Of a DNA stretch of 37,249 nt, positions 1 through 37,249 are shown in pieces. Position numbers and translations under genes: made by a program. The stretch is from the NCBI GenBank assembly GCA_945788575.1, contig CALZMR010000015.1, positions 1 through 37,249 on the forward strand, read 5' to 3'. This DNA is from an uncultured Woeseiaceae bacterium (lineage in GTDB: Bacteria > Pseudomonadota > Gammaproteobacteria > Steroidobacterales > Woeseiaceae). Within the stretch, counting starts at the first letter, position 1. Every line of letters begins with the position of its first letter. A model generated the notes under the pieces. The model did no database searches, was not told the origin of the DNA, and saw only the letters and a program-made list of their open reading frames with translations.

Positions 1-115
1 GCAGACTTTCATTATCGACCCTCAGGGCAATCTTGCCTTGCACTACGAGCGGGTCAATCCAGATACTCATTCGGCCGAGGTACTCGTGGACCTGGAACGG
101 CTGGCCGCCAACTAG
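1..115 (+). CDS. Peroxiredoxin (Bcp/AhpC-TSA type), C-terminal end only
   Basis: Only the last 37 codons are in the window, read in frame 2 and ending in TAG at 113-115. The fragment contains TFIIDPQGNLALHY followed by a short linker and a helix ending LERLAAN. The pattern 'TF-hydrophobic-IDP-x-G-x-(I/L)-x-x-x-(Y/W)' followed by 'HxxEVL' is the usual C-terminus of Bcp-type thioredoxin-dependent peroxiredoxins, which reduce hydroperoxides in the cytoplasm. The catalytic cysteine would lie upstream, outside the window, so the subfamily cannot be checked. It converges on the VWA gene, with 7 nt between the two stop codons. The family call is an inference from a short motif. Confidence 0.6.
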   Translation, partial: QTFIIDPQGNLALHYERVNPDTHSAEVLVDLERLAAN

Positions 116-122
116 GGCCTGT

Positions 123-1298
123 TCAAGCCAGGGCTTTGATGCCCTCGTCCAGCCCGGCAAGCGTCAGCGGGTACATTCTGTCTTCCATTAGCTCCTGAGT
201 GAGCTTGATCGACGGCGTGTAGTCCCAGCGTGACTGTGGCTCGGGGTTGAGCCAGATCGCTTTCGAGTAAGTATTCAGCAGGCGCTTGATCCAGACCGCA
301 CCCGGCTCCTCGTTCCAGTGCTCGACGCTCCCGCCCGGATACACGATCTCATACGGGCTCATTGTCGCATCACCGACGAATACGAGCTTGTAGTCCGCAC
401 CGTACTTGTGCGTGATGTCCGCCGTCGGCGTCTTTTCCGAGTGCCGGCGTCGGTTATCCTTCCACATCGCCTCGTAGATGAAGTTGTGGAAATAGAAGTA
501 TTCGAGGTGCTTGAATTCCGTACGCGCAGCCGAGAACAACTCCTCGCAGATGCGGACGTGGTCGTCCATCGATCCGCCGATGTCGAGACAAAGCAGGACC
601 TTCACCGCATTGTGCCGTTCGGGGACCATACGAATATCGAGAAGGCCGGCATTGCGCGCTGTCTTGTCGATCGTATCCGGCAGGTCGAGCTGATCGGCGG
701 CGCCTTCTCTGGCGAATTTGCGCAGCCGCCGCAGCGCCACTTTGATGTTACGGGTGCCCAGCTCGATGGAGTCGTCGAGGTTGCGGTACTGGCGCTTGTC
801 CCAGACTTTGACGGCGCTTCGATTTCCCGAACCAGCCTGTCCGATGCGAACTCCTTCGGGGTTGTAGCCGTAAGCGCCGAACGGCGACGTGCCCGCGGTG
901 CCTATCCACTTCCTGCCGCCTTCGTGCCGGTCGTCCTGTTCCTCGAGCCGCTCTCTCAGCGCCTGCATCAGCTCATCGAAGCCACCCAGCGCTTCGATCT
1001 TCGCCCGCTCCTCCTCGGACAGATTGAGCTCAGCCTGGCGGCGCAGCCATTCCTCGGGAATGTCCTGGAAGAGGTCGTCCAGCGTGTCCTCGATACCCTT
1101 GAAGTACGCGCCGAAGATGCGATCGAAGCGATCGAGTTCGGTCTCGTCCTTCACCAGCGCGGCACGCGCGAGGAAATAGAAATCGTCGACGCTTTGCCCA
1201 GCGACACCGCGCTTCAGCGCCTCGAGCAGTGTGAGCAACTCGGTGATCGAGGTTTTCATCCCGCCTTCGCGGAGCATGAAGAAGAACGGAATCAACAT
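123..1298 (-). CDS. VWA-domain protein (CoxE/COG3825-like), partner of MoxR ATPase
   Basis: A 391-residue soluble protein. The C-terminal half carries a von Willebrand A domain with an intact metal-ion-dependent adhesion site, DIGGSMDDH at residues 239-247 (D239, S241-S243 region). A conserved GTSPFGAYGYNPEG segment precedes it near residue 136. The N-terminus MLIPFFFMLREGGMKTS matches the usual start of this family (short hydrophobic 'FFFxLR' then 'ITELLTLLEAL'), so the ATG at 1298 is preferred over the internal Met 14. It lies 20 nt downstream of the MoxR-type AAA gene, a standard pairing in which the ATPase remodels or activates a target through the VWA protein. The target is unknown and no cox or metalloenzyme gene is adjacent. 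No signal peptide or membrane segment is visible. Confidence 0.85.
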   Translation of the reverse strand: MLIPFFFMLREGGMKTSITELLTLLEALKRGVAGQSVDDFYFLARAALVKDETELDRFDRIFGAYFKGIEDTLDDLFQDIPEEWLRRQAELNLSEEERAKIEALGGFDELMQALRERLEEQDDRHEGGRKWIGTAGTSPFGAYGYNPEGVRIGQAGSGNRSAVKVWDKRQYRNLDDSIELGTRNIKVALRRLRKFAREGAADQLDLPDTIDKTARNAGLLDIRMVPERHNAVKVLLCLDIGGSMDDHVRICEELFSAARTEFKHLEYFYFHNFIYEAMWKDNRRRHSEKTPTADITHKYGADYKLVFVGDATMSPYEIVYPGGSVEHWNEEPGAVWIKRLLNTYSKAIWLNPEPQSRWDYTPSIKLTQELMEDRMYPLTLAGLDEGIKALA

Positions 1299-1318
1299 GA
1301 TCGGCGCCTACCGTACTC

Positions 1319-2173
1319 TTATCGGCTGCCTGACTGCCGGTCGAGGAACACCAGACGCTCGAATAAGTGCACATCCTGTTCGTTCTTCAGTAGCGCGCCG
1401 TAAAGCGGCGGAATCGCCTTGCGCTTGTCGTCGCCGCGCAGCACCTCGGGCGGGATGTCCTCGGCAAGGAGCAGCTTGATCCAGTCGAGCAGTTCAGACG
1501 TCGAAGGCTTCTTTTTCAATCCCGGAACATCGCGCACCTTGTAGAACGCATTGAGCGCTTCACTCAGGAGTTCGCGTTTCAGTTTCGGGAAGTGAACATC
1601 GACGATGCTCGTCATCGTTTCCTTGTCGGGAAAGCGGATGTAGTGGAAGAAGCAACGCCGCAGGAACGCGTCTGGAAGCTCTTTCTCGTTGTTGCTGGTG
1701 ATTACGATGATCGGCCGGTGTACCGCCGTTACGAGTTGCTGAGTTTCGTAGACGAAGAACTCCATGCGATCGAGTTCTCGCAGCAAATCGTTGGGGAATT
1801 CGATGTCCGCCTTGTCGATTTCGTCGATCAGCAATACGGGCTGCTCATCGGACGCGAACGCATCCCAGATCTTGCCGCGGACGATGTAGTTGGCAATGTC
1901 GTGGACGCGATCGTCACCCAGCTGCGAATCTCTCAGGCGCGCAACGGCGTCGTACTCGTAGAGACCCTGCTGCGCCTTGGTGGTCGACTTGATGTGCCAC
2001 TCGTGGAGCGGCTTGCCCAGTGCCGTAGCCACTTCGATGGCGAGTTGAGTCTTGCCGGTACCCGGCTCGCCCTTCACGAGAATCGGCCGCTCGAGGGTGA
2101 CCGCGGCATTGACGGCCATCTTCAGGTCGTCTGTCGCGATGTAGCTGCTGGTTCCGTCGAAGCGTTGGCTCAT
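1319..2173 (-). CDS. MoxR-family AAA+ ATPase
   Basis: A 284-residue AAA+ ATPase. Walker A is GEPGTGKT at residues 35-42 and Walker B is LLIDEIDKAD with D117/E118; VITSNNEKELPDAFLRRC around residue 155 supplies sensor 1 and the arginine-finger region. This is the MoxR layout, a chaperone-like ATPase that usually acts with a VWA protein, here encoded immediately downstream. The two genes probably form one transcript. The ATG at 2173 has no clear Shine-Dalgarno sequence in front of it. The penicillin-acylase gene ends only 22 nt upstream on the same strand, so this pair might be read through from that transcript. The substrate cannot be told from sequence. Confidence 0.9.
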   Translation of the reverse strand: MSQRFDGTSSYIATDDLKMAVNAAVTLERPILVKGEPGTGKTQLAIEVATALGKPLHEWHIKSTTKAQQGLYEYDAVARLRDSQLGDDRVHDIANYIVRGKIWDAFASDEQPVLLIDEIDKADIEFPNDLLRELDRMEFFVYETQQLVTAVHRPIIVITSNNEKELPDAFLRRCFFHYIRFPDKETMTSIVDVHFPKLKRELLSEALNAFYKVRDVPGLKKKPSTSELLDWIKLLLAEDIPPEVLRGDDKRKAIPPLYGALLKNEQDVHLFERLVFLDRQSGSR

Positions 2174-2195
2174 TCGAAATTGCCGGACTGATTCA

Positions 2196-4580
2196 TCAGT
2201 CCGTCATAGTACCGTCTGCGGGCTCAAGCGTCAGCGTATGGGCGGCCGGCCCGGGCAGGAACGGGCTCGGACGCCCGGCGACCCAGTCATCGTGGCCGTC
2301 GCGGTAATACGGTGACAGCGGGTGGCCGCTCTGTCCGGTCGGCATATGCATGATGCCATTGGCCTCGTCACCGGGCGACACGGAGAATCGCTCCGAAGCG
2401 CCCCAACCGGGACCTTGCGCCTTCGGCAAATTGGAGTCGCCGTTCAGGGGCTCGCGCGGCATATCGAGCCAGTCGGACAGCGCGGGTATCGCACGACTCA
2501 GCGGATGACGAATCGAGGCCGTATTGTATTCACCCCACGTACGACTGTGCAGCGGCCCCACGAATTTCTCCCGCAGGTAGTCGACGTTGGCGCGCGCCGC
2601 CGCGACGAGCAGTTCGTCCCAGCTCGCGTAGTCCCCCGACAGCAAGTACAACGGCCGCTCGTTGACGAGCTCCCAAAGCGGCGCTTCGAATTGGTTGCTG
2701 ATCAGAAGATCGACGTCGTCTTCGTAGCCATCGCGTACGGGTCCCATCAGCCCGTGGAATACTCGGCTACGAACCTCGAGCCGGAATCCTCGAACCAGCC
2801 GGTAACCGACCGACTCTGGCGCCGCTCGCGGCAGCCAGTCCTCGACGAGCTGGCGGTAATCCTGCAGGTCCTCGTCACCTGCGATCACCTCCGCCGTCAG
2901 CGTATCCAGCAGCAGTGCTCGCCACCGGTCGAGAAACACCGCACGGTCGTCGTACTGAATCTCCAGCATGTCAGCCGGCGCGAAGGTCTCTGCGGCAAAC
3001 AGATTGTCGCGGATCTGCCGTGAACGCGCGGCAAGATCGTAGCCGCCGTCGCCGATGACGTGGAGTGCCTCGGCGTCCGCCACCCGAGCGTTCGCAGTCC
3101 AGATGCGGCCGCTGACGGGATTGTAGACTCGTGGGTATGCCTCGGGCGGCTGCCACCCCGACCAGCCTGCTGTTTCGCTCCAGTCGGCGGGCACGGTCGA
3201 ATCGTAGTCGCCACGGATCGGAATCTGCCCCGCGATCGTCCAGCCGATGTTGCCGCCCGCATCGCCCGCCACGAAATTCTGCGGCGGCATGCCCATCGTG
3301 TTCGCTACCTCGAACGCGTCGCTCACCGAGGCAACGGTCTCGAGCCCCAGAATCTTCAGATTGACTGCCCGGGCATGGTGCGCGATCCAACTCACGGCGA
3401 TCTCGCCACCCGGATAGCCGGCATCCTCGTCGACCGGCCCCCAGATCGTCTCGCGAACCTCGACCGTCTGTGGCTCACCGCCGGCAATGTCGATGATCTC
3501 CTCATGGACAACAAACGGCAGGTCGCCATTCGGGGTCCGGTAGGTACCCGGCTCGTCTCCCGGCCGAAGCACGACCGCGTCGGACCAGTCGCCATAGCTG
3601 TTCGTGTAACCCCAGGCGATGTGCCCATTGCTGCCTGCGATGATGAACGGGGCACCGGGCAAAGTAACGCCGGCCACGTCGCGCGGCGAGTCACCCGTTT
3701 GCACGAGGCGGGCCTGGTAGTAGATATTCGGCGCCGTCAGACCCAGATGCATGTCATTCGACACCAGCGCGCGGCCGGTCGTGGTAAGCGCTCCGCTCAC
3801 CGCCCAGTTGTTGCTGCCATCGAGCGGCGGACGCCCCTGCTCGTTGGCCGGCGGCGCTTCGCTCTGCCACTCGCGGACCCGGTATTCCTCGGCTGACGGG
3901 TAGCCGGGCGGCGTGCGTGGCCCGCCCATCAGAGGAGCGTCCCACTCGGTGCCCTGCGGATACAGCCAGGCGTAGACACTGTCAGAAAGCACCCGCCGTG
4001 CGTATCCCCGTCGCACGTCCTTTCGTGCCCGAGAATCGTTCAGGGTCATGAACATCGCGTAGACGATGAGGACGGAGTCCTCTGGCAGCCACGGTTCCGG
4101 AGATTGGCGCAGCACGAGGTACTCGAACGGCTGCGCTGACAGGCTCGCGAGCCCTTGGTTTACGCCGTTGGCGTAGCTCTCGATGACGCGTCGTTCGCCG
4201 TCGTCGGCCGCGGCGATGACTTCGCGGGCGAGCGCGCGGAAGCGATGCAGACGCAGGCCGCGATCCGCCTCGAGTGCAGGCTCGCCGAACAGCTCCGACA
4301 ACTCGCCGGCCGCTCGACGTCGAATCAGATCCATTTGAAAGTAGCGGTCCTGGCCGTGGGCGAATCCGGTCGCGAAGGCGAGGTCCGCGCGGGAACCGGC
4401 TGTAATCACTGGGATACCGCTGTCATCCCGCGCTATCGTCGCCACGCCATCGAGCCCGTCGGCCTCGATGGTCCCGTCCAGCGTGGGCAGACTCGCCCTC
4501 ACCAGAAACCAAGCGGTTCCGGCGATAACGACAGCGGCGGCCAGGGTCACTGCCAGGCCCCGTAGTAGCCATTTCTTCAT
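2196..4580 (-). CDS. Penicillin acylase family Ntn-hydrolase, membrane-anchored or exported
   Basis: A 794-residue protein with an N-terminal hydrophobic segment (about residues 5-27) after two lysines, so it is exported or anchored on the periplasmic side. It follows the penicillin amidase architecture: an alpha-chain region with FATGFAHGQDRYFQMD near 70-84, a spacer, then the autocatalytic junction DGSNNWAVSG, where S256 would become the N-terminal nucleophile of the beta chain after cleavage behind G255. Further family landmarks are VSNDMHLGL (about 273) and the GWGASERFSVSPGDE region near the C-terminus. Family members cleave amide bonds in beta-lactams, acyl-homoserine lactones or related acyl amides; the substrate here is not predictable. 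It starts one base after the pyk stop (TGA-T-ATG), implying translational coupling. Length is normal for the family. Confidence 0.92.
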   Translation of the reverse strand: MKKWLLRGLAVTLAAAVVIAGTAWFLVRASLPTLDGTIEADGLDGVATIARDDSGIPVITAGSRADLAFATGFAHGQDRYFQMDLIRRRAAGELSELFGEPALEADRGLRLHRFRALAREVIAAADDGERRVIESYANGVNQGLASLSAQPFEYLVLRQSPEPWLPEDSVLIVYAMFMTLNDSRARKDVRRGYARRVLSDSVYAWLYPQGTEWDAPLMGGPRTPPGYPSAEEYRVREWQSEAPPANEQGRPPLDGSNNWAVSGALTTTGRALVSNDMHLGLTAPNIYYQARLVQTGDSPRDVAGVTLPGAPFIIAGSNGHIAWGYTNSYGDWSDAVVLRPGDEPGTYRTPNGDLPFVVHEEIIDIAGGEPQTVEVRETIWGPVDEDAGYPGGEIAVSWIAHHARAVNLKILGLETVASVSDAFEVANTMGMPPQNFVAGDAGGNIGWTIAGQIPIRGDYDSTVPADWSETAGWSGWQPPEAYPRVYNPVSGRIWTANARVADAEALHVIGDGGYDLAARSRQIRDNLFAAETFAPADMLEIQYDDRAVFLDRWRALLLDTLTAEVIAGDEDLQDYRQLVEDWLPRAAPESVGYRLVRGFRLEVRSRVFHGLMGPVRDGYEDDVDLLISNQFEAPLWELVNERPLYLLSGDYASWDELLVAAARANVDYLREKFVGPLHSRTWGEYNTASIRHPLSRAIPALSDWLDMPREPLNGDSNLPKAQGPGWGASERFSVSPGDEANGIMHMPTGQSGHPLSPYYRDGHDDWVAGRPSPFLPGPAAHTLTLEPADGTMTD

Positions 4581-4581
4581 A

Positions 4582-6018
4582 TCAGGATTCAGATGTGACT
4601 GTGATGATCTTCATCGCGTTGGTGTTGCCGGAAACGCCCTCGAGGTCGCCTTTGGTGAAGATAACGAGATCGCCGACTTCAACGAGGTCCCGCGACAGAA
4701 GCGAATTAAAAACGTCCTGATACAAGCGCCGCGAACTTGTGGTCTTGATATCGAAGGCGACGGGGAAGACGCCGCGGTACATCGTTACGCGCCGCGCCGT
4801 GCCCACATGCGGAGTGAACGCGTAAATGGGAATATCCGAACGGATGCGCGACATCCATAGCGCAGTCGAACCCGATTCGGTCAGGGCGATGATGGCTTTG
4901 ACCTTGAGATGGTTGGCCGTGTACATCGCGGCCATCGCGATCGCTTCGTCGACACGCTCGAAATAATCGCCGAGACGATGTCGAGTCCTGCCCGGCGCCA
5001 GCAAGAACGACTCGGCCCCGGTACACACCTCGGCCATCGCCTTTACGGCCTTGACCGGGTGCTGCCCCATCGCCGTCTCGCCGGACAGCATGACGGCGTC
5101 GGTGCCATCCATGACGGCATTCGAGACGTCCGAGACCTCCGCGCGAGTCGGGATCGGATGCTGGATCATCGACTCCATCATCTGCGTCGCCGTGATCACG
5201 ATCTTTCCGGCCTTACGGACTCTTCGGATCAGATCTTTCTGAATGCCCGTCAGTCTCGCATAACCCATTTCGACACCGAGGTCGCCGCGCGCCACCATGA
5301 CGACATCGGATGCGGCGATGATCTCATCGATGTTCTCGACGGCTTCGGTGCGTTCGATCTTCGCGCAGATGTGGCCTTTGCCCCCGGCTTCGCGGAACAG
5401 CCGCCGCGCTTCATTGACCTCATCGGCCGTGCGTACAAATGACACCGCGAGGAAGTCCATGTCGAGTTCGGCAGCCAACAAAATATTTTCACGATCGACG
5501 TCGGTCAATGCATCTGCCGAAAGACCGCCGCCCTTCTTATTGATGCCCTTGTGATCCGACAGAATCCCGCCGGCGACGACGGTCGTGTGGATACGCGTGC
5601 CATCAATCCGCGTGGCCTGCAGCGTGATCATGCCGTCGTTCAGTAGAAGGATGTCGCCAGGTTCGACGTCCTCGTGAAGCGTATCGAGCGCGACGCCCAC
5701 GCCTTCTTCGGTGCCGTCCTCGTAGCCCAGCGTACTGTCGAGGAAGAATTCGGCGCCGTCCACGAGCTCCACGCTGTGGTCCCGGAAGCGCCTGACGCGA
5801 ATCTTGGGCCCTTGCAGGTCGCCCATGAGGCCGACGTCGCGGCCGCACTTCTCAGCAGCCTTGCGCAGCGCCCCGGCCCGGGCGCGATGATCGTCAGCGG
5901 TGCCGTGCGAGAAATTCAGGCGCGCGACATCGAGGCCGGCATGGATCATTTTACGGAGCGTCTTAGGCCGCTCCGAGGCGGGGCCCAGAGTCGCCACGAT
6001 TTTTGTACGTCTTTGCAT
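4582..6018 (-). CDS. pyk: Pyruvate kinase
   Basis: A 478-residue pyruvate kinase, converting phosphoenolpyruvate and ADP to pyruvate and ATP in the last step of glycolysis. The start MQRRTKIVATLGPAS is typical. Also visible are RLNFSHG near residue 35, the ADP/metal segment ICAKIERTEA near 216, VMVARGDLGVEMG near 240, and the signature TATQMMESMI near 275. The C-terminal allosteric domain is complete. A divergent exported DUF839 gene begins about 100 nt upstream, so pyk is cut off from the tkt-gap-pgk run and must have its own promoter in 6019-6120. It is translationally coupled to the penicillin-acylase gene behind it. No lesion was seen. Confidence 0.97.
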   Translation of the reverse strand: MQRRTKIVATLGPASERPKTLRKMIHAGLDVARLNFSHGTADDHRARAGALRKAAEKCGRDVGLMGDLQGPKIRVRRFRDHSVELVDGAEFFLDSTLGYEDGTEEGVGVALDTLHEDVEPGDILLLNDGMITLQATRIDGTRIHTTVVAGGILSDHKGINKKGGGLSADALTDVDRENILLAAELDMDFLAVSFVRTADEVNEARRLFREAGGKGHICAKIERTEAVENIDEIIAASDVVMVARGDLGVEMGYARLTGIQKDLIRRVRKAGKIVITATQMMESMIQHPIPTRAEVSDVSNAVMDGTDAVMLSGETAMGQHPVKAVKAMAEVCTGAESFLLAPGRTRHRLGDYFERVDEAIAMAAMYTANHLKVKAIIALTESGSTALWMSRIRSDIPIYAFTPHVGTARRVTMYRGVFPVAFDIKTTSSRRLYQDVFNSLLSRDLVEVGDLVIFTKGDLEGVSGNTNAMKIITVTSES

Positions 6019-6066
6019 GGCGGCGATTATTGCACAGGCCCGCCGTCTTCGCGGCCCGCATACGAC

Positions 6067-6095
6067 TTCATTCCGAAACGAATCGGGGATATGCT
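6067..6095 (+). promoter_or_regulatory. Possible promoter of the DUF839 gene
   Basis: TTCATT at 6067-6072 (3 of 6 to the -35 consensus) and TATGCT at 6090-6095 (4 of 6 to the -10) are separated by 17 nt, giving a leader of about 20 nt before the ATG at 6121. This is a weak match, supported mainly by spacing and position. Confidence 0.3.
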
Positions 6096-6120
6096 GTTCT
6101 ATCCCGCCCAGGACGCTCGC

Positions 6121-7485
6121 ATGCTCAATCGACGCCGTTTTCTACAGAGTCTCGTCGCTGCCGCCAGCACGCCCCTTGCCTCCTGCGCGTCCGCCCGGGC
6201 AGCTCTTGGACCGCTCAGGCCGGACCCGGGCCAGCTGCTCGACCTCCCCGACGGATTCGAGATGACCGTCATTTCGCGGACCGGGGAGACCATGTCGGAC
6301 GGGCTGTCCGTTCCCGGAGCGCACGACGGCATGGGCACCTTTGCCGGCGAGAACGGCCGCGTCATCCTCGTGCGCAATCATGAGATGCTTCCCGGCTACT
6401 TCGATTACGACGCCTTCGGCACCAATTTCCCGGCCTTGCCCGAGCCCATGAAGGAAAAGGTCTACGACTGGGGCGGCAGCGAGACGCCCGGCGGCGGCGG
6501 GACCACGACAACGATCTACGATCCCGCCACGCGCACGGTCGAGAAACAATTCCTGAGCCTGGGCGGAACAGAACTCAATTGCGCCGGTGGCGTTACGCCC
6601 TGGGGAAGCTGGCTGTCCTGCGAGGAGTGCTTCGAGGATCCGGGGACCAGCTATGCCACCGGGCGGCGAGTGGTTCGCGAGCAGCGGCACGGCTACGTGT
6701 TCGAAGTATCGGCCTATTCCGATGGACTGGTGCAAGCCGAACCGATTCCCGCAATGGGGCGCTTCGAGCACGAGGCGGCGGCGGTGCACGCTGCCTCGGG
6801 CACGGTCTACCTTACGGAGGACCGCTACCACAGCCTGTTCTATCGCTATCTGCCCAATATTCCCGGCCGGCTTGCTGAAGGCGGGCGCCTGCAGGCGCTT
6901 GCCATCGTCGGCAGGCCGTCGTTTCACACCCACAACTGGGGACGTACGCCGGACCTGGCGGTCAACGAGTCGTTGCCGGTCGCCTGGATCGACTTCGACA
7001 ATCCGGACCCGCTGGAGGACGAACTTCGCGACTGGGGCTCCGCGATGGGTGCGGCGACCTTCGCCCGCGGCGAAGGTCTGTGCAACGCCGGGAGTGAAAT
7101 CGCGTTCACGTGCACGATTGGCGGCGCCGAGAGGCTGGGCCAGGTTTTTGCCTACACACCGAGTCCGTTCGAAGGCACGGACCGCGAGTCGGACCAGCCG
7201 GGCCGCTTGCGCCTGATCACCGAGGCCACCGAGGATTCGATACTCAGGAACTGCGACAACCTGACCATGGCGCCGTGGGGCGATCTGATTCTCTGCGAGG
7301 ACACGTCAGGCCATTGCGGACTCGTCGGCGTTCGACCGGACGGCCGTCTTTACGCACTGGCGGACAACGTCTATTCGGATTCCGAACTCGCCGGTGTGTG
7401 CTTCTCGCCGGACGGCCAGACAATGTTCGTCAATATTCAGGTGCCGGGGATCACCCTGGCGATTACCGGGCCCTGGCCGACTTAG
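6121..7485 (+). CDS. PhoX/DUF839-family protein, Tat-exported putative lipoprotein
   Basis: A 454-residue protein from the ATG at 6121, which has AGGA seven bases upstream. Reading further upstream runs into antisense of pyk and is rejected. The N-terminus NRRRFLQSLVAAAS is a twin-arginine signal, and LASC at about residues 19-22 looks like a lipobox, so the protein may be folded in the cytoplasm, exported by Tat and lipid-anchored. The body matches the DUF839/PhoX group: VILVRNHE, GGTELNCAGGVTPWGSWLSCEE, a GRFEHEAAAVH segment, YLTEDR, and DNLTMAPWGDLILCEDTSG. PhoX enzymes are Ca/Fe-dependent alkaline phosphatases, but many DUF839 proteins are uncharacterised. It lies opposite to and between pgk and pyk, converging on pgk with a 24-nt gap. 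Confidence 0.88.
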   Translation: MLNRRRFLQSLVAAASTPLASCASARAALGPLRPDPGQLLDLPDGFEMTVISRTGETMSDGLSVPGAHDGMGTFAGENGRVILVRNHEMLPGYFDYDAFGTNFPALPEPMKEKVYDWGGSETPGGGGTTTTIYDPATRTVEKQFLSLGGTELNCAGGVTPWGSWLSCEECFEDPGTSYATGRRVVREQRHGYVFEVSAYSDGLVQAEPIPAMGRFEHEAAAVHAASGTVYLTEDRYHSLFYRYLPNIPGRLAEGGRLQALAIVGRPSFHTHNWGRTPDLAVNESLPVAWIDFDNPDPLEDELRDWGSAMGAATFARGEGLCNAGSEIAFTCTIGGAERLGQVFAYTPSPFEGTDRESDQPGRLRLITEATEDSILRNCDNLTMAPWGDLILCEDTSGHCGLVGVRPDGRLYALADNVYSDSELAGVCFSPDGQTMFVNIQVPGITLAITGPWPT

Positions 7486-7509
7486 CGGCGAAACATCACG
7501 CCAGCGTCT

Positions 7510-8688
7510 TCAGATTTCGGCGGCCCGCTCCTCGAGGATAGCCACAGCGGGCAGCTTTTTGCCCTCGACGAATTCCAGAAAGGCGCCGCCGCCCGTCGAG
7601 ATGTAAGAAATCTTCTCGCGCACACCGTACTTGTCGATGGCAGCGAGCGTATCGCCACCGCCGGCAACGGAGAATGCAGGACTCGCCGCAATGGCTTCCG
7701 AAAGCGCCTTCGTGCCAGCGCCGAAACGATCGAACTCGAACACGCCGACAGGGCCATTCCAGATAATCGTGCCGGCACTCTGCAAGGTCTCCGCGAAACT
7801 CGCCGCGGTCTCCGGGCCAATATCCAGGATCAGCTCATCCGGACCGACGGCATCGACGGACTTTTCTGTGGCATTAGCGTCGGCGGAGAACTGGTCGGCG
7901 ACCACGACGTCAGTGGGCATGGGAATAACGGCGCGGCCCTCGCCGCCTTCGGCAAGTGACCTCGCGGTATCGAGCATGTCTGCCTCGTGCAGAGACTTGC
8001 CAACCGGGTGACCGGCCGCGGCGATGAACGTGTTCGCGATGCCGCCGCCAACAATCAGCGTATCGACGATGCCGGCGAGCGTATCGAGCACGGTGAGCTT
8101 CGTTGACACCTTGGAGCCGCCGACGATAGCGACGAAAGGCCGCGCCGGATTATCGAGCGCACGGCCCAGCGCATCGAGTTCGGCTGAGAGCAGCGGTCCC
8201 GCGCAGGCCACGGGCGCGTGCTCGGCGACACCATAGGTGCTCGCTTGTGCCCGATGCGCCGTGCCGAAAGCGTCCATCACGAACACGTCGCAAAGCGCCG
8301 CCATGCGACGCGACAGATCGGCGTCGCAGGCTTTCTCGCCCTTCAGAAAACGAACGTTTTCCAGCAGCACGATGTCGCCAGGCGCGACGTCGACGCCGTC
8401 GATCCAATCGCTGACCAACGGTACCTCGCGGCCGAGCAGCTCGCCCAGCCGAGCGGCCACGGGTGACAGCGAGAACTTTTCGTCCGGCTCTCCCTCTGTC
8501 GGCCGACCCAGGTGCGACATCAGCATGACCGCAGCATTTGCGGCGAGCGCTGCCCGGATACCGGGCAGCGCAGCACGAATGCGGGCGTCGCTGGTCACGA
8601 CGCCGTCCGCGACGGGTACGTTCAGGTCCTCACGGATCAGAACGCGCTTGCCCGACAGCTCCACGTCGGACATACGGGTGATGGCCAC
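7510..8688 (-). CDS. pgk: Phosphoglycerate kinase
   Basis: A 392-residue phosphoglycerate kinase (1,3-bisphosphoglycerate plus ADP to 3-phosphoglycerate plus ATP). Visible landmarks are REDLNVP near residue 19, MSHLGRP near 56, LLENVRF near 115, [11 protein letters not shown] near 190, and the nucleotide loop [12 protein letters not shown] followed by VAGGGDT and [10 protein letters not shown] near the C-terminus. The start is taken as GTG at 8688 because it aligns with the N-terminus of other family members and has GGAAGGG about nine bases upstream; ATG at 8673 is the alternative. It begins 18 nt behind gap on the same strand, so the two are surely one transcript. The downstream neighbour is convergent, so the operon ends here. 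Confidence 0.97.
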
Positions 8689-8706
8689 GGTCCGAGACCC
8701 TTCCGT

Positions 8707-9720
8707 TTACTTCGCGTTGACGAGCGCGACGGTCGTGTCGAGCATGCGACACGAGAAGCCCCACTCATTGTCGTACCACGAGATGACTTTCACGCAGGTG
8801 CCGTCGATAACCTTGGTCAGCGTCGAATCGTAGGTGGACGATGCCGGGTCGTGGTTGAAGTCGATCGACACCAGCGGCGCCTCGTTGTACGCAAGCACGC
8901 CCTTCAGTTCGCCTTCACTCGCGGTCTTGAGGATGTCGTTGATCTCATCAACCGACGTCTCCCGGTTGGCAACGAACGTCAAGTCGACCGCTGACACGTT
9001 GATCGTCGGCACGCGCATCGAGAATCCGTCGAGCTTGCCGTTGAGTTCCGGCAGGACGAGACCGACGGCCTTGGCCGCGCCCGTGCTCGTCGGGATCTGT
9101 GACATCGTGGCGGAACGCGCGCGGCGCAGATCCGAGTGGTAGACGTCGGTCAGCACCTGATCATTCGTGTACGCGTGGATCGTCGTCATGATGCCGTGCT
9201 TCACGCCGATCTTCTCATGCAGCGGCTTGACCATCGGCGCCAGGCAGTTGGTCGTACAAGAAGCGTTCGAGATGACCTCGTCGCTCGCCTTGAGCGTGTC
9301 GTGGTTGACGCCGTATACGATCGTGTTGTCGACGTCGGCGCCGCCTGGCGCCGAGATGATGACCTTCTTCGCGCCGCCGGCGATGTGCTGACCGGCCGCT
9401 TCCTTCGTGCGGAACAGGCCGGTGCACTCGAAGACCACGTCCACACCAAGGTCGCCCCACGGCAGCTTCGACGGATCGCGCTCGGCGAACACTTTAATAC
9501 GGTCGCCGTTGACGAGGATGTCGCCACCGTCCACCTCGACAGTCCCCGGGAATTTGCCGTGCGCCGTGTCGTAGCGCGTCAGGTGCGCATTCGTATTTGC
9601 GTCACCCAGATCGTTGAGCGCTACGACGTCGAACTCGCCCGCCCGATCCAATTCGTGAATCGCTCGCACGATGTTTCGACCAATACGCCCGTAGCCGTTG
9701 ATGCCGACCTTAATTGCCAT
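8707..9720 (-). CDS. gap: Type I glyceraldehyde-3-phosphate dehydrogenase
   Basis: A 337-residue GAPDH, starting [16 protein letters not shown] with the Rossmann GxGxxG motif. The catalytic cysteine is C155 in [12 protein letters not shown], and the WYDNEWG signature is present near residue 311. NDLGD after the second beta strand is consistent with NAD preference (inference). The ATG at 9720 is chosen over one 10 codons upstream because a good Shine-Dalgarno sequence lies five bases before it and the protein then aligns with the family. It sits between tkt (60 nt upstream) and pgk (18 nt downstream), a usual order for carbon-metabolism clusters in beta- and gammaproteobacteria. Confidence 0.98.
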
Positions 9721-9725
9721 TCTTG

Positions 9726-9731
9726 TCTCCT
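9726..9731 (-). promoter_or_regulatory. Ribosome binding site that fixes the gap start
   Basis: On the minus strand AGGAGA precedes the ATG at 9720 by five bases. It lies inside the longer open frame that begins at 9750, which argues for the shorter GAPDH. Confidence 0.7.
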
Positions 9732-9780
9732 GATTCTGGCCCGCTTCCACTTGGATTACGGGCTCATTCTGAAAGTGTGA

Positions 9781-11717
9781 TTACGCCAGCGCTTCCTTCG
9801 CGGCTCCGACGACGTTCTCCGTCGTAAATCCGAAATGTGCGAACAGCTCCGGTGCGGGAGCGGATTCGCCGAACTGGTCGATGCCAATTACCCGCCCATT
9901 GGTCCCGACGTAACGCCACCAGCCTCCGGTAACGCCCGCCTCCACGGCGACCCGCGCCGTGACCGCAGACGGCAGCACGGACTCGCGGTAAGCCTCGTCC
10001 TGTGCATCGAACACGCTGGTGCACGGCATCGACACGACGCGTGCAGCGACGCCCTCTGCTGCCAGCGTTTCGGCAGCCGCCACGGCCAGACTCACTTCGG
10101 AACCGGTCGCGATGAGAATCACGTCGGGATCGCCGTCGCTGTCGCGAAGCACATAGCCACCGCGCGCGATCGCCGCGATCTGCTCTGACGTGCGGTCCTG
10201 ATGCGGAACGCCCTGCCGGGTCAACACGAGGCTTGTCGGCCCGTCCGCCCGCTCGATCGCATCCCGCCAGGCCACAGCCGTCTCGACCGTATCGCTTGGC
10301 CTCCATACGCGCATGTTCGGCATGATGCGCAACGAAGCGACGTGCTCCACGGGCTGGTGCGTCGGACCGTCTTCGCCGAGGCCGATGGAATCGTGGGTGT
10401 AGACGAGAATATTGCGTGCAGCGCCATGCCGTTGCATAGTGCGGTCATGCCGAACTCGCGAACACCGAAATAGATGTAGTTCCCGGAAGCGTCGTCGCCC
10501 GTAATCGGCTCCGAGCCCGAGTGTTTCGTGAGATTTGATCCGGTCAGGTCTGCGGATCCGCCGGCAAGTTCAGGTAGCTTGGGCGCGAACGCGTTCAGCG
10601 CCACGAGCGATGCCTTGCGGGTCGCCATCTGGCCGGCTTCGGCATCGATAGCCGCAATAGCGGCGTCGGCGAACTCGGCCCAGTCTTCGGGCAGCTGCCC
10701 GGCCATTCGCCGCGCGAACTCCGTGGCAAGTTCCGGGTGTGCCTCGGCGTACTTCGCGAACAGCTCGCTCCAGCCGGTCTCATTGACGGCACCGCGCTCG
10801 CGGCCATCCCACGCAGCCGCGATGTTGCCCGGAATCTCGAACGGCGGATGCGACCAGCCAAGCTCGGTGCGGGCGGCTGCGATCTCTTCGGGCCCGAGAG
10901 GTGCTCCGTGCGTCGACGCAGTGCCTTGCTTGTTCGGCGCACCGAAACCGATGACGGTCTTGCAGCAAATCAGCGTCGGACGATCGTCCTGGGCGATGGC
11001 GGTATCGATGGCTGCCTTGATCGCCGCGCTGTCGTGCCCATCGACGTCGGCGATCACCTGCCAGCCATAGGCCTTGAAGCGAGCAACCGTGTCATCCGTG
11101 AACCAGCCGTCGACTTCGCCGTCGATCGAAATGTTGTTGTCGTCGTAGAACGCGATCAGCTTGCCGAGCTTCAGCGTGCCGGCGAGCGAACAGGCTTCGT
11201 GAGAAATGCCTTCCATAAGGCAACCGTCACCGAGGAATACCCAGGTCCGATGGTCGACGACGTCGAATCCGTCGCGATTGAACTGACCCGCCAGCATCTT
11301 CTCGGCGAGCGCCATGCCGACGGCATTGGCAATACCCTGGCCGAGCGGTCCGGTCGTCGTTTCGACCCCGAGACCGGGTTCGTACTCGGGATGCCCTGCC
11401 GTCCGGTAACCCATTTGACGAAAGTTGCGAATCTCGTCCATCGACAGGTCGTAGCCGGTCAGGTGCAACAAGCTGTAAAGGAGCATGGAGCCATGCCCAT
11501 TGGACAGGACGAAGCGGTCGCGGTCGGCCCAGTCGGGGTTGGCCGGATTATGTCTCAAGTAATCGTTCCAGAGGACCTCGGCAATATCCGCCATCCCCAT
11601 TGGCGCCCCGGGATGACCGGAGTTAGCGGCCTGAACCGCGTCCATACTGAGCGCCCGAATGGCGTTTGCGAGGTCCCGGCGAGCTGTTTCGCCGGCGCTC
11701 TTGGCTTGCTGTGACAT
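9781..11717 (-). pseudogene. tkt: Transketolase, disrupted by an out-of-frame internal deletion
   Basis: The N-terminal part runs from ATG 11717 ([15 protein letters not shown]) through residue 434 at 10416. It has SGHPGAPMG, the thiamine-diphosphate motif [29 protein letters not shown], and the catalytic glutamate in GVREFGM. After NGMALH the frame turns to an unrelated tail. The C-terminal part resumes one frame over at about 10416 with [25 protein letters not shown] and runs to the stop at 9781. Compared with E. coli TktA, roughly 29 residues are missing between the halves, including the phenylalanine-rich helix that packs against the cofactor pyrimidine; this corresponds to about 88 nt. 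Neither half should work alone. Whether this is true decay or an assembly fault cannot be told here. Confidence 0.88.
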
Positions 11718-11764
11718 GTGGCTGTTCTTGGTCCCGGCCAGTGGCGGCCGCTTGAATCGTGAAA

Positions 11765-11943
11765 GGCGCCGCGAGGCGGTAAGCCGCAACGGCGCCGCGA
11801 GGCGGTAAGCCGCAACGGCGCCGCGAGGCGGTAAGCCGCAAAGGCGCCGCGAGGCAGTAAGCCGCAACGGCACCGCGAGGCGGTAAGCCGCAACGGCACC
11901 GCGAGGCGGTAAGCCGCAACGGCACCGCTTTGCGGTAGCCGCG
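11765..11943 (-). repeat. 26-bp tandem repeat array forming the tkt 5' leader
   Basis: Six full copies of a 26-bp unit run head to tail from 11765 to 11920 (11765, 11791, 11817, 11843, 11869, 11895), followed by a degenerate seventh copy at 11921-11943. The shared core on the plus strand is GGCGGTAAGCCGC, preceded by GGC(G/A)CCGCGA. Copies differ at very few positions: copy 3 ends AAA rather than AAC, copy 4 has one G-to-A change in the core, and copies 5-7 carry GGCACC where 1-4 carry GGCGCC. On the tkt-sense strand each unit can fold as GCGG-CTTA-CCGC or, alternatively, CCGC-CTC-GCGG. Twenty-six is not a multiple of three, so the array is not coding. It fills most of the 382-nt gap between tkt and metK; the remainder holds promoters and 47 nt before the tkt ATG. 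Confidence 0.93.
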
Positions 11944-11944
11944 C

Positions 11945-11972
11945 ATTCTAAAGGTTTTGCTATAGGGGGCAA
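11945..11972 (-). promoter_or_regulatory. Probable sigma-70-type promoter for tkt
   Basis: On the minus strand TTGCCC (11972-11967, 4 of 6) and TAGAAT (11950-11945, 5 of 6) are spaced by 16 nt. Transcription would begin near 11938, inside the degenerate seventh repeat, so the entire array would be transcribed as an untranslated leader of about 220 nt. Confidence 0.5.
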
Positions 11973-12036
11973 GCTCGGTTCAGTACCTATTGAAACCATC
12001 CCGGATTCGTAACGATTTGAATCACACGTACCACTG

Positions 12037-12067
12037 TTGGTAGACGCCTGCGCCATTGCGGTACAAT
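12037..12067 (+). promoter_or_regulatory. Possible metK promoter
   Basis: TACAAT at 12062-12067 is a good -10 (5 of 6) about 33 nt before the metK ATG. Possible -35 elements are TTGGTA at 12037 with a long 19-nt spacer or TAGACG at 12041 with a short 15-nt spacer; neither is convincing. The resulting leader of about 26 nt is too short for a SAM-sensing riboswitch. Confidence 0.3.
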
Positions 12068-12099
12068 CGCCGGCTGATCCCGCCATACAAGTACAGATA

Positions 12100-13260
12100 A
12101 TGAGTAATGCTTCCCTGTTCACCTCGGAGTCGGTCTCCGAGGGACATCCTGACAAAATTGCCGATCAACTCTCGGACGCGGTCCTCGACGCGATCCTCGA
12201 GGAGGACACCAGCGCCCGCGTCGCCTGCGAAACGATGGTCAAGACCGGCATGGCGCTGGTCGCCGGAGAGATCACCACGTCGGCGTGGGTGGATCTCGAG
12301 GACATCGTTCGTTCGACGATCGTCGGCATCGGCTACAGCGACTCTGAAATGGGCTTTGACGGCCATTCCTGCGCCGTCCTGAACGCGATCGGCAAGCAGT
12401 CGCCGGACATCGCTCAGGGCGTGGACCGCGCAAGCGCCGAAGACCAGGGTGCCGGCGACCAGGGCCTGATGTTCGGATACGCGACCACCGAGACCGATGT
12501 CCTCATGCCCGCTCCGATTACCTATTCACACAGGCTCGTCAAACGTCAGGCGGAAGTGCGCAAGGAAGGAACGCTGCCGTGGCTGCGCCCGGACGCGAAG
12601 AGCCAGGTGACCTTCGTCTACGAGAACGGCAAACCGGTAGCGATCGATGCCGTCGTCCTGTCGACACAGCATCGCGCCGATGTCTCGATGAGCGATCTGC
12701 GTGAAGGCGTCATGGAGGAGATCATCAAGCCGGTACTGCCGACGAACTGGCTGTCCAAGGACACCAAGTACCACATCAACCCGACCGGCCGCTTCGAGAT
12801 CGGCGGACCGATGGGTGACTGCGGTCTGACCGGACGCAAGATCATTGTCGATACCTATGGCGGCACGGCACGCCACGGCGGCGGCGCGTTTTCCGGCAAG
12901 GACCCGTCGAAGGTCGACCGTTCGGCCGCCTACGCATGCCGCTACGTTGCCAAGAATATCGTTGCGGCAGGGCTTGCCGACCGTTGCGAGATTCAGGTGT
13001 CGTACGCCATTGGCGTCGCCGAGCCCACGTCGATCAGCGTCGAGACGTTCGGCACCAGCAAAGTCTCGAACGCGGAACTCACCGCCCTGATACGCGAGAA
13101 TTTCGACCTCAGGCCGTTCGGCATTCTGCGTATGCTCGATCTGCTCAAACCGATCTATCGGCAGACGGCTGCTTACGGCCACTTCGGCCGGGATGACATC
13201 GAACTTTCCTGGGAAAAAACCGACAAGGCCGAGGCGCTCGCCGGCGCCGTGGCCGCCTGA
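12100..13260 (+). CDS. metK: S-adenosylmethionine synthetase
   Basis: A 386-residue methionine adenosyltransferase, making S-adenosylmethionine from methionine and ATP in the cytoplasm. The start [19 protein letters not shown] fits the family; the open frame extends 21 codons upstream but that stretch holds the likely promoter. Visible signatures are EGHPDK near residue 14, the [12 protein letters not shown] hexapeptide region near 117, and the P-loop-like [19 protein letters not shown] near 262. It is followed 34 nt downstream by ahcY, so synthesis of SAM and removal of its by-product S-adenosylhomocysteine are encoded together. It is divergent from tkt. No lesion was seen and the length is normal. 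Confidence 0.98.
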
Positions 13261-13280
13261 TTCAACGCATTTACTTATTT

Positions 13281-13285
13281 AGGAG
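13281..13285 (+). promoter_or_regulatory. Ribosome binding site that fixes the ahcY start
   Basis: AGGAG at 13281-13285 lies only 3 nt before the ATG at 13289 but 9 nt before the ATG at 13295. The second spacing is the workable one, so MSSEPVALQ is preferred to MDMSSEP. Confidence 0.55.
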
Positions 13286-13294
13286 ACTATGGAC

Positions 13295-14608
13295 ATGAGC
13301 AGCGAACCCGTTGCCCTGCAGACCGCCGACTACAAGGTCGCGGACATAAGCCTTGCGGACTTCGGCCGCAAGGAGATTGCGATCGCCGAGACCGAAATGC
13401 CGGGGCTTATGGCGCTGCGCAAGGAGTTCGGCGCTCAGAAGCCGCTCGAGGGCGCACGTATCGCGGGCTGCCTGCACATGACGATCCAGACCGCCGTACT
13501 CATCGAGACGCTCGTCAATCTCGGAGCGGAAGTCCGTTGGTCCTCCTGCAACATTTTCTCGACGCAGGACCACGCTGCATCCGCCATCGCTGCCACGGGC
13601 GTGCCGGTCTTCGCCTGGAAGGGCGAGACCGAGGAGGAGTACTGGTGGTGCGTCGAACAGACGATCAACGGACCGGACGGCTGGACTCCCAATATGCTGC
13701 TGGACGACGGCGGAGACCTGACGCAGATCATGCATGAGAAGTACCCGGAAATCATGAAGGAGGTCCGCGGTCTGTCGGAGGAGACGACGACGGGCGTCAA
13801 GCGGCTTTACGACATGATGAAGGACGGCTCGCTGGCCTGCCCCGCTTTCAACGTCAACGATTCGGTTACCAAGTCGAAGTTCGACAACCTTTACGGATGC
13901 CGTGAGTCGCTGGTCGATTCCCTGAAGCGTGCCACGGACGTGATGATCGCCGGCAAGGTCGCGGTCGTCTGTGGTTACGGCGATGTCGGCAAGGGCTCGG
14001 CGCAGTCGCTGCGCGGCCTGGGCGCGACGGTTTGGATTACGGAGATCGATCCCATCTGCGCTCTGCAGGCATCGATGGAAGGCTACCGCGTGGTGCGTCT
14101 GGAAGACGTCATCGACCAGATCGACATCCTCGTGACGGCGACCGGCAACTACCGAATCGTCCCAGGCTCGCTGATGGAGCGCATGCGCAACGAGGCCATC
14201 GTTTGCAATATCGGTCACTTCGACAACGAGATCGACGTCGAGCACCTGCGTCAGTTCGAGTGGGAGAACATCAAGCCGCAGGTCGATCACGTCATCTTCC
14301 CGGACGGCAAGCGCATCATCCTGCTGGCCGAGGGACGGCTGGTTAACCTGGGCTGCGCGACCGGTCATCCGAGCTTCGTCATGTCGAACTCGTTCACCAA
14401 CCAGGTGCTTGCGCAAATCGAACTCTGGCAGAACTCCGACCAATACCAGAAAGAGGTCTACGTGTTGCCGAAGATACTCGACGAGAAAGTCGCACGCCTG
14501 CACCTAGGCCGGATCGGCGCGAAACTGACCGAGCTGAGCGACGAACAAGCGGATTACATCGGTGTCAACAAAGACGGCCCGTACAAGCCGGAGCATTACC
14601 GCTACTAG
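13295..14608 (+). CDS. ahcY: Adenosylhomocysteinase (S-adenosylhomocysteine hydrolase)
   Basis: A 437-residue NAD-dependent SAH hydrolase, splitting S-adenosylhomocysteine into adenosine and homocysteine and so relieving product inhibition of methyltransferases. The sequence shows the substrate region [15 protein letters not shown] near residue 54, [14 protein letters not shown] near 80, the NAD-binding Rossmann loop [20 protein letters not shown] near 227, and the C-terminal lysine/tyrosine tail ending YKPEHYRY that reaches into the neighbouring subunit in known structures. Its start is set by the AGGAG at 13281. It forms a two-gene unit with metK; metF, often next in related genomes, is absent. 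A strong hairpin follows the stop. Confidence 0.98.
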
Positions 14609-14641
14609 CAGCGCCCGGGTATGTTGCGCGCGCTCAATGTT

Positions 14642-14680
14642 CAGCTGGCCGAGGCGAATGCCTCGGCCAGCTGTGTTCCT
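14642..14680 (+). terminator. Terminator-like hairpin after ahcY
   Basis: A perfect 14-bp inverted repeat, CAGCTGGCCGAGGC at 14642-14655 and its complement at 14660-14673, encloses a GAAT loop. Only a weak T-rich tract (TGTT) follows, so it may act as a terminator needing help or as a 3'-end stabiliser. It begins 34 nt after the ahcY stop. Confidence 0.6.
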
Positions 14681-14721
14681 GACCGACCTTACGCGCCGAC
14701 CTGTGCGGTCTTCGGGCTAGA

Positions 14722-15487
14722 ATGAGCGGCGGCGAATCACCGGCGGCAGAATCTGTTCAGATCCTGCACATAACGGACCCGCATCTCTTCGCCGACAAGA
14801 CTGCGAAACTCCGCGGCACCGTTAGCTGGGACTCGCTCGGGCGTGTGCTCGGGCATTACCAGGCGTCTGGCTGGCAAGCCGAACGCGTGGTCGCCACCGG
14901 CGACATCATTCAGGATGACTCCGCCGAAGCGTACCGGCACTTCGCCGAGGCCGTGTCTCACCTCGGTATGCCCGTGCACTGCGTGCCCGGCAATCACGAC
15001 GTACGCGATCTGATGAAATCCGAACTTGCGGACGCCCCCTTCGGGTACTGCGACGCAGTGAATTTGGGCGCGTGGCTTCTTATCGGTATCGACAGCTGTG
15101 TGGATGGACGGGCCGGGGGCTCGATCAGTGCTTGATACTGTTATACGCGATAGCGACGCCGAACATGTGCTCGTATGCCTGCACCACCCGCCGGTCGAAA
15201 TGCGCAGCGCGTGGCTTGATCGGGTCGGTCTGGAGCATGCCGATGTGCTGATGGCGAGGCTGGCAAACACGGGTCGCGTTCGAGCGGCGTTGTTCGGACA
15301 CGTACATCAGGCTTACGATGCCGTGCACGAAGGAATACGCATCATCGGCACACCGTCAACCTGTCGTCAGTTTCTGCCGAAGAGCGACGAGTTTGCGGTA
15401 GACGATCTGCCTCCTGCCTATCGGCGCGTCGAACTGCACGCGGACGGCAGCCTGACAACTCAACTCAACTGGACCGACCATGCGTAA
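14722..15487 (+). pseudogene. cpdA: CpdA-type 3',5'-cAMP phosphodiesterase, disrupted by a short frameshifting deletion
   Basis: The 5' part (14722 to about 15129) encodes ITDPHLF, VATGDIIQD and PGNHD, the first metal-binding motifs of a calcineurin-like phosphoesterase, then stops at 15133-15135. The 3' part continues in the next frame from about 15131 with LDTVIRDSDAEHVLVCLHHPPV, LFGHVHQ and PSTCRQF, ending at 15487. Alignment with E. coli CpdA (LDSQVFGVPHGELS then six residues then LERKL) puts the gap between GGSIS and LDTV, a loss of about 17 nt. Together the halves carry all expected ligands; separately neither can be active. CpdA hydrolyses cAMP and so tunes CRP-type regulation. The 3' end overlaps the start of the TraB gene by 8 nt, so the operon arrangement is otherwise intact. 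Confidence 0.85.
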
Positions 15488-16355
15488 ATTAACTATCGCG
15501 ATCTGCCTGCTGCTGACCGGGCCGGTACACGCGGACGGACACCCCGTATCCATGTGGCTCATCGAGGGCGACGTGAACCGTGTCTATCTGCTCGGCTCGG
15601 TGCACTTGCTCAGACGCGAAGACCATCCGCTGCCTCAGGTCATGGAATCTGCCTATCAGGACGCGGATGCGCTGATCATGGAACTCGACATGGACGATCT
15701 CGATCCGGCCGCGTTACAGGCCGCGACGAACCGGCTCGGACTGCTCGAGGCCGGCGTTACGCTCGAGGACGTGATCGGCGAGGAACTTTACGCGGAAGCT
15801 CTGGCCGCGGCCGAGGAGATCCGCATCCCGCTCGATATGATGTCGCAGTCGGAACCCTGGCTCGCTGCCATTACGATCGAACAGTTGATTCTTATGCGTA
15901 TGGGCTTCAATCCGTTCTACGGTGTTGAGATCCATATGACCGGCAAGGCCACCGCCGACGGCAAGCCGATCACGGGGCTCGAGACCGCCGAAGAACAGTT
16001 GGGCTTCTTCGATAACATGTCCATCGAGGCGCAGACTGACTTGCTGATGCAGACGCTGACCGAGAGCCGGGACGCAGATCAGATGATGGGCGACATGATC
16101 GACGCCTGGCGACACGGCGATATCGAATTCATGCAGAGCAATATGCTGGCCGACATGGCGCAGTATCCGGAACTCTACGACACGATCGTCGCCGATCGCA
16201 ATCGCCGCTGGGTCGATGAGATCGTCCAGCTTCTGGACGACTCCGAAGACTATCTGATCATCGTTGGAGCACTGCATCTCGTCGGCGATGACGGCGTCCC
16301 GTCATTGCTGTCCCAACGTGGAATCGAAATCGGGCAGATGAATGAGTCTTTTTGA
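15480..16355 (+). CDS. TraB/GumN-family protein with signal peptide
   Basis: A 291-residue protein of the TraB/GumN (Tiki-related) family. The N-terminus [20 protein letters not shown] is a cleavable signal peptide, so the mature protein is periplasmic. Family motifs are YLLGSVHLL near residue 35 (GxxH), an acidic MELDMDD near 64, and [15 protein letters not shown] near the C-terminus (the second conserved GxxH). Related Tiki proteins are metal-dependent proteases; bacterial members have no settled role, so protease activity is inference. It overlaps the cpdA 3' end by 8 nt and hemL by 14 nt, so the three genes were probably one translation-coupled operon. Confidence 0.9.
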
Positions 16356-17610
16356 ACAAGCTCGCAACGTCATAGCGGGCGGCGTCAATTCGCCGGTCAG
16401 GGCATTCGCCGGCGTCGGCGGTGATCCGGTGTTCTTTCGCAGCGCGAAGGGGGCGCGCGTCCATACCGAGGATGGCCGCGAGTTGATCGATTACGTGGGC
16501 TCCTGGGGACCGATGATCCTGGGACACGCGGACCCGGACGTTATCGCGGCCGTTGTCGAAACGGCTGAGCGAGGTCTGAGCTTCGGCGCGCCCTGCGTTC
16601 TGGAGACGCGTATCGCCGAGCGTGTCTGCGACATCATGCCGTCGATCGAGCGCATCCGGATGGTCAGTTCGGGGACCGAGGCCACAATGAGCGCGATTCG
16701 CCTCGCTCGTGGCCACACTGGCCGCGACAAGATCGTCAAATTCGAAGGCTGCTATCACGGCCATTCGGACTCGCTGCTGATCAAGGCGGGCTCAGGTGCG
16801 TTGACGCTCGGCGTACCGAGTTCGCCCGGCGTTCCCGCCGGGCTGGCCGAACACACGATTACCCTGCCTTTCAACGACGCCGGCGCTGTGCAATCAGCCT
16901 TCGACGAGCTTGGCGATCAGATCGCGTGCGTCATCGTGGAACCCATTGCCGGCAACATGAACATGGTGCCGCCCGTACCGGGCTTTCTCGAGGCGCTGCG
17001 GGACGTCTGCACCGCGGCCGGTTCGATCTTGATCTTCGACGAGGTGATGACGGGCTTCCGCGTCGCGCTGGGCGGCGCGCAGTCCATGTACAACATCGAG
17101 CCAGACCTCACCACGCTCGGCAAGGTCGTCGGTGGCGGCATGCCGGCAGCGGCATTCGGCGGCCGCGCCGAGATCATGGCGAGCATCGCGCCGGACGGTC
17201 CTGTGTATCAGGCCGGCACGCTTTCAGGCAATCCGGTCGCCATGGCCGCCGGACTGGCGACCCTGCAGAAACTCGTCGAACCCGGCTTCTTCGAACGACT
17301 CGGGGAATCGACCCGGCGTCTCGCCGAGGGCCTGAAAGGCGCAGCAAATGACGCGGGCATACCGCTGGCTGTCGAGTACGCTGGCGGTATGTTCGGCTTT
17401 GTCTTCACCGATGAATCGGAAGTCCGGCGCTTTGACCAGGTGGCGGCGGCCGACATCGACCGCTTCCGCTCCTTCTTCCACGGCATGTTGGACATGGGCA
17501 TCTACCTGGCGCCATCGGCCTTCGAAGCGGGATTCGTCTCGGCATCCCACGGCGACGCCGAGATAGACGCAACGCTCGAGGCGGCGCGCGCAGTAATGAA
17601 GACGCTTTGA
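16342..17610 (+). CDS. hemL: Glutamate-1-semialdehyde 2,1-aminomutase
   Basis: A 422-residue PLP-dependent aminomutase, converting glutamate-1-semialdehyde to 5-aminolevulinate in the C5 route to heme. Signatures are [10 protein letters not shown] at the N-terminus ([14 protein letters not shown]), [15 protein letters not shown] near residue 112, [12 protein letters not shown] near 135, DEVMTGFR near 234, the PLP lysine in [12 protein letters not shown] near 256, and [14 protein letters not shown] near 291. The ATG at 16342 overlaps the TraB gene by 14 nt in another frame, consistent with coupling. It converges on the Lon-domain gene 7 nt away. The length matches the family and no lesion was seen. 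Confidence 0.98.
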
Positions 17611-17617
17611 TACGCCG

Positions 17618-18205
17618 TCAGGGCGCCGCTCGCGGACCCCTGACGCTGTACAGTAGCTCGTTGACGATTTTCAGCCGCTCGGCCGGATCGGCCTGCTCCA
17701 GACAGTATTGCTTCTGCTCGAGATCGACCGGCAGTATCTCGACAAACCGGTAGCTGACCCAGCCCGCATCGTCGTAGCAACGCTCGAGGGACTCGTACAA
17801 GCGGCCGAGGTCGTCCAGCACGCCCTCCAGAATTTCCGCCATGCCCGTATACGCTTCGGGCAGGGCCATCGGCTCCTCGTCAGGCAGGATCTCGACCTCG
17901 GCTACGTTGAGGCCGTCCGGCATACGGGACGTCGATTCAATTCGAAAACGCTGCTCGCCGACGGCCGTTACGCCGAGGAGTCCATCGCTCCCCTGGTACC
18001 AGTCCGTTATGCGCGCGAGCGTACCGACGCTATAGGTCGACGCCGCGCCGGCTTCCTGACCCTCGTGAATGAGTACGACACCGAACGGAGCGCCGCTGCG
18101 CATTCGCTCGCCGATCATGTCGATGTAACGCGCCTCGAATATCCTGAGCGGCAAAGGCCCGCCCGGGAAAAGTACGGTGTTGAGTGGAAACAGCGGTATC
18201 TGCAC
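17618..18205 (-). CDS. Lon N-terminal (substrate-binding) domain protein
   Basis: A 195-residue stand-alone Lon substrate-binding-domain protein. The GTG at 18205 gives IPLFPLNTVLFPGG at the N-terminus, the usual beginning, followed by LPLRIFEARYIDMIGERM and later VGTLARI and the VGEQRFRIES strand. The Lon ATPase and protease domains are absent; these small proteins are widespread, cytoplasmic and mostly uncharacterised. No Shine-Dalgarno sequence is seen before the GTG; a 12-bp palindrome CTGCACGTGCAG overlaps it, probably by chance. It lies 42 nt upstream of no same-strand gene's start but directly after mpl's stop at 18248, so it may be the last gene of the membrane protein-mpl transcript. 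Confidence 0.9.
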   Translation of the reverse strand: MQIPLFPLNTVLFPGGPLPLRIFEARYIDMIGERMRSGAPFGVVLIHEGQEAGAASTYSVGTLARITDWYQGSDGLLGVTAVGEQRFRIESTSRMPDGLNVAEVEILPDEEPMALPEAYTGMAEILEGVLDDLGRLYESLERCYDDAGWVSYRFVEILPVDLEQKQYCLEQADPAERLKIVNELLYSVRGPRAAP

Positions 18206-18247
18206 GTGCAGGGCGCTCGCGTCGTGAACCTGATTAAGTATAGACAG

Positions 18248-19627
18248 TCAGGCGGGGCCGGGAGTGCCGCGGGTCCGTTGCAGAACCGCCGTAAGGGTCT
18301 GCCTGGCGCCGCCGAAGCCGCCGTTACTCATGAACACGACCTGGTCGCCCGAGAGCACCCGCGTCGACATGTCACCGACGAGCTGATCGTAGTCGTCGAA
18401 GATCCGGAGCTTCTTGCCCAGCGGTTCGAGCGCGGTATCGAAGTCCTCGCCCATGTCGCCCGGCCGAAACATCCATATCAGGTCAGCCTTACTCAGCGCA
18501 TCTGCGAGCTCGGAATTGTGCACGCCGAGTTTCATCGTATTCGACCGGGGCTCCAGCACGACAACGATTCGATGTCCGGGATACCGTCGCTTGAGTCCGC
18601 CGATAGAGCGTCGAATCGCGGTCGGGTGATGCGCGAAGTCATCGTAGATGGCGATATCCGCGACCGTCGCGGTACGCTCCATGCGGCGTTTAACGCCCTC
18701 GAAACGAGACAGCGCATCCACGGCTTGCTGCAGTGATACGCCAGCGGAACGCGCCGCGGCGATCGCGGCGACGGCATTCTCCAGATTGTGCCGCCCACTC
18801 ATGGCCCATCGCGCGCCGGCCTTCCCGGAGCCGCACGCGACCTCGATTCTGCGTTCGGCGGCGTCCGTGAAATCGCCATGCCAATCGGCAGCGGCGTCGA
18901 GACCGAAATATTCGACCGGCGTCCAGCAGCCCATCTCGATGACAGCCGTGAGATTCTCGTCCGCTGCATTGGCCACGATACGGCCGCCTCCCGGCACGGT
19001 CCGGAGAAGTTGGTGGAACTGCCACTGGATCGCCGCCAGATCGGTATAGATATCCGCGTGGTCGTATTCGAGATTGTTCAGGATCAACGTGCGCGGCTTG
19101 TAATGGACGAACTTTGCGCGTTTGTCGAAGAACGCCGTGTCGTACTCGTCAGCCTCGACCACGAAAAAGCGCCCTGCCCCGAATCGCGCCGACGCACCGA
19201 AATTCGCAGGGATGCCTCCGATCAGAAAACCCGGCGCCAGACCCGCGTCTTCAAGAATCCAGGCCAGCATACTCGCCGTCGTCGTCTTGCCATGAGTGCC
19301 GGCCACCGCAAGGACATGGCAACCAGCCAAAACGTGCTCGGCAAGCCATTGCGGGCCGGAACGGTAATCCAGCCCGGCATCGAGCATTGCCTCAACGACT
19401 TCCGTGCCGCGGCTCATCACATTTCCGACCACGACGCAGTCCGGCGCGGGCTCGAGCTGCGCCGCATCGAAGCCTTCGTGTATCTCTATGCCGAGATTCC
19501 TGAGCTGGGTACTCATTGGCGGATACACCGCCGCGTCACAGCCGGTTACTCGATGTCCGGCAGCGGCAGCGAGTGCGGCGACTCCACCCATGAATGTGCC
19601 GCATATTCCAAGTATGTGTACGTGCAT
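18248..19627 (-). CDS. mpl: UDP-N-acetylmuramate:L-alanyl-gamma-D-glutamyl-meso-diaminopimelate ligase
   Basis: A 459-residue Mur-ligase-family enzyme that joins recycled murein tripeptide to UDP-N-acetylmuramic acid with ATP, returning cell-wall peptide to peptidoglycan synthesis. The N-terminus MHVHILGICGTFMGG is the characteristic Mpl start. The ATP loop AGTHGKTTTASML lies near residue 109, VVEADEYDTAFFDKR near 170, YDDFAHHPTAI near 331, and a complete C-terminal domain (VVLEPRSNTMKLG) follows. It starts 7 nt after the small membrane protein gene, suggesting a shared transcript. The length is normal for the family. Its presence shows a Gram-negative diaminopimelate-type wall. Confidence 0.97.
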   Translation of the reverse strand: MHVHILGICGTFMGGVAALAAAAGHRVTGCDAAVYPPMSTQLRNLGIEIHEGFDAAQLEPAPDCVVVGNVMSRGTEVVEAMLDAGLDYRSGPQWLAEHVLAGCHVLAVAGTHGKTTTASMLAWILEDAGLAPGFLIGGIPANFGASARFGAGRFFVVEADEYDTAFFDKRAKFVHYKPRTLILNNLEYDHADIYTDLAAIQWQFHQLLRTVPGGGRIVANAADENLTAVIEMGCWTPVEYFGLDAAADWHGDFTDAAERRIEVACGSGKAGARWAMSGRHNLENAVAAIAAARSAGVSLQQAVDALSRFEGVKRRMERTATVADIAIYDDFAHHPTAIRRSIGGLKRRYPGHRIVVVLEPRSNTMKLGVHNSELADALSKADLIWMFRPGDMGEDFDTALEPLGKKLRIFDDYDQLVGDMSTRVLSGDQVVFMSNGGFGGARQTLTAVLQRTRGTPGPA

Positions 19628-19634
19628 TAGTCGG

Positions 19635-20189
19635 TCAGGGCTCCGCCGTCATCGATTGCGTGAACGCGAGCTGCAGGATAAAAATCGAGAACGCGATGAC
19701 GATACCGGCATACCAGTGCCAGTTGATCGCGCGCGCAATGATATGTCCTTTCACGGGAACCGACCAGACGAGCACGATGAACGCCATGAGGCTGGCGATA
19801 TCGCGGCCGAGAAAGGGCGTGAAAAGTACGATTTCGGCAAGCATGGTGAACGAGATCAGCGCACCGCAGCCGATCAGCGCGGCCAGTGTCTGGACGGCGC
19901 GGCCGCCGTGTCCCATCGCCGTGAGAACGATGACGTAACAGATCGCGCCGACGATCGCGCTGGCCAGGCTGATCCACGCATCGGTGGCATCGAAATTCGT
20001 GATCAGAGCCGCCGTGGCCATCAGCGCCAGCATCCAGAGCAGGATGCACATATGCAGCAGCATCCACGAGTACGGAATCTCCTCCGGACCCTTGCGCAGC
20101 AGAGTGATATCGACCAACGTCCGTATCAGCGCGAGCAACGTGAGCCTCTCTAAAAGCGGCGTCCAATAGCGAAGCGTCAATGATCGCAT
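19635..20189 (-). CDS. Small integral membrane protein of unknown function
   Basis: A 184-residue hydrophobic protein with about five membrane segments (roughly residues 41-67, 71-94, 98-125, 129-152 and 156-178). A charged N-terminal stretch with RLTLLALIRTLVDITLLRKGPEEIPYS precedes the first clear helix. No enzymatic motif or known domain was recognised. Its stop lies 7 nt before mpl, so it probably leads that transcript, and it is divergent from rnd with only 14 nt between the two start codons. Conserved placement beside mpl and rnd could hint at an envelope role, but this is speculation. Confidence 0.75.
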   Translation of the reverse strand: MRSLTLRYWTPLLERLTLLALIRTLVDITLLRKGPEEIPYSWMLLHMCILLWMLALMATAALITNFDATDAWISLASAIVGAICYVIVLTAMGHGGRAVQTLAALIGCGALISFTMLAEIVLFTPFLGRDIASLMAFIVLVWSVPVKGHIIARAINWHWYAGIVIAFSIFILQLAFTQSMTAEP

Positions 20190-20203
20190 GTTAACCTGTC
20201 GGC

Positions 20204-21286
20204 ATGCCCGCCTTTACCCTGGTCGACCAGATCGACCGTCTTTCCGAAAAACTCCAATCTGAAACGCGCATCGGTGTCGACACCGAATTCATGCGCGAGC
20301 GGACGTACTTTGCGCAGCTCTGCCTGCTGCAGATTGCGACTTCGGATCACATTTACTGCGTCGACCCGCTCGCCGATCGCGACCTGGACGCTTTCTGGGC
20401 GAGCCTCGCCGGATCGGAATGGGTTGTGCACTCCGCACGGCAGGACATCGAAGTCATCTACCAGGCGACAGAGCGAATGCCAGCGTCGATTTTCGACACG
20501 CAGGTTGCCGCGGGCCTTCTCGGCTTTCAGCCGCAGATCGGATACGGCAGCCTGGTCAATGAACTCTTCGACATCGAGCTGCCCAAGAGCCACACGCGCG
20601 CCGACTGGTCGAAGCGCCCGCTTCCGGATGCGTATCTGGAGTATGCCGCGGAGGATGTGGAGTACCTGCTGCCGGCATGGGAGCAGCTCGCCGAGCGTCT
20701 GGATGCGAAGGGCCGACTCGAATGGGCCGCTGCGGATTCCAGCCTACTGCTCGATCCAGACTTATATGACGTCAATCCGGCTGGGGCAGTCTCGCGGCTG
20801 AAGGGGGCGCGCAACCTCCGCGGTACGCGTCGAGCGGTAGCTGCCGCCCTCGCGACCTGGCGGGAAGAGGAAGCGCTGAATCGCAATCGGCCGCGACAGT
20901 GGATATTGCGGGACAATATCATTATCAACATCGCGAACGCGGTGCCGTCGAGCACGAGCGCGCTGACGCGTGTCGACGAAATGCCCGCCAAACTGGTCGC
21001 AAGAGCGGGCAAGGACATCGTCAGGGTCGTCGACGAGGCATCCCGCAACGGCTCGGGCTATCAACCGCCGCGGCCGCCGGACGAAGGCCAGAAGAATCTC
21101 TTGAAGCGAATGCAAGGCGTCGTGAAGGAGTGTGCCGCGGAACTCGGTATCGCTGCCGAGACCATTGCCTCGCGCAAGGAGCTTTCCGGCGCGATCATCG
21201 ACGGGAAGCACGAATCAAGAGTGTTCGGCGGCTGGCGCAAAGCACTGATTGGCGACCGCCTTGCGGAGCTGCTCGAGGCAGGTTGA
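20204..21286 (+). CDS. rnd: Ribonuclease D
   Basis: A 360-residue 3'-to-5' exoribonuclease of the DEDD class that trims tRNA and other stable RNA 3' ends. The N-terminal exonuclease domain shows IGVDTEFMRE (D26, E28), VVHSARQDIEVIYQ near residue 75 (second Asp), and EYAAEDVEYLLPAW near 148 (the DEDDy Asp/Tyr). The later part, with RNLRGTRRAVAAALATWREEEALNRNRPRQWILRD near 205, leads into an HRDC nucleic-acid-binding domain and a helical tail. The start ATG 20204 is only 14 nt from the divergent membrane protein start, so its promoter must overlap that gene. It converges on adk. Confidence 0.96.
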   Translation: MPAFTLVDQIDRLSEKLQSETRIGVDTEFMRERTYFAQLCLLQIATSDHIYCVDPLADRDLDAFWASLAGSEWVVHSARQDIEVIYQATERMPASIFDTQVAAGLLGFQPQIGYGSLVNELFDIELPKSHTRADWSKRPLPDAYLEYAAEDVEYLLPAWEQLAERLDAKGRLEWAAADSSLLLDPDLYDVNPAGAVSRLKGARNLRGTRRAVAAALATWREEEALNRNRPRQWILRDNIIINIANAVPSSTSALTRVDEMPAKLVARAGKDIVRVVDEASRNGSGYQPPRPPDEGQKNLLKRMQGVVKECAAELGIAAETIASRKELSGAIIDGKHESRVFGGWRKALIGDRLAELLEAG

Positions 21287-21321
21287 TCTGGCCGAGCACG
21301 GTCATCGGCCGCGTGTGGCCG

Positions 21322-21963
21322 TCAGCCGAGAGCGGCGGTAAGCCGCGTGTAGACCTCATCGATAGCGCCGTCGGCATCCACGCTCGTCAGCCTGTTTCGG
21401 CCTCGATAGAACTCGACCACCGGCTCCGTGTTTTCGCGATAGACCTCGAGGCGATTGCCGATGGTCTCTTCGTTGTCGTCTTCGCGCTGAATCAGCTCGC
21501 CGCCGGCCGCTACGACCGCGTCGAGTTCTTCCTGCGACGAGAAATAGATGTTGAGCAACTTGCCCGTCTTCGAGCAGGTCCTGCGACCGGTCAGGCGCTT
21601 CAGTAGCACATCGAAGTCGACGTCCATGAGGACGGCCGCGTCGAGCGGCACGCTGAGTTCGTCGAGCAATTCGTCGAGATCGGTCGCCTGCTGCCGTGTT
21701 CTGGGAAATCCGTCGAGGATAAATCCGTCCTGGGCGTCGTCCTGCCCCAGGCGCTCGGCGATGATGCCGAGCATGATGTCGTCGGAGACGAGATTGCCGG
21801 CGTCCACGGTCGCCTTGGCCTTCTGACCAAAGCGCGTGCCTTCGGCAATTGCCGCGCGCAGCATGTCGCCCGTCGAAATGTGCGGGACGTGCTTGTCGGC
21901 ACTCAGCTTCTTGGCCTGTGTCCCCTTACCCGACCCGGGCGCTCCCAGCAGAACGATGCGCAT
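21322..21963 (-). CDS. adk: Adenylate kinase
   Basis: A 213-residue long-form adenylate kinase (2 ADP to ATP plus AMP). The start MRIVLLGAPGSGKGTQ at 21963 has GGAGT seven bases upstream; the longer open frame to 22266 is rejected. The P-loop is at residues 7-14, the AMP-binding region ISTGDMLRAAI near 30, and FILDGFPRTRQQA near 81. The LID (about 122-160) reads TGRRTCSKTGKLLN and later GGELIQREDDNEET; it has one cysteine where zinc-type LIDs have four ligands, and it also lacks the E. coli His/Ser/Asp/Thr set. It is divergent from the PPi-phosphofructokinase gene, placing AMP/ADP balance next to PPi metabolism. Confidence 0.97.
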   Translation of the reverse strand: MRIVLLGAPGSGKGTQAKKLSADKHVPHISTGDMLRAAIAEGTRFGQKAKATVDAGNLVSDDIMLGIIAERLGQDDAQDGFILDGFPRTRQQATDLDELLDELSVPLDAAVLMDVDFDVLLKRLTGRRTCSKTGKLLNIYFSSQEELDAVVAAGGELIQREDDNEETIGNRLEVYRENTEPVVEFYRGRNRLTSVDADGAIDEVYTRLTAALG

Positions 21964-22018
21964 CGATTCGACTCCGTTTGATCTTGTCTGACCGGCACGA
22001 CGCCGACCGCGGCCGGGT

Positions 22019-22047
22019 ACGCTACCGGCTCTGCCAACGCAGGTCAA
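22019..22047 (-). promoter_or_regulatory. Possible adk promoter
   Basis: On the minus strand TTGACC (22047-22042, 5 of 6) and TAGCGT (22024-22019, 3 of 6) are spaced by 17 nt, giving a leader of about 50 nt. The rest of the 207-nt gap to pfp holds only a weak TATGCT at 22089-22094 on the plus strand that could serve pfp. Confidence 0.4.
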
Positions 22048-22170
22048 TGCAGCGCCCCGAAAGCGATGAACGGTACACCCGTTTCGGCTATGCTCCCTGC
22101 CTTTCGGGGACCCATGCGATTGTCGCGAATCGGGTTCGCGGGTCCGCAAGCAACCACAGAGGAATCGTCG

Positions 22171-23433
22171 ATGCCTGCAATGAATGCCTTCTATGCCCAG
22201 TCCGGCGGCGTGACCGCCGTGATCAACGCAACCGCCTGTGGCGTCATCGAGACCGCGCGCAAGCACAAAGCGAAGATCGCAAACGTATATGCCGGTCGCA
22301 ACGGCATCATCGGCGCGCTCACCGAAGACATGATCAACACCAATCGCGAGAGCGCCAGAACGATCGCTGCGCTAAAGAACATGCCGGGCGGCGCATTCGG
22401 TTCGGCTCGCTACAAGCTCAAGGGCATCGAGGAGAACCGCGCCGAATACGAGCGGCTTATCGAGGTCTTCCGTGCCCACAACATCGGCTACTTCTTCTAC
22501 AACGGCGGCAACGACTCGATGGACACAGCACACAAGGTCTCGCTGATCTCGAAGAAGATGGGCTTTCCAGTGACCTGCCTCGGCATTCCCAAGACGGTCG
22601 ACAACGACCTGCCAATAACCGATACCTGCCCGGGCTTCGGCTCGGTCGCCAAGTACGTGGCCGTGTCGACGCGCGAGGCGGCGATGGACGTCGCCTCGAT
22701 GGCGAAGACGTCGACCAAAGTATTCATCCTCGAGGTCATGGGCCGGCACGCAGGCTGGATCGCCGCCGCGGGCGGCCTCGCGGGCGACAAGCCCGGAGAC
22801 GCTCCGCATATCATCCTGTTCCCCGAGGTGCCCTTCAAGCAGAGAGCCTTTCTCAAGCGCGTGCGCGAGTGCGTCCAGAAATACGACTACTGCGTGATCG
22901 TCGTCAGCGAGGGTGCGGCATACAGAGACGGCCGCTTCCTGGCGGAGGCCGGCACTCGTGATGCCTTCGGCCACGCCCAGCTCGGCGGCGTCGCGCCGGT
23001 CGTGGCGCAGATGGTCCGTGACAATCTGGGCTACAAGTATCACTACGCCATTGCCGACTATCTGCAACGCTCGGCGCGGCACATCGCCTCGGCGACAGAC
23101 GTCAAGCAGGCCTACGCCGTGGGGGCCGCGGCCGTGAAGTTCGCCGTCGCGGGCAAATCGGCCGTGATGCCGGTCATCAAGCGAGTCTCGGACAAGCCAT
23201 ATCGCTGGACCATCGCGTCCGCGCCGCTCTCGCGGATCGCCAACAAAGAGAAGATGCTGCCGAAGCGCTACATCACCAAGGATGGATTCGGCATCACCGC
23301 GGCGGCCCGCCGATATCTGGAGCCGCTGATCAGTGGCGAGGATTATCCGCCTTATGTCAATGGCTTACCGAAGTATGCGACGCTGAAGAACGTCTCGGTA
23401 GCGCCTAAGTTACAGACGAAATTTGTGGTATGA
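22171..23433 (+). CDS. pfp: Pyrophosphate-dependent-type 6-phosphofructokinase
   Basis: A 420-residue phosphofructokinase from ATG 22171, which has GAGGA about seven bases upstream. Fructose-6-phosphate phosphorylation at C1 is read from YAQSGGVTAVINAT, the catalytic loop GIPKTVDNDLP (K141, D144, D146) and the substrate helix EVMGRHAGWIA near residue 213. Two markers point to PPi rather than ATP as donor: aspartate D115 at the position that is glycine in ATP enzymes (GGNDS, 112-116), and lysine K141 in PKTVDND where ATP enzymes have glycine. Asn114 replaces the more common Asp. It is followed by a proton pyrophosphatase gene, the same pairing known in methylotrophs. The reaction may be reversible in the cell. 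Confidence 0.93.
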   Translation: MPAMNAFYAQSGGVTAVINATACGVIETARKHKAKIANVYAGRNGIIGALTEDMINTNRESARTIAALKNMPGGAFGSARYKLKGIEENRAEYERLIEVFRAHNIGYFFYNGGNDSMDTAHKVSLISKKMGFPVTCLGIPKTVDNDLPITDTCPGFGSVAKYVAVSTREAAMDVASMAKTSTKVFILEVMGRHAGWIAAAGGLAGDKPGDAPHIILFPEVPFKQRAFLKRVRECVQKYDYCVIVVSEGAAYRDGRFLAEAGTRDAFGHAQLGGVAPVVAQMVRDNLGYKYHYAIADYLQRSARHIASATDVKQAYAVGAAAVKFAVAGKSAVMPVIKRVSDKPYRWTIASAPLSRIANKEKMLPKRYITKDGFGITAAARRYLEPLISGEDYPPYVNGLPKYATLKNVSVAPKLQTKFVV

Positions 23434-23434
23434 T
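23426..23434 (+). promoter_or_regulatory. Possible extended -10 promoter for hppA
   Basis: TGGTATGAT at 23426-23434 is an extended -10 element (TGn plus TATGAT) at the very end of pfp. There is no good -35. It would give hppA its own transcript with a leader of about 160 nt in addition to read-through from pfp. Confidence 0.3.
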
Positions 23435-23598
23435 GCGGCGCCTCGACCGGCCGGCTCCACATGCTTTTGGGGCGCGGGGATACGGCCGCCGACCCTACTA
23501 AATAACAACGAGACTCTAACGAACGACTTCCCGACGCCGCTTTCGAGCAGGCGTCATCGGCCTCGTTCGATCTCGACGCACTCTCAGGAGATTATCTG

Positions 23599-25641
23599 AT
23601 GTCAAACGAGTTGGCCCTGTGGCTCTCGATCGGTGCTGGCGGACTCGCCATACTGTTCGGAGTGTTCTCAACGCAGTGGATTCTCAAGCAACCGGCCGGC
23701 AGCGACCGAATGCAGGAGATCGCAGCGGCGATCCAGGAAGGCGCTAAGGCTTACATGGATCGCCAGTACACGACGATCGGCATGGTCGGCGTCGTACTCG
23801 CCGTCGTGCTTGGATTCGCCCTCGGCTGGACGATCGCTATCGGCTTCGCGATCGGCGCGGTCTTTTCGGCCCTGGCCGGCTACATCGGCATGTACGTGTC
23901 GGTACGTGCGAACGTCCGCACGGCGGAAGCGGCCAAGAGCGGCGTAAATCCAGCGCTGGACGTCGCTTTCCGAGGCGGAGCGATCACGGGAATGCTGGTC
24001 GTCGGCCTCGGCCTGCTCGGCGTAGCCGGTTACTTCCTGATCCTGAAGCAGATCGGCGCTTCGGACGATGACGCCGTGCACGCGCTCGTCGGCCTCGCCT
24101 TCGGCGGTTCGCTGATCTCGATCTTCGCTCGACTGGGCGGCGGTATCTTCACGAAGGGTGCCGACGTCGGCGCCGACCTCGTCGGCAAGGTCGAAGCGGG
24201 CATCCCGGAAGACGATCCCCGCAACCCGGGTGTGATCGCGGACAACGTCGGCGACAACGTTGGCGACTGCGCGGGCATGGCGGCCGACCTCTTCGAGACC
24301 TACGCGGTTACGATCATCGCGACGATGCTGCTCGGTGGTCTGGTTGCGCAAACGCCCGGATTCGGGGCGGAAGCCGTTATGTACCCGCTGGTGCTCGGCG
24401 CGGTGTCGATCGTCGCATCGATCATCGGCACGTTCTTCGTCAAGACGTCCGAAGGCGGAAAGATCATGGGCGCGCTGTACCGCGGCATGATCGTCGCTGG
24501 CGTGCTGGCAGGCATCGCCTTCTACTTCGTCACGAATGCCATGCTGGGCGACAGCGGCCAGGCAATGAATATCTTCTATTCGTCGCTCATCGGCCTCGGA
24601 CTGACGGCTGCTATGGTCGTCATCACCGAGTACTACACCGGCACCGAGTTCGCCCCGGTCAAGAGAATCGCTAACGCCTCGCTGACCGGCGACGCGACCA
24701 ACATCATCGCCGGCCTCGGCATCTCGATGAAGGCGACCGCACTGCCCGTCATCGCCGTCTGCGCGAGCATCTGGGGTGCGTTCGCGCTTGCCGACGACAC
24801 GATGGGCGGTCTGTACAACATTGCAATTGCCGCGACCACGATGCTCTCGATGACGGGTGTCGTCGTGGCGCTCGACGCATTCGGGCCGATCACCGACAAC
24901 GCGGGCGGCATCGCCGAGATGGCCGAGCTTCCGCCGGAAGTTCGCAAGATCACCGACCAGCTCGACGCGGTCGGCAACACGACCAAGGCGGTTACCAAAG
25001 GCTACGCCATTGGCTCGGCCGGTCTCGCCGCACTCGTGCTGTTCGCCGACTACAACAATGCGCTGGCGCAGGAGGGACTCGACGTCACGTTCCTGCTCAA
25101 CGACTACCGGGTGATCATCGGCTTGTTCATCGGCGGTCTCGTTCCGTACCTGTTCGGGGCGCTGGCGATGGAAGCCGTCGGTCGTGCGGCCAGCTCGGTC
25201 GTCAACGAAGTTCGCCGTCAGTTCAGGGAGATCGAGGGCATCATGGAGGGCACCGGCAAGCCGGACTACAGCCGCGCCGTCGACCTTCTGACCAAGGCAG
25301 CGATCAAGGAAATGGTCATCCCGTCGCTGTTGCCGATCGCGGTTCCGATCATCGTCGGCTTCACGCTGGGCGTGGAAGCGCTCGGCGGCGTCCTGCTCGG
25401 CACGATCGTCACGGGCCTGTTCGTCGCCATCTCCATGACGGCCGGCGGCGGTGCCTGGGACAACGCCAAGAAGTACATCGAAGACGGCAATTGCGGCGGT
25501 AAGGGTTCCGACGCACACAAGGCTGCCATTACCGGCGACACGGTCGGCGACCCGTACAAGGATACGGCCGGCCCGGCAATCAACCCGCTGATCAAGATCA
25601 TCAACATCGTTGCGCTCTTGATCGTGCCGCTGCTCGTCTAG
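23599..25641 (+). CDS. hppA: K+-independent proton-translocating membrane pyrophosphatase
   Basis: A 680-residue polytopic inner-membrane pump coupling PPi hydrolysis to proton export. The ATG is preceded by AGGAG eight bases upstream. Catalytic motifs are [22 protein letters not shown] at about 189-210 and [21 protein letters not shown] at 213-233, with a matching acidic site at the C-terminus, [29 protein letters not shown] has K463 and T466, the residues that mark K+-independent enzymes (K+-dependent ones have Ala and Gly). About 16 membrane helices are expected. It follows pfp by 165 nt and ends at a strong terminator, so pfp-hppA is a PPi-handling unit. No lesion was seen. Confidence 0.97.
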
Positions 25642-25664
25642 TCGCGACCAGCAACGTAAGAAAG

Positions 25665-25696
25665 AAAAGCCGCCGGTTCTCCGGCGGCTTTTTTTT
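25665..25696 (+). terminator. Intrinsic terminator after hppA
   Basis: GCCGCCGG at 25669-25676 pairs with CCGGCGGC at 25681-25688 around a TTCT loop; flanking A's (25665-25668) extend the stem into a run of eight T's (25689-25696). This is a textbook Rho-independent terminator and the clearest in the window. Confidence 0.95.
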
Positions 25697-25755
25697 GGGG
25701 TTCCCAAGGCGCCGTTTGCGCTGTGCTAGCATCAGCAAGAAAAAAGGAGGCCGAC

Positions 25756-26403
25756 ATGTGGGAACCCCACGACCCTGCTCCCTGGCTGCTTCACGTCGTT
25801 TTTGGCATCGCCGCCATGGCCGGCGCGATCGTCGCGCTTGTCACGACCAAGGGATCGCGCTTGCACAAACTGGCCGGCCGGATCTTCGTGTTGCCGATGG
25901 TTGTCGCGTCTCTTACAGCGCTCGCATTCGTCGGCGGGAACATCGGTCCGCTGGTATATGTGATGTCAGCAGCCACGCTGTATCTGCTCGCGACCAGCGT
26001 GCTGGCAATACGCAATGGTATCGGCGCGGCTCCGGTGCTGGAAAAGATCCTTGTTGCAATCCCCGCCGTACTGTTCGCATTCAGCGCATTGTTCTTCGTT
26101 CGTAACGTATCTCAGGGCAACCTTGGCCAGCTTTTCGGCCCGGCGCTTTACGCGAGCGTATTCCTGATCCTCGTGGTCGGCGACGTTCGACTCTTCCTGA
26201 ATCGGCCGGCTGAACACGCCAAGTGGATCAAGCGACATCTGTTCAGAATGCTGCTCGCATTCGCATTTGCGGTGCGCGCACTGTTCAGCATCGGGGTCGA
26301 CGTGGGTCTGCCGTTCGAGGTAGCGGTGACCGCACCGATCATTCTGGCGCTGATAGCCACGGTCTGGTTCCAGCGCCGGGTTGACTCCGGGGCGGTTCAG
26401 TGA
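25756..26403 (+). CDS. DUF2306-like seven-helix membrane protein
   Basis: A 215-residue protein from ATG 25756, set by a perfect Shine-Dalgarno AAGGAGG at 25744-25750 with a 5-nt gap. About seven membrane segments are visible, roughly residues 9-29, 38-58, 62-86, 94-115, 121-144, 160-181 and 190-208. A conserved-looking SRLHKLAGRIFVLPM between helices 1 and 2 and KRHLFRMLLAFAFAVRA later, with histidines and arginines near membrane edges, resemble DUF2306 proteins, whose function is unknown. It begins just after the hppA terminator and overlaps the stop of the opposite-strand gene by 7 nt. No partner gene on the same strand. Confidence 0.75.
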   Translation: MWEPHDPAPWLLHVVFGIAAMAGAIVALVTTKGSRLHKLAGRIFVLPMVVASLTALAFVGGNIGPLVYVMSAATLYLLATSVLAIRNGIGAAPVLEKILVAIPAVLFAFSALFFVRNVSQGNLGQLFGPALYASVFLILVVGDVRLFLNRPAEHAKWIKRHLFRMLLAFAFAVRALFSIGVDVGLPFEVAVTAPIILALIATVWFQRRVDSGAVQ

Positions 26404-26945
26404 CCGATAGCGTCGCCGCCAATTAGCGACACCTGCCGGAACGTCACCCAACTCATCACCGTCAGGAAAGCCAATGGCGGCAGGTAGATCAGCCAGTGTC
26501 CGGGGAGTCCTCTTAGCATCAGCGCCGCGAGCGTGACCGAAAGCGCAAGCGCGGGTACCGCCATCGCGTATAGCACCAACCGGCGAGCGCCACCAAGGAA
26601 CATCGATACGACCGAGAAATAGATCGCGGGCAGGATTGTCCACGCAAGTGCCGCGCCGACATGATTTGCTTCGATGCTCGCACCGAGCCAGGAGACGAGA
26701 ATCGCGGCCGCGAATGTCAGACCGAGAGACGTAGACCCGCCAATCAGGATCAGATTCTTGAGCGCCTCGTCTTCCTCGGTCGGGTGCGCGAAATACGAGG
26801 AGCGTCGGGCCGTGCTGACAAGTTTCAGGTAGTCGATCTGCTTCAAGGTACGCTCCTTCGCCGTATCTACTCGTTCTGAGATTGCCGGCCACGCGCTTTC
26901 GGTCGCCGATCTGCGTACCAGGCGGATCTCGACGGGGCCCGGCAT
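26397..26945 (-). CDS. Four-helix membrane protein of unknown function
   Basis: A 182-residue protein with a soluble N-terminal region of about 65 residues (rich in charged residues, with a possible short helix TAKERTLKQIDYLKLV) and four membrane segments at about 66-90, 95-118, 125-147 and 153-172. No known domain was recognised. It begins 10 nt after the small lipoprotein gene and ends convergent with the DUF2306-like gene, overlapping by 7 nt. It is likely the last gene of a transcript that starts with the GGDEF-EAL regulator, so a link to c-di-GMP signalling or envelope function is possible but unproved. Confidence 0.7.
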   Translation of the reverse strand: MPGPVEIRLVRRSATESAWPAISERVDTAKERTLKQIDYLKLVSTARRSSYFAHPTEEDEALKNLILIGGSTSLGLTFAAAILVSWLGASIEANHVGAALAWTILPAIYFSVVSMFLGGARRLVLYAMAVPALALSVTLAALMLRGLPGHWLIYLPPLAFLTVMSWVTFRQVSLIGGDAIGH

Positions 26946-26955
26946 GACAGACCGC

Positions 26956-27285
26956 CTACTCGCGGCAGCGGAAGGTCAGACGCCGTTCGGTCGGGCTCTC
27001 ACGCCCAGCGGCGCGGCGATAGATTTCCTCGGTACGCGACGTGCCGCTGCCCAGTTGGCCGCCGGCAGTGCTGACACCCGACTGACCGGGCACTCGGGAT
27101 TCGGTGAACCCGGCCGTGCCGCAGGCATCCCGCGCCTGCTGGTAGCAGTCGGCCCAGTCTCGCGGGCAATACACGGTGAGATCGGTGGCGCTGGTCGTCA
27201 GTGTCGCCCTTGGCTTGCCGTCGGACGTCGTCCCGCAAGCGATCAGACACATGAACAGCGGCACTGTCAGCATGGCTCTCAGCAC
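26956..27285 (-). CDS. Small putative lipoprotein
   Basis: A 109-residue protein started by GTG at 27285, fixed by a perfect AAGGAGG at 27298-27292 with 6 nt spacing. The signal peptide MLRAMLTVPLFMCLIACG ends in the lipobox LIAC, so the mature protein would be lipid-anchored at Cys 17. The mature part has a cysteine cluster YCPRDWADCYQQARDACGTAGF that could form disulfides in the periplasm, then a Gly/Ser-rich linker and a basic C-terminus. It lies 27 nt after the GGDEF-EAL gene and 10 nt before the four-helix membrane gene on the same strand. No family was recognised. Confidence 0.78.
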   Translation of the reverse strand: MLRAMLTVPLFMCLIACGTTSDGKPRATLTTSATDLTVYCPRDWADCYQQARDACGTAGFTESRVPGQSGVSTAGGQLGSGTSRTEEIYRRAAGRESPTERRLTFRCRE

Positions 27286-27312
27286 GTGGAACCTCCTTCT
27301 GTCGGAAGCGTG

Positions 27313-29643
27313 TCAGGTCTGCAGTATACGATAGCTGCCGGAAGCGCCCGTACCCAGGGGTGCGGGCGGTTCGACGAAGTGTCCCTGAATGAAGTCGATG
27401 CCCACGTTGCGCAGCCAGTCGAAATCCTCCTGATGCTCGACCTGCTCGGCGACGATTCGGAACTGCATCGTGCGCGCCAGCTTGATCATCGCCGTCACCA
27501 TCTCCTGGTTCACGAGGTCCGATTCCAGATTTCGCGTGTACGTGCCATCGATCTTGAGGTAGTCGATCGGCAGGTGCTTGAGACTCGAGAACGATCCCAG
27601 ACCGCTGCCAAAATCGTCGAGTGAGAACTCGCAGCCGATGCCGTGCAGTACCTCGATGAAGCGTTGTGCATGCTGCACGTTGGAGAGGATCGCCGTCTCG
27701 GTCACTTCGAAACACATCGCCGGTGGCGGAACGCCGGAGCGATCCAGCGCGTCGACGACGAAGCCGAGGAAAGATTCGTCGGCCAGCGTCTGGCCTGACA
27801 GATTGACCGCACAGCTGCGATTCCCTGCGAGACGGATCTCGCCGCCGGAAATCGCGCCCAGCGTCGCATTGACGACCCAGCGGTCGATTTGCGGCATGAG
27901 CTGGTAGCGGTTTGCCGCGCTCAGGAAATCGGCCGTCTTGGTCGGGCGGCCGTGACTGTCTGTCAGGCGGATGAGCACCTCAACCGCCGGACCGCGCTCG
28001 AGGCCGCTGGTCATCGACAGGATCGGCTGCACCGCGAGTTCGAACGAGTTCTCGTGGAGTGCAGACTGTAACTGCCTGAGCCATTGAATGTCTCCACGCT
28101 CCCGCGCCACGGCTTCGTCGCGGGCGGAATAGATATGGATCTTGCCCTTGCCCTGCTGTTTGGCGACATAGCAGGCGGAATCGGCGGCGCTCAGTATGTC
28201 CTGGATGGAGCCGCTGGCGTGATTGATCTCAACGAGCCCGACCGATACGCCGATATTGAATATCTTGTCCTGCCAGACGAATCGATACTCCGCCACCGCG
28301 GTACAGATGTCCGACGCGATCTGCCTCGCCTTCTCGATCGGGCATCCGACCAACAGTGCGCCGAACTCGTCGCCTCCCAATCGGCCAACGTAGTCGGAAT
28401 CACGAACTTCCTCTTTGATCAGGCCAGCGACCTCGCGGAGCATGTTGTCCCCCGCAAGGTGGCCGCAGCTGTCATTGACGGCCTTGAAGCGATCCAGGTC
28501 CATGTAGAACAGCATATGCACCGCTTCTTCGGAGTGCGCCGTATCCAGCGACTCTTCGAGCCTTCGCTCGAACTCACGGCGATTGATAAGGCCGGTCAGC
28601 GCATCGTGCGTCGCCTGATAGCTCATCTTCCGCGTCAGGCCGCGCAGCTCGCTGACGTCGTGGAAGACGACTACGGTGCCGGAAACGCTGCTGCCGGGTC
28701 CGCGAATGGGTGATGCCGTAATTTCGACCGAGTGTTCGTGCTCGCCGTCGTCGGAGATCATGACCGCGCGCCGACCCATGTTCACCCGACGCCGCATCGC
28801 AAGACAGCGTTCCACGGGATCGCCCAAAGGACGCCGGTCCGCATCGTCGACGAGCGTGAACAACTCGCCGATTCGGTGCCCGGCGGCGTCATCGCGGTTG
28901 CTGCCGGTTAGGCTCTCGGCGGCAAGATTCATGTAGTCGATGCGACCGTCGTTGTCCGTCGTAATGACGCCTTCCGAGATCGACTCGAGCGTGTATTGCG
29001 CCTGACGCTTGCTGCGCGACAGTGACACCTCGAGGCTCTTGCGATGGCTGACGTCGCGCGCGACGGTGAGAATCGCCGGTTCGCCGCGAAAATCGATGTT
29101 GGAGCTTTGAGCCTCGACCCATAGTCCCGCTTCATCGCCGTTTATGAGCTGAATCTCGAGCCGCCGCGGCACGCTCTCGCGGGCGAGGCGCTTCTGGACG
29201 TTCTTTCGGAACAAAGCCCGGTACGCGGGCTTCACGAGGTCCGCGATTTCACGGCCGACGAGCTGCGCCGGTTCGAGACCGACGAGCCCGGCCGCCTGCT
29301 CGTTGGCGAGCATGATCTTCTCGTCGTGGATGATGACGATTTCCGGCAGCGTGCGTGCGAAGTCCCGGAACAGGCGATCGCGGCCCTGCAGTTTCAGGTC
29401 TCGCTCACCCAGGGCGTCGAACAGTCGATTCACGGTGTGCGCCAGGTCAGCCACTTCCGCGCGGTCCGGAATCTTGAGACGGCGGCCTACAGAAGCGTCG
29501 GCAGAGACCTCATGCAGCTCGCGATTGAATTCACTAAGACGCGCGGCCAGCCGCTGCCGGCTACGCCAAACCACACCGCCCACGAGCAGCGAGCTGACGA
29601 GCAGTATCGCGAGTACAAGAGTTACGAGGTTCGCTGACGACAC
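27313..29643 (-). CDS. PAS-PAS-GGDEF-EAL c-di-GMP regulator, membrane-anchored
   Basis: A 776-residue protein with one N-terminal membrane helix (about 5-26), a HAMP-like linker (27-80), two PAS domains (about 93-200 and 215-330), a GGDEF domain (about 345-505) and an EAL domain (about 520-765). The cyclase site GGDEF (423-427) and the inhibitory site RDSD (414-417, five residues upstream) are intact. The phosphodiesterase domain keeps NLSGQTL, EVTETAI, LDDFGSG (D676, D677), K697 and AEQVEH, but its name motif reads EVL (555-557) instead of EAL. Both activities are therefore possible. The start is taken as GTG 29643, without a clear Shine-Dalgarno. It heads a likely operon with a lipoprotein and a membrane protein. 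Confidence 0.95.
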   Translation of the reverse strand: MSSANLVTLVLAILLVSSLLVGGVVWRSRQRLAARLSEFNRELHEVSADASVGRRLKIPDRAEVADLAHTVNRLFDALGERDLKLQGRDRLFRDFARTLPEIVIIHDEKIMLANEQAAGLVGLEPAQLVGREIADLVKPAYRALFRKNVQKRLARESVPRRLEIQLINGDEAGLWVEAQSSNIDFRGEPAILTVARDVSHRKSLEVSLSRSKRQAQYTLESISEGVITTDNDGRIDYMNLAAESLTGSNRDDAAGHRIGELFTLVDDADRRPLGDPVERCLAMRRRVNMGRRAVMISDDGEHEHSVEITASPIRGPGSSVSGTVVVFHDVSELRGLTRKMSYQATHDALTGLINRREFERRLEESLDTAHSEEAVHMLFYMDLDRFKAVNDSCGHLAGDNMLREVAGLIKEEVRDSDYVGRLGGDEFGALLVGCPIEKARQIASDICTAVAEYRFVWQDKIFNIGVSVGLVEINHASGSIQDILSAADSACYVAKQQGKGKIHIYSARDEAVARERGDIQWLRQLQSALHENSFELAVQPILSMTSGLERGPAVEVLIRLTDSHGRPTKTADFLSAANRYQLMPQIDRWVVNATLGAISGGEIRLAGNRSCAVNLSGQTLADESFLGFVVDALDRSGVPPPAMCFEVTETAILSNVQHAQRFIEVLHGIGCEFSLDDFGSGLGSFSSLKHLPIDYLKIDGTYTRNLESDLVNQEMVTAMIKLARTMQFRIVAEQVEHQEDFDWLRNVGIDFIQGHFVEPPAPLGTGASGSYRILQT

Positions 29644-29811
29644 TCAGCGCACCCAGAGGTGATGCCGCACAAAAATCATTTGCGATTATTGTCCGCCCGA
29701 AATCCGTCTCCGGCGTCGGAGAAAGCGTTCAGAGTATTCCCGTTTTGAGCTCCCGCCAAGCATAGCCCAGCCGCCGTGTGTCGCCTGCTCTATTCACCAT
29801 AATTCCATCGG

Positions 29812-29817
29812 TATACT
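29812..29817 (+). promoter_or_regulatory. Possible -10 element for the Pcm-like gene
   Basis: TATACT at 29812-29817 matches the -10 consensus at 5 of 6 and would start transcription about 60 nt before the ATG at 29884. No good -35 lies at the right distance. The 240-nt gap 29644-29883 shows nothing else clear. Confidence 0.25.
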
Positions 29818-29883
29818 GAGCGCCTGGGATAAAGGACGTGACAGGATTTTGCTATTGTTTTCATTGGATTACAGGCTAGCGCT

Positions 29884-30534
29884 ATGGATACTGACTTTGC
29901 TCGCGCGAAGATGATCGAACAACAGGTACGCGCGTGGGACGTTCTCGACAAAGACGTTCTCGAGGTACTCGCGGAGACCCCGCGCGAAGACTTCGTACCG
30001 GCCGACTTCAAAACGCTCGCTTTTGCCGACAGCGAGATACCCATCGGTCACGGTCAATGGATGATGACACCCACCGTGGAAGGCAGAGTGCTGCAGGCGC
30101 TGGAGCTCGAAGCGACGGATCGGATTCTCGAGGTCGGCACGGGGTCGGGGTACCTGACCGCCTGTCTCGCAAGGCTCGGGGGACAGGTTGTGAGCCTCGA
30201 GTTATACGCCGATCTTCTCGAATCGGCTCGCGAGAAGCTCGACTCGGCGGGCATCGAAAACGTGGAGCTTGTGGAGATGGACGCGATGCGCGAGCTGCCG
30301 GACGGTCGTTTCGACGCGATTGCGGTAACGGGCTCCATACAGCACTTCGACCCGCGCTTCGTCAGAGCCTTGCGGCCCGGAGGCCGTTTGTTTGTCGTCG
30401 TCGGCGATGCGCCGGTCATGGACGCGCGGCGAGTCCGCTACGAGGGCGACAACGACTGGCACAGCGAGAGCCTGTTCGAGACGGAGCTGAAACCGCTCGT
30501 ACATGGTTCTTTACCACCGCAGTTTTCGTTCTGA
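29884..30534 (+). CDS. Pcm-like (protein-L-isoaspartate O-methyltransferase family) methyltransferase
   Basis: A 216-residue SAM-dependent methyltransferase. Motif I is ILEVGTGSGYLTACLARLGG at residues 81-100, and RFDAIAVTGS near 140 follows the post-I acidic segment VVSLELYADLL. The N-terminal part FADSEIPIGHGQWMMTP resembles the isoaspartate-binding loop of true Pcm, but where those have GQTIS the protein reads GQWMM, so the conserved serine is missing. Proteins of this type lie beside tolC in several gammaproteobacteria and their substrate may differ from isoaspartate (inference). Here it precedes tolC by 191 nt. SAM for it would come from metK and its by-product go to ahcY. Confidence 0.85.
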   Translation: MDTDFARAKMIEQQVRAWDVLDKDVLEVLAETPREDFVPADFKTLAFADSEIPIGHGQWMMTPTVEGRVLQALELEATDRILEVGTGSGYLTACLARLGGQVVSLELYADLLESAREKLDSAGIENVELVEMDAMRELPDGRFDAIAVTGSIQHFDPRFVRALRPGGRLFVVVGDAPVMDARRVRYEGDNDWHSESLFETELKPLVHGSLPPQFSF

Positions 30535-30664
30535 ATGGACGGGCAGCGGGCACGGCGAATGCCGAGGGCATTGCCGTACCCGGCAAAAAAAAGAAACCAG
30601 TTTGGAACCTGCCGCATCTATAGAAGGTCAGTACCCTTCGACGCGGTATCATGCACGTCAGCTA

Positions 30665-30696
30665 TTGACTGATTTAGTGATATAGTCAACTATAAC
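30665..30696 (+). promoter_or_regulatory. Promoter/operator region of tolC with inverted repeats
   Basis: TTGACT at 30665-30670 (5 of 6 to the -35) and TATAAC at 30691-30696 (5 of 6 to the -10) are 20 nt apart, longer than ideal. TATAGTCAACTATA at 30681-30694 is a 6-2-6 inverted repeat, and TTGACT is complementary to AGTCAA at 30684-30689. The combination looks like an operator between or over the promoter elements, as for a repressed or activated efflux gene. Confidence 0.38.
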
Positions 30697-30725
30697 ACCT
30701 CACGGCAGCCGGAACCCCAAAAAAA

Positions 30726-32147
30726 ATGAAGAATTCCATGAGTTTCAAGTCTCTGATCGTCGTCGCTGCGCTTCTGGCACTGCCCGGCGTGGCCAGCGCG
30801 GCGTCGCTGCTGGAGATCTATCAGCAGGCGCTGCAGAGCGACCCGAGGATTCACGAGGCCGAGGCACGCCGGCTGGCGTCGCTGGAGGCCGCGCCGCAGG
30901 CGCGCGGAGTACTCCTGCCGCAGGTCTCCTTCGGCGGCGAATGGACACGCACGGATAGCTCCGGAACCGCAGTAGACGCCGACGCAAGCGGCAACTTCGG
31001 TACCTTTTCCTCGGACACGGAGTCCGAGACCACCCAGTGGCAGTTCACGCTGCGGCAGACCTTGTTCCGCTGGGACCAGATCGTGGGTCTCCGCCAGGCG
31101 GACAAAGTCGTCGCCCGTGCGGAAGCGGATCGCGAGGCCGCACAGCAGGACCTGATTGTTCGCGTGACGCAGCGTTATTTCGATGTCCTTGCCGCCGAAG
31201 ATCGATTGCGGGCCATTCATGCGAACCGGACTGCCATCGCGCGGCAGCTCGAGCAGGCAAAGCAGCGCTTCGAGGTCGGCCTGATCGCCATCACCGCGGT
31301 TCAGGAATCGCAGGCTGCCTATGACGTGGCTGTCGCGGACGAGATTGGCGCCAAGCGCAGCCTTGCGACAGCGCGAGAGTTCCTGCGCGAGATAACCGGT
31401 GAATACATCTCCGATCTCGACGCGCCCAGCGACGATCTGCCCTTGAATACACCCGACCCCGCGAGCGAGACTGCGTGGATCGACCTGGCAATGAGCCAGA
31501 ACCTGGCGCTGATTTCCGCGCGTCTTGATGAGCGACTGGCGCGGGACGAAATCGCGTTCCGGCGCAACGGCCACTATCCGACGATCGATCTGGTCGCATC
31601 GTCGGGTGAGCGCGACACGACCTCGGATCGCAGCATCAATGGACTACCACCGCTGCCCGCGGACAGTGACGGCAGCAGCGACAGTATCGGCATCCAATTT
31701 ACCGTGCCGCTGTTCGCAGGTGGCGTCACGTCCTCACGGGTGCGTGAGGCCGTCTATTTGCATCGCGCGACTCGCGAAAACCTGCAGCGAGTAACGCGCG
31801 AGACCGAGCGGCAGACTCGAGATGCCTATCTTGGCGTGCTGTCGGAGATCAGCCGCGTGCAGGCCTTGTCGCAGGCCGTTCAGTCCAGCCGCACGGCTCT
31901 GGAGGCGACCCAGGCCGGCTTCGACGTCGGCACGCGCACGATTGTGGACGTGCTGAACTCGCAGTTCACGCTTTACCAGTCCATCACGAACTACTACCAG
32001 AGCCGCTACGACTACATACTGAATGTCATGCGCTTGAAGCAGGCGGCTGGGACGCTGCAGGTGCAGGATCTCGAGGCGCTCGAGCGGTTCCTCATCGACC
32101 GGCAGACACCCGAAGAAGAGTTCGCGGCCGAAGAGGCGGAAGAATAA
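30726..32147 (+). CDS. tolC: TolC-family outer membrane channel protein
   Basis: A 473-residue outer-membrane efflux protein. The signal peptide is read from SLIVVAALLALPGVASA with cleavage before ASLLEIYQQAL, the classic first helix of TolC. Two repeats of the outer-membrane-efflux domain follow, with long helices (for example FEVGLIAITAVQESQAAYDVAVADE near residue 180 and GFDVGTRTIVDVLNSQFTLYQS near 399, the two structural repeats' matching FDVG/FEVG positions). It forms a trimeric duct for tripartite efflux or type I secretion; no membrane fusion or pump gene is adjacent. The ATG at 30726 follows an A-rich stretch without clear Shine-Dalgarno; Met 5 is an alternative. It ends 1 nt from the convergent waaA. 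Confidence 0.95.
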   Translation: MKNSMSFKSLIVVAALLALPGVASAASLLEIYQQALQSDPRIHEAEARRLASLEAAPQARGVLLPQVSFGGEWTRTDSSGTAVDADASGNFGTFSSDTESETTQWQFTLRQTLFRWDQIVGLRQADKVVARAEADREAAQQDLIVRVTQRYFDVLAAEDRLRAIHANRTAIARQLEQAKQRFEVGLIAITAVQESQAAYDVAVADEIGAKRSLATAREFLREITGEYISDLDAPSDDLPLNTPDPASETAWIDLAMSQNLALISARLDERLARDEIAFRRNGHYPTIDLVASSGERDTTSDRSINGLPPLPADSDGSSDSIGIQFTVPLFAGGVTSSRVREAVYLHRATRENLQRVTRETERQTRDAYLGVLSEISRVQALSQAVQSSRTALEATQAGFDVGTRTIVDVLNSQFTLYQSITNYYQSRYDYILNVMRLKQAAGTLQVQDLEALERFLIDRQTPEEEFAAEEAEE

Positions 32148-32148
32148 G

Positions 32149-33408
32149 CTAGCTCATCAAAGGATCGACGAGCTCGAGGAGGCGCCCCAGGGCGCCTCTG
32201 TTCGTTTCGAGCAGCGATCGTCCGCGCATTCCGAGCGCGGCGGCTTCCTCGGGGTTCCTCAGCAGCCAGTCGACCATGTTCTCGAGTTCCGCACCGTCCG
32301 CAATCATCCGGCAGGCATCGTCCAGAACGAACTGTTCGGCGATCTCCTGCGCGTTGAAAACGTGCGGACCTGTCAGTACCGGCCGGCCCAGCGCGGCCGG
32401 TTCGAGGAGATTGTGACCGCCGATGGGCGTAAGACTGCCGCCGACAAAGGCGATATCCGAGGCAGCGTAGAACATCGGCACCTCACCCATCGTGTCGCCG
32501 AGGAATACGCTGGTCGACGCATCGCAGGAACGCTCTTCGGTGCGAGCTACGTATTCGAACGAGCCGCGCTCGAGGAACTCACGAACCGAGTCGAAACGCT
32601 CGGGATGTCGCGGAACGAGCAAGAGCAGTAGCTCGGGGTGTTCCTCGCGCAGACGTTCGTGAGCCGCCAACACGATGCTTTCCTCTCCCTCGTGCGTACT
32701 TGCCGCGATCCAGACCGGCCTGTTGCCAAGCGTCTCGCGTCGAAATGCCCGCCCACGCTCGTGGAGGTCGTCCGGCAGTTCAATATCGAACTTGATGTTG
32801 CCCGTCACGCGCGTGCGCTCGGGGGCAGCACCGAGTTCGAGGAACCGGTTGGCATCGGCTGTACTCTGCGCCGCGATGACGATGCCGTGCGACACGGTCT
32901 CGCGAAACAGCGGCAGCAGGCGACGGTAGTTGGCGACCGAGCGAGGTGAAATTCTTGCGCTGGCGAGCACGAGAGGAATACCGCGCGTGCCGCAGCCGTA
33001 GTAGAGATTCGGCCATATCTCGGTCTCGATGATCAGCGCAATGCGCGGATCGATGGCCTCGAACAGGCGCCTGACGGCGCCCGGCGTTTCGAAAGGGATG
33101 TAGCAGTGTTGAACCGAATCGCCGAACAGCGACCTTATGCGCGCGGCTCCGGTTGGCGTAACGGTGGTCACAATGACCGGATGCGCCGGGTACTTACGCG
33201 CCAATGCTCGAATCATCGGCGCGGCAGCGACCACTTCGCCAACCGATACCGCGTGCACCCAGATCGACGACCTGAGCTTTGGGTAACCGAGTCCGAATCG
33301 TTGGCCGATCTGGAGCCTGTAGCTCCGATTGACGATGGCCTTGCCGAGCCAATACATCGCGTAGGCCGGCATCAGAAGATAGACGAGCAGGTTGTAGAAG
33401 AAGCGCAC
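32149..33408 (-). CDS. waaA: 3-deoxy-D-manno-octulosonic acid (Kdo) transferase
   Basis: A 419-residue glycosyltransferase that adds Kdo to lipid A precursor at the inner membrane. An N-terminal membrane-anchoring segment (about 5-25) precedes WVHAVSVGEVVAA, with E58 in the expected catalytic SVGE position. Also visible are PFETPGAVRRLF, IIETEIWPNLYYGC near residue 126, TGNIKFD near 202, and the sugar-nucleotide-binding region GGSLTPIGGHNLLEPAALGRPVLTGPH near 328. The start is GTG at 33408, 10 nt after hldE, so hldE-waaA form an LPS-core operon. It converges on tolC, with stop codons 1 nt apart. No lesion was seen. Confidence 0.97.
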   Translation of the reverse strand: MRFFYNLLVYLLMPAYAMYWLGKAIVNRSYRLQIGQRFGLGYPKLRSSIWVHAVSVGEVVAAAPMIRALARKYPAHPVIVTTVTPTGAARIRSLFGDSVQHCYIPFETPGAVRRLFEAIDPRIALIIETEIWPNLYYGCGTRGIPLVLASARISPRSVANYRRLLPLFRETVSHGIVIAAQSTADANRFLELGAAPERTRVTGNIKFDIELPDDLHERGRAFRRETLGNRPVWIAASTHEGEESIVLAAHERLREEHPELLLLLVPRHPERFDSVREFLERGSFEYVARTEERSCDASTSVFLGDTMGEVPMFYAASDIAFVGGSLTPIGGHNLLEPAALGRPVLTGPHVFNAQEIAEQFVLDDACRMIADGAELENMVDWLLRNPEEAAALGMRGRSLLETNRGALGRLLELVDPLMS

Positions 33409-33418
33409 TTCGGTGCCG

Positions 33419-34837
33419 TCAGTCCTTCAGCCGGTCGATCATCCGTGTCGTCGAATGCCCGTCGCGGAATGCGAGCACACGAACCTCGCCACCGTTCTCG
33501 AGTACGGCCGAGCCCCCGGCGATCGCTTCGGGCTCGTAGTCGCCGCCCTTCACCAGCACGTCCGGCAGCGCTGCGCCGATGAGTTCGGCCGGCGTGTCCT
33601 CGGCAAACGGTACAACCCAGTCTACGGCCGCGAGCCCGGCAAGGACGAGCATGCGATCCTCGAGCGCGTTGATCGGCCGGGAATCGCCTTTGAGACGCTT
33701 GACCGAATCGTCGTCGTTGACTGCGACGACCAGACGATCGCCGAGGCTCTTCGCCTCCTCCAGATACGACACGTGGCCGGCGTGCAGGATATCGAAGCAG
33801 CCGTTGGTCATTACGATGCGCTCGCCGCGCTCGCGGGCTTCAGTCAACAGTGCAAGCAGTGCGTCACGCTGCACGAGGCCGCGGCCGCCCTGGCCGCGCT
33901 GGTGCAACGCGACTCTGATCTCGGACGGCGTGACCGTCGCAACGCCGATCTTGCGCACGACGAGCCCGGCAGCGAGATTGGCGAGAGCCGCCGACGAGTC
34001 CATCCCCTGCCCGCTTGCGAGCGTGGCAGCGAGAGTCGCGATGACCGTATCGCCGGCGCCCGTGACGTCATAGACCTCGCGGGCCTGGGTCGAGAGGAAC
34101 AGAGGCTCACGATCCGTCTCCAGCAGCATCATGCCCTTCTCGCTGCGGGTGACGAGCAAGGCCTCGAGTTTCAACGACTCCTGCATCGCCTGACCGCGGC
34201 GGACGAGTGTTTCGTCGTCATCGCACTGGCCGGCAACCGCTTCGAATTCCGTTTGGTTCGGCGTAATCAGCGTTGCGCCGCGGTACTTCGCGAAATCGGA
34301 ACCCTTGGGATCGATGAGCACCGGCACTCCGGCCTCGAGGCAAACGTCGATCATCGCGCTGACTTCGGTCAACGCGCCCTTGCCGTAGTCAGACAGAATG
34401 ACGGCGCCGGCGCCGGCGAGCGCGCCCTTGAGAATGTCGACAAGATGATCGCCTGGGAGACTGGCGGCGTTCTCCTGATCGAGCCTGATGAGCTGCTGGC
34501 CGCGGCTCTGAACCCGTGTCTTGGTGATCGTTGGCCGATCCGCGACGCGATGGAAGTCACAGTGGATCCCGCGATCGGTGAGGATCCGCTCGAGTTCGTC
34601 GGCCTCTTTGTCCTGACCGACAACCCCTATCAGCTTTGTCTCGACGCCGAGGGCCGCCAGGTTGACGGCCACGTTGGCCGCACCGCCGGCACGATCGTCG
34701 GCTTCCTGCACGTGCACCACGGGCACAGGCGCCTCGGGCGAGATGCGGCTCGTCGCGCCGAACAGGTACTTGTCGAGCATGACGTCGCCGACCACGACAA
34801 CACGCGCGCTGGAGTAATCAGGTATCGATAAAATCAC
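33419..34837 (-). CDS. hldE: Bifunctional heptose-7-phosphate kinase / heptose-1-phosphate adenylyltransferase
   Basis: A 472-residue two-domain enzyme making ADP-heptose for LPS inner core. The N-terminal ribokinase-like domain has VVGDVMLDKYLFG, TSRISPEAPVPVV, GGAANVAVNLAALG near residue 52 and VTGAGDTVIATLA near 260. The C-terminal nucleotidyltransferase domain begins with VMTNGCFDILHAGHVSYLEEA near 345 (HxGH) and NDDDSVKRLKGDSRPIN. The start is GTG at 34837, giving MILSIPDYSSARVVVVGD, which aligns with E. coli HldE; no Shine-Dalgarno is visible there. It is the first gene of an operon with waaA. A same-length open frame on the opposite strand is a composition artefact. Confidence 0.98.
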   Translation of the reverse strand: MILSIPDYSSARVVVVGDVMLDKYLFGATSRISPEAPVPVVHVQEADDRAGGAANVAVNLAALGVETKLIGVVGQDKEADELERILTDRGIHCDFHRVADRPTITKTRVQSRGQQLIRLDQENAASLPGDHLVDILKGALAGAGAVILSDYGKGALTEVSAMIDVCLEAGVPVLIDPKGSDFAKYRGATLITPNQTEFEAVAGQCDDDETLVRRGQAMQESLKLEALLVTRSEKGMMLLETDREPLFLSTQAREVYDVTGAGDTVIATLAATLASGQGMDSSAALANLAAGLVVRKIGVATVTPSEIRVALHQRGQGGRGLVQRDALLALLTEARERGERIVMTNGCFDILHAGHVSYLEEAKSLGDRLVVAVNDDDSVKRLKGDSRPINALEDRMLVLAGLAAVDWVVPFAEDTPAELIGAALPDVLVKGGDYEPEAIAGGSAVLENGGEVRVLAFRDGHSTTRMIDRLKD

Positions 34838-34942
34838 GGCGCGACTTTAGCATGGCTCGTGGTGGGGCCGCAGCGGCTGAAGCGGCCGGGAGCCCGCGTC
34901 AACCCAGAATGACGCAATCCTCCGTCCTCCTGCGCTGCTACA

Positions 34943-34970
34943 TTTATACGGGACCGTCCACGGACGTCCA
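34943..34970 (-). promoter_or_regulatory. Possible hldE promoter
   Basis: On the minus strand TGGACG (34970-34965, 4 of 6) and TATAAA (34948-34943, 5 of 6) are spaced by 16 nt, about 100 nt ahead of the hldE GTG. It lies in the 155-nt divergent gap with the amidohydrolase gene. Confidence 0.32.
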
Positions 34971-34982
34971 GATCGATACCAT

Positions 34983-34986
34983 GGAG
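34983..34986 (+). promoter_or_regulatory. Ribosome binding site that fixes the amidohydrolase start
   Basis: GGAG at 34983-34986 lies 6 nt before the ATG at 34993, and that ATG puts the signal peptide at the N-terminus. The upstream ATGs at 34852, 34981 and 34987 are less likely. Confidence 0.55.
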
Positions 34987-34992
34987 ATGACT

Positions 34993-35991
34993 ATGCGAAG
35001 TCTGGCCTGCTTACTGCTCGTTCTTCCTGCAATCACGCTGGCTGACCGGCTTCCCGTCATCGACGTGCACTTACATGCGTTTGCCGCGGATCAGCAAGGC
35101 CCACCACCGCTGGCGATGTGCACCCCGATCGTCCTTCCAGCGTGGGACCCTGCGGAACCGTTTGCGGCCGCTTTCATGCGAGCGTTTAAGGAACCCAACT
35201 GTGAAGACCCGGTCTGGTCACCGACCACGGACGAGGAACTTCTGGCGCGGACGATTGAGGTCATGGAGCGTCGAAACGTCGTTGGAGTCCTGAGCGGGAC
35301 GCCCGAGCGCGTGGCCGAGTGGCGGGAGGCAGCCTCCAATCGATTTCTGCCGGGTCTCGGTTTTGAGATTGGCGGTAGCAGGGAGTACTCGCTCGAGACG
35401 CTGGAGCAGCTTCACGGCGACGGACGGCTGGCCGTTCTGGCCGAGGTGACCAATCAATATGTGGGAATAGAGCCGGATGACGAACGCATGGAGCCTTACT
35501 GGGCTCTCGCAGAACGACTCGACATCCCGGTGGGCATTCACATCGGCACTGGACCGCCGGGTGCGATCTACCTCGGATCGCAGAATTACCGTGCGCGGAT
35601 GCACAGCCCGCTGACATTGGAAGATGTGCTGGTCCGCCATCCGAAGCTGCGCGTCTACATCATGCACGCCGGCTATCCGATGCTCGAAGATCTGCTGGCC
35701 CTGATGTATGCGCACCCGCAGGTTCACGTTGGCATCGGCGTCATCGTTCACACGCAACCGCGCCCTGCCTTTTATCGCTTCTTGCAGGGCATCACTGACG
35801 CGGGCTACGGCAATCGAGTGATGTTCGGCTCTGATCAGATGGTCTGGCCGGAGACGATCGAACGCGGTATTGCCGTCATCGAGGAGGCACCGTTCCTGAG
35901 TGAACAACAGAAACGCGACATCCTGTACGATAACGCGGCTCGATTCTTCCGATTCTCAGAAGAGGATATCGCGCGCCATCACGGGATGTGA
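34993..35991 (+). CDS. Exported amidohydrolase-family protein
   Basis: A 332-residue metal-dependent hydrolase of the amidohydrolase-2 (PF04909) type. A signal peptide, SLACLLLVLPAITLA, precedes the mature start near DRLPVIDVHLHAF, so the enzyme is periplasmic. Metal-ligand candidates are DVHLHAF (HxH), GIHIGTG, YIMHAGYP and MFGSDQMVWP, in family order. Homologues include decarboxylases and lactonases; the substrate is unknown here. The open frame extends 47 codons further upstream, but that region lacks a Shine-Dalgarno and would bury the signal peptide. It is divergent from hldE and precedes a lipoprotein gene on the same strand. Confidence 0.87.
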   Translation: MRSLACLLLVLPAITLADRLPVIDVHLHAFAADQQGPPPLAMCTPIVLPAWDPAEPFAAAFMRAFKEPNCEDPVWSPTTDEELLARTIEVMERRNVVGVLSGTPERVAEWREAASNRFLPGLGFEIGGSREYSLETLEQLHGDGRLAVLAEVTNQYVGIEPDDERMEPYWALAERLDIPVGIHIGTGPPGAIYLGSQNYRARMHSPLTLEDVLVRHPKLRVYIMHAGYPMLEDLLALMYAHPQVHVGIGVIVHTQPRPAFYRFLQGITDAGYGNRVMFGSDQMVWPETIERGIAVIEEAPFLSEQQKRDILYDNAARFFRFSEEDIARHHGM

Positions 35992-36083
35992 GGGGGGCTC
36001 ATTCGATTCTGAGACGGTCGAGACGATCGTCTATATTCAAGGTGTGTGCAGTGACACTGCAATCAGGCACGGTGAGTTTCCAG

Positions 36084-36914
36084 GTGAAAGAACCACGAGC
36101 AGCAGTCGAGCCAACCAGTCGTCTGATTCGAGCGGTCGTCGTTTTGTCTGGGATTGCTCTTCTGCAGGGCTGTGCGCAGCACCTCGCCTATCATGAAGAT
36201 TTCGAGTCCTACGCCGTCGGAAGTCCTCCCGGGGAGTTTCCGCCAGGCCCGCCGGACGACGATTCCAACATTGTGCATAGCGGTGCACTCATCCCATTCT
36301 CGCCGCATTGCGGACGCAACCCGATCGTCGCATTCGATCCGCTTTCAATCAGGTTCCCGAACAAGGTGCTTGTTTTCGCGACGCGTGACGTCGCCGGAGA
36401 ATGTCAGACCTTTCTTTGGGCGAACTCAGTACAGATAAAGGCGGATCGCGGCACACGATGGATCGAATTCACTGCGCGCCATTCCGGCGACGGTGAATTC
36501 TGGGTGAGTTTCGGCTATACGAATAACTCGGTACTTACGCTCGTTCTAAAAGATGGTGATATGCATTGGTCACCCCGGCCCGGCTCCCCCCTGCTCGGAC
36601 CCAGGGTCGGCGAATACATTGATGGCGATCTAATCCATTTTGCACTGTCGTATTTCACGGATGTGACGCCGACGACGGGCGTCGAGAGAACGTGGAAGCT
36701 TGAAGTAGGAAATAGATCGACGGAGGCGCTCTCGTTTTCACTGACCGGCGAGTTCGACACGACGGCGCCGGAGTTCGTCTATTTCCCCATGGACAACGAT
36801 GAGGGGCTTCGACTACGACTTCGCGTAACGTCTCAGCCCGACGGAACCAAGGTAACTATCATCGACAACATTACGATGAGTCAGATCAGCCGGGACTGGA
36901 TCGGCCCGGATTAG
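36084..36914 (+). CDS. Putative lipoprotein of unknown function
   Basis: From a proposed GTG at 36084, with GGTGAG about seven bases upstream, the product is 276 residues. The longer frame back to 35988 would add 32 residues before the signal peptide, which is unlikely. After a basic stretch, RAVVVLSGIALLQGCAQ ends in the lipobox LQGC, so the mature protein would be lipid-anchored. The rest is beta-rich with Trp/Phe-containing strands (YHEDFESYAVG, WIEFTARHSGDGEFWVSFGY, FALSYFTDV), suggestive of a jelly-roll or carbohydrate-binding-like fold, but no family was recognised. It begins about 90 nt after the amidohydrolase gene. The start is uncertain. Confidence 0.65.
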   Translation: MKEPRAAVEPTSRLIRAVVVLSGIALLQGCAQHLAYHEDFESYAVGSPPGEFPPGPPDDDSNIVHSGALIPFSPHCGRNPIVAFDPLSIRFPNKVLVFATRDVAGECQTFLWANSVQIKADRGTRWIEFTARHSGDGEFWVSFGYTNNSVLTLVLKDGDMHWSPRPGSPLLGPRVGEYIDGDLIHFALSYFTDVTPTTGVERTWKLEVGNRSTEALSFSLTGEFDTTAPEFVYFPMDNDEGLRLRLRVTSQPDGTKVTIIDNITMSQISRDWIGPD

Positions 36915-37062
36915 CCCCATGCGAGCCAAGTGGGCGGCGAGTAGGAATGGGCGCTGGAAAGGGGCTGCAAACAAGTCAGTGCATCACTGTCTCGAGCCCA
37001 GACTCGGCCGGATTCACACCTGAGGACATACCACAGGGACGCGATTGGTCGCGCGGGCATGC

Positions 37063-37249
37063 TCAGCCCGCAGGCTCGATCAGGTCCCACCAGTTGCCAT
37101 ACAGGTCCTCAAAGACGGCAACGGTGCCGTAACCCTCGGTCCTGGGCTCGCGCACGAAGCAAACGCCCTTCTCCTTGTACGACTCGTAATCCCGCCGGAA
37201 GTCGTCGGTATACAGAAACAGGAAGACCCGGCCGCCCGTCTGGTTGCCG
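37063..37249 (-). CDS. VOC-family (glyoxalase/bleomycin-resistance fold) protein, C-terminal part
   Basis: Only the last 61 codons lie in the window; the gene runs off the right edge. The stop TGA is at 37065-37063. The fragment begins GNQTGGRVFLFLYTDDF and ends FEDLYGNWWDLIEPAG. The pattern of a strand, a helix (DYESYKEKGV), and 'GTVAVFEDLYGNxWDLxEP' is the usual C-terminal half of vicinal-oxygen-chelate proteins. The glutamate of FED and of LIEP are the usual places for metal ligands. The specific substrate cannot be judged. The 148 nt between it and the lipoprotein gene hold nothing recognisable. Confidence 0.8.
   Translation of the reverse strand, partial: GNQTGGRVFLFLYTDDFRRDYESYKEKGVCFVREPRTEGYGTVAVFEDLYGNWWDLIEPAG

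Follow-up and report, generated by a model that had tools for sequence, protein, structure and literature searches.

The tkt-metK intergenic region and its repeat array

The window, i.e. the whole analysed stretch of 37,249 nucleotides from an uncultured Woeseiaceae bacterium, carries the divergently oriented genes tkt (transketolase, 9781-11717, minus strand, ATG at 11717-11715) and metK (S-adenosylmethionine synthetase, 12100-13260, plus strand, ATG at 12100). Between them lies a tandem array (11765-11942), for which TRF reported a period of 26, 6.9 copies, 94% match and a score of 293, in agreement with the six near-identical 26-bp units and degenerate seventh described in the first-pass annotation. 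It is by a wide margin the strongest array of the window, lies far above chance level and is unusual for its own genome: when approximately 750 kb of the same assembly was surveyed, only three rows scored higher, a 152-bp repeat present in 2.8 copies and two repeats in open frames of 172-174 codons.

Read in the sense of tkt, the order of elements is TTGCCC, 16 bp, TAGAAT, GC, a 25-nt unit (GCGGCTACCGCAAAGCGGTGCCGTT), six further units, 47 nt and the ATG. The six units have the sequence GCGGCTTACCGCCTCGCGG(T/C)GCC(GTT). The promoter-proximal unit (GCGGCT-ACCGCAAAGCGGTGCCGTT; 11918-11942, minus strand as all the others) differs from them by one deletion and by AAA instead of CTC. Units 2 (11892-11917) and 3 (11866-11891) are of the GCGGT variant, unit 4 (11840-11865) carries the ACTGC and CCTTT variants, and units 5 (11814-11839), 6 (11788-11813) and 7 (11765-11787, ending at GCC) represent the consensus. 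The variants are thus ordered, with GCGGT in the first unit and in the units near the promoter and GCGGC in the distal units, a pattern consistent with tandem duplications that proceeded step by step away from the first hairpin. As in promoter and 5'-UTR minisatellites, near-identical units follow each other head to tail in the regulatory region of one gene, here at a single locus.

The tkt gene encodes transketolase domains; compared with its relatives it lacks about 88 bp near 10415, where the reading frame is interrupted. The relatives carry these additional base pairs between ...GCGCTGCACG and CAATATTCTC (window 10400-10430), where the short similar words GCTGCAC and GCTGCGC flank the site of the deletion. 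The deletion shifts the frame and removes the segment GGxIPYxGTFLTFSDYARNALRMAALM (including GTFLTFSDYARNALRMAALM). The assembly yielded no second transketolase. Since the N-terminal 434 residues are 82-85% identical to the proteins of the relatives and contain no stops, the interruption is either a recent deletion (pseudogene) or an assembly error. Selection on the leader may consequently be relaxed, or the assembly may be imperfect here, which makes it less certain that selection acts on the leader in this particular strain.

The sequence comes from a fragmented metagenome-type assembly of 419 contigs, and the length of the array (178 bp) is close to that of a short read. Together with the 88-bp deletion between similar words in the same gene, this could mean that the array is an artefact or that its copy number is inexact. 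We consider this very improbable: the units can be told apart by variants that follow an order, the junctions with the conserved promoter and with tkt are exact, and the usual assembly error is the collapse of repeats, not their invention. The frame of tkt is open upstream as far as 12155, and an N-terminal extension of the protein through the array was also considered. It was dropped because the tkt proteins of the relatives begin at the same ATG and the unit length of 26 is not divisible by 3.

The tkt promoter and the 5' stem-loop of the relatives

A sigma-70-like promoter on the minus strand (TTGCCC-16-TAGAAT, 11972-11945) adjoins the array. Its -35-like hexamer TTGCCC (11967-11972) occupies the place of CTTGCGG or CTTGATG in related genomes, and its -10-like hexamer TAGAAT (11945-11950) aligns with GAAAAT. 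For comparison the tkt-metK intergenic regions of about 68 relatives from the genus were used, all of which have kept the divergent order of the two genes and the position of the -10 and -35 elements of tkt. Because this position is conserved, transcription of tkt is predicted to start at about 11938, approximately 7 nt past the -10 element and inside the first unit. The array would then be transcribed as part of a leader of about 221 nt. The first-pass annotation had proposed a good -10 element abutting the array and a transcript beginning within it with a leader of about 220 nt, and both proposals agree with the comparison.

The tkt promoter of the relatives is strikingly conserved, consisting of CTTGCGG or CTTGATG, 16-17 bp, GAAAAT (with the variants CAAAAT and GAGAAT) and GCGC-S-GC. 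The four bases following the -10 element are GCGC in 41 of the 68 genomes, so the start region has a G+C-rich discriminator. The divergent metK promoter, whose -10-like element TACAAT is found at 12062-12067 (plus strand), is conserved as well, and the pair of divergent promoters can be recognized across the genus (window 11900-12102 and the approximately 68 relatives). In relatives with a short spacer the metK -10 element (GGGTACAAT) abuts the -35 element of tkt (CTTGATG), and the two promoters nearly overlap. One relative (L067, G080:C13) has a different tandem repeat, 14 bp in three copies (GTTGAAACAGACCA), just upstream of metK in the predicted leader of that gene.

The tkt leaders of the relatives are 41-93 nt long (median 65), compared with 223 nt for the window by the same measure. 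Their folding energy per nucleotide is -0.21 on average and -0.34 at the lowest, compared with -0.53 in the window. The bases that follow the -10 element (GCGC-S-GC) often open a small stem-loop such as TCGC-GAAA-GCGA. A perfect 4-bp stem with a 4-nt loop starting exactly at +7 from the -10 element was found in 12 of the 68 leaders in nine different sequences, among them TCGC-GAAA-GCGA, TCGC-CACG-GCGA, TCGC-TCAA-GCGA and CACG-ATTA-CGTG, whereas 200 shuffles gave at most 4 at any offset; a perfect inverted repeat of at least 4 bp near the 5' end was present in 36 of the 68 (17.1 +/- 3.5 expected), although the genomes share descent and the counts are not independent. One of the nine sequences has a fully different stem. 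The variation of the loop over a constant stem is the pattern of a structural element. The 5' hairpin is not universal, being detected in about half of the relatives.

The first unit of the window (GCGCGGCU-ACCGC-AAA-GCGGU-GCC) shares the lead-in GCGCGGCT with the relatives. Its stem, ACCGC-AAA-GCGGU, has 5 bp and lies one nucleotide further on than the stem of the relatives; GGC and GCC extend it to 8 bp with one bulged U. In the other six units CTC replaces AAA and there is one extra U. On the basis of sequence, folding and position we read the unit which the first-pass annotation called degenerate as the ancestral-type 5'-terminal stem-loop of the relatives (GGC-U-ACCGC-AAA-GCGGU-GCC, 11921-11940, minus strand), and the other six as its putative tandem copies. 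With the promoter placed as described, this stem-loop is predicted to lie at the 5' end of the mRNA. On this reading the array would be a minisatellite that expanded in place from a 5'-terminal hairpin, and neither an inserted element nor a known riboswitch.

Downstream of the array the remaining leader (11718-11764, minus strand) contains a GGCC-loop-GGCC element, as in many relatives, and no clear Shine-Dalgarno sequence. The absence of the latter had been pointed out before; weak Shine-Dalgarno sites are, however, common across the genus. In relatives such as L013, L016, L019 and L057 (minus strand) a second element recurs in the leader before the tkt start, namely GATTCACCATAAGGCC, with small variations, and after it a short hairpin of the form GGCC-loop-GGCC; the CACCATAA part of this element has been lost in the window. 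Another relative (L030) has an imperfect repetition with 22-bp spacing at the same spot as the array, suggesting that the site may be prone to duplication.

Distribution of the repeat unit

When the whole genome was searched with 18 bases of the unit, allowing up to 3 mismatches, near-exact copies were detected only in this array, and matches with 3 mismatches elsewhere occurred at the rate of the reversed control. The unit is thus not present in the many genomic copies characteristic of dispersed palindromic repeats of the REP/BIME type. The array had no real match in the other 72 genomes of the genus that were searched or in a sample of 296 genomes of the order; the weak matches were single chance-like or coding stretches, or glutamate/arginine-rich coding repeats. 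A pattern scan for two tandem core hairpins across 84,980 species genomes yielded seven unrelated loci. The richest of these (L052, 6097-6280, from an uncultured Thiodictyon) shares the 12-base core but was rejected because its 27-bp repeat codes for protein (LRGLPPEER). Nothing was found for the array on plasmids, nor by the pattern scan in viral contigs. Within the genus and order samples searched, the array is therefore no regulatory device shared among relatives. It is probably a local repeat expansion in one species at an otherwise conserved gene start, with a modest effect.

This distribution also bears on a role at the level of DNA. Each unit contains the palindrome GCGG-TAAG-CCGC (imperfect palindrome GCGGTAAGCCGC), and the array lies between divergent promoters, as might be expected of a row of operators for a regulator of tkt and/or metK. 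Against this stand the confinement of the unit to one genomic site, with 3-mismatch matches no commoner than in the reversed control, the lack of a copy at this locus in any relative, and the 26-bp period, which sets successive sites on opposite faces of the helix. We regard such an operator array as highly unlikely.

Predicted folding of the leader and effect of copy number

The leader folds to -118.4 kcal/mol, with a z-score of -2.55 relative to dinucleotide shuffles (2 of 200 as low). A fairer control is provided by arrays of position-permuted units, which have the same letters in a new order. Of these, 8% were as stable as the array; the corresponding values were 3.5% for a single and 2.8% for a double unit. 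The structure is only mildly unusual in this comparison because any GC-rich tandem array folds well. The first-pass annotation had named two observations as jointly contradicting its interpretation, absence of the array from all close relatives and lack of structural signal above shuffled sequence. The array is indeed absent from every close relative, but some structural signal above shuffles is present.

The two exclusive pairings that had been proposed for each unit, GCGG-CTTA-CCGC or CCGC-CTC-GCGG, could be sustained only in that alternative folds are possible. At equilibrium GCGG-CTTA-CCGC is mostly disfavoured, reaching a probability of 0.74 in one unit and 0.01-0.12 in five of the six, ACCGC-CTC-GCGGU reaches 0.79-0.89 in one unit, and long-range pairing between units dominates the ensemble. 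It is probably the longer GGC-U(U)-ACCGC-loop-GCGGU-GCC hairpin (8 bp) that matters biologically, since its first copy occupies the position of the 5' stem-loop of the relatives. No terminator-like site and no U-run was detected in 11650-12150, which makes an intrinsic attenuator in the tkt leader unlikely. The leader had no match in Rfam, either at the gathering threshold or at E values up to 1, and a known riboswitch within Rfam is excluded as the identity of the array.

The dependence of folding on copy number was followed by deleting and adding units in silico. The energy required to open the ribosome-binding region was 8.5-9.7 kcal/mol for 1-11 units and 7.5 kcal/mol for none (relatives: 7.7 +/- 2.9 kcal/mol on average). 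This flat profile indicates that equilibrium folding offers no route from copy number to translation, and it speaks against the earlier suggestion that copy number tunes expression. Arrays of near-identical units, such as this one, are typically prone to slippage, and published precedents are provided by uspA2, as summarized in PMC4679880, and by promoter repeats of Mycobacterium tuberculosis (PMC12817950). A switch in which slippage adds or removes units, with tkt expression tuned by the resulting change of mRNA structure or leader length, would accord with these facts and with the behaviour of the 5' hairpin described below. In view of the constant opening energy, the single genome from which the array is known and the nature of tkt, a housekeeping gene and not a surface antigen, we think such a switch quite unlikely.

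In the fold model the first hairpin competes with pairing to the later units, and its probability varies from 0.00 to 0.88 depending on copy number. With about 6-11 units it alternates between values near 0 for even and about 0.2-0.3 for odd numbers. This predicted alternation is a lead only. It would permit a phase-variable mechanism in which the odd or even number of reiterated stem-loops leaves the 5' end paired or free and slippage by one unit toggles the decay of tkt mRNA, a scheme so speculative that we give it hardly any weight.

Origin and possible function of the array

Our preferred interpretation, which we hold to be somewhat better than an even chance, is that the array is a species-specific minisatellite that arose by in-place tandem duplication of the stem-loop with which the tkt mRNA begins, and that it likely protects the 5' end and lengthens the leader, leaving the ribosome-binding region accessible. 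The ancestral single hairpin at +1 would have persisted as the divergent promoter-proximal unit, followed by six near-identical copies presumably generated by slippage or recombination. Transcribed as the first approximately 175 nt of the tkt leader, the array would fold into a GC-rich ladder made up of hairpins and of helices between units, which may keep the 5' end base-paired and so slow decay initiated by RppH and RNase E. The leader would be lengthened without closing of the ribosome-binding region, and any effect of copy number on expression would be small.

Emory, Bouvet and Belasco reportedly described in 1992 stabilizing stem-loops at the 5' ends of ompA and papA mRNAs. In Helicobacter pylori a stem-loop at +4 to +30 of the vacA mRNA raises its half-life (PMC4843948). 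RNase E prefers accessible 5' ends, and base-paired 5' ends slow RppH/RNase E dependent decay (PMC3997798). In the window, as in the relatives of the species, the hairpin lies at or a few nucleotides from the predicted 5' end of the mRNA, like the stem-loops of ompA, papA and vacA. Those are single hairpins with measured effects on half-life, whereas here about seven repeats are known from sequence. By analogy, the 5' stem-loop of the relatives is placed where it would slow decay from the 5' end. In the window pairing of the 5' end is likely regardless of the partner taken by the first unit, and for this reason retained or stronger 5' protection together with a longer leader appears the most probable outcome.

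The main alternative is that the array is a neutral minisatellite that arose by an accident of replication or recombination in a leader tolerant of it, and that it serves no purpose apart from that of the first hairpin. We consider this possible but not probable. Its occurrence in one species only, the indifference of ribosome-site opening to copy number, a structure just mildly beyond that of permuted arrays and the interruption of the downstream tkt in this assembly would all be expected of a neutral array. What argues against neutrality is the location of the array, exactly at the predicted transcription start of an operon of core metabolism. The leader, short in every other relative examined, gains about 150 nt of strong structure from it, so that the absence of any effect on the mRNA seems unlikely. 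Our best guess for the function is a longer, more structured and decay-resistant 5' end, or none.

No paper joining tandem repeats, a leader, transketolase and metK was found. The earlier statement that no leader of this kind had been described is nevertheless too strong, since copy-variable repeats in 5' UTRs and promoters have been published (PMC4679880, for uspA2 and others; PMC12817950). According to the summary of Attia and Hansen (2006) in the former, the AGAT repeats in the 5' UTR of Moraxella catarrhalis uspA2 vary from 6 to 23 copies between strains and affect expression. Like the present array, they lie in tandem in the mRNA leader, after the promoter and before the start codon; the uspA2 unit has 4 bp, in contrast to a 26-bp hairpin unit seen in one genome. 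The repeats of M. tuberculosis dop, lpdA and cysG, for which variation of copy number is proven, are similar in their minisatellite-length units (about 54-57 bp in cysG and dop) and in lying at promoters of ordinary genes at a single locus each. They are situated upstream of the start and duplicate promoter sequence, whereas our copies lie downstream of the -10 element, in the transcript (PMC12817950). REP/BIME elements and the Bordetella BRE are also GC-rich intergenic repeats with hairpin potential, and BRE can be tandem, but these elements are scattered over the genome, unlike the present unit with its one locus (PMC3110155). The TAACTGA repeats of Beggiatoaceae, proposed to act on translation, are short direct repeats between promoter and start as well; they are unstructured heptamers at 169 loci, in contrast to a structured 26-mer at one (PMC4679880). 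What sets the array apart from these cases, judged from the sequence comparison, is that the unit itself would be the 5' stem-loop of the transcript and that its ancestor can be read in the relatives.

The locus offers a plausible view of how a minisatellite can arise in a leader from a 5' stem-loop found across a lineage; the ancestral element is still recognizable and the copies are ordered. If neither copy number nor 5' pairing alters the life of the tkt mRNA, it is an example of a leader stretched far without consequence. If one of them does, the array would take its place beside the repeats of uspA2 and of M. tuberculosis promoters; it would be a case from a housekeeping operon of metabolism in which the effect is exerted through RNA decay. 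Should the odd/even toggle prove true, the stability of the mRNA of a central-carbon operon would be under the control of a phase-variable switch in its leader.
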